DNA of 64,000 nt from an uncultured Clostridia bacterium (GTDB lineage Bacteria > Bacillota > Clostridia > Christensenellales > Borkfalkiaceae): the NCBI GenBank assembly GCA_947589285.1, contig CANPZV010000004.1, positions 1-64,000 of the forward strand, read 5' to 3'. Position numbers and translations under genes: made by a program. The notes beneath the pieces are model-generated. The model did not search any database. It was not told the origin of the DNA and saw only the letters and a list, made by a program, of their open reading frames with translations. Shown here one piece after another: positions 1 to 64,000 of the stretch. How positions within the stretch are numbered: position 1 is the first letter of the stretch; each line of letters starts with the position of its first letter.

Positions 1-111
1 TTAGACTATCTCAACGACGGCGTACTGCACTGATTTTTTTCTTCCAACCCCGTCTCATATGTTTGACAAACCTACAGGAAATGCACGCCGCTTCCTCTCC
101 CGAAAATCGCA

Positions 112-138
112 ACAAAAAAACGGCCCGAAAGCCGTTTT
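112..138 (-). terminator. Rho-independent terminator of the cold-shock gene
   Basis: aaaaacggc-ccgaaa-gccgttttt hairpin just 3' of the csp ORF. Confidence 0.7.
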
Positions 139-150
139 TCGTTCCTTGAT

Positions 151-363
151 TCAGGAAAGAGGGACCACGTTGATCGCGCGAAGTTTCCCGCTGTTCTTGG
201 GATCGGGAGCCGTATCGAACGACACCTTCTGCCCCTCCTTCAGCGTGTGGAAACCGTCCATCTGAATGGCGGAGTAATGCACGAAAATGTCGTCTCCCCC
301 TTCGTCGTTGGCAATGAAGCCGAAACCCTTGCCGTCATTGAACCATTTCACAGTTCCGTTCAC
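151..363 (-). CDS. cspA: Cold-shock protein (CSD family)
   Basis: [36 protein letters not shown] start at 363 preceded by AGGAGG, so the track ATG is too early. Confidence 0.93.
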
Positions 364-423
364 TTTGTAACCTCCTATTGGCACGGTTGAAAGAGATGTC
401 GCGTTTTACCCGCACCATAGAGT

Positions 424-452
424 ATTATAGCATTCCTTCGGACAAATGTCAA
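424..452 (-). promoter_or_regulatory. Sigma-A promoter of csp gene
   Basis: TTGACA-17 bp-TATAAT on the minus strand. Confidence 0.8.
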
Positions 453-467
453 TACGGAAAGCAAAAA

Positions 468-2288
468 TTATTTCCCCTCTTTCAAATACTTCAGGAGAAT
501 TTTTCCGTACCCATTCGCGAAATTCTCCGTCTCCTCGGAGGTGAGCTGGCGGAAGTTCATCAGGGCGAGATAGTAGATCTGCACCGCGCCGAGCTTTGCC
601 GCCTCCTCGCCTGCCTCTTTGAGTGCCATGACGGCGGGGCATGCGGTATTCACCACGAGGGTGAGATCTTCGGGGGATTCGCCCATCTGATAGAAGCTGT
701 GCATCTCGTTCATTCTCCGCATGAATTCGGAGACGTTGATGACGGCGGGGACGGCAGTATTCTTGAATTTCTCCGTCTTGATCTTCACGGCCGTGCCGTC
801 GAGGGCCTTGGTGAAGAGATCAATAAGGTCCTTGTCCTCCCCTCCGTCCGCGTCTTTCAACGCTCCCGCGACGTCGGCGTCGATGCGCAGGAACCTGACG
901 CGCTTGGGTGCCTTATATTCGATATAGCTGATGAAGTGCGGGTCGATGTAGGTGTCGCAGACAATGGCGTCGAGGCCCGCGTCCTTGAACATCTTGATGT
1001 ATTGCGCCTGCTTGTTTTCGTCGGAGACGTAGTAGACGGCCTGCGGCTCCTTCCCCTCCTTCGCGTCGTCGTCGCTGACTTCCTCGCCGAAGAAGCTCTC
1101 CAAGGGGCGGTACTCGCCCGAAAGGTTCTTGAAGATGATGATGTCCTTGACCTTTTTATAGAAGTCCTCATCCTTGATGCAGCCGAACTTGACGAAGGTC
1201 GAAATGTCGTTCCAGCAGCTCTCATACTTGGCCCTGTCCTTTCTGAAGAGTTCCGCAAGTCTGTCGGCGACCTTCTTGGTGATGTGCGAAGCGATCTTCT
1301 GCACCTGCTTGTCGTTTTGCAGGAAGGAGCGGGAGACGTTGAGGGGAATGTCGGGGCAGTCGATGACGCCGTTCAAAAGCATCAAAAATTCGGGAATGAC
1401 CTCCTTGATGTTGTCGGCGATGTAGACCTGATTGCAGTAGAGCTTGACCTGCCCCCGCTCGAGTTCGACCTGTTTTTTGACCTTGGGGAAATAGAGGATC
1501 CCCTTGACGCGGAAGGGATAGTCCATGTTCAGGTGGATCCAGAACAGCGGTTCGTTGAAGTCGTTGAAGGTCTCGCGGTAGAAAGTTTTATACTCCTCCT
1601 CCGTGCAATCCTTCGGCTGTTTGAGGTAGAGCGGCTCAGTCGTATTGACGGGCTTTTCGTCCGCCTTCCCCTTCGGGTTGAGATAAATTTCATAGGGCAT
1701 GAAGGAGCAGTACTTCGCAAGGAGCCGCCTGATCTCTGCCTCGCGCAGGAACTCAGATTCCCCCTTTGCGATGTGCATGACGACCCTTGTGCCGCGCTCT
1801 TCTTTGTCGCACGGGCCGATGGTGTAGGTGCTGTTGCCGTCCGACGCCCAATGCACGGCCTCAGAGCCGTCTTTATAGGACTTTGTGAAGATCTCGATGT
1901 TGTCCGAAACCATGTAAGCGGAATAAAAGCCGAGGCCGAAGTGGCCGATGATGCCGTCCCCGCCCGCCTTTTCATACTTGTCCACGAAGTCTGCCGCGCC
2001 CGAGAAGGCGATCTGGGTAATGTACTTCTCCACCTCCTCCTCGGTCATGCCGATGCCGTTGTCCTCGACGGTCAGCGTGCCGGCCTTGCTGTCCGTTTTC
2101 ACGGTGATGCGGTACTTCTCGTCTGCCGCCGCTTCGCCGAGGTCGGCGAGCTTCCTGAATTTGGTGATCGCGTCCGACGCATTCGCAACGATCTCGCGGA
2201 GGAAGATGTCCTTCTCCGAATACAGCCACTTCTTGATGATGGGCATCATGTTCTCGCTCGAGATCTGAATATTCCCCTGTCTTTCCAT
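468..2288 (-). CDS. htpG: Hsp90-family chaperone HtpG
   Basis: REIVANASDAITKFR, EDNGIGMTEEEV, GHFGLGFYSAYMV motifs. Confidence 0.96.
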   Translation of the reverse strand: MERQGNIQISSENMMPIIKKWLYSEKDIFLREIVANASDAITKFRKLADLGEAAADEKYRITVKTDSKAGTLTVEDNGIGMTEEEVEKYITQIAFSGAADFVDKYEKAGGDGIIGHFGLGFYSAYMVSDNIEIFTKSYKDGSEAVHWASDGNSTYTIGPCDKEERGTRVVMHIAKGESEFLREAEIRRLLAKYCSFMPYEIYLNPKGKADEKPVNTTEPLYLKQPKDCTEEEYKTFYRETFNDFNEPLFWIHLNMDYPFRVKGILYFPKVKKQVELERGQVKLYCNQVYIADNIKEVIPEFLMLLNGVIDCPDIPLNVSRSFLQNDKQVQKIASHITKKVADRLAELFRKDRAKYESCWNDISTFVKFGCIKDEDFYKKVKDIIIFKNLSGEYRPLESFFGEEVSDDDAKEGKEPQAVYYVSDENKQAQYIKMFKDAGLDAIVCDTYIDPHFISYIEYKAPKRVRFLRIDADVAGALKDADGGEDKDLIDLFTKALDGTAVKIKTEKFKNTAVPAVINVSEFMRRMNEMHSFYQMGESPEDLTLVVNTACPAVMALKEAGEEAAKLGAVQIYYLALMNFRQLTSEETENFANGYGKILLKYLKEGK

Positions 2289-2327
2289 AATTCGCTCCTT
2301 GATTTTTCGTTCGCATATTTATAAACG

Positions 2328-2355
2328 AAAAAATCCGCCGTTAAGCGGATTTTTT
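2328..2355 (-). terminator. Rho-independent terminator downstream of ispH-rpsA
   Basis: aaaaaatccgc / gcggatttttt, 11-bp stem. Confidence 0.8.
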
Positions 2356-2369
2356 GAAATTTCATTCGA

Positions 2370-4691
2370 TTATTTGTCGCCGTTGTCGTCGTCGTTCTTG
2401 GCGAGGAGGTCTGCGATCGAAGCACCGCCGTAGCCGCCCTCCGTCCATTCGCTGTACTCTTCGCCGTCCTCGAACTCGCCGTCTCCGCCGTTGTTGCGCC
2501 TGCCGTTCTTACGGCCGCGGCGTCCGCCCTGCCCGCCTGCGGGAGCATCGTCGCGTTCGCGGCGCGGCTCTACCTCGGGACGGGGCAGAAGTGCCTTGAT
2601 GGAGAGGTTGATCTTCCTCGCTTCGGGGTCGAACTTGATGATCTTCGCATCGACTTCCTGCCCGATGGAGAGGACGGAAGTGGGATTGTCGACCCATTCG
2701 TAGGCGATCTGGGAGAGGTGGACGAGCGCGTCGATGCCCTTTTCGAGCTGCACGAACGCGCCGAAGGGAACGATGCGGACGACTTTGCCGTGAACGATGT
2801 CGCCCTCGGCATACTTCTCTGCCGCAAGATCCCAAGGCTGGGGCTGGAGCTGCTTGTAGCCGATCGAGACCTTCTTGTTCTCGCGGTCGATCTTGAGGAC
2901 CTTGAACTGATAGGTCTGCCCGATCTCAAGCACATCGGTCACCTTCTTGACGCTCGACCACGACAGGTCGGAGATGTGCGCAAGGCAATCGAACCCGTTG
3001 ACGGAAACGAACGCGCCGAATGCGGTGACGCGGTCCACTCTGCCGTCCACGATGTCGTCAACATGGATGGAGTCGAAGAACTCCTCTTCCTTCTTGGCCT
3101 TGGCAGCCTCGCGTTCGGCTCTCTCCGCTTCGAGGATGACGCGCTGGGAAGCGATGATCTCCTTTCTGCGTTCCTTGCGGATCTCAAGGAGCTTCAGGCG
3201 AAGGGTCTTGCCCTTGTATTTTTCAAGATCCTTCACATATCCGGAGCGGATCTCGCTTGCGGGAATGAAAACGGGATAGGAACCGTACTCTGCGGTGAGG
3301 CCGCCCTTGTTGACGCCCGTGCAGACCACGCTGAACTCCTTGCCGTCCTCGATCTCTTTGACGAGGGCTTCGTCCTCTTTGATCTTGCGCAGAGCCTTTT
3401 CGGAGAGCTTCACCTTGGGGGTGACCTCCATGACCATGAGCTGGATCTCTTCCCCGACGCGGGCCGCATAGTCCTCGCGGTTATAGACGTCGCAGTCGAG
3501 TTCTTCCTTCGCAAGAAGGATCTCGAGCTTTCCCGAAGCGGAAACGTAAACGCCTTCGTCCGTTGCGGAAACGATGTTGGCGGAAATGATCTGCCCTTTC
3601 TTGTAGCGCACGTTCCTGCCGAGATCTTCGACGACCTTTTCCATCAGGCTCTCCTGCGCCTGAGGGGCGGGTTCAGCCGCAACCGCATCGGCTACGGGCG
3701 CGTCCTGAACTTCGGGAGCGGGGACCGCTTCCTCTGCCGCGGGCGTTTCTTCCGCCACGGGAGCCGCGGCTTCCTCGGCCACGGGTGCTTCCACTGCCGC
3801 CGCGACTTCCTCGGTCACGGGCGTTTCTTCGGAGACTTCCGTCGTCTCCTGTACTTCCGCATTGTTTTCTGCCATCTTGAAGAGAACCTCCTGAGTCTGC
3901 CGATCGGGAGTGCTTGCCCCCGCTATGATGCCGACCCTCTTAAAATTTTTGATTTTGTTATATTCGAAATCGTCCGCGCCGCTGAGCCAAAAGACGGGCT
4001 TCCCCTTTGCGGACGCAATTTCGCAGAGCTTTGCCGTGTTGCTGCTGTTCTTCCCGCCGATCACCAGCACGGCGTCGCAAAGTTCGGCCAAACTTTCGGC
4101 CTCTCTCTGCCTTCGTACAGTAGTATAACAAATTGTCCGAAAAATCTCAACTGTTTTGGGGCACACATTTTTAAGATTTTTTGCAATTTTTGAAAAACTT
4201 TGCTCCGAAAACGTGGTTTGGGAGACCAAAACGACGTTTTTGCCGCGCAACTCGCCGAAGTCGGCGTCCTCCGAGGAGAAAACATGGCACTCCCCGCCGC
4301 AGTGACCGATCAGCCCTTTGACTTCGGGATGCTCCTTCTCCCCCGCGATCGCGACAATTTTCCCCTCCTCTCCCGCGCGGCGGACGATCTCCTGCGTGCG
4401 CCTCACGAAGGGACAGGTACAGTCGATGATCCTGATGTTCTTCTCCCCGCAGAGGCGGTAGACGTCGAGGGACGCGCCGTGGGAGCGGATGATGAGGGAC
4501 GCGCCGCACGGGACCTCCTCGGGGGAGGAGACCGTCACGATCCCCCGCGCGGCGAGGTCGGAGACGACCTGCCTGTTATGGATAAGCTCGCCGAGGACAT
4601 ATGTGTTTTCGGGCGGGACGGAAAAGGCGGTGTCCACAGCCCGCTTCACGCCCGCGCAAAATCCGCTGTTCTTTGCGACAAAGACCTGCAA
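2370..4691 (-). CDS. ispH-rpsA: 4-hydroxy-3-methylbut-2-enyl diphosphate reductase fused to S1 RNA-binding-domain protein
   Basis: N-terminal IspH (AKNSGFCAGVKRAVDTA, HNRQVV, GTICYTT..RQ-like), Ala/Pro/Glu-rich linker, then S1 repeats (GKVVRIVPFGAFVQLEKGIDALVHLSQIA). Confidence 0.93.
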   Translation of the reverse strand: MQVFVAKNSGFCAGVKRAVDTAFSVPPENTYVLGELIHNRQVVSDLAARGIVTVSSPEEVPCGASLIIRSHGASLDVYRLCGEKNIRIIDCTCPFVRRTQEIVRRAGEEGKIVAIAGEKEHPEVKGLIGHCGGECHVFSSEDADFGELRGKNVVLVSQTTFSEQSFSKIAKNLKNVCPKTVEIFRTICYTTVRRQREAESLAELCDAVLVIGGKNSSNTAKLCEIASAKGKPVFWLSGADDFEYNKIKNFKRVGIIAGASTPDRQTQEVLFKMAENNAEVQETTEVSEETPVTEEVAAAVEAPVAEEAAAPVAEETPAAEEAVPAPEVQDAPVADAVAAEPAPQAQESLMEKVVEDLGRNVRYKKGQIISANIVSATDEGVYVSASGKLEILLAKEELDCDVYNREDYAARVGEEIQLMVMEVTPKVKLSEKALRKIKEDEALVKEIEDGKEFSVVCTGVNKGGLTAEYGSYPVFIPASEIRSGYVKDLEKYKGKTLRLKLLEIRKERRKEIIASQRVILEAERAEREAAKAKKEEEFFDSIHVDDIVDGRVDRVTAFGAFVSVNGFDCLAHISDLSWSSVKKVTDVLEIGQTYQFKVLKIDRENKKVSIGYKQLQPQPWDLAAEKYAEGDIVHGKVVRIVPFGAFVQLEKGIDALVHLSQIAYEWVDNPTSVLSIGQEVDAKIIKFDPEARKINLSIKALLPRPEVEPRRERDDAPAGGQGGRRGRKNGRRNNGGDGEFEDGEEYSEWTEGGYGGASIADLLAKNDDDNGDK

Positions 4692-5492
4692 TTATTTGTC
4701 CTTCTTCTTTTTCTTTTTTTTGCTTGCGAGATAGGCGCGGTGTTCCTCTCTGAGGGCGTAGAGCCTCTGTTTGAGCTTCTCCTCGGCCTCGTCGTAGTCC
4801 GCCGCGGTCATGCGTTTGTCGTAATATTCCGAAAGCTCCATCGGCTCGCCGAACATGACGTGCGTCACATGAAAGACGCGCGGACGGTTGCAGATGACAA
4901 AGGGAATGATGGGCGTCTTTGTCTTGATGGCGAGCATGGCCGCGCCGCCGTGGAAGGGCAAGAACTCCTCGTCGGAGACCTTGTTGCGCGTCCCCTCGGG
5001 GAAGAGGGAGAGTTTTTCCCCGTTCTTCAAGACCTTCATGGCGTCCATGAGCGTGCGGTAGTCCGATCCGTCCCGCAGAGCGGGGATCCCCCCCACGCGG
5101 CAGATCCAAGGCCCGATCACGGGCGCAGTGAGCAGGGACTCCTTCAAGAGGTAGTGGATGCCCTCCCACGTCGTATGGGCGGGATAAAACACGTCCCAGA
5201 TGCAGTAGTGGTTCCCGAAGTAGATGCACGCCCCGGGACCGACCTTCTTATGCCCGTAGAGCTTGAAGGGATAGACCAAAAAATGGATGGGATAGAAGAG
5301 GATGCGCAAAAAATTCATGGCGTGCATAATGTGCAGTCCCTTCTTGTTGGCGGGAAAGAGCAGTTTGCGCTTTGCCATGGCCTTTTCGCGCTTTTTTTCG
5401 AGCTTTTCCTGCTTTTTCAACCGCTTTTGTTCGGCTTTCAGCTCCTTTTTCGTGAGCTGTTTTGTCTCCTGCTGTTCAAGTTCTTCGGTCAT
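4692..5492 (-). CDS. plsC: 1-acyl-sn-glycerol-3-phosphate acyltransferase
   Basis: PlsC family motifs (FGNHYCIWD, FPEGTRNK). Confidence 0.85.
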   Translation of the reverse strand: MTEELEQQETKQLTKKELKAEQKRLKKQEKLEKKREKAMAKRKLLFPANKKGLHIMHAMNFLRILFYPIHFLVYPFKLYGHKKVGPGACIYFGNHYCIWDVFYPAHTTWEGIHYLLKESLLTAPVIGPWICRVGGIPALRDGSDYRTLMDAMKVLKNGEKLSLFPEGTRNKVSDEEFLPFHGGAAMLAIKTKTPIIPFVICNRPRVFHVTHVMFGEPMELSEYYDKRMTAADYDEAEEKLKQRLYALREEHRAYLASKKKKKKKDK

Positions 5493-6496
5493 ATCTTCTC
5501 CTGCATCGCGCGCTTGATCGTCTCCACGACTTCATCGACGGTCATGTCGGACGTGTCGATGAGGACGGCGTCCTCCGCCTGTTTGAGGGGGGCGATCTCG
5601 CGGTTCATATCCTGTTCGTCGCGGCGGATCATCTCCGCCTTCAGCGTCTCGAAATCGACTTCCGTGCCCTTGGCCTTCAACTCCTCATGCCTGCGCCTTG
5701 CGCGTACCTCGGGCGAGGCGGTCAGATAGAATTTGAAGTCCGCGTCGGGCAGGACAAACGTGCCGATATCCCTCCCGTCCAGCACGCAGGACATCTTTCC
5801 CGCGATCTCCCGCTGTTTTTCGACGAGGTGCATTCTCACGCTCGCGTGTTTCGAGACGGTGGACGAGGCGAGTGAGACGGCATTTTGGCGGATCGCCTCG
5901 GAGACGTCCCTGCCGTCGAGGAGGGTCCTCTGCACGCCGTTCTCATAAACGACGTCGAGCTTGACGTCCCGCATGAGGGCGACGACCGCGGCCTCGTCGG
6001 TGAGGTCGATCCCCTCTTCAAGTCCCTTGAGGGCGCATGCGCGGTACATCGCGCCCGTATCGAGATAGAGAATGTTGTATTCCTTGGCGAGCAACTTTGC
6101 GACGGTGGATTTGCCGCTCCCCGCGGGGCCGTCTATCGCAATGTTGAACTTCCCCGCGATGTCCTTCCGCAGAACTTTTGCGCCGCGGAGATAGACGTGC
6201 GCGGGAGCGATATTTTTTTCCACAAACAACATACAGCGGATGCAGAGAGGAAGTCCCCCGTCGATATCGGGTTCCTGCGCGGAGAAGAGAGAACAGCCGA
6301 TAAAGCCCGCCTCCCGCGCGGCCTTGGCGGGGTAATAGGAATGGATATCGGAAGTGCTGGAAAAGACAAGGCTCACCACCTCATCCCGTTTGAGAGAATT
6401 TCTGCTCTCGATCTGTTCAAGGAGTTCCGAAACGGCCCTTTGGATCTCCTCCTTTGTGTCGCTCGCAATGGTCGTAGCACCCCGAATTACAATCAT
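5489..6496 (-). CDS. AroH-type chorismate mutase fused to cytidylate kinase
   Basis: N-term IRGATTIASDTKEEI..SAQEPDIDGGLPLCIR (AroH); C-term FNIAIDGPAGSGKSTVAKLLA..LDTGAMYRA..DGRDIGTFVLPDADFKFYLTA (Cmk). Confidence 0.92.
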   Translation of the reverse strand: MIVIRGATTIASDTKEEIQRAVSELLEQIESRNSLKRDEVVSLVFSSTSDIHSYYPAKAAREAGFIGCSLFSAQEPDIDGGLPLCIRCMLFVEKNIAPAHVYLRGAKVLRKDIAGKFNIAIDGPAGSGKSTVAKLLAKEYNILYLDTGAMYRACALKGLEEGIDLTDEAAVVALMRDVKLDVVYENGVQRTLLDGRDVSEAIRQNAVSLASSTVSKHASVRMHLVEKQREIAGKMSCVLDGRDIGTFVLPDADFKFYLTASPEVRARRRHEELKAKGTEVDFETLKAEMIRRDEQDMNREIAPLKQAEDAVLIDTSDMTVDEVVETIKRAMQEKI

Positions 6497-6562
6497 GTCT
6501 GCCTCCGATGTTTTTCTCTGTCAATTATACCCGCCGCGGCGCGAAAAGTCAAACGAATGAAC

Positions 6563-7786
6563 TCACTTCGCGCCGACCGATTTTCCCGCCGCATAGCCCG
6601 TGGAAAAGGCGATCTGAAGATTGAATCCGCCCGTGAAGGCGTCAACGTCGAGGACCTCGCCGCAGAGGTACAGCCCCTTGACGAGTTTGCTCTCCATGGT
6701 CTTGGGATCGACCTCCCTGAGATCGACCCCGCCCGAGGTCACGACTGCCTCGCCGAATCCCCGCAGGGAGACGGGAAAGAGCGGGAAACGCTTCAGAGCG
6801 GAGAGGAGACGCCCTCTCTCCTCCTTCGTGACCGCATTTGCCCGCTTTTCGGGCGGAATGCCTGCAAAATTGAGGATATGAATGCCCAAACTTGCGGGCA
6901 AAAGGCCGCGGATGACGCTCTTCATCTGCTCGTTTTTGCGCTCCGAGAGGTCGCGGAGAAGCCTGCCGTCCAGCATTTTGTCGTCGAGCGCGGGCTTGAA
7001 ATCGACGCTCAGCTCCACCGCATCGACGGGAAGCCGATTGATGAGCGCGGAGAGCGAGAGAATGAGCGGCCCGCTTACCCCATAGTGGGTGAAGAGTAGC
7101 TCGCCAAGCTCCGAAAAGAGTATTTTCCCGTTGTATTTTGCCGTGAGAACGGCGTTCTTCACCGAAACGCCCTGCACAGAGGAGAAGTTTCCCTTCAGGT
7201 CAAGCCCCGTCAGGGAGGGTCGGCAGGGAACGACGGTGTGCCCGAGAGCGCGGGCGAACTTGTACCCGTCCCCCGTCGAACCCGTGGACGGATAGGAAAG
7301 TCCCCCCGTCGCAAGAATGACAGCGTCGCACGGAATTTGCCCTTTTGCGGTAATTATGCCACGCATAGTACTATGCAAAACGTCCAAATCCAAGACTTCG
7401 GTGTTGAGTTCAAAGCGGACGCCTGCTCTTCTGCACGCTTTTTCGAGCGTTTTTGTGACGTCGCTCGCGTGGTCGGAGACGGGAAAGACGCGGTTCCCGC
7501 GCTCCACTTTCAGGGGGAGACCCTCCCCCTCGAGGAACTCCATGAGGCTCTGCGGCGGGAAACGGTAGATCGCGCCGCGCAGAAACTTTTCTCCGCGGAC
7601 GACGTTTTGAAGGAACTCTTCGGGCGGACAGTCGTTCGTGACGTTGCAGCGGCCCTTCCCCGTGATGTAGAGTTTCTTCCCGAGTTTTTCGTTTTTCTCG
7701 ACGAGGGTGACTTCGTTCCCGCTCTCTGCGGCGGCATAGGCCGCCATGAGACCGCTCGCTCCCCCGCCGATGACGGCAACTTTCAT
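6563..7786 (-). CDS. HI0933-like NAD(P)/FAD-dependent oxidoreductase
   Basis: VAVIGGGASGLMAAYAAA; GRCNVTN; ILATGGLSYPSTGSTGDGY; GEVLDVDAFTGGFNLQIAFSTGYAAG. Confidence 0.92.
   Translation of the reverse strand: MKVAVIGGGASGLMAAYAAAESGNEVTLVEKNEKLGKKLYITGKGRCNVTNDCPPEEFLQNVVRGEKFLRGAIYRFPPQSLMEFLEGEGLPLKVERGNRVFPVSDHASDVTKTLEKACRRAGVRFELNTEVLDLDVLHSTMRGIITAKGQIPCDAVILATGGLSYPSTGSTGDGYKFARALGHTVVPCRPSLTGLDLKGNFSSVQGVSVKNAVLTAKYNGKILFSELGELLFTHYGVSGPLILSLSALINRLPVDAVELSVDFKPALDDKMLDGRLLRDLSERKNEQMKSVIRGLLPASLGIHILNFAGIPPEKRANAVTKEERGRLLSALKRFPLFPVSLRGFGEAVVTSGGVDLREVDPKTMESKLVKGLYLCGEVLDVDAFTGGFNLQIAFSTGYAAGKSVGAK
7352..7382 (+). repeat. Dispersed ~31-bp palindromic element, copy A (inside the HI0933-like gene)
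   Basis: aattatgccacgcatagtactatgcaaaacg; cf. copies at 14803, 42038, 49822, 59092. Confidence 0.7.
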
Positions 7787-7839
7787 GGATCCTCCATGGA
7801 AAACGAGGGCGAACGCCCCCGCTCACTCTTCAAATCGTT

Positions 7840-9291
7840 TTATACGGGATAGACGCCCGTCTTTGCGAGGTCCATATCGACGCCCCGTCTTGCCGCCATT
7901 CTCCATTTGAAGAAGTTTTCGGCGACTTCGGGGAAGGACGCGTAGGAGAGAACGTCCTCATCGGGGATATCCTCCCGCTTCGCGTAGAATCCCTTTTGGA
8001 AAAGCTCTTCCTTCAGACGCTCGAATTCGGGTTCGAGGTCGTCCGCGGGGCGGTAAGTGATGCGTTTTTCGCCCTTCAGGACCTTCTCGGCGATCTCCTC
8101 GTCCACGTCCATGGGCAGACGCCCGTACTTTCCCGCAAAGAGATCCCTCGTCTCCTTGGTGACCATCTTGTATCTTTCGCCCATGACGACGTTCATCACG
8201 GCCTGCGTGCCGACGATCTGCGAGGAGGGCGTGACGAGGGGTGGATAGCCGCAATCCCTCCTCACGTTGGGAACTTCTGCGAGGACTTCGGCAAGTTTGT
8301 CCTCCTTCCCCGCCTTTTTCAGCTGGTTCATGAGGTTGGAGAGCATCCCCCCGGGGACCTGATAGATCAGCGTGTTGATGTCGATCTGACGGACCTTGGG
8401 GTTGAGCGAACCCTCCTTTTCAAGCTGTGCGGCCACCTTTTTGAAGTGTTCCGCGATCGGAATGAGCTTTTGAAGGTCGATCCCCGTGTCGTACTCCGTG
8501 CCGCGCAAGGTCGCGACGAGCGGTTCCGTCGCGGGCTGGGAAGTTCCGTTCCCGAGGGGCGAGAGCGCGGTATCAACGATGTCCACGCCCGCAAAGATCG
8601 CCATGAGATTCACCATATCCCCCGTGCCCGTCGTGTTGTGGGTGTGGAGATGGAGCTTTGTCTCGGGGCGGAGAGCTTTTTTCAGGGCCGACACGAGCTG
8701 ATAGGCGTCGAACGGCAGCAAAAGATTCGCCATATCCTTGATGCAGATGTTGTCCGCCCCCATGTCCTCATAGGTCTTGGCGAGATCTACAAAGTAGTCG
8801 AGCGTATGGACAGGGCTTGTCGTATAGGAGATCGCCGCCTCGGCAATGCCGCGCGTCGGGTCGGTCGCGCGGAGCTGGCCGCCGTACTTTTTGATCGCCT
8901 TCATCGAGGCCTCGATATTGCGGGGGTCGTTGAGGGCGTCAAAGACGCGGATGACGCCGATGCCGTTCTCAAAGCACTTTTCGACGAGTTTATCGACGAG
9001 GTCGTCGGCGTAGTTGCGGTAGCCGAGAAGGTTCTGCCCGCGCAGGAGCATCTGGATCGGCGTCTTTTTGAGGTAGGTGCGGAGGGTGCGGAGCCTCTCC
9101 CACGGGTCCTCATTCAGAAATCGCATGCAAGTATCGAAGGTCGCGCCGCCCCACCCCTCGAGGGAATAGTAACCGACCTCGTCAAGCTGTGCAAGCACGG
9201 GGATCATCTGCTCCGTGCGCATTCTCGTTGCGGCATGCGACTGGTGCGCGTCCCGCAGGATCGTATCCATGATGAGTATTTTCTTTGCCAT
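7840..9291 (-). CDS. oadA: Oxaloacetate decarboxylase alpha / pyruvate carboxylase subunit B-like carboxyltransferase, no C-terminal biotin domain
   Basis: DTILRDAHQSHAATRMRTEQM..GYYSLEGWGGATFDTCMRFL; LRGQNLLGYRNYADD; ends without AMKM. Confidence 0.92.
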   Translation of the reverse strand: MAKKILIMDTILRDAHQSHAATRMRTEQMIPVLAQLDEVGYYSLEGWGGATFDTCMRFLNEDPWERLRTLRTYLKKTPIQMLLRGQNLLGYRNYADDLVDKLVEKCFENGIGVIRVFDALNDPRNIEASMKAIKKYGGQLRATDPTRGIAEAAISYTTSPVHTLDYFVDLAKTYEDMGADNICIKDMANLLLPFDAYQLVSALKKALRPETKLHLHTHNTTGTGDMVNLMAIFAGVDIVDTALSPLGNGTSQPATEPLVATLRGTEYDTGIDLQKLIPIAEHFKKVAAQLEKEGSLNPKVRQIDINTLIYQVPGGMLSNLMNQLKKAGKEDKLAEVLAEVPNVRRDCGYPPLVTPSSQIVGTQAVMNVVMGERYKMVTKETRDLFAGKYGRLPMDVDEEIAEKVLKGEKRITYRPADDLEPEFERLKEELFQKGFYAKREDIPDEDVLSYASFPEVAENFFKWRMAARRGVDMDLAKTGVYPV

Positions 9292-9314
9292 TTTTATTGC
9301 TCCGATATGATAAA

Positions 9315-9443
9315 ATCAGGGGATCCTTCACTGCGTTCAGGATGAGCGGGTAAATAATATCAGGGGATCCTTCACTGCGTTCAGGATGAACGGGTAAATA
9401 AAATCAGGGGATCCTTCACTGCGTTCAGGATGAACGGGTAAAA
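9315..9443. repeat. Three tandem 44-bp repeats of the 'HPERSEGS/ILNAVKD' type
   Basis: atcaggggatccttcactgcgttcaggatgaRcgggtaaataaa repeated at 9315, 9359, 9403. Confidence 0.95.
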
Positions 9444-9446
9444 CGT

Positions 9447-10634
9447 TTATCCGAAGCACGCAAGCAGAATGCCTGCGCCGAGTGCCGAGCCGATGACGCC
9501 CGCGACATTTGGCCCCATCGCGTGCATCAGGAGGTGATTGGACGGGTCGTACTCCCGCCCGACGTCCTCGGAGATCCTTGCCGCCATGGGAACGGCGGAG
9601 ACGCCCGCCGAGCCGATGAGCGGATTGATCTGCCCGTGCGTCAGTTTGCACATGAGTTTTGCGGTGAGCAGACCGCCGATCGTGCCGCAGACAAATGCGA
9701 CGACGCCGATGAGCAGGATATAGAGGGTCTGGGGCGTCAGGAAGATGTCCCCTTTCGCCTTACAGCCGACGGCGATGCCGAGGAAGATCGTCACCGTGTT
9801 CATCAGTCCGTTCTGCGCCTGCGAGGAGAGCCGCTCCACCACGCCCGATTCGCGGAAGAGATTGCCGAGCATGAGCATGCCGAGCAGCGGAATTGCGTCG
9901 GGAAGAAGAAGGCCGACGACGAGCGTCACGATGACGGGGAACATGATCTTTTCTGCCTTGCTGACCTGACGGAGGGGCTTCATGCGGATCATGCGTTCCT
10001 TCTTCGTCGTGAGAAGCCGCATGAGAGGCTTTTGGATGACGGGAATGAGTGCCATATAGGAGTAGGCCGCAATGGCGATCGTGGGGACGAGGTTTTCCGC
10101 AAGCATCTTGGCGACATAGAGAGCCGTCGGCCCGTCCGCGCCGCCGATAATGGCGATGGCCGCCGCTTCCGCCCCCGAAAATCCAAGCAGGATCGCGCCG
10201 AAGAGGGCGATAAAGATACCGAGCTGGGCACCCGCGCCGATCAACATGCTCTTCGGGTTGGCGATGAGCGGGCCGAAGTCCGTCATCGCGCCGATGCCGA
10301 GGAAGATGAGCGGCGGGTAGATGACCTTATCCACGCCATAGTAGAGGTACCAGAGAAGCCCCCTGTCCGTGACGAGATCGTAGGTATGGGCTTCGTCGGT
10401 GTAGGTCCCCCACAGGATCTTTTCCGCCCCGGGAATATTGATGAGGAACATCCCGAACGCGATGGGAAGAAGGAGCATCGGCTCGAATTTCTTCACGATC
10501 GCGAGGAACATCAACACAAAGGAGATGGCGAGCATGATGTAGTTCTTCCACACGTCGCCGCCCTGCGATATCCCCATTGAATGCCACAGATCGGAAAAGA
10601 TCTTTCCGAAATCTATGAGTAAATTGTTCTGCAT
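9447..10634 (-). CDS. oadB: Sodium ion-translocating decarboxylase subunit beta
   Basis: [47 protein letters not shown]. Confidence 0.95.
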
Positions 10635-10646
10635 GTTGCTCTCCGC

Positions 10647-10997
10647 TTATCCGATGACGGCGAGAAGGGCGTCCGATTCGACATTCGCCCCCTTCTGCAC
10701 ATGAAACGTGACCTTCCCTTCGCAGGGGGCGGTGATATCGTTGTCCATCTTCATGGCCTCGAGGACGAGAATGGGCTGGTCCTTTTTGACCGACGCGCCG
10801 TTCTCCACGAGAAGATTTTTGATAAGCCCGGGGAAGGGCGAAAGCACCTTTGTCCCGTTCCCCGCGGCCGCAGGGGCGGGAGAGGCGGCAACGGGAGCCG
10901 CGATCGGGACGGCCTTGGGCGCAGACGAGTTCTCGCCAAGTTCCTCCACCCCCACTTCATACTGTTTTCCGTTGACCGTGACCAAAAAATTACGCAT
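10647..10997 (-). CDS. Biotin carboxyl carrier protein (decarboxylase gamma/C type)
   Basis: LSPFPGLIKNLLVENGASVKKDQPILVLEAMKMDNDITAP biotinyl domain. Confidence 0.95.
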   Translation of the reverse strand: MRNFLVTVNGKQYEVGVEELGENSSAPKAVPIAAPVAASPAPAAAGNGTKVLSPFPGLIKNLLVENGASVKKDQPILVLEAMKMDNDITAPCEGKVTFHVQKGANVESDALLAVIG

Positions 10998-11012
10998 GAC
11001 GTTAAAACTCCT

Positions 11013-11339
11013 TTATAAACGCTTGATTCGCCTTACGACAAAGTCGCACTTTGCATTTTCCGTTTGATAATAGCTCATGAGGGCCGCAGTGATCGCGGCG
11101 ACGACTTCGGGAGAGACGTCCTCCTGCGGCGGAGAAACTTCCCTGCGCCTGTCGCGCGGCGCGGCGGGAACATCGTTCTCCCGCTTCCTCTCGCCGAGCT
11201 TTTTCATGATGAAACCGATCAGCGTCAGAATGAGGACGAGGAGAGCGATCCCGACGACGACGAAGAGGAGGCCGAAAACCGCATAGAAGGCCCCGTCGCC
11301 GACGTTCATCTTGAACCATGGATCGAGAAGAGACGTCAT
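11013..11339 (-). CDS. OadG-family decarboxylase delta/gamma membrane subunit
   Basis: Single N-terminal TM, position in operon, C-terminal EVVAAITAALMSYY. Confidence 0.8.
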   Translation of the reverse strand: MTSLLDPWFKMNVGDGAFYAVFGLLFVVVGIALLVLILTLIGFIMKKLGERKRENDVPAAPRDRRREVSPPQEDVSPEVVAAITAALMSYYQTENAKCDFVVRRIKRL

Positions 11340-11346
11340 ATTCCCC

Positions 11347-12687
11347 TCACTTTATCAGCGTCTGGAGGGACGCGATGAGATATTGCTTTAAGAACTGCGG
11401 TTCGATGATGTTGTCGAGGTACCCTCCCTCTGCGGCATGCACGGGGTCGGCGATCTCCTCGGCGTAGTGTTTGGCGGCGTCCGCACCGAGGCCGTTCAGT
11501 TCGATCTGCGCCCCCTCCTCGCTCTCAAAGAGGGAGATCTGCGCCGTCGCCAAGGCGTATGTGTAGTCGAACCCGACAGATTTTGCGGCGAAAAGGCTGT
11601 ACCCAAGTCCCACCGCCTTGCCCGTCACGACGGCGACCTTTGCCGTGTCGATGGCGTCGAGCATAGAAAGATATTCTCCGATCTCTTTCAAAACGCCGCT
11701 GTTGTTGGCGGCAAGCGTGCGCTCAACGCCGAGGCAATCCACAAAGGTCACAAAGGGAATGCCGTGGCAGCACGCGAGTTCGGCAAAATTTTTGATCTTT
11801 CTGATATTCTGCGCGTTTAGGGAAACATTGTCAAAGACCACGGCCGCGACCGCGATCCCCCCGATGCGCCCGAGGACCGTTCTTACCTCCTGACAGCTGT
11901 TCGCGCCGAGTTCGAGGAAGTCCTCAAAGACCGCTTCGAGGGCTTTTGCCCCCGCATCGCGGTTGAGGGCGGGGAGCGTCTCGTTGAGCTGTGCGTCCAC
12001 GACGGGCATTTCCAGATAGTCGCAGAACTTTAAGATCTTGGAGGCGGCGTCCTTCATGTCGGCGATCTTGACCGCGGGAAGGAGCGCGTCCTTCAAGGCG
12101 TCGAATCCACCGACCTCCGCGGGTTTGAGGTTCTTCTTCTCCCGCGCGGAGAGAACGAGGGGCGAGGCGAGGCTGAGCGCGCTGCTTTTGAAGAACATCA
12201 CACAGTCGCAGACGGAGGCGAGAGCGGCGGCAGAGCCGTAGACCTCCCCCATGAGGACGGCAAATTGCAGAACGGTCCCCTTCAACTGCATCGCCTTCAA
12301 GAGGAGGGTCGAAATGCCCTCCAATACGTCTACGCCCTCCCCGACGCGGACGCCCTGCGACTGCAAGAGGTACACGACGGAGGTCCCGTTCTTTTCGGCG
12401 GCGTTCAGGGTCTTTGCGATCTTCTCGCAATTCCCCTTCGACAGCCCGCCGAAGGACACGTCATGGTTGAGCGCGATGATATAAAAGTGATATCCGCCGA
12501 TCGTGGCAAAGCCCGTCACGACCCCCTCGCCGAGGGCGTCCGCACCGTCGAACGTCTTGGAAAAGCTGAAGGCCGAAAGTTCCACGAAGCTGTCGTCGTC
12601 GCAAAGGGCGGAAATCTGTGAGCGAATGTTTTGTCCCGCTTTGAGAACGGCCTCTTTGCGGGTCCGCAACAATGAAATTTTATCCAT
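11347..12687 (-). CDS. Divergent carboxyltransferase (MmdA/PccB-like)
   Basis: Crotonase-fold carboxyltransferase layout (GEGVVTGFATIGGYHFYIIALNHDVSFGGLS..; GIPFVTFVDCLG; ADPVHAAEGGYLDNIIEP). Confidence 0.8.
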   Translation of the reverse strand: MDKISLLRTRKEAVLKAGQNIRSQISALCDDDSFVELSAFSFSKTFDGADALGEGVVTGFATIGGYHFYIIALNHDVSFGGLSKGNCEKIAKTLNAAEKNGTSVVYLLQSQGVRVGEGVDVLEGISTLLLKAMQLKGTVLQFAVLMGEVYGSAAALASVCDCVMFFKSSALSLASPLVLSAREKKNLKPAEVGGFDALKDALLPAVKIADMKDAASKILKFCDYLEMPVVDAQLNETLPALNRDAGAKALEAVFEDFLELGANSCQEVRTVLGRIGGIAVAAVVFDNVSLNAQNIRKIKNFAELACCHGIPFVTFVDCLGVERTLAANNSGVLKEIGEYLSMLDAIDTAKVAVVTGKAVGLGYSLFAAKSVGFDYTYALATAQISLFESEEGAQIELNGLGADAAKHYAEEIADPVHAAEGGYLDNIIEPQFLKQYLIASLQTLIK

Positions 12688-12802
12688 TCATGACCTCTCG
12701 AGATGAAAAATTCCAATCTCTACCAAATATCATTATACACAACGGAGGCAGAAAAAGCAAGCGTCGCGCAAAAGTTTTTCAGGGGATTTTCGGCATTGAA
12801 AA

Positions 12803-12823
12803 AGACCGCAAGAGTTTGCGGCC
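12803..12823 (-). terminator. Terminator of VTT-domain gene
   Basis: gaccgcaagagtttgcggcc hairpin followed (minus strand) by TTTTTC. Confidence 0.6.
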
Positions 12824-13864
12824 TCATTCCCTCTTTTTTTCGTCGGGCGGAGAGCCTTCCCCCTCCTTTTTGACGCCTTTTGTAACGATCGCGCCGTCGG
12901 GGCCGACGACCTCGAGCGTAAAGTCCCCCTTCTCCCTCTTCTCCTCGACGCGGGTCTCACGGTGAAAGACCTTCTCGAACCAGCCGAGGATGGCGTCGGC
13001 CTTCTTGTAGAGGACGACGAACAGAACGGCGACGAGGACGAGAAGCACGCCCCAAATGAGAAGCCCCCACCATGTGTCGAAGGGGATGAGCGTGATGGAA
13101 TAGCTCGTCGTGAAGATTGCAAGCACGCGCGAGACGAGGATGACCGCGAGGAAATACCATACCGACATCGACGAAAATCCCGCAACGAAGCATAGCACAT
13201 CGTCTGGAAAAACGGGCAAAAGGAACATCGCCGTGAGGAGAAGTTTATCCTTCCCCTTGATCTTTTGGAGCCACTTTTCAAGGGTGTCCTGCCCCACGAG
13301 CCATGCGCAGACGCGCAGACCGGCATATCTCCCGATGAGAAAGGCGACGAGCGAACCGATGACGATCCCCGCCAAGCTGTAAAGACTGCCGAGGAGCGGG
13401 CCGAAGAGCGCGGTCCCCGCGACGACCGTGACTGTACTCGGAATGGGCAGGATGACGACCTGCAAAAATTGCAGGGCGATGAAGAGCGCGGTCATCCAGC
13501 TCCCCGCACGCTCCAAATAGGCCTGAAAGCTCCCCTCGTCCCGCATGACGTCGAGAAAACCCGTCGCAAGCAGGATATACAGCCCGATGAGCAGGAAATC
13601 AAAGAGAATAAAGGCGATGATACAGCTCTTGTAGACGACCTGTTTCCCCAAGAAATAAAAGATGAGGTCCACGGCCGCAAGGGCGGCGTTCACCGCGGTG
13701 CCGATCGCAAGGACAGTCCACCAAAGCGACGGCTCCCATTCGACAAAATAACGGAGAGACAACACGAGAAAGGCCTCAAAGACCGCCGCGCCGAATACGA
13801 TCCCCGCCGTGTGCCATATCCTGTATGAAAGTGGCTTCACCTTGCCCTCGTCAGACTTCCCCAT
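12824..13864 (-). CDS. TVP38/TMEM64 (VTT/DedA-like) membrane protein
   Basis: LPIPSTVTVVAGTALFGPLLGSLYSLAGIVIGSLVAFLIGRYAG..FPDDVLCFVAG. Confidence 0.85.
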   Translation of the reverse strand: MGKSDEGKVKPLSYRIWHTAGIVFGAAVFEAFLVLSLRYFVEWEPSLWWTVLAIGTAVNAALAAVDLIFYFLGKQVVYKSCIIAFILFDFLLIGLYILLATGFLDVMRDEGSFQAYLERAGSWMTALFIALQFLQVVILPIPSTVTVVAGTALFGPLLGSLYSLAGIVIGSLVAFLIGRYAGLRVCAWLVGQDTLEKWLQKIKGKDKLLLTAMFLLPVFPDDVLCFVAGFSSMSVWYFLAVILVSRVLAIFTTSYSITLIPFDTWWGLLIWGVLLVLVAVLFVVLYKKADAILGWFEKVFHRETRVEEKREKGDFTLEVVGPDGAIVTKGVKKEGEGSPPDEKKRE

Positions 13865-13877
13865 AATATATAGTATA

Positions 13878-14342
13878 TCAATCGGCTTCTTCTTTTATAA
13901 GACTTTCTCTCAAAACGTCGATGGCTTCGCGGGCAAGTTTATCGCAGAGGTTGTTGAATTCGTTGTCGGCATGCCCCTTGACCTTATGAAAATGGACGGT
14001 GTGAATGCGGGTGAGCGACAGAAGTTCCCGCCAAAGCTCGTCGTTGAGGACGGGCTTTTTATCGGCCTTTTTCCAGCCGCTTTTCTCCCATGCGTACACC
14101 CAGCCCTCCAAAAAGGCGTTGACCGTGTAAGCAGAATCGGAAAAAACGTCCACTTCGCAGGGATATTTGAGCCTTTTCAACCCCTCGATGACGGCTATGA
14201 TCTCCATGCGGTTGTTGGTCGTCTCGGCCTCGCTGCCCGAAAGTTCGGTCCTATGCTCGCCGTAAAACAAGATCGCCCCCCACCCGCCGGGGCCGGGGTT
14301 GCCCGAACATGCACCGTCCGTATATAAGGTCACCTTCTTCAT
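13878..14342 (-). CDS. rnhA: Ribonuclease HI
   Basis: VTLYTDGACSGNPGPGGWGAIL; NNRMEI; SDSAYTVNAF; KGHADNEFNN. Confidence 0.96.
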   Translation of the reverse strand: MKKVTLYTDGACSGNPGPGGWGAILFYGEHRTELSGSEAETTNNRMEIIAVIEGLKRLKYPCEVDVFSDSAYTVNAFLEGWVYAWEKSGWKKADKKPVLNDELWRELLSLTRIHTVHFHKVKGHADNEFNNLCDKLAREAIDVLRESLIKEEAD

Positions 14343-14459
14343 GGCGTATCAGCACAGCCTCCCTGTCATAAAAATAACGAATCTGAGGGGCACTTTGTCC
14401 CGCATACGGATATTGTAACCTTTTTCCGATGAGAAGTCAAGAAAAGGGGCAAGAAAACC

Positions 14460-14498
14460 CCAAAACAGCCCGCCAACACAGTTGGCGGGCTGTTTTGG
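14460..14498. terminator. 18-bp perfect-stem hairpin (terminator-like)
   Basis: ccaaaacagcccgccaac-aca-gttggcgggctgttttgg. Confidence 0.8.
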
Positions 14499-14510
14499 CA
14501 GGGGAGACGC
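14493..14510 (-). repeat. Truncated duplicate of the tRNA-Trp 3' end
   Basis: ttttggcaggggagacgc, identical to 14608-14625. Confidence 0.8.
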
Positions 14511-14583
14511 TCCTTTGTCCCACAAAACCGCTCCGCGCTTTTGCGGGAACCCTGTTTTCTTTCGATTCGCGCCTGACCCCACC

Positions 14584-14611
14584 AAAAAAACCCGCCGAAT
14601 GCGGGTTTTTT
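14584..14611 (-). terminator. Terminator of tRNA-Trp
   Basis: aaaaaaacccgc-cgaat-gcgggttttttt. Confidence 0.85.
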
Positions 14612-14685
14612 GGCAGGGGAGACGCGACTCGAACACGCAACAGACGGTTTTGGAGACCGTTGCTCTACCATTGAACTACTCCCCT
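14611..14685 (-). tRNA. trnW: tRNA-Trp (CCA anticodon), CCA tail encoded
   Basis: Reverse complement AGGGGAGTAGTTCAATGGTAGAGCAACGGTCTCCAAAACCGTCTGTTGCGTGTTCGAGTCGCGTCTCCCCTGCCA folds as cloverleaf; loop CTCCAAA. Confidence 0.95.
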
Positions 14686-14698
14686 ACGCGCAACACTT

Positions 14699-14727
14699 AT
14701 TATACATATTTCGGGCGGCTCCGTCAA
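14699..14727 (-). promoter_or_regulatory. Promoter of tRNA-Trp
   Basis: TTGACG-17 bp-TATAAT on minus strand. Confidence 0.8.
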
Positions 14728-14802
14728 GACATTTTCGTCAAAAAAGAAAAATTCTTGAAAAAAGCAACCGTCCAAACGTCTGATAAAACAAGCTATTTAC
14801 GC

Positions 14803-14833
14803 AATTATGTCACGCATAATACTATGCAAAACG
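14803..14833 (+). repeat. Dispersed palindromic element, copy B (intergenic, 3' of galE)
   Basis: aattatgtcacgcataatactatgcaaaacg. Confidence 0.75.
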
Positions 14834-14841
14834 TGAAAAAT

Positions 14842-15855
14842 TCAGTTTTCGTACCCGTTTGGATTGTTCTTCTGCCAATTCCACTGGTCGATGCACATCT
14901 TCTCGAGGTCGTACTGCGCCCTCCAGCCGAGTTCCCTTTCGGCCTTTTCCGCGGAGGCATAGCAGGTCGCAATGTCCCCCGCTCTCCGCGGTTTGATGAC
15001 ATACGGCAAGTCCTTTCCGCACGCCTTGGAGAATGCCTTGATCATGTCAAGCACGCTGTAACCGTTCCCAGTGCCCAAATTGTAGATATAGACGCCCGCG
15101 CTCTTCAGCTTTTCAATGGCGGCAACGTGCCCCCGCGCGAGGTCCACAACGTGGATATAGTCCCTCACTCCCGTTCCGTCGGGCGTGGGATAGTCGTTCC
15201 CGAACACGCCGATCTCCTTCAGCTTCCCGCTCGCGACCTGTGCAACGTAGGGCATGAGATTGTTGGGGATCCCCTTCGGATCCTCGCCGATCAGCCCGCT
15301 CTCGTGCGCTCCGACGGGATTGAAATAGCGCAGGAGCGCGACCGTCCATTCGCCGTCGGAAGTGTAGAGGTCCTTCAGGATATTTTCCTGCATCACCTTC
15401 GTCGCGCCGTAGGGATTGGTCGTCGGGTTCATTTTGCTCGTCTCCTTGAGCGGAAGTTCCGCGGGGTCTCCGTAGACCGTTGCCGAGGAGGAAAAGACGA
15501 TCTTTTTGACGCCGAATTTTTTCATCGTCTCGATGAGGACGAGCGTGGAAATGAGATTGTTGTCGTAGTATTCGACGGGCTTCTCCACGCTCTCGCCGAC
15601 GGCTTTGAGGCCCGCAAAGTGGATGACCCAATCGATGTCATACGATGTGAAGATAAGCTCGAGCGCGGCGCGGTCGCGGACGTCGTTTTCGTGGAAATAG
15701 ACTTTCCTTCCCGTGATCTTTTCCACCCGTGCGATCGCCTCGCGGCTCGAATTGCTCAAATTGTCGATGACGACGACGTCGTACCCCGCATTCAGGAGTT
15801 CAACGACCGTGTGGGAGCCGATAAATCCCGCTCCGCCTGTTACCAAAACTGTCAT
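14842..15855 (-). CDS. galE: UDP-glucose 4-epimerase
   Basis: VLVTGGAGFIGSHTVVELLNAGYDVVVIDNLSNS; SSSATVYG; NPYGATK. Confidence 0.96.
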   Translation of the reverse strand: MTVLVTGGAGFIGSHTVVELLNAGYDVVVIDNLSNSSREAIARVEKITGRKVYFHENDVRDRAALELIFTSYDIDWVIHFAGLKAVGESVEKPVEYYDNNLISTLVLIETMKKFGVKKIVFSSSATVYGDPAELPLKETSKMNPTTNPYGATKVMQENILKDLYTSDGEWTVALLRYFNPVGAHESGLIGEDPKGIPNNLMPYVAQVASGKLKEIGVFGNDYPTPDGTGVRDYIHVVDLARGHVAAIEKLKSAGVYIYNLGTGNGYSVLDMIKAFSKACGKDLPYVIKPRRAGDIATCYASAEKAERELGWRAQYDLEKMCIDQWNWQKNNPNGYEN

Positions 15856-15864
15856 AATATCACC

Positions 15865-17301
15865 TCAAATGTTGACGCTGCTCTTTGCGCCAAGAAGATT
15901 TTTGTGTCTTTCCAAAATCGGGTCGATCTCCCTTGCGATGAACTCTTCGGTCTGCTTCGCCGCTCTTCCCGTGAATTTCTTCGCATCGACGATCTCATCC
16001 AGCCGATCGCTGACCGCCGCAAACATCGCGTCCCCCTTTATCCTGTCGAGAAGGTCGTTCTCCAAGCCCTCCTCCTTGACCTTCGCGCCCGCCTCCTGTG
16101 AGAGGACGCGCAGACGCTCGTGGAGCTGCTGCCTGTCTCCCCCCGCCTTGACGCACTCCATGAGGATATTTTCGGTCGCCATGAAGGGAAGTTCGGCGCG
16201 GACGTGGCTCCCGATGACTTTTTCGCGCACGACAAGCCCGTCCGCAACGTTGAGATAGAGGTTGAGGACGGCGTCTGCCGTGAGGAAAGCCTGCGCGTTG
16301 ACGATGCGGCGGTTGGCGGAATCGTCGAGCGTGCGCTCGAGCCACTGCGTCGAGGCGGTCACCGCGCTGTTCATCGGAAGGGAAAGCAGATAGCGGCAGA
16401 GGCTCCCCATCCGCTCACATCGCATGGGATTGCGCTTGTACGCCATCGCGGAGGAGCCGATCTGTGACGTCTCAAAGGGTTCTTCGATCTCCTTCATGCT
16501 CTGGAGGAGACGGACGTCATTGCTGAATTTGTAGGCACTCTGCGCGATCTGCGAGAGGACGCAAAGAACATTGTAATCGAATTTGCGGGGGTACGTCTGC
16601 CCCGTCACACTGTAGACGCGCTCATAGCCGATCTTGCTTAAAACGCGCTTTTCAAGCTCCTTCACCTTCCACTCGTCGCCGTCGAAGAGATCCAAAAAAC
16701 TTGCCTGCGTGCCCGTCGTCCCCTTCACGCCGCGCAGACGGAAGCGGGAAAAGAGCGTGAGCAGATTTTCGTAGTCGAGCATCAGATCCTGAAGCCAGAG
16801 GGCCGCGCGCTTCCCGACCGTGGTGAGCTGGGCGGGCTGAAGATGCGTGAACCCGAGCGTCGGCAGATCTTTGTATTGCAGGGCAAACTTTTTGAGAACG
16901 TCCATGACGTTGACGAGCTTGCGGAGAAGAATGTCAAGCCCGTCGCGCATGATGATGAGTTCGGAGTTGCAGTCCACAAAACAGCTCGTCGCGCCGAGGT
17001 GGATGATCCCTTTTGCGGAGGGCGCGGCGTCGCCGAACGCCTTGACATGCGCCATGACGTCATGGCGGACCGTGCGTTCGTACTCGTCCGCCTTTTCAAA
17101 GTCGATATCCTCGCTGTGCGCTTTCAGATCGTCGATCTGCTCCTGCGTGATGGCAAGCCCCAGCTCTCTCTCGCTCTCGGCAAGGGCGATCCACAGCTTC
17201 CTCCACAGGCGGAAACGCTTTCTGTCGCCGAAGTTTTCCTGCATCTCCTTGCTCGCATACCGCGTACAAAGAGGATTTTCATAGAATATCCTGTCAGACA
17301 T
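15865..17301 (-). CDS. purB: Adenylosuccinate lyase
   Basis: GSSAMAYKRNPMRCER signature; KGTTGTQASFLDLF. Confidence 0.96.
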   Translation of the reverse strand: MSDRIFYENPLCTRYASKEMQENFGDRKRFRLWRKLWIALAESERELGLAITQEQIDDLKAHSEDIDFEKADEYERTVRHDVMAHVKAFGDAAPSAKGIIHLGATSCFVDCNSELIIMRDGLDILLRKLVNVMDVLKKFALQYKDLPTLGFTHLQPAQLTTVGKRAALWLQDLMLDYENLLTLFSRFRLRGVKGTTGTQASFLDLFDGDEWKVKELEKRVLSKIGYERVYSVTGQTYPRKFDYNVLCVLSQIAQSAYKFSNDVRLLQSMKEIEEPFETSQIGSSAMAYKRNPMRCERMGSLCRYLLSLPMNSAVTASTQWLERTLDDSANRRIVNAQAFLTADAVLNLYLNVADGLVVREKVIGSHVRAELPFMATENILMECVKAGGDRQQLHERLRVLSQEAGAKVKEEGLENDLLDRIKGDAMFAAVSDRLDEIVDAKKFTGRAAKQTEEFIAREIDPILERHKNLLGAKSSVNI

Positions 17302-17318
17302 GGCCTACCTCCGACGGC

Positions 17319-17852
17319 TCACATGGTGACGGGTTCGGGATAGGTGACGCCGAACGTCTCTGCCGTCACCTTCTGCATTCTCTGCTCCGTATAGGGCTTG
17401 TCATAGCCGTCCGTGCGGGTCGAAGCGATCTCGTCCACGACGTCCATGCCCTCGATGACCTTCCCGAACGCCGCATATTCGCCGTCGAGGTATTCGGCGT
17501 CGCCGTGCATGATGAAGAATTGGGACCCCGCAGAGTCGCGGTCGCGCGATCTCGCCATGGAGAGGACGCCCCGCGTATGGCTGAGGCTGTTCTTGAAGCC
17601 GTTGGAGGCAAATTCCCCCCTGATGCGATACCCCGGGCCGCCCGTACCGATCCCGCGCGGATCCCCGCCCTGTATCATGAAGCCCTTGATGACGCGGTGG
17701 AAGATGATCCCGTCATAGAAGCCCTTGTTCACGAGGGAGAGGAAATTGTTCACCGTATTCGGCGCGATGTTCGGGTAGAGTTCGGCACGGATGGTCTTGC
17801 CGTCCGCCATTTGGATCGTGATCACGGGATTTTTCGCCGTCATAGAAGTCAC
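17319..17852 (-). CDS. Cyclophilin-type peptidyl-prolyl isomerase
   Basis: FYDGIIFHRVIKGFMIQGGDPRGIGTGGPGY. Confidence 0.95.
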   Translation of the reverse strand: MTSMTAKNPVITIQMADGKTIRAELYPNIAPNTVNNFLSLVNKGFYDGIIFHRVIKGFMIQGGDPRGIGTGGPGYRIRGEFASNGFKNSLSHTRGVLSMARSRDRDSAGSQFFIMHGDAEYLDGEYAAFGKVIEGMDVVDEIASTRTDGYDKPYTEQRMQKVTAETFGVTYPEPVTM

Positions 17853-18292
17853 TCCTTATATTTTTCGATATCGGTGCCCGCCTCCGCAAAGAGCTGAAGC
17901 GAGAAGTCGTCGGGATACCCCTCTTTGTACACCACGCGCTTGATGCCCGCGTTGATGATCATCTTCGCGCAGATGACGCAGGGCTGGTGGGTGCAGTAGA
18001 GTGTTGACCCCTCGATGCTGATCCCATACCTTGCCGCCTGAATGAGGGCGTTCTGCTCGGCGTGGGCCGCAAAGCAGAGTTCGGCATGCGTGCCGCTCTC
18101 GATGTTCATCGTCTCGCGGAGGCATTCCCCCCGATCGATGCAGGTGCGGATGCCCGTAGGCGCGCCGTTATAGCCCGTCGCCATGACGCGGTTCTCCCGC
18201 ACGATGACCGCTCCGACCTTGCGGCGGAGACAGCTTGCCCAACTGCTTACTTCCTCGGTAAGCTCCATAAATCTTTTATCCCACTTATCCAT
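17849..18292 (-). CDS. dCMP/cytidine deaminase family protein (ComEB-like)
   Basis: CLRRKVGAVIV..GYNGAPTG..HAEQNALIQAA..PCVICAKMIINAGI; ATG at 18292 rather than the upstream track start. Confidence 0.92.
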   Translation of the reverse strand: MDKWDKRFMELTEEVSSWASCLRRKVGAVIVRENRVMATGYNGAPTGIRTCIDRGECLRETMNIESGTHAELCFAAHAEQNALIQAARYGISIEGSTLYCTHQPCVICAKMIINAGIKRVVYKEGYPDDFSLQLFAEAGTDIEKYKE

Positions 18293-18298
18293 GGCCTT

Positions 18299-18328
18299 AT
18301 TATACCATATGAAAGGGAAATGTGTCAA
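18299..18328 (-). promoter_or_regulatory. Promoter of dCMP deaminase
   Basis: TTGACA-18 bp-TATAAT, -10 hexamer ends 6 nt before the ATG. Confidence 0.8.
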
Positions 18329-18368
18329 TCGTTCCCCATTTTTTGCCAAAAAAAATTGCATTTCCTGT

Positions 18369-18396
18369 TTGACAGCGCGTTCTATGCGTTTATAAT
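18369..18396 (+). promoter_or_regulatory. groESL promoter
   Basis: TTGACA-16 bp-TATAAT. Confidence 0.8.
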
Positions 18397-18449
18397 ATAG
18401 GAAGAAAAAGAAAATCCCCGCCGAATGCGGGCTTATCAGGAGGTTTTTC

Positions 18450-18734
18450 ATGAACATCAAACCATTATTCGACAAGGTCGTCGTCGAGGCGGTCTCCGTC
18501 GAAGAAAAGACAAAGAGCGGATTCATCCTTCCCTCTTCGGCACAGGAAAAGCCGCAGACGTGCATCGTCGTTGCGGTCGGCCCCGGCGGGATCGTGGACG
18601 GGAAAGAGACGGTCATGCAGGTGAAAGTCGGCGACAAAGTCCTCTGCTCCAAGTACGCAGGCTCGGACTTCAAGGTGGACGGCAGGGAATTCACCATCAT
18701 CAAGCAGAGCGACATTTTGGCGATCGTCGAATAA
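18450..18734 (+). CDS. groES: Co-chaperonin GroES
   Basis: MNIKPLFDKVVVEAVSVEEKTKSGFILP..VKVGDKVLCSKYAG. Confidence 0.97.
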   Translation: MNIKPLFDKVVVEAVSVEEKTKSGFILPSSAQEKPQTCIVVAVGPGGIVDGKETVMQVKVGDKVLCSKYAGSDFKVDGREFTIIKQSDILAIVE

Positions 18735-18766
18735 GACGGAAAAATCAGAATCAAAAAAGGAGATAA

Positions 18767-20400
<1,634 letters not shown>

Positions 20401-20401
<1 letters not shown>

Positions 20402-20468
20402 TACGGAATAGCGCGGAAGGACCGCCGGCCGAACGTCGCGCATAACCTTCCGCCACGGTCCGTATTCC
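20401..20468 (+). other. Structured intergenic stem-loop 3' of groEL
   Basis: Inverted repeats atacgga/tccgtat (20401-20407/20459-20465) and cggaagg/ccttccg (20414-20420/20446-20452). Confidence 0.5.
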
Positions 20469-20489
20469 ATGACCAACAGAGGTGAAAGT

Positions 20490-20747
20490 ATGGCAAGTGA
20501 ATTTACAAGGCAAGAGAAGGCGATCATAGCTCGGGCGATAGAGCTTAGCGAGGGCGATTACGAAATGCGCCGCAACTACTTCAAGGAGGTATTGCATCGT
20601 CTCTACTCTTACCGCAACGACCATCATTCCGCAAGATTGGTGTATGCGATCGGTTCCAATCTGGTGCTTGACGAAAGCGACATCATTGATTTTGTCACCG
20701 ACATCTGGGGCATATCCGAGGATCGCTTCCACAGCATGATCTGGTGA
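20490..20747 (+). CDS. Small conserved-looking protein of unknown function (85 aa)
   Basis: ORF with SD gaggtg upstream of ATG; MASEFTRQEKAIIARAIELSEGDYEMRRNYFKEVLHRLYSY. Confidence 0.7.
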   Translation: MASEFTRQEKAIIARAIELSEGDYEMRRNYFKEVLHRLYSYRNDHHSARLVYAIGSNLVLDESDIIDFVTDIWGISEDRFHSMIW

Positions 20748-20798
20748 CCGGATCATTTCCTCGCATTAGTTGGGCATACACAGAGGTCTAAAACAAAA

Positions 20799-20833
20799 TT
20801 AAGCGGTTTGGCTGTTAGCCAAGCCGCTTTTCC
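20799..20833 (+). terminator. Terminator of the small ORF / groESL region
   Basis: aagcggtttggct-gtt-agccaagccgcttttt-like hairpin. Confidence 0.75.
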
Positions 20834-20840
20834 TCATAAG

Positions 20841-20863
20841 AAAACCGCCGCGGAGCGCGGCGG
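20841..20863 (-). terminator. ftsZ terminator
   Basis: minus strand CCGCCGCG-CTC-CGCGGCGGTTTTC. Confidence 0.7.
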
Positions 20864-20871
20864 ATGATCGT

Positions 20872-22182
20872 TTATTGAGGTTTCTTCTTCCCGAGAAGGT
20901 ACTGAAGGAACGGAGGAACGTCTGCCTCCCCTCCCTGCGGTGCCTCTTCCGGCTCGGGGCGGGACGGTGCGGGTGCAGGCGCAGGCGCGGGAGCGGGTTC
21001 AGGGGCAGGGGCAGGAGCGGGTGCGGGCGCAGGGACGGGAGCGGGACTTACCGTCCCCGTCTGCTGTGCAGCCGTTGCGGGCTTCACCGTATCCGTCCCG
21101 AAGGAGGGCTTGATGGGGTCGTCGCGGCGGAGGGCCGCCTCCGCAAAGGCGTTGTGCGCAGGTTCCTTGGTCTGGAATCCCGTCGCGATGACGGTGACCT
21201 GTACCTCGTCCTCCATATTTTCGTCGATGCACGCGCCGAAGATGATGTTTGCCGAATAATCCACCACGCTCTGCACGAGGCTGGCGGCAGTCTGCGTCTC
21301 GTCGATCGTGAGGTCGTTGCCGCCCGTGATGTTGATGAGAACGCCCGTCGCGCCTTCGATCGTCGTCTCAAGCAGGGGCGAATTGACGGCAAGGCGCACG
21401 GCCGTGACGATCCTGTTCTCCCCCTTGGAGACACCCACGCCCATGTGCGCGAGACCCTTGTCCTTGAGGATGGCCTTGACGTCCGCAAAGTCGAGGTTGA
21501 TGATCGACGGCGTGACGATGACGTCCGCGATGCCGCGGATGCCCTGCTTCAACACGTCGTCCGCGACGCGGAGCGCGTCCGTAAAGGAGACGTTCTTGGG
21601 AACAATGTCGAGGATCTTATCGTTGGGAATGATGACGATGGTATCGACGTTCTTTTTGAGTTCCTCGATGCCCCGCCTTGCATTGTCCATTCTGTGTTTG
21701 CCCTCAAAGGAGAAGGGTTCGGTGACGACGGCGACGGTGAGGATCCTCCTGTCGCGGGCGAGCTTCGCAATGACGGGAGCCGCGCCTGTGCCCGTGCCGC
21801 CCCCCATGCCCGCGGTGATGAAGAGAAGGTCGGTGTCCTCGATCGCGTGAATGATCTCGTCCTTGTCCTCTTCCGCGGCATTCTTGCCCTGTTCGGGATC
21901 TGCGCCCGCGCCGAGGCCCTTTGTCAGGGTCTTGCCGATCTGAATGCGGGTGGCCGCCTTATTGCACGCGAGGATCTGCGCGTCGGTATTGACGGCGATA
22001 TACTCCGCGCTCGTGATGCCTGCGTCGATCATGCGGTTGACGGCGTTATTGCCCGCACCGCCGACGCCGATGACGCGGATCTTCGCCCTGCCGTCCGCTC
22101 TCGGGAGGGAGGGTACCTCCTCATGGCTCTCGGCAACGTCCCGTTCGCCTGTATCGTCTGTATAGTATTGATCCAAAAACAT
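20872..22182 (-). CDS. ftsZ: Cell division protein FtsZ
   Basis: IRVIGVGGAGNNAVNRMIDAGI, GGGTGTGAAPVIA; C-terminal peptide DVPPFLQYLLGKKK. Confidence 0.97.
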   Translation of the reverse strand: MFLDQYYTDDTGERDVAESHEEVPSLPRADGRAKIRVIGVGGAGNNAVNRMIDAGITSAEYIAVNTDAQILACNKAATRIQIGKTLTKGLGAGADPEQGKNAAEEDKDEIIHAIEDTDLLFITAGMGGGTGTGAAPVIAKLARDRRILTVAVVTEPFSFEGKHRMDNARRGIEELKKNVDTIVIIPNDKILDIVPKNVSFTDALRVADDVLKQGIRGIADVIVTPSIINLDFADVKAILKDKGLAHMGVGVSKGENRIVTAVRLAVNSPLLETTIEGATGVLINITGGNDLTIDETQTAASLVQSVVDYSANIIFGACIDENMEDEVQVTVIATGFQTKEPAHNAFAEAALRRDDPIKPSFGTDTVKPATAAQQTGTVSPAPVPAPAPAPAPAPEPAPAPAPAPAPSRPEPEEAPQGGEADVPPFLQYLLGKKKPQ

Positions 22183-22184
22183 TT

Positions 22185-23327
22185 TTAACCTCCGAATAGA
22201 TGATAGAAGAAGCCGCCTTGGGCATTGTCGTCACAGGCCATATCGACGAGGGAAATGAAGGAACTCATCGACGGCTTGTCGTAATAGGGCAGATTGGGTG
22301 TAATGTACTCGCAAACGCGGTCAACGCGTTTGCTCACATGTTCGAGCGCGCCGCGGATGTCGCAGATGCCCTCCCCCGTCACATAGATGGGCTTGTAGTC
22401 CAGCTCCCGCCCCTGCATGTTTTCCATGAAGGAACCGACGATCTCGCACACGGCGTCCAGCCCGTCCTTGACGGCGGAGACGAGAACATCGAGGTCGATC
22501 TCATACGTCCCCTTTGCGTTCATGAATTCCGCCTTGCCCGCATTGCTCCGCGTGTACAGATTGGTCTTGGGGAGGAGCGAGGAGGCGACGTCGTAAGGGA
22601 CGGACAGGGCCTTCATGAGTTCCGCGACGATCTGCGTCCTTCCGACGGGGGCCGTCGTCTGCTTCAGGATGGCGTTGCCCTGCATGAGCATCACGGTCGA
22701 AGAATTGTCGCCGACGTCGAGGAGGAAGGCATATTCGTCTCTCGTCTCCGACGGAATGAGGTAGCACGCCATCGCGAGCGTGGACGGGAGAAATTTGAGC
22801 GTGATCCCCGTCCCCTCGAAGATCCTCTCCATGAGATCTGTAAAGTACTTTGTGCAATAGAAGTAAGAGACAAGGCCTTTGAGGGAGGACGACATGATGC
22901 CGACGGGGTCGATGACCACACGCTTGTCCGACGTCGTGAAGATGGCGCAACTCGCCCGCAGGAACGTCATCTCGGCAAATTCCTGCCTGCCGCTTTCGTA
23001 GAGCGCGTCAATATCGCCCGCGGCGATCCTCTTCTGCTTGGGGAAACCCGTGACAGGCTCGTCGAGCAAGACTTTGAGAAATTCCCCGGGGACGCCGATG
23101 TAGAGACGGCGTATCTTCATGTTGGAGACCCTTTCGACCTCTCTCAAAGTGTTGACGGCAAGCTCGGAAAGCTCCCTTTCGTTGAAAAATCTGCCGTCGG
23201 CATACCCTCCGTAGGACACGCTCTTCATTGCCGTGAACACGAAGGTATTGTTGACGCTCCTTTCCCCCACAAGCATGGTGATCTTAGAGGAGCGAATGTC
23301 CATGACAGCTACGCTTTTGCGACCCAT
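22185..23327 (-). CDS. ftsA: FtsA-like cell division ATPase
   Basis: VAVMDIRSSKITMLVGE; AFLLDVGDNSSTVMLMQGNAILKQTTAPVG; directly upstream of ftsZ. Confidence 0.8.
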   Translation of the reverse strand: MGRKSVAVMDIRSSKITMLVGERSVNNTFVFTAMKSVSYGGYADGRFFNERELSELAVNTLREVERVSNMKIRRLYIGVPGEFLKVLLDEPVTGFPKQKRIAAGDIDALYESGRQEFAEMTFLRASCAIFTTSDKRVVIDPVGIMSSSLKGLVSYFYCTKYFTDLMERIFEGTGITLKFLPSTLAMACYLIPSETRDEYAFLLDVGDNSSTVMLMQGNAILKQTTAPVGRTQIVAELMKALSVPYDVASSLLPKTNLYTRSNAGKAEFMNAKGTYEIDLDVLVSAVKDGLDAVCEIVGSFMENMQGRELDYKPIYVTGEGICDIRGALEHVSKRVDRVCEYITPNLPYYDKPSMSSFISLVDMACDDNAQGGFFYHLFGG

Positions 23328-23363
23328 GTTCCGTCCTTTTCCGATGTTTGATTTTGTTTTAGT

Positions 23364-23392
23364 ATTATATCATATCGTTCCTATCCTGTCAA
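23364..23392 (-). promoter_or_regulatory. Promoter of ftsA-ftsZ
   Basis: TTGACA-17 bp-TATAAT on minus strand. Confidence 0.8.
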
Positions 23393-23423
23393 GAATTTGA
23401 GCCTTTTTTTCGCACATAAAACA

Positions 23424-23448
23424 AAAAAGCGTCCCGAAAGGACGCTTT
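23424..23448 (-). terminator. Terminator between ftsQ and ftsA
   Basis: aaaaagcgtcc-cgaa-aggacgcttt hairpin. Confidence 0.65.
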
Positions 23449-23463
23449 CCCCTCCCGCGCGTT

Positions 23464-24240
23464 TCAGTTGCGGGAAACGTCATAATCGACCAATATTTTT
23501 CCGTCCGCGCCGACGACGGTGATACAGCCAGAAAGCCTCTCCCCGTCGCTCCGCGCAAGATACCCGTATTGCTCATCCGAAAGGGCAGACAGAGCCTTCT
23601 CCTCCGCCATGTCGCACGGGGTGACGATCTCGATCCTGACGCCCTCCCTCATCTGGATGAGGAAAGTATCGGACACAAGCCCCGGGTGGTAGGTGACGGA
23701 GACAACGTTCGCCCGCACCTCCCCCAAGAGTTCGGCAAACACGCCGTACATGGAGAGGAGGGCCGAAAATTTCTCGTCCTCGACCCGTTCCCCCTGCACC
23801 AGAGAGAAGGAGAAGCCCGAAAGGAGCAGATTCTCACCGCCCTTGCGGTTTGTTAAGCTGTCTTTGTTATAGAGGTAAGTCCCATCGTCGGAGAGGACGG
23901 CATAGCCGCGCTCCGTGAGGACGGCGAACGCCTCGTCCCGTTCGGAGACGGAGACTTCGAGCGTGGAGGGATACTTCTTTGCGATCTTGTCTGCCTTCAT
24001 GCAGGGATAGGCGGCGAAGATCGCGGAGACCTCCTCCTCGTCCAAAAATACCGTGCTTTTCCCGACGAACCGATCGAGTTTTTCCTTGATCTCGGCGGCT
24101 TCCCTCTCCCCCTCCGCAGAGGCGACGGAAAACTCCGCCTTCACGACATTGACCGTAAAGACGGCATTGAGGCCCGCCGCAACGACTGCGGCGAGCAACA
24201 AGAAGGACACGAGCGTCGTAAGAAAAACTCTCTTTTTCAT
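23464..24240 (-). CDS. ftsQ: FtsQ/DivIB-like POTRA protein
   Basis: N-term TM, FVGKSTVFLDEEEVSAIFAAYPCMKADKIAKKYPSTLEVSVSERDEAFAVL; synteny. Confidence 0.75.
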   Translation of the reverse strand: MKKRVFLTTLVSFLLLAAVVAAGLNAVFTVNVVKAEFSVASAEGEREAAEIKEKLDRFVGKSTVFLDEEEVSAIFAAYPCMKADKIAKKYPSTLEVSVSERDEAFAVLTERGYAVLSDDGTYLYNKDSLTNRKGGENLLLSGFSFSLVQGERVEDEKFSALLSMYGVFAELLGEVRANVVSVTYHPGLVSDTFLIQMREGVRIEIVTPCDMAEEKALSALSDEQYGYLARSDGERLSGCITVVGADGKILVDYDVSRN

Positions 24241-24259
24241 TGGTATCTCCCCGTCGGGT

Positions 24260-25516
24260 TCAGACGCGGACCCGCTTGATCTCTGCCCCGAGGGACTTCA
24301 ATTTCCCCTCGAGATCGGTATAACCCCTGTCGATATGCGAAAGATCGGACACTTCGGAGACGCCCTCCGCGCCGAGAGCCGCCAGAACGAGAGCCGCGCC
24401 GCCGCGCAGGTCCCCCGCCGTGACGGACGCCCCGTGCAGGCCGCTGACGCCGCGCACGAACGCATTCCGTCCCCTGACTTCGATATCCGCCCCCATCCTC
24501 TGAAGTTCGGGGACATATTTGAAGCGGGTCTCGAAGAGGTTTTCGACGATGAGTGCGCCGCCCTCGCAGACGGCATTGAGTGCTGTCATCTGCGCCTGAA
24601 GGTCCGTCGGGAACCCCGGGAAGGGCATCGTCTCGATCCTGCGGTTGCATTTAAGCCTTCCGTAACTCGACAGTCTTATTTTATCATTTTTTGTATGGAT
24701 CTTGCAACCGTTTTCACGCAATTTATGTAAAAGCATTCCCAAATTTTCCGCCGAGACCCCCGAAACTTCGATCTCCCCCCCGCAGATAGCGCAGGCGATG
24801 AGGAAAGTTCCCGCCTCGATGCGGTCCTTGACGGGCGTATATGTAATGCCGTTCAGGGTCGGGACGCCCTCGATCTCAACGACGTCCGTCCCTGCGCCGC
24901 GGATCTTCGCCCCCATGCCGCACAGAAAATTTTGCAGATCGACGATCTCAGGCTCCTTGGCCGCGCCTCCGATGACCGTCCTCCCCTCCGCCTTCACGCC
25001 CGCGAGCATGATGTTTTCGGTCGCGCCGACGCTCGGGAAGTCGAGAACGATCTCCGCACCCGTGAGCCTGTCGCATTCGCAGTAGATGTAGCCATCCCGC
25101 TCGGAGATGCTGACGCCGAGACGCTTCAAGGCGTTTAAGTGCAGGTCGATGGGACGAAGCCCAATGTCGCACCCCCCGGGGTAGGCGATGACGGCGCGGT
25201 GAAAGCGGGACAAAAGGGAGCCGAGCATAAAGACGGACGAACGGAGTTCCTTTGTGAGCTTGGAGGACAGAATGTGGCTGTGGGCGTCCGAGCTGTCGAT
25301 AACGACGTCCCCGCCGTCGAATTTTACGCTCGCACCGAGTTCTTTCAGGATCTGCGCCATACAGGAAACGTCTGCGATCTCGGGCGTCTCCCTGATCGTC
25401 ACTTGTTTATCGGTCAACACAGACGCCGCAAAGAGCGGCAGAACGGCGTTTTTGGCAGACTGCGCCATGACGCTGCCGTAGAGCCGCCGTCCCCCGTCTA
25501 TGATATATTTATCCAT
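24260..25516 (-). CDS. murA: UDP-N-acetylglucosamine 1-carboxyvinyltransferase
   Basis: AKNAVLPLFAASVLTDKQVTI; PGGCDIGLRPIDLHL; FPTDLQAQMTAL. Confidence 0.95.
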   Translation of the reverse strand: MDKYIIDGGRRLYGSVMAQSAKNAVLPLFAASVLTDKQVTIRETPEIADVSCMAQILKELGASVKFDGGDVVIDSSDAHSHILSSKLTKELRSSVFMLGSLLSRFHRAVIAYPGGCDIGLRPIDLHLNALKRLGVSISERDGYIYCECDRLTGAEIVLDFPSVGATENIMLAGVKAEGRTVIGGAAKEPEIVDLQNFLCGMGAKIRGAGTDVVEIEGVPTLNGITYTPVKDRIEAGTFLIACAICGGEIEVSGVSAENLGMLLHKLRENGCKIHTKNDKIRLSSYGRLKCNRRIETMPFPGFPTDLQAQMTALNAVCEGGALIVENLFETRFKYVPELQRMGADIEVRGRNAFVRGVSGLHGASVTAGDLRGGAALVLAALGAEGVSEVSDLSHIDRGYTDLEGKLKSLGAEIKRVRV

Positions 25517-25578
25517 GGTTATCTCCTCATGTATTTCTGAAACGCGAAGAAAGGCCCTTTTCCGCGGGGCTTCGCGCT

Positions 25579-26715
25579 TTATCTGTATATTTTATGAGGA
25601 GGGTCCCGATCGGTGTGCTTTGACGCGCCGTACACGATCCCCATTCCCGTCATGGTGACGATGAGAGAGGTATTTCCCGCCGAAATGAGCGGAAGGGGCA
25701 GACCCGTCGGGGGAATGGTCCCGCTCACGACGAGCGCGTTGAGTGCCGACTGCACCGCAAATGCGAGCGTGATCCCCGAGACGAGCATATAGCCGTAGAG
25801 ATCTTTGCACCCCCGCGCGATGCGGAATCCCCGCCATACGACGAACCCGATGAGCGCGAAGAGCAACAAAACGCCGAGAAAACCCGTCTCCTCCGCGATG
25901 ACCGAGAGAATGAAGTCGCTCTCCGCAAAGGGCAGGAAGCGGTATTTTTGCCTCGAACGGAAGAGGCCGACCCCGAAAAATCCCCCGTTCCCGAGCGCGT
26001 AGAGGGATTGGATGAGCTGGTACCCTTCCCCGCGCGGCGACGCCCACGGATCAAGGTAGGCCGAGAGGCGTTTCAGGCGGTACGGCTCGGCGATGATGAG
26101 GGCGGGAACGGCAATGAGGACGGGAATGCAGATGCAGAGGAGCGTTTTCCAACTCGCGCCGCTCAAAAAGACCATGCCGATCATGATCGCCCCCACGCAC
26201 ATCGTGACGGACATGTTCGGTTCGAGCATGATGAGGACGCAGACAGAGATCCCCGCGAGCAGGACGGGAAGGACGCCCTTGAGGCTGCGCATGCGTGCGG
26301 GATCCTTGGAAAAATAGGCCGCGGTGAACATGACAAAGCCGTACTTGGCGATCTCCGAGGGCTGGATCGTGAAGGAGCCGAAGCCGATCCACCGCGTCGC
26401 GCCGTAGTTGCTCTTCCCAAGCCCCGGCACAAAGACGAGGGCGAGGAGGACGAGGGAGAGAATGAGCGCGGGGATCCCCGCCTTTTGCAGTTTTTCGTAG
26501 GGCAGAAAGGAGACGGCGACCATGCAGACGAGGCCGATGACGAACCCGACGAGCTGTTTTTTGAAGAAAAAGAACTTGTCGCCGTATTGGACTTCGGCAT
26601 TGTAGGAGCTTGCCGAATAGACAAAGACAAGCCCGAGCGCGGCGAGAAGGACCACCGCGAAGAGAAAGAGGAGGTCTCCCCTCCTCCCGTCATGCGAATT
26701 ACTCGTCCTCTCCAC
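25579..26715 (-). CDS. ftsW: SEDS peptidoglycan polymerase FtsW
   Basis: ATRWIGFGSFTIQPSEIAKYG; GLPLPLISAGNTSLI. Confidence 0.92.
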   Translation of the reverse strand: MERTSNSHDGRRGDLLFLFAVVLLAALGLVFVYSASSYNAEVQYGDKFFFFKKQLVGFVIGLVCMVAVSFLPYEKLQKAGIPALILSLVLLALVFVPGLGKSNYGATRWIGFGSFTIQPSEIAKYGFVMFTAAYFSKDPARMRSLKGVLPVLLAGISVCVLIMLEPNMSVTMCVGAIMIGMVFLSGASWKTLLCICIPVLIAVPALIIAEPYRLKRLSAYLDPWASPRGEGYQLIQSLYALGNGGFFGVGLFRSRQKYRFLPFAESDFILSVIAEETGFLGVLLLFALIGFVVWRGFRIARGCKDLYGYMLVSGITLAFAVQSALNALVVSGTIPPTGLPLPLISAGNTSLIVTMTGMGIVYGASKHTDRDPPHKIYR

Positions 26716-28096
26716 TGTGGTCCTCCGCTTTGTCGAATGGCGGCCGCGCCTCCTGCCTGAACATCTCCATCAGCTCGCAGAAGCGTTTCCCCCGCTCCTC
26801 GTAGCTTGCAAAGGCGTCGAAGCTCGCAGAGGCGGGAGACAGGAGTACGTTCTGCCCCCGTTCGGCGATGAGATAGGCGACGCGGACGGCGAGATCGAAG
26901 GGACGGCACAGCGTGACGGCCGTATACCCCGCTTTGAGGGCGGCACCCAAGATGCGGAAAGCGTTTTCGCCGTAGATGACGGCATGGACGACGCCCGAAC
27001 TCTTCAGTGCCTCGAAAAGGGGTTCATAGGAATATCCCTTGTCCTTGCCGCCGAGGAGAAGGACGCTCTCCCCCCTGACGCTGCGGACGGCCTTGATCGC
27101 AGAATCCACATTGGTCGCCTTGCTGTCGTCGATAAAGATGACGCCGTTGACCTCTCCCACCTTTTCGATGCGGTGTTTGACCCCGCGGAAGGTCTTGAAG
27201 ACCGTCTCGATCGCCCCATTCCCGACGCCCATGAGGCGGGCGGCCGCGAGCGCGGCGAGGGCGTTGGCGCGGTTGTGTTCCCCGTCGAGAGCAAGCTCCT
27301 CCACGGGAAAAAGCCTCTCCCCGAACCAACAAAAGCTCCCGTCCTGTATGTACGCACCGTCCACCCGTTCGCGCAGGGAGAACCAGACGACTTTCGCCTT
27401 TGTCTTTTCGGCAAAGGTGCGGACGATGGGATCGTCGTGATTGAGGACGGCATACTCGCTCTCCGCCGAATTTTTGAGCAGGCGGGACTTCAAGTAGATG
27501 TAGTTCTCCATGTTGTAGTGGCGGTTGAGGTGATCCTCCGTCACATTGAGGACGACCGCAACATGGGGCCTCATGGAATAGAGCGTTTCAAGCTGGAAAG
27601 AGGAGATCTCGGCGATCGCGACGCCGTCCTCCCCCAGCTCATTGAGGCAGGACGTGATCGGACGCCCCACGTTCCCGCAGGCGACGCCGTTTTTGCCCGC
27701 GGCCTTGAAGATGCTCTCGATGAGGGAAACCGTCGTCGTCTTTCCGTTCGTCCCTGTCACCGCGATGCAGGGGCAGTGCAGATTGAGTGCGCCGAGTTCG
27801 GCCTCCCCGATGATGCGCTTGCCCGCGCGCTTGAAGGAGACGGGCAGAGGATGGTCCACGGGGATCCCGGGGGAAAGCACGAGGACGTCGCAACGATCGG
27901 TGACGTCGGGCAGATCCTCCTTTTTGACGTTGAAACAGCCGATACCTTGGAGCCGCTCCACCGCGGCGCGGACGCTCGAATCGTCCACGTCGTCATAGAC
28001 ATACACCTTCGCGCCCCGCGAGACCAAAAATTCGCTCGCCGAGATCCCCGAGCGGGAAAGTCCCGCCACCAAAAATACTTGCTGGGAATAAAGCAT
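26699..28096 (-). CDS. murD: UDP-N-acetylmuramoylalanine-D-glutamate ligase
   Basis: VTGTNGKTTTVSLI; EISSFQLETL; FIDDSKATNVDSAIKAV. Confidence 0.96.
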   Translation of the reverse strand: MLYSQQVFLVAGLSRSGISASEFLVSRGAKVYVYDDVDDSSVRAAVERLQGIGCFNVKKEDLPDVTDRCDVLVLSPGIPVDHPLPVSFKRAGKRIIGEAELGALNLHCPCIAVTGTNGKTTTVSLIESIFKAAGKNGVACGNVGRPITSCLNELGEDGVAIAEISSFQLETLYSMRPHVAVVLNVTEDHLNRHYNMENYIYLKSRLLKNSAESEYAVLNHDDPIVRTFAEKTKAKVVWFSLRERVDGAYIQDGSFCWFGERLFPVEELALDGEHNRANALAALAAARLMGVGNGAIETVFKTFRGVKHRIEKVGEVNGVIFIDDSKATNVDSAIKAVRSVRGESVLLLGGKDKGYSYEPLFEALKSSGVVHAVIYGENAFRILGAALKAGYTAVTLCRPFDLAVRVAYLIAERGQNVLLSPASASFDAFASYEERGKRFCELMEMFRQEARPPFDKAEDHSGEDE

Positions 28097-28135
28097 TCAG
28101 TTCTCCTTCTCTCCGCGGCTTGGCCCGCGCAAGAG

Positions 28136-29086
28136 TCAGGCATACGGAAGAAGGAGGGTCAGCCCAAGTACCGCCGTCAGGATCGCATAGCAATAGGAGA
28201 TCTTCGCCTCCGAATATCCCTTTTCCTGAAAATGGTGGTGAATGGGTGCCATCAGAAATACCCGTCTGCCTGTCCGCTTATAGTGTATGACCTGTATGAT
28301 GACGGATATGCTTGAAAGGACAAACACAAACCCCGCAAAAGGCACGGACAGGGCGTTTCCCGAAAAGAGCGCGACGCTCGCCGCAAATCCCCCGAGGGCG
28401 AGGGAACCCGTGTCCCCCATAAAGACGCTCGCCCGCGAGACATTAAAGACGAGGTATGCCGCGAGCGCACCCGTGAGACAGAAGCAAAGCACGGACATGG
28501 TACCCCCATTTTGCACGAGGAGGAGCGCGCCGAGGCAGGCGAAGAAGAACGCGCAGGACGATCCCGCAAGTCCGTCCAGCCCGTCTGTGAGGTTGACGCT
28601 GTTGACGGTTGCGAGAAAGACGAGGACGCCGAGCGGCAGCATCCACCACCCGATATCGACGGTGAGTTTTGTGTAGGGAAGGCAGAGGACGGTGAGGCCG
28701 CTCCTACACGCATAGACGCTTGCGATCAGGGCGACCGCAAGCTGAAACAGCACCTTTTGATAGGGCCGCAGTCCCAAATTTTTGCCGCGGAGCTTCTTCA
28801 AAAGATCGTCGAGGAAGCCGACGAGCATATACCCCGCCCCGACGGCGATACTCACCGCAAAGGGCCTGTCCGAGACGCCGCAAAGAAGCATGGCGACGAC
28901 GCACGCGGCGAGGATGAACCCAAGCCCTCCCATCGTCGGCGTTCCGCCCTTGTCCTTGTGTTCCTTGACGTATTCGAGGATATTCTGCCCCGCTTTCAGT
29001 TTTTTGAGGAGAGGGATCTCGGCGGCGCACAGGAGCAGGGAGAGCGCGAAGGATAGAAGCAGGGCGAGCAAAATCGTTTTAAGCAT
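28136..29086 (-). CDS. mraY: Phospho-N-acetylmuramoyl-pentapeptide-transferase
   Basis: KDKGGTPTMGGLGFI; NLTDGLDGLAG; MGDTGSLALGG; MAPIHHHFQEKGYSEAKI. Confidence 0.97.
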   Translation of the reverse strand: MLKTILLALLLSFALSLLLCAAEIPLLKKLKAGQNILEYVKEHKDKGGTPTMGGLGFILAACVVAMLLCGVSDRPFAVSIAVGAGYMLVGFLDDLLKKLRGKNLGLRPYQKVLFQLAVALIASVYACRSGLTVLCLPYTKLTVDIGWWMLPLGVLVFLATVNSVNLTDGLDGLAGSSCAFFFACLGALLLVQNGGTMSVLCFCLTGALAAYLVFNVSRASVFMGDTGSLALGGFAASVALFSGNALSVPFAGFVFVLSSISVIIQVIHYKRTGRRVFLMAPIHHHFQEKGYSEAKISYCYAILTAVLGLTLLLPYA

Positions 29087-30512
29087 TGCCCTTCCCCATG
29101 ATCGACCGAAGGACCGCCTTGTCGCTGTAACTGTATTTTGTGCCCATGATCTCCTGTTCCGTCTCCCCTCCCTTCCCCGCGACGAGAAGGATATCTCCCT
29201 TTTTCAGTTTCTGCATCGCATAGCCGATCGCCTTCTCCCGCTCCTCCACGGCGACATACTCGCGGCTGATCCTCCTGTACCCCCCTTCGATCTCCGCGAT
29301 GATGGCGCAGGGGTCCTCATAGCGGGGATTGTCGGAGGTGATGACGGCAAAGTCGCAGTGCCTTGCGGCGACCTCCCCCATGAGGGGCCGCTTGGCCCTG
29401 TCGCGGTTCCCGCCGCACCCAAATACGACGAACAGCCTCCCTTTGAGGTGTTCCCTGAGTGCGGTGAGCGATTTTTCAAGCCCGTCGGGCGTATGGGCGA
29501 AGTCCACAAAGAGGTCCGCGCCGCGGTAGACGCCGACGTGTTCCAGCCTCCCCTCCACGCGGACGTCGGAGAGACCCTCCGCGATCTCCTCCATGCCGAC
29601 GCCGAGCCGTCTGCAACACGCCGCGGCCGCGAGGGCGTTGGAGACGTTGAAGCGGCCCGTCATGGGCAGTTCGATCTCGCAGATCTCGTCCTCCAAATTG
29701 AGGATCGCCCGCGTGCAGTCGAGTTCCTCGCTCTCGATCATCGCGAAGCAGTCTGCGGGGGTGTCGATGGCGTAAGTGACCGTCTCGGGCGCGAGCTTGG
29801 CGATCTCCGCCGAAAAGGGGTCGTCGCCGTTGACGATCGCGAGGCGGCAACGGGAGAATATCCCCTTTTTCGCCTCGCCGTATGCGCGCATGTCCGAGAA
29901 GAAATCCAGATGATCCTGCGTCAGATTTGTGAAGATCGCGCTCTCGTACACGATCGGGCAGTCCTTTTTCAGGGCGAGGGCGTGCGCGGAGACCTCCATT
30001 GCAACGGCCCCCACGCCCTCCTTCCGCATGTCCGCAAGGAGAGAAAAGAGGGAGATCGGGTCGGGTGTCGTCAGGGCGGGAGGCAGGACCGTCTTGCCGA
30101 ATTTCGCCCCGAGCGTTCCGATGAGGCCGCTCTTCCTCCCCGCCGCGGACAGAATGGCATAGATCATGTGCGTGACCGTCGTCTTTCCGTTCGTCCCCGT
30201 GACGCCGACCAGCGTCAGACGCTTTTCGGGGTGCCCGTAGAAGCCCGCAGAGATGTGCGCCATCGCGCGTCTGCAATCGGGCGCGAGAATGTAGGGAAGA
30301 GAAGTCTCCGTCGGCTTTTCGCAGACAATGGCCGCCGCGCCCCGCCGCTCCGCTTCGGCGGCGTACCTGTGGGCGTCCTCGTGCGTGCCGTTGATGCAGA
30401 AGAAGAGGTCCCCCTCCCCCGCCACTCTGCTGTCGGCGCAGAGCGATCTGATGTCCGCGTCTGCCCCGTTGAGCATTCCGCCCGCCTCCGTAGCAAGCAA
30501 GGATAGCTTCAT
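29079..30512 (-). CDS. murE: UDP-MurNAc-tripeptide synthetase
   Basis: VTGTNGKTTVTHMIYAIL; DFAHTPDGLEKSL; ATG at 30512 (MKLSLLATEAGG). Confidence 0.95.
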   Translation of the reverse strand: MKLSLLATEAGGMLNGADADIRSLCADSRVAGEGDLFFCINGTHEDAHRYAAEAERRGAAAIVCEKPTETSLPYILAPDCRRAMAHISAGFYGHPEKRLTLVGVTGTNGKTTVTHMIYAILSAAGRKSGLIGTLGAKFGKTVLPPALTTPDPISLFSLLADMRKEGVGAVAMEVSAHALALKKDCPIVYESAIFTNLTQDHLDFFSDMRAYGEAKKGIFSRCRLAIVNGDDPFSAEIAKLAPETVTYAIDTPADCFAMIESEELDCTRAILNLEDEICEIELPMTGRFNVSNALAAAACCRRLGVGMEEIAEGLSDVRVEGRLEHVGVYRGADLFVDFAHTPDGLEKSLTALREHLKGRLFVVFGCGGNRDRAKRPLMGEVAARHCDFAVITSDNPRYEDPCAIIAEIEGGYRRISREYVAVEEREKAIGYAMQKLKKGDILLVAGKGGETEQEIMGTKYSYSDKAVLRSIMGKGNA

Positions 30513-30513
30513 G

Positions 30514-32251
30514 TCACACCTCCGTTCGTTGCAGGCCCTTGATGCCGATGATGCCCTGAAATATTTCCTGTGCGCAGGGTGCCGCCACGGTACTGCCGTA
30601 ATAGGTCCCCTGCGGTTCGTCCACGATGATGAGCGCAAGATATTTTGGTTCATTCGCGGGAAAATATCCCACGAAGGAGGAGACGTATTTCCCCTGTGCG
30701 ATGCGCCCGTTTTCATATTTTTGGGCCGTCCCCGTCTTTCCCGCGACGCGGTAACCCTCGATGAACGCCTTCTTTCCGCTCCCGTCCCGCACGACGCCCT
30801 CGAGCATGGACGAGAGAATTTTTGACGTCTCCTCGCTCACCGTGCGGTGCAGGAGCTTCTTCTCTGTCCTCTCCCGCACGCTGCCGTCCTCCGAAAAGAT
30901 CTCCTCCACGAGCCGCGGGGCGTAGTAGTACCCCCCGTTGACCGCCGAGGCCGCGGCGCAGGCGAGTTGCAGGGGGCTGACGGCGACGGTCTGCCCGAAG
31001 CCGATGCGGGCGAGGTCGCAGTCTCGGACGACACTCTCGGGGAGGAGCATGCCGATCGCCTCCCCCGAAAAGTCGATCCCCGTCGCCCGCCCGAACCCGA
31101 AGGCGTCGAGATAGTCGTAAAATGTCTCCTTTCCCAGAGCGAGGGCGATGTCCACAAAGCACGGGTTACAGCTGTTGTTCAGTGCCTCCGCGAGCGTCTG
31201 GTTGGAGTGTTTGCCGTTTTTATGGTCGCTCCAGCACTTGATCGTCGTCCCGTCCACCGTGCGCGTGCGCGAAGAGGAATAGACGTGGCTCAGCGGCAGG
31301 GCGCGGCCGTTCCCCTTCAGCCCCTCCTCGATGTTGGCGGCCGCCGTGACGATCTTGAATGTGGACCCAGGCTCATAGATGTCCGAGACGAGGCTATTGC
31401 GCGAGAGCGCGTTGAGCATGGAGAGGTCGTTCCGCGGGATGTCGTTGAGGTCGTAGGAGGGCAGGTTCACCATGGCAAGGACGGAGAAATCGGAGGGATC
31501 GAGGACGATCGCCCGCGCGGCCTTGGCCTGCGATTCGGCAAGGACCCTCCCCATGACCTGCTCGGCAAGGGATTGGATGCGGTAGTCGAGCGTGAGACGG
31601 ATGGAAAGCCCGTCCTTTGCGGGGAGATAGGCCGCCGTCGCGTCCGCGAGATCGACGCCCACGAGGTCGGTCTCATAGAGGATCTCCCCGTCCTCCCCGC
31701 CGAGAAATCCGTCGTAATATCCCTCCACGCCCGTCGTTCCCGACCCGTCGAAGGAGGTAAACCCGAGGACCTGACAGGCAAGCGCACCGTAAGGGTACAC
31801 GCGCACGTCGTCGCGGGCATAGTAGACGCCGCGGATGTTCTCCCCCGCAAGTGCCTCCACCGTCTCCTTCCCCGTCTTGCGCAGTAAGACGATCTCCGAC
31901 TTGCTCTTGTCCGAGAGCTTTGCGAGAAGTTCCTCCCTCCCGACGCCGAGGATCCCCGAGAGGACGGAGGACGCGTCCTCCGCATCTTCCACCGCATTGG
32001 CGCGGGCATAGACGGTATATGCGGCGGTGTTCCCCGCGAGGAGTTCGCCGTTGACGTCATAGATGTTCCCCCGCCCTGCATGGACGGGGATCTCCCTTGT
32101 CCACTGGTCGAGGGCGAGGTAGTGCAATTTATCCTTCCAAATGACCTGAATATAGAAGAATCTGCCCAAAAAGAGACAAAAAATAAAGGTTATTACCAAT
32201 AATATGGCGAATAACCTCTTTCGTAAAACCGTTACGGAATATTGGTTTTTG
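30514..32251 (-). CDS. Penicillin-binding transpeptidase (SpoVD/FtsI-like), proposed full-length ORF from an ATC start
   Basis: YEPGSTFKIVTAAANIEEG (SxxK), NSCNP (SxN-like), VAGKTGTAQK (KTG). Track start is TTG 32199; in-frame upstream sequence IKNQYSVTVLRKRLFAIL follows AAGGGGGG. Confidence 0.85.
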
Positions 32252-32268
32252 ATGGACGATTCCCCCCT

Positions 32269-33144
32269 TTACGGACGGACCATTCCGAGTTCATGCTCCG
32301 CATAGTCATCCACAAAGGCGGGATCGGTGACTTCGTCGATGCGGCCGCTGAGTTCCTCGGAATACCGCGTGAGTTCGCTCAGTTGCGCCTGCTTGGCGGC
32401 AAGATCGTACTTCATGGAGTTGATGATCCCCGTGTTGATGCAGACGAGCGCGATCGCGACCACAAAGACGGCCGCGACGATGGCGAGTGCCATCTTTGCC
32501 TTGCTCGAAAGGGAGGCAAAGAATCCGACGTGCCTGTCGAGTTCGAGGTCTGCGCCGAAGTCCTCGGTGTAGAGTTCCTCCCGCCTCAACGTCTCCATTG
32601 TGCGGCGCGTGGGACGGAGATCTTCGTTCTCCTCCGTCTCGGGTGCGGGCGCGGCTTCGGGCGCAGGGGCAGGCGCGGTTTCTGGCGCGACCTCGGGCGC
32701 AAACGCGGGCGCGGGCGCGGGCGCATAAACGGGCGTGGCCTCGGGCGCGAAAACAGGCGCGGCTTCGGGGGCGTAAACGGGCGCGGCCTCGGGGGCAAGC
32801 GTCGCCGTCTCGTCCTTCAATTCCCTCCTGACGAGGGTATGGTCCTTATATTCAAGGTCGGAGAACAACTCCCTGTGCGCGGGTGCCTCCCTCACAGGTG
32901 CCTCGGCGACGGAAGCGCGGGGCGTGGAGACAGGCGCAGGCTCCTCCGTCAAAACGGCGGTCTTTGCGGACGCGGAGGGCATGGAAAACGCCGCCGCGAT
33001 CTTCTCCGCATCGGAGACGCTGCTCTCGAAAAAGCCGCTGTAGATCTCGCTGCTCCTCTTTTTGTGCGCGATCGCTTCGGGCGAATCGCTCTCATCCGCT
33101 ACGGATGTCTGATAATCTCTTTCAAGTAAAGCCGACTGTGCCAT
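32269..33144 (-). CDS. FtsL/DivIC-like bitopic protein with long Ala/Pro cytoplasmic region
   Basis: One TM then YDLAAKQAQLSELTRYSEELSGRIDEVTDPAFVDDYAEHELGMVRP; located between rsmH and PBP. Confidence 0.7.
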   Translation of the reverse strand: MAQSALLERDYQTSVADESDSPEAIAHKKRSSEIYSGFFESSVSDAEKIAAAFSMPSASAKTAVLTEEPAPVSTPRASVAEAPVREAPAHRELFSDLEYKDHTLVRRELKDETATLAPEAAPVYAPEAAPVFAPEATPVYAPAPAPAFAPEVAPETAPAPAPEAAPAPETEENEDLRPTRRTMETLRREELYTEDFGADLELDRHVGFFASLSSKAKMALAIVAAVFVVAIALVCINTGIINSMKYDLAAKQAQLSELTRYSEELSGRIDEVTDPAFVDDYAEHELGMVRP

Positions 33145-33188
33145 GGTCCCCTTCTCCTTGTAGATATCTTATTCGACAAATTGCCCTT

Positions 33189-34118
33189 TCATTCTGTGAT
33201 TTTTTCGGCAATTCGCAGTTTCGCGCTCTTGGAGCGCGGGTTGTCTTTTTGCTCCTTTTCGCCCGCCGTGATCGGCTTGCGCGTCACGATCTCCATCTGC
33301 TTGACCCTCCCGCATACGCATACGGGGAAGTCCTTGGGACAGGTGCAGCCCGTTGACAGATCCCTGAAAACGTTCTTGACGATCCTGTCCTCGAGGGAAT
33401 GAAACGACAGGATCGCCGCTCTTCCTCCCTTTTTCAGCCTCGCGCAGAGGCCCCTGATACACTCTTCCAGCCCTTTGAGTTCGCCGTTCACCTCGATGCG
33501 GATCGCCTGAAAGGTCTGCCTCGCGCATGCCGCCGAGCGGAATCGGGGCGGGAGACTGCTCTCCACAAGCTCCTTCAGCTCGCCGCAGGTGCGGATCGGC
33601 TCCCTCTCGCGCTCCCTCACGATGCTCTTTGCGATGGTCCCCGCAAAGGGTTCCTCGCCGTATTCTCTCAGGACGCGTTTGAGTTCCTCGGCGGAATACC
33701 CGTTTACGACGTCTGCCGCCGTGAGGGATGAACGCTTGTCCATGCGCATGTCGAGGGGAGCGTTCGGGATGCGGTAGGCAAATCCCCTGCTCTCGTCGTC
33801 GATCTGGTGGGAAGAGACGCCGAGGTCGAGGAGGAATCCGTCGAGACGTTCGTCGGGGGAAAGTACCTCCGCGAAGTCCTTGAAGTCCGCCCTGACCAAC
33901 CGATACCGTCCCTCGTAGGGAGACAGCCGCTCTGCCGCCTCTTCGATCGCGTCCCCGTCCTTGTCCGTTGCCACCAGCCTTGCGGTCGGCTCCCGCTTCA
34001 GAATGCCCTCCGAATGCCCCGCTCCGCCGCAAGTTCCGTCAAAGTACAGCCCATACGGTTTCAGGGACAACCCGCCAAGCACTTCGTCAAGCATGATCGG
34101 ACGATGATACGCGCTCAT
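33189..34118 (-). CDS. rsmH: 16S rRNA (cytosine1402-N4)-methyltransferase
   Basis: HRPIMLDEVLGGL; GTCGGAGHSEGIL; LSFHSLEDRIVKN. Confidence 0.97.
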   Translation of the reverse strand: MSAYHRPIMLDEVLGGLSLKPYGLYFDGTCGGAGHSEGILKREPTARLVATDKDGDAIEEAAERLSPYEGRYRLVRADFKDFAEVLSPDERLDGFLLDLGVSSHQIDDESRGFAYRIPNAPLDMRMDKRSSLTAADVVNGYSAEELKRVLREYGEEPFAGTIAKSIVREREREPIRTCGELKELVESSLPPRFRSAACARQTFQAIRIEVNGELKGLEECIRGLCARLKKGGRAAILSFHSLEDRIVKNVFRDLSTGCTCPKDFPVCVCGRVKQMEIVTRKPITAGEKEQKDNPRSKSAKLRIAEKITE

Positions 34119-34564
34119 TGCTTTTCCTTGTACGCCCGCTTGATGCTGTTCGCCGCGGTGACCGTCATGCCCTTGAGATGTTCGGTGAGCGCGTTCTCAT
34201 CCCAGATCTCGATATAGTCCCCCATGCCGACGGAGACAAGGTCCTTTTTGAGTTCCGCGAATTCGCGGTACTCGCGCGGGATCATGAAACGCCCCTGATT
34301 GTCCTCCACGAGGTCATCAACGACGGTGTACATGAACCGCTTGGCGGCGTATGTCTCTTCATCGGCGGGATCGACGTCCCCGAAGGAGAGGAGCTTCTTC
34401 TCCATGACCGACTCGCACATGATGGCGATACACCCTGCAGTGTACTTCACAAAGAAGAGCTTTTCATTTTGCGGAAACGCAGCCCTGAACTTCGCGGGAA
34501 TGCGCGTTCTGTTTTTTGCGTCAAGCTGGTGATAAGCCTTTCCGCTCACGAACTGCATCGCCAT
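34115..34564 (-). CDS. mraZ: Transcriptional regulator MraZ
   Basis: YHQLDAKNRTRIPAKFRAAF; start ATG 34564. Confidence 0.94.
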   Translation of the reverse strand: MAMQFVSGKAYHQLDAKNRTRIPAKFRAAFPQNEKLFFVKYTAGCIAIMCESVMEKKLLSFGDVDPADEETYAAKRFMYTVVDDLVEDNQGRFMIPREYREFAELKKDLVSVGMGDYIEIWDENALTEHLKGMTVTAANSIKRAYKEKQ

Positions 34565-34594
34565 GAAAATCCCTCCTTTTCTGATCGTGAATCT

Positions 34595-34649
34595 ATTATA
34601 TATCATCCCTCGGGGTTTGTCAACCACATTTGTCCATTTTTTTCCACCA
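34595..34649 (-). promoter_or_regulatory. mraZ promoter with 10-bp-periodic TGG boxes
   Basis: TTGACA-17-TATAAT (34595-34623); TGG boxes at 34624-26, 34634-36, 34644-46. Confidence 0.75.
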
Positions 34650-34663
34650 ATTCGAAAAAATTT

Positions 34664-35476
34664 TTAGAAATAATTAAAACAAATGTTTGAGAAAAAGATC
34701 GATTCGTTGTATTCTTTGGCATTTCCGAGAAAATGGACCCGTCCTTTTGCCATTTCTTTCAAATTTTTCTCAAAACAAATGTTCTGATTTTGAGTTTCAA
34801 AGCGTGTTTCTCGGTGGTCAGCCGTCCCTAAATTTAGGCGATTCACGAGCCGTACGGCCACGCCTCGGTTTCCGTCATAGGTTTTACAGCCGTAAAATGC
34901 GGCGATCTCGTCCCTGAAAAAGACGTAATGCGTGCATCCAAGCACCACTCCTTCGAACCTTTCGTCCCCCGCGGAGGGAAAGTGGACAGACCGCCCAACG
35001 CCCTTTCCCTCCCCCACCGCCCGCTCGATCTCCCCCGCGAGGTCGGGGCAGGGAAGCACCGTGAAGCGGCAGGAGGGACAGCGTTGCACGAGCCTTCTGA
35101 GCCGCCCGCTCTGCGCCGTGCGGACGGTCGCAAGGATCAATGCCCTCTTGCACTCCTTCGCCGCGGGGAGGACCGCGGGTTCGGTCCCGATGATCGGGAA
35201 GGGAAATTCCCGCCGCATGCGGTCGATGCAGACGGCAGTCGCGGTGTTGCAGGCGAGGACGGCCGCGTCCACCCCGATCTTCCCGAACGCATCGAGTGCC
35301 TCCCGCACAAAGTCGCAGATCTCCCCCTCCTCTCTGTTCCCGTAGGGGGCGCGGGCATTGTCGCCGAGATAGAAGTACTCCGCCTCCGGGGCGAGGGAAA
35401 AGCATTCTTTCAGGACGGTGAGTCCGCCGATGCCGCTGTCAAACACGCCGATCCTCGGAAAATCTTTTCCCATTTT
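34664..35476 (-). CDS. murI: Glutamate racemase
   Basis: [43 protein letters not shown]. Confidence 0.94.
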
Positions 35477-35521
35477 TCTCCCTTTTTCCAAAAAATTTTT
35501 TCGCTTTCCCTTAAAAATCAG

Positions 35522-35550
35522 TTTACAAGCACTCTATTTTATGCTAAAAT
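35522..35550 (+). promoter_or_regulatory. rpsT promoter
   Basis: TTTACA-17-TAAAAT. Confidence 0.65.
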
Positions 35551-35593
35551 AATCAAGATTTATCAAGAGAAAGTATCTTTAAGGAGAAATACC

Positions 35594-35854
35594 GTGCCCA
35601 ACATCAAATCCGCCGAAAAGCGCGTCCTTGTCACAGAAAAAAAGACCCTCGAAAACAAAGTCGTCAAGTCGGCTCTCAAGACGCAGATCAAGAAGTTCCT
35701 CGCCGCCGTCGCGGCGGGCGAAAAGGAGAAAGCGGCCGCCCTCTATTCCGAGACAGTCTCCGCCATTGATTCCGCCGTCACCAAGGGGATCCTGCACAAG
35801 AACAACGCCGCAAATAAAAAGGCGAAGCTCGCGAAAAAGCTCGCCGCTCTTTAA
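35594..35854 (+). CDS. rpsT: 30S ribosomal protein S20 (GTG start)
   Basis: [45 protein letters not shown]. Confidence 0.95.
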
Positions 35855-35875
35855 CAGTATCACAAGAACAGGCAA

Positions 35876-35909
35876 AGGCCCGCCGCGTTTCAGGCGGGTC
35901 TTTTTTCGT
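35876..35909 (+). terminator. rpsT terminator
   Basis: gcccgcc-gcgtttca-ggcgggtcttttttc. Confidence 0.75.
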
Positions 35910-35957
35910 GCCCTTTGTCTCCTCCCCCACCGTCTTTTTGCCGTGCGTAAATTTATT

Positions 35958-36010
35958 TTTGTATTCGCGCGGGCGCGCACGCGCGTACGTCGCGCCCGCG
36001 CGAATACAAA
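35958..36010. repeat. GC-rich perfect palindrome, 20-bp arms, 13-nt loop
   Basis: tttgtattcgcgcgggcgcg-cacgcgcgtacgt-cgcgcccgcgcgaatacaaa. Confidence 0.95.
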
Positions 36011-36056
36011 TTCACTATATTGTAAAAAATTTTTTTCGTATCTTGCCGTAAAACAG

Positions 36057-36085
36057 TTGACTTTGCCGCCCGCTTTGATTATACT
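36057..36085 (+). promoter_or_regulatory. Promoter of xre-potABCD
   Basis: TTGACT-17-TATACT. Confidence 0.7.
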
Positions 36086-36190
36086 TTCTGCGTTACTGGT
36101 TTATTATTATTAAACTTTTTGTTTATTATTACAAAGGTTTGATAAAAAGTAACAAAAAATTTATTTTTACTAAACTTTGAGAGAGAAATT

Positions 36191-36724
36191 ATGGAACTCG
36201 GTGCCAAACTAAAGGAGATGCGGCAGCAGAAAAACCTGACGCAGGAGGAACTTGCCGACCGCTGTGAACTGACGAAGGGATACATCTCCCAGCTCGAAAA
36301 CGACCTGACAAGCCCTTCGATCGCGACATTGTGCGACATTCTGAACGCCCTCGGAAGCAATCTTTCGGACTTTTTCCATGAAGAAGCCGAAGAGAAGGTC
36401 GTCTTTACCGAGGCGGAGTACATCGAAAAACGCTCCGAGGGGATGCTCCTTTCGTGGGTCATCCCGAATGCGCAGAAGAACATGATGGAGCCGATCCTCG
36501 TGGAGCTGGATCCCCTCTCCCGCACGCAGCCCGACTTCCCCCATGAGGGAGAAGAGTTCGGGTTCGTCCTCGAGGGGAAGATCGCCGTCGTGCTTGCGGA
36601 CAAGCAATATGCCGTAAAAAAGGGAGAGAGCTTCTACTTCACGGCGGGGAAGGAACATTACATCGAAAACAAGGGCAAGGGGAAGGCCAAATTCATCTGG
36701 ATCTCCACCCCTCCCAACTTTTAA
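36191..36724 (+). CDS. XRE-family regulator with C-terminal cupin domain
   Basis: [38 protein letters not shown]; cupin [18 protein letters not shown]. Confidence 0.92.
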
Positions 36725-36746
36725 GGATCTACAAAAGGAGACTGCT

Positions 36747-38255
36747 ATGGCGGAACACATCATCGAACTGAAGGGCGTTACAAAGTACTTCGGCGAGGAC
36801 CTCATCATCGACAACATGAGTTTCTTCGTCAACAAGGGAGAATTCATCACCTTTCTCGGTCCCTCGGGCTGCGGAAAGACGACGACGCTCCGCATGATCG
36901 CGGGATTCGATCTCCCCACGAGCGGGCAGATCCTTCTCCACGGCGAGGACATCTCCTCCCTGCCGCCCAACAAGCGGCCGATCAACACCGTTTTCCAGCG
37001 GTATGCCCTCTTCCCCCACCTCAACGTGTACGAAAACATCGCGTTCGGGCTGAAATGCAAGCGGGTCATCAACACCTACCGCAACGCCAACGGCGAGGAG
37101 TACACCAAGCGGGAACGCCTCACAAAGAAGGAGATCGCCGCAAAGGTCAAAAAGGCACTTGAGATCGTCGATCTCGAGGGGTTTGAGAAGCGTTCGATCG
37201 CGACCCTCTCGGGCGGGCAGCAACAGCGCGTCGCCATTGCAAGGGCGATCGTCAACGAGCCTGAGATCCTTCTTTTGGACGAGCCTCTCGGGGCACTCGA
37301 CCTCAAGATGCGCAAGGAGATGCAGATCGAACTCAAAAAGATGCACGACCGCCTCGGCATCACCTTCATCTATGTCACCCACGACCAGGAGGAGGCACTC
37401 ACGATGTCGGACACCATCGTCGTCATGTCGGACGGCGTCGTCCAGCAGATCGGCACCCCCACCAAGATCTACAACGAACCCGCAAACACGTTCGTCGCCG
37501 ATTTCATCGGCGAGAGCAACATCTTCAGCGGCACCGTCGTCGGCAAGCACAAGGTCCGCTTCTGCGGAAAGACGTTCGAATGCGTCGATGATTTCGAACA
37601 GAATGAGCTTGCGGACGTCGTTGTCCGTCCCGAGGACGTGAAGATGTGTCCTCCCGAGGAGGGAATGCTCAAAGGCGAGGTCATTTCCGTCGTGTTCAAG
37701 GGTATCCACTATGAGATCACCGTTCAGGTCGGCAAGTACGAAGTCATCGTCCAAAGCACGGAGAGCAGGAGCGTCGGCGAGACGATCGGCCTCTCCGTTG
37801 CGCCCGACGGCATCCACCTCATGAAGCCGAAATACACGACGAACGTCTTTGACGGCGTTATCACCAAGCACAACACCGTGCGCTTCGGCGACGGCGAATG
37901 GGAATGTGACGTCACCCAGCTCTATCCCGAGAGCCACCTCGACGAGGACGAATACCTCATCACCAAGGAGGGCGAAAAGATCGACCTCACGGACACAGAA
38001 GTCCGCGTTGAAGTCGGCCTCAACGACATCACGATCAGCGACGAAGAGGACGCGGGCGGCGTCATGGGGCACATCATCTCCATCATCTACAAGGGCGACC
38101 ACTACCGCCTGATCGTAAGAACAGAGGAGAACGAAGAGGACTTTGTCTTTGCGACAGAGGACCTCTGGAACGAAGAGGATTACGTCTCCGTCATCATTCC
38201 CAAGGAGAAGATCCTCCTCTCCCTCAAACCCAAGGCAAAGGAGGATGAGGCATGA
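36747..38255 (+). CDS. potA: Spermidine/putrescine ABC transporter ATP-binding protein, extended C-terminus
   Basis: [53 protein letters not shown]-like tail. Confidence 0.93.
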
Positions 38256-39061
38256 AGGCCCCCGGTTTTTCCAGAAAGACGCTGTGCATCCCCTATGCCG
38301 TCTTTCTCATCTTCTTTGTCGTCATCCCGATGTGCGTGATCCTCTTTTACGCCTTCACCGACAGCGAGATGCACTTCTCCTTCTCGAACTTCCTGCGGTT
38401 CTTCTCCGACCCCACGAAGCTCTCCACGATCGTCTATTCGATCGTCATCTCCCTCATCACGACGGTCATCTGCCTTGTCATCGCCTATCCCGTCGCGCTC
38501 ATCCTCGCGCGGAGCAAATTGAAGAAGAAATTCATCATTCTGATGCTCTTCGTGCTTCCCATGTGGATCAACTTCGTCCTCAGGATCAACGCCATCCGCG
38601 AATTCTTCAACCTGCTCTCGCAGGCAGACGCGCTCTCGTGGCTGGAGACCGCCAACATCTTCAAGACGGTCGTCGGCATGGTGTATGACTTCCTCCCCTT
38701 CATGATCCTCCCCCTCTACACGACGATGCTCAAGATCGATGACTCCCTCTATGAGGCGAGCGCGGATCTCGGCGCGAATTCCTTCACGACCTTCTTCCGC
38801 ATCACGCTCCCCCTCTCCATGCCGGGGATCATGAGTGGCGTCACGATGGTGTTCCTTCCCTCCATGACAAATTACGTCGTCTCGGACATGCTCGGGAATG
38901 CGAAAGTCACCATCATCGGCAAATTCATATCCGATTACTTCGGCAACGATTGGCATATGGGTTCCATGATCGCGCTCGTGCTTCTCATCGTCGTCTTTGT
39001 ATCCACATGGCTCACGGGAGGCTTTCATTCCGAAGAAAATGTGAGGGGGGCAAACCTGTGA
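38252..39061 (+). CDS. potB: Spermidine/putrescine ABC permease
   Basis: [26 protein letters not shown] (EAA loop). Confidence 0.93.
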
Positions 39062-39867
39062 ACAAACAACTGCTTATCAAATGTCTCAAAGCATTTTTTG
39101 TGGGTCTCGTCCTGCTCCTCCTCTATGCCCCCATCCTTCTGCTTGCCGTTTACAGTTTCGACAAGACGAACATGATCGGCCGCTTTGAGGGGTTCTCCTT
39201 TACCCACTATGCCGCACTCTTCCAGAACTCCAAAGTACTCGGCATGATCGGGAATACCTTCCTCCTCGCCTTTGTCGCGGCGACGCTTTCCACGATCCTC
39301 GGGACGATGGGCGCGCTCGGCATGTTCTATTCGAAGAAGCGGATGAAGATGCTCATCCACGGTGCCTCGCAGATCCCCGTCATCAATGCGGAGATCGTCA
39401 CCGCGCTCTCGCTTGCGGTCACCTTTGTCGCCATCGGGCTGGGGAAGTCCTACTTCACCCTTCTCATCGGACATATGGTCATATGCACGCCCTTTGTCGT
39501 ACTCTCCGTCATGCCCAAGCTCAAACAGATGGACAATTCCCTCTATGAGGCCGCGCTGGACCTCGGCGCAAGCCCCTTCAAAGCCCTCATGCAAGTTGTC
39601 CTCCCGCAGATCATCCCCGGGGTCATCTCCGGGTTCATGCTCGCCGTCACCCTCTCGCTCGACGACTACATCGTGACGATGTACACCCGCCCCTCCGGAT
39701 TCGAGACGATCTCGACCTACGTCTACAATGCGACGACCAAGGGCAATGCGCACACGGCAGTAACGCTCGCATCGCTGTGGGCACTCACGACCATCATCTT
39801 CGTCGTCATCGTGCTGTTCGTACTCATCTCCAACCTCACAGGGCGCAAAAAGGAGGCGGACAGATGA
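39058..39867 (+). CDS. potC: Spermidine/putrescine ABC permease (GTG start)
   Basis: EAALDLGASPFKALMQVVLPQIIPGVISG. Confidence 0.93.
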   Translation: MNKQLLIKCLKAFFVGLVLLLLYAPILLLAVYSFDKTNMIGRFEGFSFTHYAALFQNSKVLGMIGNTFLLAFVAATLSTILGTMGALGMFYSKKRMKMLIHGASQIPVINAEIVTALSLAVTFVAIGLGKSYFTLLIGHMVICTPFVVLSVMPKLKQMDNSLYEAALDLGASPFKALMQVVLPQIIPGVISGFMLAVTLSLDDYIVTMYTRPSGFETISTYVYNATTKGNAHTAVTLASLWALTTIIFVVIVLFVLISNLTGRKKEADR

Positions 39868-41561
39868 AAAAGAAGCGTATTTTTGCCGTCGCTCTTGCGG
39901 GTGCGATGCTCCTCCCCACGCTTGCAATGCTCTCTGGCTGCGGCGGGGAAGAAGTTGTGACCCTCCGCGTCTATAATTGGGAGGAATACATCGACGAGGG
40001 CGGGGAGCAAACTTTCATCTTCGGCGAACTCCATGAGCTTGACGAGGACGGGAAACCGATTAAGGACGAAAACGGCAACCATATCCACATCGAATCGGAC
40101 ATCGTGGACGACGACTATAAGGCATGGTACGAGGAGGCCATGGGTCATCCCCTCTCCGAAGAGGGTCCGCGCATTCTCGACGACTTCTGCGAATGGTACG
40201 AACGCACCCATCATCAGAAGATCAGAGTGGAATATTCCACCTTCGGCACCAATGAGGACATGTACAATGAGATCGTCCTCGGCAACGAATACGACCTCTT
40301 GTGCCCCTCCGACTACATGATCATGAAGCTCGCCGCGGAGGGAAGGTTGGAGCGGTACGACGAGAGCTTTTTCGACCCGTCTATCCCAGAAAATTACTAT
40401 GTCCGCAACGTCTCCCCCTTCATCGCCGAAAAATTCGAGACGAATGCGGGGCTTGACGTCAGAAAGGACCCCGAAGGAGAGAATATCTATTGGAAGGACT
40501 TCGCCGCGGGCTACATGTGGGGAACCACGGGCTTTGTGTACAATCCCGCGGCTCTCGAAGCGGCGGGCATCTCCGAAGAGGAGCTTGGCTCCCTCGGCTG
40601 GGACGTCTTTACGGACAAACGGTTCAGGGGCAAGATCACCGCAAAGGACAACGTGCGCGACACCTACTTTGCCGCGCTCGGCGTCACCTTTCAGGACGAC
40701 CTCTTGGCCCTCGACAGGACAGGCGCAGACTATATCACCGATCTCACCGCGATCTTCAATGCGACTGACGACGCCACGATCGACGTCGTAGAGCCGACCC
40801 TCATGAAAATCAAGGAAAACATCTACAGCTTTGAGACGGACACGGGCAAGTCGGACATGGTGCAGGGCAAGATCTGGCTCAACTACGCGTGGAGCGGCGA
40901 CGCCGTGTATGCCCTCGACCTCGCCGAGAGCGGCAAGAGCGAGGACGGCGAGGACGAACAGACGGCCTATCTCAACTACTTTGTGCCCGAGGCGGGTTCC
41001 AACCTCTTCTTCGACGGCTGGGTCATGCCGAAGGGAGCGAACAAAGAGGCCGCCCAAGCCTTCGTCAACTTCATGTCCATGCCTCAAAACGCCATGCGGA
41101 ACAGCTACTACATCGGCTATACCTCTGTCATCGCAGGGGAGACCGACGACGGCGACCCCGCCATGCTCACCTATGCCGACTACCTCTATGGCGAGGAGGA
41201 AGATGAGGAGAACTTCTACGACCTGTCATACTTCTTCGGCGCGGAGGACGGAACGTACGGGATCTATGCGGACGAGGAACAGCGCACCAAGCGTCAACTC
41301 TTTGCCCAATTCCCCACCCCCGAGGTCATCGCAAGGAGTGCCGTCATGGACTATTACGACGAGGAGGCGAGCATGCGGATCAACGAGCTGTGGTCGCGCG
41401 TGAAGGCCGAATCGCTCGAGCCGTGGACGATCGTTGTCATCGTCGTGGCCGTCGTCGGAATTGTCGGGGCGGTCCTGCTCATCAAGTTCGGCAATAAAAT
41501 AGATTTCTTCCGCACGAGGCCCAAGAAGGGCTACGAAAAAGTCAAGGAAGAACGCGCATAA
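39864..41561 (+). CDS. potD: Spermidine/putrescine-binding lipoprotein with C-terminal TM helix
   Basis: Lipobox LSGCGG; LRVYNWEEYIDEG; C-term WTIVVIVVAVVGIVGAVLLIKF. Confidence 0.9.
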   Translation: MKKKRIFAVALAGAMLLPTLAMLSGCGGEEVVTLRVYNWEEYIDEGGEQTFIFGELHELDEDGKPIKDENGNHIHIESDIVDDDYKAWYEEAMGHPLSEEGPRILDDFCEWYERTHHQKIRVEYSTFGTNEDMYNEIVLGNEYDLLCPSDYMIMKLAAEGRLERYDESFFDPSIPENYYVRNVSPFIAEKFETNAGLDVRKDPEGENIYWKDFAAGYMWGTTGFVYNPAALEAAGISEEELGSLGWDVFTDKRFRGKITAKDNVRDTYFAALGVTFQDDLLALDRTGADYITDLTAIFNATDDATIDVVEPTLMKIKENIYSFETDTGKSDMVQGKIWLNYAWSGDAVYALDLAESGKSEDGEDEQTAYLNYFVPEAGSNLFFDGWVMPKGANKEAAQAFVNFMSMPQNAMRNSYYIGYTSVIAGETDDGDPAMLTYADYLYGEEEDEENFYDLSYFFGAEDGTYGIYADEEQRTKRQLFAQFPTPEVIARSAVMDYYDEEASMRINELWSRVKAESLEPWTIVVIVVAVVGIVGAVLLIKFGNKIDFFRTRPKKGYEKVKEERA

Positions 41562-41570
41562 AAAATACCC

Positions 41571-41605
41571 CCGCTCATCCTGAGCCAAAGGCAAAGGAGT
41601 CCCCG
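41571..41605. repeat. Degenerate relative of the 9315 repeat
   Basis: ccgctcatcctgagccaaaggcaaaggagtcccc; shares cccgctcatcctga with copy 1 (reverse complement). Confidence 0.5.
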
Positions 41606-41615
41606 AACAATGACA

Positions 41616-41651
41616 CGCAAAAAGGCCCGCCAATCGGCGGGCCTTTTTGCG
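41616..41651. terminator. Bidirectional terminator
   Basis: cgcaaaaaggcccgcc-aatc-ggcgggcctttttgcg, 16-bp perfect stem. Confidence 0.9.
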
Positions 41652-41656
41652 TAATA

Positions 41657-41995
41657 TCATTTCCCGACGGAATCGGGGGTCAGGAGAACCCCTTCGTAGT
41701 ACGCTTCTATCTTGACAGAGGCGAGGATCGAAACATGGGCCTTGAACTCCCCTCCGTCGATCGTCGTGCGGAGCGTGAAGCGGGAGGCGTGGCTGTCTGC
41801 AAACTGCTCTTCGAGAATATTATTGACAAAAATCTGCGCCCCGTATTTATAAGTGACGCGGACGACGACCTGTTTCCCCTTCACGGTATAGATATGGCTT
41901 CGCGAGAGCGTGCGGATCCGTACAATGACGAGGATCACAAAGACAATAAGCATTGCGACGCCGACGCCAAGCGTAATGCCCAAAGATTCAGGCAT
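41657..41995 (-). CDS. Hypothetical membrane protein with small beta-rich C-terminal domain
   Basis: N-term TM; VKGKQVVVRVTYKYGAQIFVNNILEEQFAD. Confidence 0.7.
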   Translation of the reverse strand: MPESLGITLGVGVAMLIVFVILVIVRIRTLSRSHIYTVKGKQVVVRVTYKYGAQIFVNNILEEQFADSHASRFTLRTTIDGGEFKAHVSILASVKIEAYYEGVLLTPDSVGK

Positions 41996-42037
41996 AAAAA
42001 ACTCCTCCTAACACAAAAAAACGACAATTTTATATGT

Positions 42038-42068
42038 ATTATGTCAGACATAATACTTTGCAAAACGG
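42038..42068 (+). repeat. Dispersed palindromic element, copy C (intergenic)
   Basis: attatgtcagacataatactttgcaaaacgg. Confidence 0.75.
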
Positions 42069-42084
42069 CAAAACAATGAGGATA

Positions 42085-42273
42085 TTAGCTATCTTCATCC
42101 TCTTTCTTGGCATTCCTCCCCCCCCTGCGCTTCTTGACGCAGGCGGTGAGAAGGTATTCGATCTGCCCGTTCAGAGAGCGGAAATCATCCTCCGCCCATC
42201 GCATCAGCTCGGCATAGAGCGATGGTGAAAGCCTGAGCGGCACCTGTTTTTTCCCGTTATCCTTGTCGCTCAT
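42085..42273 (-). CDS. Arc-like ribbon-helix-helix protein
   Basis: KKQVPLRLSPSLYAELMRWAEDDFRSLNGQIEYLLTACVKKRRGG. Confidence 0.85.
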   Translation of the reverse strand: MSDKDNGKKQVPLRLSPSLYAELMRWAEDDFRSLNGQIEYLLTACVKKRRGGRNAKKEDEDS

Positions 42274-43504
42274 TCTGACGCTCCTCTTCGAGTATTTTCT
42301 GAAGTTCGGCCTCCAACGGCCGCACGCGCTTGCGGTAGACGGCGTACATGATCGTCCAGATCACGAAAGAAACGACCGCTGCGGGGAACAGAAAGGCCAA
42401 AAAGCTCGACCCGATCGCAACAATGAGAAACTGTTCCCGATACATGACATAACCGATCGTTCCGTAGACGACCCCGATGAGGAGCGGGGTGAGCAGGAAA
42501 CAGAGGAACATGATGTTTCCCCTCCTCTGCTGTGCGATCCACGCGCCCTGCAAACTTCGGCGGAGCTGATCCGCCCTGCTGTCTGTGAGTTTTTCGCCGT
42601 TTCTCTTATAGATCGCCTTTTTCTTCCCCTCGAGCGGCAATAGGAGGGCGAAAAAGACGATCCCCCAAAGTACAAATGTGACGAGAGCGACCGTCCAACT
42701 GATGGCGGGGTCCAATTCCTGCGCCCCCATGATCACCCCAACGACGACCGCGCCGCCGAGAACGAGGCCGAGGAAAAAGGAGAGCATGCTGCTCCGCTTG
42801 TTGACGGTGCGGAACTCCTCCCTCTCCGTCTCCTCCTTCAAAAACATCGTGACGGGGACAGGCAGCATCGAAAAGCCGCGGGCGTTCTCCTCTTCCGCCA
42901 TGATCTTCTGCTCGGAGACGCCCAATTTCGTCCGCTTGATCTCGTCGATCTCCCTCCCCGCAAGTTCATACAGGCGGGTACGGGCCTTTCCCTCCCCTGT
43001 TGCCTGCAACATGGACGGGACAGCCGCCACGATGGCGGCAACGATGCAGGCGAGCGGCAGTACAAATTGGGGAAGTTCCATATACGTCGAAAACAGCACC
43101 GCCGCGGCGAGAATGGAAAAGCCGAGTACGGCGAAAACGACCGAGAGGATCTGCCTTACGTCCCGTTTCCCGAAGGTCTCCCGCCATGCGGCATAGAGTT
43201 TTCTGTAATTGTCTCTCTCCTCTCCCCGCTTTTCGATCTCGATCGCGGCACTTTCAAGCTCCACGAGTGCGTCGATATACTTCTTCTGCACGAAGGAAAG
43301 GACGGCCGCCGCGCTTTCCAGAAGAAAACCGAGTACGGTCAAGACGATGCACAAAGGGGCGTTTTCCGCGCCGAAGAGATTGATAAATACGGGGATCACG
43401 GCAAGCAAAGCACCCAAAAGGCCGATGACCATGCGGAAACGGCGGAATTTTTTGAGATCGTCCGCCCGTCTGCCCGTGAGAAAGAGATTCAAAAATTCAT
43501 CCAT
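42257..43504 (-). CDS. Multi-TM membrane protein of unknown function
   Basis: Several hydrophobic segments in two halves; ATG at 43504. Confidence 0.75.
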   Translation of the reverse strand: MDEFLNLFLTGRRADDLKKFRRFRMVIGLLGALLAVIPVFINLFGAENAPLCIVLTVLGFLLESAAAVLSFVQKKYIDALVELESAAIEIEKRGEERDNYRKLYAAWRETFGKRDVRQILSVVFAVLGFSILAAAVLFSTYMELPQFVLPLACIVAAIVAAVPSMLQATGEGKARTRLYELAGREIDEIKRTKLGVSEQKIMAEEENARGFSMLPVPVTMFLKEETEREEFRTVNKRSSMLSFFLGLVLGGAVVVGVIMGAQELDPAISWTVALVTFVLWGIVFFALLLPLEGKKKAIYKRNGEKLTDSRADQLRRSLQGAWIAQQRRGNIMFLCFLLTPLLIGVVYGTIGYVMYREQFLIVAIGSSFLAFLFPAAVVSFVIWTIMYAVYRKRVRPLEAELQKILEEERQNERQG

Positions 43505-43508
43505 TGCC

Positions 43509-44621
43509 TTACTTCCCAAACATGATTTTTTCGCTCGAAAGCATCTTTGCCATGACGATAACAAGCACAGCCGTATAGAGAAGATTGCACCCCACGCTGA
43601 CGAGTGCCTGCCACACGGGAAGCCCTCCCGCGAGCAGTTCCTGCATGAACACGACGGCGTTCAGAACGGGGATCGCGATGACCCAATTCCCGATAGCGGG
43701 CAGGAACGCCGTCACGAGCGAGATGACCATGACGAAGATCATGAGAACACTCGTATACGCCGAGGCCTCCTTGACCGAACGCGCCGCAGTCGAGACCGTG
43801 GAGATCAGGGCGACGATGAGCGGCACAAAGCTGAAGATGAGCAGGAACAGGAGGACATACATGCCGAAGGAGTACCCGCCGAGCATCCCAATGGAAAGTC
43901 CCATGAGTTTCGGCATGGAAAGTACGATGCCGAGGAAGCTCGACAGCGCGCCGAGCATGGAGATACAGGCGAGCGGAATGATCTTGCCGAGGGCGATGTG
44001 CGAACGCTTTGCCGACGTCACGAGAATGGTTGAAAGGGTCCCCCGCTCCTTTTTGCCCGCGACCGATTCGAGCGTCACGGACATGCACGCCGAGAATACG
44101 AAGCAGACGACGATGAAGGGCAGGATCTGCTGCATGATCTCCCTGCCGATGCCGTTTTCGGACACAAGCGGTTCGGACAGAATGGAAAATCTCATGCCGA
44201 TCTGCTGTAACAATCCCACCGCGAGCGCGTAGAAACTGCTTCCCGCTTCGTCCATGGGGTCATAGACGACGGAGACGGCACTGTTTTCGGGGAAGAGGTC
44301 GAAATTTTCGGTGAAGGTGAGGATCGCGGTCGCTTCCCCCTCCTCCACTTCCTTCCGCGCCGCTTCCATATCCTCAAGCGGGACCCATGTGACGGTGTTC
44401 CCGCTCTTTTCGACGGCCATTTCAAGAACGGAGGTGACAGAGGGTGCCTCCCCCTGCAGATATACTTTATAATCGTACGATTGCGGCTCCGTGTGGATGG
44501 CCTCCCCCATGACCGTGTAGAGCAGGAAGATGACGATCCCCGGGAGCAACATGGTGATGATGAGACGGGGGTCGTGGAAGAAGCGATGAAATTCCTTCTT
44601 CATGAGTGCGAGAAGTTTCAT
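43509..44621 (-). CDS. ABC transporter permease, NatB-like
   Basis: ABC-2 type permease: KEFHRFFHDPRLIITMLLPGIVIF; ESVAGKKERGTLSTILVT. Confidence 0.9.
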   Translation of the reverse strand: MKLLALMKKEFHRFFHDPRLIITMLLPGIVIFLLYTVMGEAIHTEPQSYDYKVYLQGEAPSVTSVLEMAVEKSGNTVTWVPLEDMEAARKEVEEGEATAILTFTENFDLFPENSAVSVVYDPMDEAGSSFYALAVGLLQQIGMRFSILSEPLVSENGIGREIMQQILPFIVVCFVFSACMSVTLESVAGKKERGTLSTILVTSAKRSHIALGKIIPLACISMLGALSSFLGIVLSMPKLMGLSIGMLGGYSFGMYVLLFLLIFSFVPLIVALISTVSTAARSVKEASAYTSVLMIFVMVISLVTAFLPAIGNWVIAIPVLNAVVFMQELLAGGLPVWQALVSVGCNLLYTAVLVIVMAKMLSSEKIMFGK

Positions 44622-45394
44622 ACCGTTTCCCCCTTGATGCTGTGGTAGAGGTCGAAAAAGGACGTCTCGAGGTCGCCCTTTGAGATCTCATCAAGCGTCC
44701 CTTCTGCCGCCATCCTCCCGTCGATGATGACGCCGACGCGGTCACAGAGCTTTTCGACGAGCGAGAAGATGTGCGTGGAGAGGAGGATGCTCTTCCCCAT
44801 CGCCTTGAGTTCGGAAAGGAAGTCGGTGACGACCTTTGCCGTCAGCACGTCAAGCCCGTTTGTCGGCTCGTCAAAGATGACGACGGACGGATCGTGTACG
44901 ATCGCGATGACGAGCGATACCTTCTGCAACATGCCCGTCGAGAGGTTTTTCACCTGCACTTCGGCGAATTTGTCGATGCCGAATTTGGAAAAGAGTTCCC
45001 TCTTCCGCTGTGCGAGGACGCCCTTCTCCACGCCGTGCATCGCCCCGAAGAAGTCAAAGAGGTAGTCGGGCGTAAAGAACCCCTCGAGTTTCAGTTCGCT
45101 TGTCATGAAGCCGATCTCGTCGCGGACCTTCGCGGGGTCCTTCACGACGGAATGGCCGCAGATGAAGGCGTCGCCCGCGTCGGGTCTGATGAGCGTCGAG
45201 AGCATGCGGAGCGTCGTCGTCTTACCCGCGCCGTTCGGCCCGAGGAGACCGTAGATCTCCCCGCGATAGGCCGAAAAAGACAGTCCGTCCACGGCGACCC
45301 GCCGCGTTTCCCCTGTCTTTTCGATCTTCTGTTGTTTTCTTGAGAGGGTAAAGGTCTTTTTCAGACCCTCCGCCCTCACGATCTCTTCAGCCAT
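44618..45394 (-). CDS. ABC transporter ATP-binding protein, NatA-like
   Basis: [59 protein letters not shown]. Confidence 0.94.
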   Translation of the reverse strand: MAEEIVRAEGLKKTFTLSRKQQKIEKTGETRRVAVDGLSFSAYRGEIYGLLGPNGAGKTTTLRMLSTLIRPDAGDAFICGHSVVKDPAKVRDEIGFMTSELKLEGFFTPDYLFDFFGAMHGVEKGVLAQRKRELFSKFGIDKFAEVQVKNLSTGMLQKVSLVIAIVHDPSVVIFDEPTNGLDVLTAKVVTDFLSELKAMGKSILLSTHIFSLVEKLCDRVGVIIDGRMAAEGTLDEISKGDLETSFFDLYHSIKGETV

Positions 45395-45403
45395 AAACTT
45401 CTC

Positions 45404-46279
45404 CTATTTCGTTTCGGTCAGTTCAAGGATCTTGTACCCAAGCATGGGCGAAAGCGTCTCGAACTCATAGGGCGGGAAGAGCAGTTCAAATGTCTCGCTC
45501 CCCCCTATCTCCACGCGGTAATAGGGCTTCACCCTCAGGTCCCCGCTGTCGTCCATGCGCATCTTGAACTGTTTGAATACGCCCTTGTTGAACGGCTCCC
45601 GCTTGTTCCAGCCCATGAATTTGACCCATTTCATGACGCGGGAGACGGAGACGATGTTTTCATAGGGAATGCGGATGACATAGGTGACGTCCGCAATGCA
45701 GAGCGCGTCGCCGTCGCGGAAGGCAAAGAACGGGAGATTGCCGAGGCGTTTTGAAAAGGCAAGGCTCTTCTCCTTCCCGTCCTTTATCCTATAAAAGTAG
45801 GCAAAGACGTCCAGCGGGTGCGCGTCGGACGGCACGAGCATGCTGTCGAGTGCCTCCCGCTTGACCTTCTCGTACTGCGATTCATGCTCTCTGACGGCAA
45901 AGGAATTCATCACGCCTCTTTTCTTGAAGTATTGCAGGACGAAAAACAGTGCCGAGAGAAGGGTGAGGCCCCCGCCGAAGCCGATCAAATACCAGAATCC
46001 ATACGAAACGGCGACCTCATAGGTCATATCCTCCTCCCCCATCAGCTCGATCGCGGCACAGAGGAGAAGGACGCCGACGCACAGCAGGATCCCGAACATA
46101 TGAGGCATCCAAGACGGGAAATTTGCCGCCCGTTGGACGTTATTTTCCTCCCGTTCCATCGCTTTGAGACGGGAGCTCATGCCCTCGTCGACGCGCCTGA
46201 CGATGAACTCGCTCCCGTCGGGGGTGGGCAGAGACTCCGCATTCTTGTCGATGATGCAAAAGCCAAACAGATTTCTCAT
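45404..46279 (-). CDS. Membrane protein of unknown function
   Basis: Two TM segments and a C-terminal soluble domain; ATG at 46279. Confidence 0.65.
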   Translation of the reverse strand: MRNLFGFCIIDKNAESLPTPDGSEFIVRRVDEGMSSRLKAMEREENNVQRAANFPSWMPHMFGILLCVGVLLLCAAIELMGEEDMTYEVAVSYGFWYLIGFGGGLTLLSALFFVLQYFKKRGVMNSFAVREHESQYEKVKREALDSMLVPSDAHPLDVFAYFYRIKDGKEKSLAFSKRLGNLPFFAFRDGDALCIADVTYVIRIPYENIVSVSRVMKWVKFMGWNKREPFNKGVFKQFKMRMDDSGDLRVKPYYRVEIGGSETFELLFPPYEFETLSPMLGYKILELTETK

Positions 46280-46295
46280 AGTTCTTAATGTGCTA

Positions 46296-46610
46296 TCAGT
46301 TATCCTTAAAGGTGAAATAATAGACGAGCCCAAAATACGGCGCGAAGAGCACGGGGATCGCAATTCCGCTTGCTCCAAATGCAAGACCCATCTTGAACCA
46401 CTCCGCGTACGACTTCCCGCGATTCAGATTATACGAATGGCGCAATGCGGGGATCATGAAGAATAACCATACATTCACAATGACGCAGGAGACGATCTTT
46501 CCGATTGTCCACGACAGCGACCGATCGATAAAAAACAACAAGATACTTATTCCGATCAATAGAACTGACAGGAACAAAACGATCAATTTGATTTTTACAG
46601 TATCATGCAT
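46296..46610 (-). CDS. Small membrane protein of unknown function
   Basis: Three hydrophobic segments, collinear with neighbours. Confidence 0.6.
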   Translation of the reverse strand: MHDTVKIKLIVLFLSVLLIGISILLFFIDRSLSWTIGKIVSCVIVNVWLFFMIPALRHSYNLNRGKSYAEWFKMGLAFGASGIAIPVLFAPYFGLVYYFTFKDN

Positions 46611-46649
46611 CGTTGCACCGTATCATCTCTGTGGACGGAATTTCAGGGT

Positions 46650-47612
46650 TTAGTAGATGCTCCCTGTGCCGACCACGGGCTGGGCGTCGCGGTTGCCGCA
46701 GAGTACGACGAGGAGATTGGAGACCATCTGCGCCTTTCTCTCGTCGTCAAGTTCGACGATATCCTCTTCGGACAGCTTGTTGAGTGCCATCTGGACCATG
46801 GAGACCGCCCCTTCCACGATCTTCTGCCTTGCGGCAATGATCGCCGAAGCCTGCTGGCGTTGAAGCATCGCCGCCGCGATCTCGGGCGCATAGGCGAGGT
46901 GAGAGATGCGCGCTTCGATGATCTCGATGCCCGCGATATCCACGCGCTGCTGAAGTTCCTCCCGAAGGATCGCCGCGATCTCCTGCGCACTGCCGCGGAG
47001 GGAATTCTCGTCCCCGTTCGAGGAGACGTCATAGGGGTACTGCCGCGCGACCTGGCGGATCGCCGCGTCGCACTGCGTGGAGATGTATGACATGTAGTTT
47101 TCTACATTAAATACCGCACGCGCGGTGTTCGTGATGCGCCAGATGACGACAACGGAGATCTCGATGGGGTTCCCCTCTTCATCGTTGACCTTCTGTTTAT
47201 CGTTATTGAGGGTCATGGCCTTCAGGGAGAGCTTCCTCGAAGAGAGTGCCGCGACCGCGCTCGCGGGGTTGACTGCGGAACAGAACGGGTTCGTCCAATA
47301 GAAGCCGTCCGTCTTGAGGGTGCCGTAGTATTTGCCGAACAGGGTCAAAACGAAGGCCTCGTTGGGCTGAAGGAGCTTGAACCCGATCGACATGACGATC
47401 GCGGCGATAAAGGTCAATACCCCGACAGGGGCGAGGGCGAGGAGAGCGTGCATGCCGTCCTCGGAGCCGCCGAACATGACTCCGACGACAAACAGCGCGA
47501 TGCCTACGATGACCATGCCGATGACGACAAACAGCATCACCCAACCGTTGACGCACTTTGCGGGACGTTCGTCCACGACGTTCAGGGGCCTTGCGGCCTT
47601 GTTTTCTTCCAT
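46650..47612 (-). CDS. SPFH/Band 7 domain protein
   Basis: [79 protein letters not shown]-term [24 protein letters not shown]. Confidence 0.93.
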
Positions 47613-47631
47613 TTCAATATCCTCCCGAATG

Positions 47632-47651
47632 TGATATCATTTTGATATCAT
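47632..47651. promoter_or_regulatory. Tandem TGATATCAT operator-like site upstream of SPFH gene
   Basis: TGATATCAT-tt-TGATATCAT, 11-bp period. Confidence 0.7.
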
Positions 47652-47790
47652 AATAATACCACCGTTCCCAGATGTTGTCAATACCTTTGGACACGATTTT
47701 TATAAAAAATTCAAAAAAATTTGTTCCCGCCTTGTATTTCTCATCAAAGTGTGCTATGATAGTAAAAATACCCGAAGTTCGGAGGTTCCA

Positions 47791-48420
47791 ATGGACAACG
47801 TATTCATCTTCGATCACCCCCTGATCAACCACAAGATCGCCATTCTGCGCGACAAGAACACGGGAATGAAGGAATTCCGCGAACTCGTCGAGGAGATCAC
47901 GATCATCATGACCTATGAGAGCATGAAGGACGTGGAACTCGTCCCCGTGGACGTGGAGACCCCTCTCGAAGTCACGCGCCAATACCGCGTCCCCGAGGGC
48001 AGCGTCGCCATCGTCCCCATCCTCAGGGCGGGTCTCGGCATGGTCGGCGGCGTACATAAGGTGTTCCCCAATGCCAAGGTCGGACATATCGGCATGTACC
48101 GCGACGAAAAGACGCTCCAACCGCAGGTCTACTACTGCAAACTCCCCGACGGCATCGACGAAAAGCTCGTCCTGCTGGTCGATCCCATGCTCGCGACGGG
48201 CGGCTCGGCATGCGACGCGATCGCCGTCCTCAAAAAGCGCGGATGCAAACACATCAAACTGATGTCGATCATCGGTGCCCCCGCGGGCGTCGAACACGTC
48301 GCAAAGGAGCATCCCGACGTTCAGATCTACGTCTCCACGCTGGACCGTTGCCTCAACGAGGACGGGTATATCCTCCCCGGGCTTGGCGACGCGGGCGACA
48401 GGCTCTTCGGGACCAAATAA
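47791..48420 (+). CDS. upp: Uracil phosphoribosyltransferase
   Basis: VPILRAGLGMVGGV; LLVDPMLATGGSACDAI. Confidence 0.96.
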   Translation: MDNVFIFDHPLINHKIAILRDKNTGMKEFRELVEEITIIMTYESMKDVELVPVDVETPLEVTRQYRVPEGSVAIVPILRAGLGMVGGVHKVFPNAKVGHIGMYRDEKTLQPQVYYCKLPDGIDEKLVLLVDPMLATGGSACDAIAVLKKRGCKHIKLMSIIGAPAGVEHVAKEHPDVQIYVSTLDRCLNEDGYILPGLGDAGDRLFGTK

Positions 48421-48429
48421 AAAACATCA

Positions 48430-48467
48430 AAAAAACGCTCTCCCAACCCCTTGAGAGAGCGTTTTTT
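48430..48467. terminator. Bidirectional terminator between upp and ynbB-like gene
   Basis: aaaaaacgctctc / gagagcgtttttt. Confidence 0.85.
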
Positions 48468-48478
48468 ACAGTGGAAGA

Positions 48479-49702
48479 TCACGGCAACAGTTTTTTCAAA
48501 ATCTCGCGGCAGGCGAGCTTGCAATGCTCATAGGTGAGGCCGCCCTGAAAATAGGCGGTGTACGGCTTCCTGATCGGCGCGTCTGCGGAAAGTTCGATGC
48601 TCGCCCCCGCAACAAAAGTCCCCGCTGCCATTATTACCTTGTCGTCATACCCCGGCATGTCCCACGGCTCCAGCTTGACGAAGGAATCGACGGGAGAGAC
48701 GTCCTGCACCGACTGAATGAAGTCGCAAAGCTCTTTTTCGGTATCAAAGCGGATGGCGCGGGTGATGTCGGCAAGGGGCTTGTCCGTCGCGGGAAAGTTC
48801 TCATAGCCGAGCAGTTCCATACACCTGCCGATGAGAAGTCCCCCCTTCAAGGCCTGCCCAACGACGTGCGGCGCGAGGAAAAATCCCTGAAAATAGGGCT
48901 GATAGCCATAGGCGTAGGAGCCGATCTCCCCGCCGACAGAGGGCGCGGTGAGGCGATTTTCACAGAGGCGGATAAATTTTTCCCTCCCCGCGATGTAGCC
49001 GCCCGTGGGAGCGAGGCCGCCCCCGGGGTTCTTGATGAGGCTCCCGACAATGAGATCCGCCCCGACTTCCGTCGGCTCCGTCCTCTCGACGAATTCGCCG
49101 TAGCAGTTGTCAACGAAGAGACAGCCCTCAAAGCCTTGGGCGCGGGCGAAACGGCACAGCTCCCCGATCTCACCGACGGTGAAGGCGTCGCGGAGTTCAT
49201 ATCCGCGCGAACGCTGGAGATAGAGCATGTCCACCCGCTCCGTCCTGAGCTTATCCCCGACGGCGGGAAAGTCGATCTTGCCGTTCGGGAGCAGGGGAAG
49301 CGTCTCCGCTCCGACGCCAAAATCGGCTAAGGACCCGTTGCCCTCCCCCCGAATGACGGGGCGGATCGTGTCATACGGCTCCCCCGTGACAAAGAGGATG
49401 CGGTCATGAGGACGGAGGACGCCGAAGAGCGCGACGGTCAGCGCGTGGGTCCCCGAAAGAAGGGCGGGAGAGACGATCGCCGCCTCCGCACCGAAGGCAC
49501 GCGCATACACGTTGCAGAGAGCGGTCCTGCCCTCGTCGCCGTAGCCATAGCCCGTCGTGGGCGAAAAGTGGCGCAGGGCGATCATCTCGGCCCTGAACGC
49601 CTTCAAAACTTTCTCCTGATTGAAGAGAGAAATTTCCTCTATCTCCTCAAAACGCGGCCTAAGGTCACGTTCTGCCCTTGCGATCAATTCATCAACTTTC
49701 AT
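48479..49702 (-). CDS. PLP-dependent YnbB/'aluminium resistance' family protein
   Basis: SPTTGYGYGDEGRTALCNVYARAFGAEAAIVSPALLSGTHALTVALFGVLRP; LIKNPGGGLAPTGGYIAG. Confidence 0.9.
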   Translation of the reverse strand: MKVDELIARAERDLRPRFEEIEEISLFNQEKVLKAFRAEMIALRHFSPTTGYGYGDEGRTALCNVYARAFGAEAAIVSPALLSGTHALTVALFGVLRPHDRILFVTGEPYDTIRPVIRGEGNGSLADFGVGAETLPLLPNGKIDFPAVGDKLRTERVDMLYLQRSRGYELRDAFTVGEIGELCRFARAQGFEGCLFVDNCYGEFVERTEPTEVGADLIVGSLIKNPGGGLAPTGGYIAGREKFIRLCENRLTAPSVGGEIGSYAYGYQPYFQGFFLAPHVVGQALKGGLLIGRCMELLGYENFPATDKPLADITRAIRFDTEKELCDFIQSVQDVSPVDSFVKLEPWDMPGYDDKVIMAAGTFVAGASIELSADAPIRKPYTAYFQGGLTYEHCKLACREILKKLLP

Positions 49703-50600
49703 ATATTCTAACGACCTCTCTTGCTGCCTCGTCGATCCCGCACGGTTCGATCCTGTGCAGATTTTTCATTTTTTTGAAGAATGTCTCCTGTCTCTTGGCA
49801 TAATTGCGGGTATTTTTCTTGATTATGTCTGACATAGTACTCTGCAAATCGCCGTTTTTCAAGCCTTCGACGACCTCTTTGTACCCGATCCCCTGCATAC
49901 ACTGCGCGTTTTCGGGGACGCCGCTTTGCAAAAGCGTGCGAACTTCCTCCAAAAGCCCCCGCCGAAACATCTCATCGACGCGCTCTTCGATGCGGCGGTA
50001 CAACACCTCGCGCGGGAAGGCGAATTCGAACGCCTCAAAGGGATAGCGCGGAACATCCCCGTCCCTTTGGTCGGACTTCTTCCGCCCCGTCAGTTCATAG
50101 ATCTCGAGGGCGCGGATCACCCGCTTGATGTCGTTTGCGTGGAGCTTTTCCGCACTCTCGGGATCGACCTCTCTCAGGCGTTCGTGCAGTCTCTCCCGCC
50201 CCTCTTCCGCCGCGATCCTCTCGTATTTTCCCCGTACAAACGGGTCGGCGGGCGCACCTCCGAAGGTGTGTTCATAGAGGATGGAATTGAGGTAAAACCC
50301 CGTTCCTCCGCAAAGAACAGGCGTCTTTCCGCGGTCAAGGATGTCCTCGGCGATCGGGACGGCCATGCGCTCGAAGTCGCTCACCGAAAAATTCTCCGTG
50401 GGCGCGGCGACGTCGATCATGTGGTGCGGGATCCCCCTCCGCTCCGCCGCAGATGGCTTCGCCGTGCCGACGTCGAGACCGCGGTAGATCTGGAAGGCGT
50501 CGCAGGAGATGACTTCGCCCCCGATCAGGCGGGCGCATTCCACCGCGAGCGCGGTCTTTCCCGAGGCCGTGGGGCCGCAGATGACAAGGAATTTTTTCAT
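49692..50600 (-). CDS. miaA: tRNA dimethylallyltransferase
   Basis: FLVICGPTASGKTALAVECA; SCDAFQIYRGLDVGTAKP; IGYKEVVEGL; ATG 50600. Confidence 0.95.
   Translation of the reverse strand: MKKFLVICGPTASGKTALAVECARLIGGEVISCDAFQIYRGLDVGTAKPSAAERRGIPHHMIDVAAPTENFSVSDFERMAVPIAEDILDRGKTPVLCGGTGFYLNSILYEHTFGGAPADPFVRGKYERIAAEEGRERLHERLREVDPESAEKLHANDIKRVIRALEIYELTGRKKSDQRDGDVPRYPFEAFEFAFPREVLYRRIEERVDEMFRRGLLEEVRTLLQSGVPENAQCMQGIGYKEVVEGLKNGDLQSTMSDIIKKNTRNYAKRQETFFKKMKNLHRIEPCGIDEAAREVVRIYES
49822..49852 (+). repeat. Dispersed palindromic element, copy D (inside miaA)
   Basis: attatgtctgacatagtactctgcaaatcgc. Confidence 0.7.
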
Positions 50601-52459
50601 ACGATGCGTTTGAAGAGCTTTTCCATTTCGCTCCGCTTCACCTTGACGGCGACGGGCCGCCCGTGCGGGCATTTGAGTCCCATGTCCCCGTCCATGCGTT
50701 CAAGGAGTTTCCTCGCCTCCTCATCGGTCAGATACTCCCCGCCTTTCACGGCCGCCTTGCACGCCGCCGAGGCGAGTTTATCCTTCATAAGGTCGGAGAG
50801 CCTGATCGCACGCAATGATTCCATCGAGGAAAGCACTTCGCCGAAGAAGGCGTTGAGATTGATGTTCATGAGATCGGCGGGCACGGCGGAGACCTTGATA
50901 CAGCCGCTTCCGAACTCCTCGATCTCAAAGCCCATTTCCCTCAGTGCGGGAAAATTTTTTGTGAGGAAGGCGAACTCCGCCGCATTCACCTCCAAAAGGT
51001 AGGGCACGAGCATGGGCTGGGAGACGACGGCCCTTGCGGCAATTTTCTCCCGCAGACGGTCGTAGATGAGCCGTTCATGCGCCGCGTGCTGATCAACAAT
51101 GTACGCCTCGTCCCCCGCCTCATAGAAGAGATAGGTGTGGAAGAGTTCCCCCTTGAAGGTCAGGTTTTTCACGTCCACGCGCTGTTGGGCGGCCGCATGT
51201 TCCTCCTCGCGCAAGAGCCGCTGATTTTCGGCAAACACGTCCTCGCTCGTCTCGACAGTGGCAGACGTCTCGGGCGCATGGACGGCCATGCGGATGGAGT
51301 CGGGCGTGTAGAAGCGCGGCTCCGAGGGGCCGTTTTTGTTGGGAGAAATGTCGAATTCCAGCTCCTTTTTGGCCTCTTCATAGGTCATTGTGCTGTCAGG
51401 GACAGGCACAGACGGCGCGGCTGCCCGCTCCCGCTGCTCGCGTTCAAGCTCCTCCTTGACGCCGACAAGGTACTCCACCGCCCTCGAATTGCCGTCGAGG
51501 ACGGACGAAATGACGGAATAGACGCTTCCGTAGATGATCTGATTGTCCTGAAATCTCACATCTGCCTTGTTCGGGTGGACGTTGACGTCAACGATCTCCT
51601 GCGGGACGTCCAAGAAGAGTACATAGAAGGGGTACTGCCTCTTCATGAGGTATGCGGCATAGGCGTTCGTGACGGCCGCCGCGACCGTCTGATTGACGAC
51701 GTACCGTCCGTTGACGAACAGGCTCTGATAGGTCCTGTTCGGCTTGGAATAGTTCCTGTTTCCGATGAAGCCGTGCAGGAGAATGCCGTGCTTGTCGGCC
51801 GAGATCTCGAGGCAGTTGTCGAGCGTTGAAGCCCCGTAGACGACGGCGATGGCGGAGGGTAGCCCCTCGCCGAGGGAGCGGAATTTGAGTTTTCCGTTCG
51901 CGGTGTAGGTGAAGGAGATCTCGGGGCGGGAGAGAATGAACCGCGCCATCATGTTGGTGACGTCCCCCTCCTCCTGGCTGTCCGATTTCAAAAATTTCAG
52001 GCGGGCGGGCGTGTTGTAGAAGAGATCACAGACGGTGACCTCCGTCCCCTTTGCACCTGCGGAGGGTGTGACTTCGCCCAAGACGCCTCCCTCGCAGGCG
52101 AGCGAGAAGGCCCCCTGCCCCGCGTCGGAAACGATGCGCATTCTCGAGACGGACGCAATGGAGGCAAGGGCCTCGCCGCGGAATCCGAGAGTGGAGACGG
52201 TGAAGAGGTCCTCCGCGGCAGAGAGCTTGCTCGTCGCATGGGGAGAGTACGCCTTGAAGAGTTCGTCCCTCCCGATGCCGCACCCGTTATCGACGACGCG
52301 GATCTTCTGTTTGCCGCCGCCCTCGATCTCGACGGCGATCTCGCTCGCCCCCGCGTCAATGGCGTTTTCAACGAGTTCCTTGACGACGGAATACGGCCGA
52401 TCGACGACCTCACCCGCCGCGATGCGGTTATAGACGTCGGGGGACAGGATATTGATCAT
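50597..52459 (-). CDS. mutL: DNA mismatch repair protein MutL
   Basis: INILSPDVYNRIAAGEVVDRPYSVVKELVENAIDAGA; GFRGEALASIASVS; ATG 52459. Confidence 0.97.
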   Translation of the reverse strand: MINILSPDVYNRIAAGEVVDRPYSVVKELVENAIDAGASEIAVEIEGGGKQKIRVVDNGCGIGRDELFKAYSPHATSKLSAAEDLFTVSTLGFRGEALASIASVSRMRIVSDAGQGAFSLACEGGVLGEVTPSAGAKGTEVTVCDLFYNTPARLKFLKSDSQEEGDVTNMMARFILSRPEISFTYTANGKLKFRSLGEGLPSAIAVVYGASTLDNCLEISADKHGILLHGFIGNRNYSKPNRTYQSLFVNGRYVVNQTVAAAVTNAYAAYLMKRQYPFYVLFLDVPQEIVDVNVHPNKADVRFQDNQIIYGSVYSVISSVLDGNSRAVEYLVGVKEELEREQRERAAAPSVPVPDSTMTYEEAKKELEFDISPNKNGPSEPRFYTPDSIRMAVHAPETSATVETSEDVFAENQRLLREEEHAAAQQRVDVKNLTFKGELFHTYLFYEAGDEAYIVDQHAAHERLIYDRLREKIAARAVVSQPMLVPYLLEVNAAEFAFLTKNFPALREMGFEIEEFGSGCIKVSAVPADLMNINLNAFFGEVLSSMESLRAIRLSDLMKDKLASAACKAAVKGGEYLTDEEARKLLERMDGDMGLKCPHGRPVAVKVKRSEMEKLFKRIV

Positions 52460-55011
52460 TTCAGTTTCTCCTTCCACTCTGCGATGAGCGCGAGTGCCTG
52501 CATGGGCGTGAGCATATCGACGTCGAGGCCGCCAAGTTCTTCCATGAGATCGAGCGTCCTTTCGTCCTCCGCGGGAGGCTCCTCGGCGGGAACGGTGCGG
52601 ACCTCCTGCTTTTCGAGGGACCTCAAAATGGCCTTCGCGCGGGTGGTCACGGCCTCGGGCACACCCGCAAGCGCGGCGACTTCCACGCCGAAGGAGCGGG
52701 ACGCCCCGCCGCGCACGATCTTCCGCAGGAACACGATGCTCCCCGCGATCTCCCGCACGCTGATCTTATAATTCTTAACGCCGTCGAGCTTCCCCTCCAG
52801 CTCGGTGAGTTCGTGGTAATGGGTCGCAAAGAGGGTCTTGGCGCGGATGTTCTGCGTCAGATATTCGATGACCGCCCACGCGATCGAAAGTCCGTCGAAT
52901 GTACTCGTTCCCCGCCCGACTTCATCGAGAATGAGGAGGCTCTGCGGCGTCGCATTCCGCAGGATGTTGGCGACTTCGGTCATCTCCACCATGAAGGTGC
53001 TGCGGTCGGAGATCAGATTGTCGCTCGCGCCGATGCGGGTGAAGATCCTGTCCGTGAGCGGAATGACCGCCCTCTTTGCGGGTACGAAACACCCGATGTG
53101 CGCCATGTAGACGATGAGGGCGTTCTGCCTCAAATAGGTGCTTTTCCCCGCCATGTTGGGGCCTGTCAGGATCATCGTGCGGTTTTCGTTCCCGTCGAGC
53201 ATGCAATCGTTGGGGACAAACCTCTCCCGCGAGATCGCCTCGACGACGGGGTGCCGCCCCTCTTCGATCTCGAGAGGCCCCTCCTCCGTGATCTGCGGGC
53301 GAGTGTACTTGTTCTCCTTGGCGACGGTCGCAAAGGAGACGAGAACGTCAAGCTCGGCGATCGCCTCCGCGATCTTGCGGAACACGGCGATGTTGCGCTC
53401 TAAGATCTCAAGGAGCGCGGTATAGAGATGTTCTTCGAGGCGTTGCGCCTGATCGTCGCTGCCGAGGATCTTCGCCTCAAGCTCCTTGAGTTCTTCGCTC
53501 GTGTAGCGTTCGCCCGTGGTCAGCGTCTGTTTCCGCGTGTAGGAATAGGGCACGCGGTCCTTGAAGCTGTTGCTGACTTCGATATAGTACCCGAATACTC
53601 GGTTATAGCCCACTTTGAGGGTCCTGATCCCCGTCCTTTCGCGCTCCCTCGTCTCAAGTTCGGTGAGGAGGGCCTTGCTCCTCGTCTTGACGTCGCGGAG
53701 GGAGTCGAGCTGGTCATTGTACCCTTCCCTGATATACCCCCCCTCGCGCAGGGTCGTCGCCGCGGGCGAGATCGCGCCGTCGATGAGGGCGCAGACCTCC
53801 CTCGTGTCCGCCAAACGCCCCGCAATGGAGCATAACAGCCCCGATTTGAAGCCCGAGAGCTGGAATTTGATGTTGGGAATGATGGAGAGGGACGCGGAGA
53901 GCGCGAGACAGTCCCTCGGCTGGAGGTTGCCGTTGGAGATGCGCCCCGTGAGGCGTTCGATGTCCCGCATTCCGCCGAGCATATCCGTAAGCCCCATGCG
54001 GACGACGCCCGCCCGAAACAGCTCATCGACCGCGTCGAGGCGCATGTTGATCCTGCCGATATTTTTCAGAGGATCGAGGAGAATGGACGCGAGCTTTCTT
54101 CCCCCCATCGCCGTCTCCGTCCTGTCGAGGAGCCACAAAAGGGACCCGTACTTTTTCCCCTCGGCGTTGTTCCGCAGGATCTCAAGGTTGCGGAGCGCGG
54201 CGGGGTCGAGAGACATGGAATCCGATCCGTCGGCAAAGCGGAGGGCGTTGATGTTTTTGAGGGCGTGTTTCTGCGTCTCGAGAAGGTAGGCGATGACGGC
54301 TCCCGCTGCGATCGCGGCTCCCTCGCGGCCATTCAGCCCCAAAGCGTCAAGGGAGGCCACGGAAAATTGCTCTTTCAAGTTCTTTTCCGCGCTCGCGAGG
54401 TGGAAGGCATAGGGAAGATAGCAGGAGATCGGCGGGATCGCCCCCCGTGCGATCTCCCCGCAGTCCTTGGTCTCAAAGAGGAAATCGTCGTTGCAGATGA
54501 TCTCGGCGACGGAGAGGTTGACAAGCATGGAGAGGCACTTCTCCGCGCTCTCAAGCTCCGTACAGCAGAAGTCCCCCGTCGTGATGTCCGCCCACGCCAG
54601 CGCGTATTTTCCGTTCTTTTTGTAGGCGCAGGCGATGTAGTTGTTTTTCTTTTCGTCGAGGAGGCTCTCCTCGGTCACGGTGCCCGCCGTGACGACGCGG
54701 ATGACGTCGCGATCGACCATGCCCTTGGACGCCTTTGGGTCGGAGAGCTGTTCGCAGATGGCGACCTTCTCCCCCGCGTCGACGAGCTTCTGGATATAGG
54801 CGTCAACGGCGTGATAGGGAACGCCGCACATGGGCGCGCGCTCCTGCATGCCGCAGTCCCGACCCGTCAAGGTCAGGTCGAGGATCTTGCTCGCCTTTTC
54901 GGCGTCCCCGAAGAACATCTCATAGAAATCGCCGAGACGATAAAAGACAAGGCAGTCGGGATGGGCCGCTTTGATCTTCTTCCAGTGTTCCATCATCGGT
55001 GAAAGACCCAT
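52456..55011 (-). CDS. mutS: DNA mismatch repair protein MutS
   Basis: ILTGPNMAGKSTYLRQNALI; LILDEVGRGTSTFDGLSIAWA. Confidence 0.97.
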   Translation of the reverse strand: MGLSPMMEHWKKIKAAHPDCLVFYRLGDFYEMFFGDAEKASKILDLTLTGRDCGMQERAPMCGVPYHAVDAYIQKLVDAGEKVAICEQLSDPKASKGMVDRDVIRVVTAGTVTEESLLDEKKNNYIACAYKKNGKYALAWADITTGDFCCTELESAEKCLSMLVNLSVAEIICNDDFLFETKDCGEIARGAIPPISCYLPYAFHLASAEKNLKEQFSVASLDALGLNGREGAAIAAGAVIAYLLETQKHALKNINALRFADGSDSMSLDPAALRNLEILRNNAEGKKYGSLLWLLDRTETAMGGRKLASILLDPLKNIGRINMRLDAVDELFRAGVVRMGLTDMLGGMRDIERLTGRISNGNLQPRDCLALSASLSIIPNIKFQLSGFKSGLLCSIAGRLADTREVCALIDGAISPAATTLREGGYIREGYNDQLDSLRDVKTRSKALLTELETRERERTGIRTLKVGYNRVFGYYIEVSNSFKDRVPYSYTRKQTLTTGERYTSEELKELEAKILGSDDQAQRLEEHLYTALLEILERNIAVFRKIAEAIAELDVLVSFATVAKENKYTRPQITEEGPLEIEEGRHPVVEAISRERFVPNDCMLDGNENRTMILTGPNMAGKSTYLRQNALIVYMAHIGCFVPAKRAVIPLTDRIFTRIGASDNLISDRSTFMVEMTEVANILRNATPQSLLILDEVGRGTSTFDGLSIAWAVIEYLTQNIRAKTLFATHYHELTELEGKLDGVKNYKISVREIAGSIVFLRKIVRGGASRSFGVEVAALAGVPEAVTTRAKAILRSLEKQEVRTVPAEEPPAEDERTLDLMEELGGLDVDMLTPMQALALIAEWKEKLK

Positions 55012-55024
55012 GTTTTTTCCTCCG

Positions 55025-56329
55025 TTACTCTATGCTTCCGTACAGGGAGATGCCGTTTGCACGCTCCACTTTGAGCGTGACGAATTCCCCGATGCGATCT
55101 TTTTCGCTTGCAAAATACCCCATTCTGCCGTACTCGTCCCTGCCGAGGTAGAGCTTTTTCTTCCCGTCAAAGCCCTCGCAGAGGATCTCGCACGACTTTC
55201 CGACGTAGCCCGCACTGATCGTGCGGGTCTGCTCGTTGACGGCCTCGATGAGGCGGGAGAGCCTGTCCTTTGCGACTTCCTCCTCTACCTGCCCCTCCAT
55301 TGCGGCGGCCTTCGTCCCCGTCCGCGGCGAATAGATGAACATGAATGCCGAAGAAAAACCCGCCTCCTTCACGAGGGAGAGCGTGTCCCGGAAGTCCTCC
55401 TCCGTCTCGGTGGGAAAGCCGACGATGATGTCCGTCGTCACGGCGCAATCGGGGATCTCGCGGCGCAGCATCGCGATCTCGGAGAGGTACTTCTCCCGCG
55501 TGTAGCGTCTGTTCATGAGGGAAAGAATGCGGTCGGACCCCGACTGCACGGGCAGATGAATGGCATTGCAGATCTTTTTATGCCTCTTGACGACTGCCAC
55601 AAGTTCCTCTGAAAAATCCTTGGGGTGGGAAGTCATGAAGCGGAGGCGGAAATCCCCATCGACGCTCCCGCATCTGTCGAGGAGCGCAGGGAACGTCGTG
55701 CCGTCCTCCCCGCGGTAGGAATTGACGTTCTGCCCAAGGAGAGTGATCTCCTTATAGCCCTCCGCCGCGAGCGACCGAACTTCGGAGACAACGTCGTCCG
55801 CGCTCCGCGAACGCTCCCGCCCGCGCACATAGGGCACGATGCAGTAGGAGCAGAAGTTGTTGCAGCCGTACATGATGTTGACCCATGCCCCGGGGTAGCC
55901 CGTGCGCACGGGGACGATGCCATCCTCCGTCTCCCCCCTCTCCTCTTTGAGGGAAAAGACGCGCTTCTTCTGCGCCCTCTTTCTGTCGATGAGGTCGCCG
56001 AGTTCGCCCAGATTGTGCGTCCCGAAGAGGATATCGACGAAGGGAAACTTCTGCCTGATCAGCTCCGCCTTGCCCTTCTCCTGCGCCATACAGCCGCCGA
56101 CGGCAATGATGAGGTCCTTTTTCTCCCGTTTGCGCCGTTTGAGTGCGCCGATGTTGCCGAAGGCGTGGTTTTCGGCATTCTCGCGGATGCAACAGGTATT
56201 AAAGACGATGATGTCGGCTTCGTCGATGTCCCCCTCCTCGGTGTATCCCTTGTCGCGGAGGATGCCCGCGATCTTCTCCGATTCGTGCAGGTTCATCTGA
56301 CAGCCGTAGGTGACGATGTGATATTTCAT
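55025..56329 (-). CDS. miaB: tRNA-2-methylthio-N6-dimethylallyladenosine synthase
   Basis: YGCQMNLHESEKIAGIL; YGCNNFCSYCIVPYVRGRERSR; TRAM-like C-term. Confidence 0.96.
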   Translation of the reverse strand: MKYHIVTYGCQMNLHESEKIAGILRDKGYTEEGDIDEADIIVFNTCCIRENAENHAFGNIGALKRRKREKKDLIIAVGGCMAQEKGKAELIRQKFPFVDILFGTHNLGELGDLIDRKRAQKKRVFSLKEERGETEDGIVPVRTGYPGAWVNIMYGCNNFCSYCIVPYVRGRERSRSADDVVSEVRSLAAEGYKEITLLGQNVNSYRGEDGTTFPALLDRCGSVDGDFRLRFMTSHPKDFSEELVAVVKRHKKICNAIHLPVQSGSDRILSLMNRRYTREKYLSEIAMLRREIPDCAVTTDIIVGFPTETEEDFRDTLSLVKEAGFSSAFMFIYSPRTGTKAAAMEGQVEEEVAKDRLSRLIEAVNEQTRTISAGYVGKSCEILCEGFDGKKKLYLGRDEYGRMGYFASEKDRIGEFVTLKVERANGISLYGSIE

Positions 56330-57036
56330 ACTTTGATTTCCGAAAGGATCTGGCCGACCTTGCCGTGCAGGACGAGGTCGCACTGACTGTCGAGCGGGGT
56401 GGGGTCGCGGTTGATGAGAACGAGAGACTTCCCCCTGAAATAGCTCACAAAGCCCGCCGCGGGGTAGACGGTGAGCGACGTCCCCGCAACGATGAGCGTA
56501 TCTGCCGCGGCAATGGAGAGGACGGCCCCCTCCACGGTGTCCCCGTCAAGGGGTTCGCCGTACAGGACGACATTGGGCTTGATGAGGCCGCCGCAATCGC
56601 AGTGAGGGACCCCCTTCGCCGCCGCGATCTGTTCCGCCGTATAGGTCTTTCCGCATTTCAGGCAGGTGTTCCTGTGGACGGAGCCGTGGAGTTCATAGAC
56701 CTTTTTGCTCCCCGCCTTTTGATGGAGGCCGTCGATGTTCTGTGTGACGACGGAGAGAAGTTTGCCCTTCTCTTCAAGTTCGGCGAGCTTTTTATGCGCC
56801 GCGTTCGGCTCCGCCCAAAGGGGAAGCATCTTGTCGCGGTAGAACTTGAAGAACTCCTCCGTGTGCGAAAAGAACCAATCGTGCGAGAGCATCGTCTCGG
56901 GCGAAACGGTGTATTTTTGGCGGTAAAGCCCGTCCTCGGAGCGGAAATCGGGGATCCCGCTCTCCGTGGACACCCCCGCCCCGCCGAAAAAGACGATCCT
57001 TTGGCTCTCGTCAATGATCTGCTGTAATGTTTTCAT
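56326..57036 (-). CDS. cobB: NAD-dependent protein deacylase (Sir2 family)
   Basis: FFGGAGVSTESGIPDFRSEDGLY; TQNIDGLHQKAGSKKVYELHGS; CxxC zinc pair. Confidence 0.95.
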   Translation of the reverse strand: MKTLQQIIDESQRIVFFGGAGVSTESGIPDFRSEDGLYRQKYTVSPETMLSHDWFFSHTEEFFKFYRDKMLPLWAEPNAAHKKLAELEEKGKLLSVVTQNIDGLHQKAGSKKVYELHGSVHRNTCLKCGKTYTAEQIAAAKGVPHCDCGGLIKPNVVLYGEPLDGDTVEGAVLSIAAADTLIVAGTSLTVYPAAGFVSYFRGKSLVLINRDPTPLDSQCDLVLHGKVGQILSEIKV

Positions 57037-57155
57037 ACAGAGTAATTATAACATAAAGCAAATGTTTTTTCAATCATCTTTTTGCAGAAAATCGCAAGTT
57101 GAAGCCAAAAAGGTATTTTTGCTTAATTTTTGCGCACTCACACATACTGTCACGG

Positions 57156-59336
57156 ATGAAAAAAGTACTCATTGCGATCTTCATTCCGCTCGGCATTCTT
57201 GCCGTATTGCTGCTCGGCGGGATCTTTTGGTATTTGGGCGCGACGGCGGGCGTAGAGCTTGACGGCGAGAAGCTGAACCTCTCCACCGCATGCGTCAGGG
57301 TCTATGACGGAGAGGGCAAGCAAGTGGAGTCGGCGATGAGGAGAAGCGTCTCCTTGGACGATCTGCCCGCGCACGTCCCGCAGGCGTTCGTCGCCGTCGA
57401 GGACAAACGCTTCTATACCCACCACGGCCTCGACTATCGGCGCATCGGCGGGGCGATCCTCAAAAATATCCGCACGTTCTCCTTCCGCGAGGGAGCGTCC
57501 ACGATCTCCCAACAGCTCATCAAAAACACCCACCTCACGAGCGAAAAGACGATCGACCGAAAATTGAAGGAAGTCAAGCTGACGCGGCAGCTCGAAAGGC
57601 GGTATTCCAAGGATCAGATCATCGAACTCTACCTCAATTCCATCTACTTCGGGCACGACGTGTTCGGCGTTGCGGCGGCGTCCGACTTTTACTTCGGAAA
57701 AGAGGCGGAAGAGCTTACCCCCGCCGAGAGCGCGATGCTCGCCGCCCTCGTCCGCTCCCCCAACCGCTACTCCCCCTTCCGCAACGCGGAGGCCTGCCTC
57801 TCCCGCCGCAACTTTGTGCTGAACCTCATGAATGAGCAGGGATTTTTGGACGGCGAAGCCTATCAAGAGGCCGTCCAAGTGCCCCTCCCCGCCCTTCCCT
57901 CCAAGACAAAGGGCGGCGACAGCTATCTCTCCCTCGTCTTTGATGAACTTGCGGAGATCTTCCCCGAAGCCGACGAAGGAGACTTCGGCTCGATCCGCAT
58001 CTACACCTTTCTCGACAGGACCTTGCAGAACGAACTCGAAAGCGTGCGGGCGGATTCGGACGTCTGCGCACTCGTGCGGGACAACAGGACGAACGGCGTC
58101 AAGGCGTTCTATTCCACCTGCGGCGTGCTGAAACGGCTCCCCGCCTCCACCTTAAAGCCCCTCCTCGTCTACGGCCCCGCGATCGAGGAGGACCTCATCT
58201 GCCCCGCGACGCCAATTTTGGACGAGAGGACGGATTTTTCGGGTTATTCTCCCGATGACGCGGGCGGCGCGAGCGGGAAATACATGAGCGCGCGGTACGC
58301 CCTCTCCCACAGCGTCAACATTCCCGCCGTCAAGATCTTGAACGCCATGGGCTGCGAGCGGGCCACGGCCTATCTCGACAGAATGGGACTGCACATCGAC
58401 AGGGAGGATTGGTCCCTCGCCCTCGCCTTGGGCGGAATGAGGGAGGGCTTTTCGCTCCCCGCGCTTGCCGACGGGTACGCCGTCCTCGCAAACCGCGGAA
58501 ATTACGCCCCCTCAAAGGTCATCTCCCGCATCGAAAACGACAAGGGGAAGGTCATCTATGAGTATCGGCCGCGGGAGACGAGAGTGTTTTCGGAGGAGAC
58601 GAGCTACCTTGTGAGCGACATGCTGAAAACCGCCGTCAAGGAGGGCACGGCGAAAAAGCTCAAAAATCTCCCCTACGACGTCTGCGCAAAGACGGGCACC
58701 GCCGAGGGCAAAACGGGCAACACGGACGCCTACACGATCGCATATACCTCGGAGGACGCCGTGGCGGTCTGGCTCGGCAACAGGGACAACTCCGAAATTA
58801 CGGCAAGCGGCGGAGGGCTTCCCGCAAACATCGCGCTCGACATTCTCAAAGCTGTCTATCGGACGCATGCGCCCGCCCCCTTTCCGCCCTGCGACGGCGT
58901 CGAGGAACTCAAAATCGACATGGAGGAGTACGAAACCAACCACAGGATCCTCCTCTCCGACCCCAATTCTCCCTTTCTGACGGACAGAAAGGAACTGTTC
59001 AAAAAAAGTACCGCGCCCACAGAGATGAGTACGCGATATTCCCTTCCTAAGATCGAAATGCCGACGATTTCGGTCACAAATGGGACCGTAAACATAGTAC
59101 TATGTCAGACAGAGTACTATGATTATGTGATAAAAAGAGAAAATCGCGGCGTCGAAACCACGATCTACAGCGGAAAATATCAGAAGTGCATCAGCGACAG
59201 TTCGGTAAAGCAGGGAGAAAGCTACCGTTACAGCGTGACCCCCGTCTATAAAAATATCGAGGGAGAGACGATCTTTCTCCCCCTCGTTCGGATCAGTTCC
59301 TCCCCTCTTCTTCCCGACGAATGGTGGAACGATTAA
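57156..59336 (+). CDS. Penicillin-binding protein 1 family (glycosyltransferase/transpeptidase)
   Basis: AVEDKRFYTHHGLDYRRIGGAI; GASTISQQLIKN; STLK, SHSVN, AKTGTAEG. Confidence 0.93.
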   Translation: MKKVLIAIFIPLGILAVLLLGGIFWYLGATAGVELDGEKLNLSTACVRVYDGEGKQVESAMRRSVSLDDLPAHVPQAFVAVEDKRFYTHHGLDYRRIGGAILKNIRTFSFREGASTISQQLIKNTHLTSEKTIDRKLKEVKLTRQLERRYSKDQIIELYLNSIYFGHDVFGVAAASDFYFGKEAEELTPAESAMLAALVRSPNRYSPFRNAEACLSRRNFVLNLMNEQGFLDGEAYQEAVQVPLPALPSKTKGGDSYLSLVFDELAEIFPEADEGDFGSIRIYTFLDRTLQNELESVRADSDVCALVRDNRTNGVKAFYSTCGVLKRLPASTLKPLLVYGPAIEEDLICPATPILDERTDFSGYSPDDAGGASGKYMSARYALSHSVNIPAVKILNAMGCERATAYLDRMGLHIDREDWSLALALGGMREGFSLPALADGYAVLANRGNYAPSKVISRIENDKGKVIYEYRPRETRVFSEETSYLVSDMLKTAVKEGTAKKLKNLPYDVCAKTGTAEGKTGNTDAYTIAYTSEDAVAVWLGNRDNSEITASGGGLPANIALDILKAVYRTHAPAPFPPCDGVEELKIDMEEYETNHRILLSDPNSPFLTDRKELFKKSTAPTEMSTRYSLPKIEMPTISVTNGTVNIVLCQTEYYDYVIKRENRGVETTIYSGKYQKCISDSSVKQGESYRYSVTPVYKNIEGETIFLPLVRISSSPLLPDEWWND
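59092..59129 (-). repeat. Dispersed palindromic element, divergent copy E (inside PBP1 3' region)
   Basis: acatagtactatgtcagacagagtactatgattatgt; shares GTCTGACATAGTACT with copy D on reverse complement. Confidence 0.55.
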
Positions 59337-60484
59337 AATCTTATGATCTCCCGCGTCAAAAGTGCCTCCTCGACGAGGGCGTCAACATCGAGCTTCTTCT
59401 CCTCTTCCTCGATGAAGGAGAGCTTCGGCCTGATGGCGGGAAAATCGGGCAAGAACACGGTACAGCAGTCCTCGTAGGGAAGCGTTGACGTCTCAAATGT
59501 GCCGATCTTCTTTGCGAGAGCGACGATGTCCTCCTTGTCGAAGCCAATGAGCGGGCGCAGGACGGGAAGGCTCACGACGGCGTTGGACGACGTTAGCCCC
59601 TCGAGCGTCTGGCTCGCGACCTGCCCGAGGCTCTCCCCCGTCACAAGGCACCCCGCCCCGACATGGGCGGCGACGCGCTCGGCAATGCGGAACATGAAGC
59701 GGCGAAGCAGGGTCACATTGAGTTCGGCGGCGCAGTTTTTGTGGATCTCCTCCTGAATGTGCGTGACGCTCACCGTCGTGATCCGCGTGACGAGCGTATA
59801 GTCGGAGATGATCTTCGCAAGTGTCACGACCTTCTCCTTGGCCGCCTCGTTCGTGTAAGGATAGCTATGGAAGTGCAAAAGTTCGACCGTCATCCCCCGC
59901 TTTGCCATCATGTACCCCGCAACGGGCGAATCGATCCCGCCCGAGATGAGCAGAAGTCCCCTCCCCGCCGTGGAGACGGGCATTCCATGGACGCCGTTGC
60001 AAAACATGCCGAACACGAGGGCCTTCCCTCCCTCGCGGACGTCGATATAGACGGTGTGTTGAGGGGTGTGAACGTCCACTTTCAGGGCGGCGTTTGCGTC
60101 GAGGAGCCGCCCGCCGATACGCGCACTGATCTCCATGGAGGTGAGCGGGTAGTGCTTGTCCCCGCGGTGCGTCTCGACCTTGAACGTCCCGCTCTGCGGC
60201 GCGACCTCTTTTACGGCCTCGAAGATGCTGTCCTCGTCGCTTGCGACAAGGAGGCCGAGCGAATAGGAATGCACGCCGAACACCTTGGAGACGCGCCCCA
60301 TGATCTCGTACGTCCTCTCTTCATCGAAGGCGGCGACGAGATATCGCCCGCTCGTGCGGTGGATCTCATGGCGGATCCCCTTTAATGCCTTTTCAAGATT
60401 GTTGGCAAAGACCCGCTCGAAATACCCGCGGTTCTTTCCCTTCAAATGGATCTCCGCATAGCGGATGATGATGACTTTTTCCAT
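59333..60484 (-). CDS. thiI: tRNA uracil 4-sulfurtransferase ThiI
   Basis: IRYAEIHLKGKNRGYFE; LLLISGGIDSPVAGYMMAKRG. Confidence 0.95.
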   Translation of the reverse strand: MEKVIIIRYAEIHLKGKNRGYFERVFANNLEKALKGIRHEIHRTSGRYLVAAFDEERTYEIMGRVSKVFGVHSYSLGLLVASDEDSIFEAVKEVAPQSGTFKVETHRGDKHYPLTSMEISARIGGRLLDANAALKVDVHTPQHTVYIDVREGGKALVFGMFCNGVHGMPVSTAGRGLLLISGGIDSPVAGYMMAKRGMTVELLHFHSYPYTNEAAKEKVVTLAKIISDYTLVTRITTVSVTHIQEEIHKNCAAELNVTLLRRFMFRIAERVAAHVGAGCLVTGESLGQVASQTLEGLTSSNAVVSLPVLRPLIGFDKEDIVALAKKIGTFETSTLPYEDCCTVFLPDFPAIRPKLSFIEEEEKKLDVDALVEEALLTREIIRF

Positions 60485-60509
60485 AAGCATTCCTTATATT
60501 TCTCCGCGG

Positions 60510-61643
60510 CTATGCGCGGGACGCTAAGACGGTATTTTGATACTCTCTTGCGGTAGCGTTCAGGATCTCTATCGCCTCGCCGATCTCTTCCTCCGTCGTC
60601 GCGGGGGAAAAACTCATGCGGATCACGCCGTCGAGGACGCGCTCGCCGTACCCGCACGCCGTGATGACGCGGCTGAAACGGTTCTTCGAGGAACACGCAC
60701 TGCCCGTGCCGACGCAGAGGCCCCTGTCCCAGAGCATGCGCTGTAACACTTCGCCCCGCATCCCCTCGGCGGAGACCGTCAGAATGTACGGCGAACCGTT
60801 TTCGGGAGAAATGCGGGTAAAGACGTCCCGATCGAGGCCCGCAAAGAGCTTCTCGCGGTACCTTTCCAACCGTTTGGCGTCCTCTCCGAGGGTTCGGAAT
60901 TTCAACTCGGCGGCATAGGCGAACACGGCGACGCCATAGGTGTTTTCCGTGCCGCTCCGAAGCCCGTTTTCCTGCCCGCCGCCGAAGATGTACGGCGTGA
61001 GGGAGAGATTTTTCCGCTTGAACAGCCCCCCCGTGCCCTTCAATCCGCCGATCTTGTGCGCACTGACCGCATAGAGATCGACCTCGGAGGGAATGGAAAA
61101 GGGAAGCTTGCCGAAGGCCTGCACGCCGTCGCTCATGAACACCGTGCGGGGATTTTTTTCTTTTACGGCCTTGGCGATCGCCGCAATGTCGTTGACCGCG
61201 CCCGTCTCGTTGTTGACGTGGACGACGGAGACGAGGGAAGTTTTCTCGTCCACGAGGGAGAGGACGCTCTCGGCCTTGACGCTTCCGTCCCGCTCTATGG
61301 GCGCGAAACGCGGCTCCACGCCCCTATTTTTCAGCTCCGTGAAGCTCGAAAAGACGGCCGCGTGTTCCCCAGCCGTCGTGACGGCGTTCCCCCGCTTCGC
61401 CGCGGAAAAGATCGCCTGATTGTCTGCCTCGCTCCCGCAGGAGGTGAAGATGAGGTCGAATCTGCCCGCCGCACCTGCCGCTTTGAGGAGGGAATCCCTC
61501 ATCTCGCCGAGTTTTTTGAATACGGCAAAGCCTCCGCCGTACTTGGCAGAGGGATTGAAGTACAGTTCCGTCGTAAATTCGGCCGCCCGCTTCAAGGCCT
61601 CGCCGTTGGGACGGGTCGTGGCGGCATTATCGAAGTAGATCAT
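60510..61643 (-). CDS. Cysteine desulfurase (NifS/IscS-like)
   Basis: IYFDNAATTRPN; VSAHKIGGLKGTGGLFKRKN; GTGSACSS. Confidence 0.94.
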   Translation of the reverse strand: MIYFDNAATTRPNGEALKRAAEFTTELYFNPSAKYGGGFAVFKKLGEMRDSLLKAAGAAGRFDLIFTSCGSEADNQAIFSAAKRGNAVTTAGEHAAVFSSFTELKNRGVEPRFAPIERDGSVKAESVLSLVDEKTSLVSVVHVNNETGAVNDIAAIAKAVKEKNPRTVFMSDGVQAFGKLPFSIPSEVDLYAVSAHKIGGLKGTGGLFKRKNLSLTPYIFGGGQENGLRSGTENTYGVAVFAYAAELKFRTLGEDAKRLERYREKLFAGLDRDVFTRISPENGSPYILTVSAEGMRGEVLQRMLWDRGLCVGTGSACSSKNRFSRVITACGYGERVLDGVIRMSFSPATTEEEIGEAIEILNATAREYQNTVLASRA

Positions 61644-62242
61644 CCTCTTTCAAACTTGTTGACGCCCGCGCTCTGCACGAGGTATTCGAGCAGCGTCTTT
61701 GTGCATTCGGCCACATAGACCGTCCTGTCGAGCGCGCCGCTGACGACGATATAGATCCACATCTTCCCGTCGGCGGGCGTCTTGTTGGGGGTGAGATAGC
61801 AGGGTTTATTGCGCAGCCCCCGCAGGACGTCCGCAAAGGACGCATTCTCGCAATAGCCGATCCTGAGGATAGACTGCGCGGTGATGACGGCGACCGACTT
61901 CCTCGATCTGCCGTTGAACACCTTGGTGACGCGGAGTTCATCCTCCACGAACGTGTAGTCGTAGCTCACGTTGAATCTCTTTTTGATGAACCAGAACAGG
62001 ACGCCCAAGCCCAAGAAGATTGCGATGAAGAGGATCCAGCTCACGAACGTAAAGATCTTGGCGTCGGAGGGGATCTCGGGGTCGGATGCGGTGGTCGGCA
62101 AAACAGCCGTCGAATAGAATGCGGTGACGCCCGCAACGGCAAAGCAAATGATGGAAAGGACCAAAAAGAGGGTGTAAATTTTGCTCTCTGCGTTGGCGCG
62201 GCTGCTCGACGCGCTCTCCTCATATAACCGATCGCGAAGCAT
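61640..62242 (-). CDS. Hypothetical two-TM membrane protein
   Basis: Two TM segments, C-terminal beta-rich region; overlaps cysteine desulfurase start by 4 nt. Confidence 0.65.
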   Translation of the reverse strand: MLRDRLYEESASSSRANAESKIYTLFLVLSIICFAVAGVTAFYSTAVLPTTASDPEIPSDAKIFTFVSWILFIAIFLGLGVLFWFIKKRFNVSYDYTFVEDELRVTKVFNGRSRKSVAVITAQSILRIGYCENASFADVLRGLRNKPCYLTPNKTPADGKMWIYIVVSGALDRTVYVAECTKTLLEYLVQSAGVNKFERG

Positions 62243-62268
62243 AAAAGGCCTCCCTTTGTAAGACTTTG

Positions 62269-62739
62269 TTACCTGCCGAGGTCCATGTCCGCGATCTCGG
62301 GATAGAATGCCGCGATCTCCTCGGCGGTGAATTGGGTCTCATACGACCGCGTGAACCAAACTTTTCTGTAAAAGGTGAACTTGTCCCGCGAGTCCTGCGT
62401 CTCAAAGGTGCAGACGAACTTCCGCTTCGTCACCTTGACTTCCTTACAGCCCTGCCTGACGTCATAGGTGTACGTCGTGCGCTTGGTCTTGACATAGACG
62501 ACCTTGTCCGTCGTCTCGATCCCGATCACCGTGCCCATGGAGACGCGGACCGCATAGATCCCATAGGCGGTGAGATAGACGATGAGAACGGCGGGCGCGA
62601 GGAACCAGAACGCCGCGTAGCTCATGCAGGCAAAGATGAGGCAGATCATGAACGCGGGGATCGCGATGACGCCGAATATAACGATCATCCTCTTGCAGAT
62701 GTTGACGTATTTCAGAATGGACGGCTTGTCGGCTTTCAT
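62269..62739 (-). CDS. Hypothetical two-TM membrane protein
   Basis: MKADKPSILKYVNICKRMIVIFGVIAIPAFMICLIFACMSYAAFWFLAP. Confidence 0.6.
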   Translation of the reverse strand: MKADKPSILKYVNICKRMIVIFGVIAIPAFMICLIFACMSYAAFWFLAPAVLIVYLTAYGIYAVRVSMGTVIGIETTDKVVYVKTKRTTYTYDVRQGCKEVKVTKRKFVCTFETQDSRDKFTFYRKVWFTRSYETQFTAEEIAAFYPEIADMDLGR

Positions 62740-62740
62740 G

Positions 62741-63475
62741 TCAGGCCTCCGCAAAGTCCACGCGGAACTGCGTCAGAAGTTCCCCGTCCGACCATGCCTC
62801 GCAGAGGGTGTACCATTCAAAGTCCTGACGGAGGAGGTGAAGCTCCCTCCCCTCCTTCGCCTGTTTCAGGTAGGCGACGGAAAAGGAGACGACGCGCTTT
62901 TTTGCGAGTTCCTCCATCGGAAAGCAATCGGTGAAGAAGTCGAGATACCGCGCATTGTTGGCGTGCATATAGTGGTCGCAATGGGAGGTCCTTACGCGCA
63001 TCGTGTAGACCTCCCTCCCCTCTGTGATCTTCGGGATCTTCCATGCGGGGACGTCCACCGCCCTGTCGCTCCGATAGGGACAATTCGCGTTCACCTCCCC
63101 CAATTTTTCGGGGAGGAGGAGCGAAAACGTCCGCATATCGACGAGGAACCAGCGCGACGCGAGCAAGGCGACCTCCTCTTCCCCCGAGAGGACGCGGTAA
63201 TGCCGCTCGAATACATAGTGGCGGGGCGGAAGGGGCCAAGTCTCGACCGTGACCGATTCGCCGAGGCGGACGGGACGAAAGAATTTGCAATAGGTGTTCA
63301 CCACCAAAAAACCGTAGCCGAGCGGCCGCAGATCGTCGTAGCCGAACCCAAGCTCGTCCGCGCTCAGACAGGCCGATTCCTGCACGAGCGCGAGCAAAGA
63401 GGCGAGCGTCAGCTCGTCCTTGAAGTCGAAATCGGAATAGCGAAGTTCATATGTTTTTCTGTTGCAGTACGCCAT
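62741..63475 (-). CDS. Acyl-ACP thioesterase (double hot-dog)
   Basis: YELRYSDFDFKDELTLASLLALVQESACLSADELGFG; RTSHCDHYMHANNARYLDFFTDC. Confidence 0.88.
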   Translation of the reverse strand: MAYCNRKTYELRYSDFDFKDELTLASLLALVQESACLSADELGFGYDDLRPLGYGFLVVNTYCKFFRPVRLGESVTVETWPLPPRHYVFERHYRVLSGEEEVALLASRWFLVDMRTFSLLLPEKLGEVNANCPYRSDRAVDVPAWKIPKITEGREVYTMRVRTSHCDHYMHANNARYLDFFTDCFPMEELAKKRVVSFSVAYLKQAKEGRELHLLRQDFEWYTLCEAWSDGELLTQFRVDFAEA

Positions 63476-63484
63476 ATCCTCTCC

Positions 63485-63513
63485 ATTATATCATGCGGGA
63501 GGGGCTTTGTCAA
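63485..63513 (-). promoter_or_regulatory. Promoter of acyl-ACP thioesterase operon
   Basis: TTGACA-17-TATAAT on minus strand. Confidence 0.8.
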
Positions 63514-63516
63514 ATG

Positions 63517-64000
63517 TTATGAAGTCTCTGTCGTCAGAAAGGAGAGCGCGCCCTTGAGGATCGCGGCGGCGATCTTCCTCTGATACTCCTCCGTGACGAG
63601 GAGCTTTTCGTCCTCCGCGTTGGAGAGAAAGCCGCACTCGACGATGACGGAGGGATAATCGCTGCAATTCAGGACGTAATAATCCCCCTTGAGGGCGTCC
63701 GTCTTTTTGACGCATTCGGGCATGCCGTTGAGTTCGGCCTGAATGTGCGAGGCGAGCAGGCGGGAGGGATCGGAATCCTCCCTGAAAAAGACCTGCGCCC
63801 CCCTCCTCGAGCGCAGGGAAAAGAAATTCTGATGCACGGAGATGACGAGGGCGGGCGAACTGCCGTTGATGACCTCCGCCCTCCTCTGCATGTCCCTCCG
63901 CTTGTAGCCGCTCGTCGCCGCGCCGTAAAGCCCCGCCTCCGTCGGGCGTGTCTGCACGACGTAGAAACCCGCGTCCTCAAAGGCGGTCTGCAAGATGCGC
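63517..64000 (-). CDS. N-acetylmuramoyl-L-alanine amidase (Amidase_3), 5' end outside window
   Basis: RRAEVINGSSPALVISVHQNFF; YPSVIVECGFLSNAEDEKLL. Confidence 0.9.
   Translation of the reverse strand, partial: RILQTAFEDAGFYVVQTRPTEAGLYGAATSGYKRRDMQRRAEVINGSSPALVISVHQNFFSLRSRRGAQVFFREDSDPSRLLASHIQAELNGMPECVKKTDALKGDYYVLNCSDYPSVIVECGFLSNAEDEKLLVTEEYQRKIAAAILKGALSFLTTETS

Follow-up and report, generated by a model that had tools for sequence, protein, structure and literature searches.

Tus-ter of E. coli and RTP-Ter of B. subtilis are the two fork-trap classes with which the element studied here has to be compared, and both tus and rtp are autoregulated via a site in their own promoter. The Ter sites of B. 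subtilis are about 30 bp long and lie near the terminus, oppositely oriented on its two sides. RTP dimers occupy two half-sites, B being strong and A weak, and a fork that reaches B first is blocked (PMC10331603). For E. coli, where the polar sites flank dif and some of them lie within genes, 14 predicted ter sites are listed (PMC10331603). Other sites of the terminus region are the XerD-binding SMC-unloading sites of B. subtilis, which lie around the terminus near dif and are linked to Xer, the symmetric matS sites of the MatP system, with a palindromic core and found only in the terminus region, and the short G-rich KOPS/SRS octamers, whose orientation switches at dif. In the difSL and difH systems dif is linked to a single recombinase gene (PMC2731167).

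The window analysed here, a stretch of 64 kb (C4:1-64000), belongs to an assembly of 1.29 Mb in 62 contigs which is 86% complete. It contains several copies of an element with the consensus ATTATGTCWGACATARTACTATGCAAA, derived from 73 oriented copies, which comprises about 27 bp and consists of a 17-bp palindrome and a one-sided ACTATGCAAA arm. In these 73 copies the palindromic core holds 27 bits and the arm 15 bits, which agrees with the core and arm of the original prediction, and opposite the arm there is no more than a weak A/T tract. A second palindrome, CATAGTACTATG, overlaps the first and is formed by the arm. Since full cores are frequently found in tandem near dif, about 18 bp apart, the arm resembles a second core in degenerate form, and the tandem cores suggest adjacent dimer sites. 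Fully symmetric copies occur as well.

At up to three mismatches the pattern ATTATGTCNNACATAATACTNTGCAAANCG has exactly four matches in the 64-kb window, all on the plus strand (at 7353, 14804, 42038 and 49822), and none in 100 dinucleotide shuffles of the window. With a symmetric fifth copy this amounts to four oriented and one symmetric copy where 0 are expected, so that both the dispersed palindromic element with at least five copies and the common orientation of four of them could be confirmed. The first copy (7353..7379, plus strand) lies inside a gene for an aminoacetone-oxidase-family FAD enzyme (6563-7786, minus strand) and encodes VLHSTMRGI. The second (14804..14830, plus strand) is situated just beyond the stop codon of galE (14842-15855, minus strand); a tRNA-Trp(CCA) gene (14611-14685, minus strand) adjoins it. 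The third (42038..42064, plus strand) is intergenic, upstream of a gene for a predicted membrane protein of 112 aa (41657-41995, minus strand), and is partly symmetric with a minus-strand register at 42028. The fourth (49822..49848, plus strand) is found in the 3' part of miaA (49692-50672, minus strand), where it encodes LQSTMSDII. A fifth copy had been predicted near 59092 as an inverted one. It does exist (59089..59125, inside a penicillin-binding protein gene at 57099-59336 on the plus strand), but it is near-symmetric and no strand can be given for it, since the weight matrix scores 36 and 32 bits on the two strands.

A scan of the whole assembly also speaks for the element. We found 17 matches at up to three mismatches and 0 with the reversed control pattern, and the weight matrix gave 41 hits of at least 14 bits at about 26 distinct places compared to 0-1 in the nulls, which is far above chance. 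The places are unevenly distributed, as contigs C2, C4 and C5 hold 21 of the 26 but together account for 16% of the assembly (p = 6e-13). In a first survey all of the 37 genomes of the genus carried the element with about 5-28 matches each, whereas copy numbers across all genomes vary from about 5 to 88; the genomes analysed were partly selected for carrying it, and they are not all independent, since G298 and G026 are apparently one genome and some of the named loci have sequence records in common with G034. The element is present in several genera of the family and missing from many others, and the 24 further families of the order that were surveyed yielded a single match, in one genome. The element system may have been lost or have diverged in those members of the family and order that lack the pattern. 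In a database scan the carriers fell among uncultured Clostridia; their named relatives are Candidatus Borkfalkia and Candidatus Gallimonas. Two other families of the same order, f31 and f19, show an enrichment of the bare core TATGTCWGACATA as well; the ACTATGCAAA arm is missing from the f31 core copies that were inspected. Viral contigs contained no exact match of the element, and a phage or viral origin was rejected. No description of such an element was found in the literature searched.

On contig G014:C7 the copies change from the minus to the plus strand where the cumulative GC skew peaks and the gene strands converge, which identifies the switch point as the terminus of replication. The centre of the switch region is occupied by a tyrosine recombinase gene. 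Its best NCBIfam model is XerS, but at 199 bits it stays below the cut-off of 267, and the recombinase is therefore called XerS-like and not XerS. A second Xer was searched for in the assembly of the window and was not found. Just upstream of xer an inverted repeat interrupted by 6 bp of spacer, CTATTCGYAAAA-N6-TTTTRCGAATAG, is present exactly once per genome in 24 of 24 genomes (C5:47455-47484 of the window's assembly, outside the window, L293 and 23 relatives); similar inverted repeats adjoin xer in many other genera of the family. Due to the single copy, the inverted repeats, the hexanucleotide spacer and the linkage to a single recombinase gene this repeat is, by its architecture, dif, albeit of unusual sequence, and dif was located by means of it. 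The arrangement of one recombinase gene and one such dif is that of the XerS/difSL type. A search with the canonical dif consensus of B. subtilis, Firmicutes and E. coli gave no convincing match. That the element cluster beside xer is itself dif was considered and dropped, because the separate inverted repeat with its 6-bp spacer is present once per genome. Two members of the family, G066 and G071, gave no match to the XerS-like recombinase, which nearly all the others possess.

The copies crowd around dif, on one contig out to at least about 130 kb, and the dnaA contigs contain none among the matches listed. On six dif contigs the arm points away from dif in 53 of 60 asymmetric copies (p = 8e-10, although this and the other p-values overstate the number of independent events, as related genomes have inherited sites in common). 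Among the most asymmetric copies these are 48 of 52, and 37 of 40 if G299 is left out. Two of the seven exceptions lie within 300 bp of dif, two are near-symmetric, and three are clearly asymmetric copies of G299. The rule is obeyed by 6 of 8 copies in head-on genes and by 28 of 33 intergenic copies, and gene strand is therefore not the explanation. The left part of C5 is found on opposite sides of dif in G014 and in G300, which like G297-G299 is not necessarily a member of the window's genus; apart from near-symmetric ones, the copies face away from dif in both. Every genome used is a draft assembled from metagenomes, and where a distance to dif extends past one contig it was estimated by synteny. 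Judged by gene order, the window matches the interval from +14 to +91 kb from dif in G300 and thus one side of dif; clear counterparts of at least three of the five window copies (7353, 49822, 59089) are present in that interval. A comparison of strand and replication direction, as proposed in the original prediction, thus reveals that the copy orientation flips at dif.

Copies inside genes allow a direct comparison of occupied and empty positions. In the FAD-enzyme gene the copy of this genome and its relatives fills the same codons as are present in a site-less ortholog of equal length, without any indel. Copies in dxs, in miaA and in a gene which we take, from its family, to be spoIIIAE-like align without gaps as well; they encode variants of LHSTMSDII in unrelated proteins, and their positions are common to several genomes (spoIIIAE-like in 20 loci, dxs in 8 and miaA in 8). 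These data show that the in-gene copies arose without insertion. REP and MITE palindromes are expected to cause a length difference between occupied and empty orthologous sites, and the possibility of a miniature palindromic mobile element, which had been raised for the window, is herewith refuted for the in-gene copies. A dispersed palindrome whose copy number differs that much between genomes resembles such an element, but codons are replaced at unchanged length, many positions are shared, the dnaA contigs are free of copies, no conserved boundary exists outside the binding site and viral contigs are devoid of an exact match; we regard a mobile element as highly improbable. Third codon positions are 82-94% identical inside the sites and about 50% outside, values which are inflated because most loci were picked for carrying a site, and they support a constraint on the in-gene copies at the DNA level. 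In dxs, miaA and similar cases a DNA signal shapes the sequence of the protein. In several genes (L188, L195, L204, L239, L262 and others) a copy extends over the start codon, and some copies themselves provide that codon; unrelated proteins thereby receive the N-terminus MSDI.

As the copies are centred on the terminus, follow dif in their orientation and are under constraint at the level of the DNA, the suggestion of a protein-binding or segregation site was strengthened. The suggestion of an uptake sequence was not, as the copies are few and restricted to the terminus side of the chromosome. Judged from these sequence properties, we consider it very probable that in this family the terminus (dif) is marked on both sides by the element as a conserved, polar binding site of a protein.

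The strict polarity at dif, the absence from the dnaA contigs and the combination of a strong and a weak site point to a one-way device. The strong core is on the dif side and the weaker arm on the origin side, which would be the layout needed by a fork trap if the logic of RTP applies. By analogy with RTP-Ter the element might be a fork barrier, to which we assign somewhat less than an even chance. One dimer of a binding protein would sit on the strong core and another on the weaker arm, in the manner of RTP at its B and A half-sites. Coming from the origin side, a fork would reach the weak arm first and pass, while a fork that has run past dif would reach the strong core first and be stopped. 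Taken together, the copies would surround dif and the XerS-like recombinase gene with a redundant fork trap. With more reserve, we propose a third fork-trap class that may have evolved independently of Tus-ter and RTP-Ter; it would have an XerS-like/dif locus at the centre of tens of redundant polar sites, its own terminator protein and a selection so strong that it dictates amino acids in conserved proteins. Common to RTP-Ter are the size, the position near the terminus, the opposite orientation on both sides and, as far as the sequence tells, the strong and weak dimer half-sites; different are the sequence, the much higher number of sites and that no autoregulated terminator gene was found. 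With ter of E. coli the element shares polar sites that flank dif and partly lie within genes, but ter lacks a palindromic core and is bound by a monomer. Homologs of RTP (PF02334) were found in 0 of 37 genomes of the genus and homologs of Tus (PF05472) in 0 of 11 genomes, both at E<=1, while the controls from B. subtilis and E. coli were found.

Besides the absence of RTP and Tus, several observations count against a fork trap. In the densest case up to 88 copies at a spacing of 5-10 kb far exceed any known fork trap, the few clearly asymmetric copies of G299 point in the wrong direction, and no gene was found that both codes for a DNA-binding protein and has a promoter with a conserved copy. 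When the binder was sought by adjacency, the recurrent neighbours were housekeeping or membrane genes and no regulator stood out. The lexA gene, which is encoded beside dif, is not favoured either, as its promoter by inspection has no conserved element.

The main competing explanation is a terminus-organising or SMC-unloading site comparable to the XerD-binding sites or to matS/MatP, whose polarity would stem from SMC or segregation machinery that comes in from the side of the origin and whose binder could be the XerS-like recombinase itself. The copies are indeed dense across the terminus region and centred on xer/dif, the arm ACTATGCAAAA by eye bears a loose likeness to the dif arm ACTATTCGYAAAA if a gap of 2 bp is allowed, and XerD unloads SMC at the B. 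subtilis terminus, as cited in PMC12322038. Such a role, however, does not require the strong polarity seen here, and Xer and dif are distributed across family and order including many genera from which the element is missing; this explanation is rather unlikely, but is to be taken seriously. Unlike the element with its one-sided arm, matS is symmetric. An orientation switch at dif is also typical for KOPS, and FtsK gamma domains are present (two over the cut-off in the assembly of the window), which is why sequences that guide FtsK/SpoIIIE and steer DNA pumping toward dif were considered. Separate G-rich octamers that are strongly skewed toward dif exist, though (AGAGGGGA 67:1 and GAAGGGGA 86:5; dif contigs G000:C5, G014:C7, G034:C3, G300:C1 and G299:C7), and are candidate KOPS/SRS. 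Because of these octamers it is improbable that the element, which with 27 bp is much longer, palindromic, rare and restricted to the terminus, serves this purpose.

Hardly more probable is an ordinary operator of a transcription regulator with many sites. It would account for the palindromic core, for the overlapped start codons and for the copy arrays upstream of a dgt-dnaG-rpoD operon, but many copies lie inside genes or just after stop codons, the neighbouring genes have no common function, and the orientation of the copies tracks dif and not the gene. These arrays consist of two to five copies upstream of dgt (C2:73171-73230; L122:1501-1640; L184 at about 5590-5720), which is followed by genes resembling dnaG and rpoD.

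If the element is a fork barrier, a large group of uncultured gut Clostridia would have a further independent solution, a terminus-centred polar system that does without Tus and RTP, and this would help to show the purpose of fork-trap systems, whereas the SMC or terminus-organising explanation would mean a new polar terminus-organising or SMC-unloading code. Under either reading the sites are precise enough for fishing out the binding protein and testing the mechanism. The dif contig of G299 (G299:C7) additionally carries a CRISPR-like array of about 81 repeats (GTCGCACCCC...GGGGTGCG...) at L347:67-5465.
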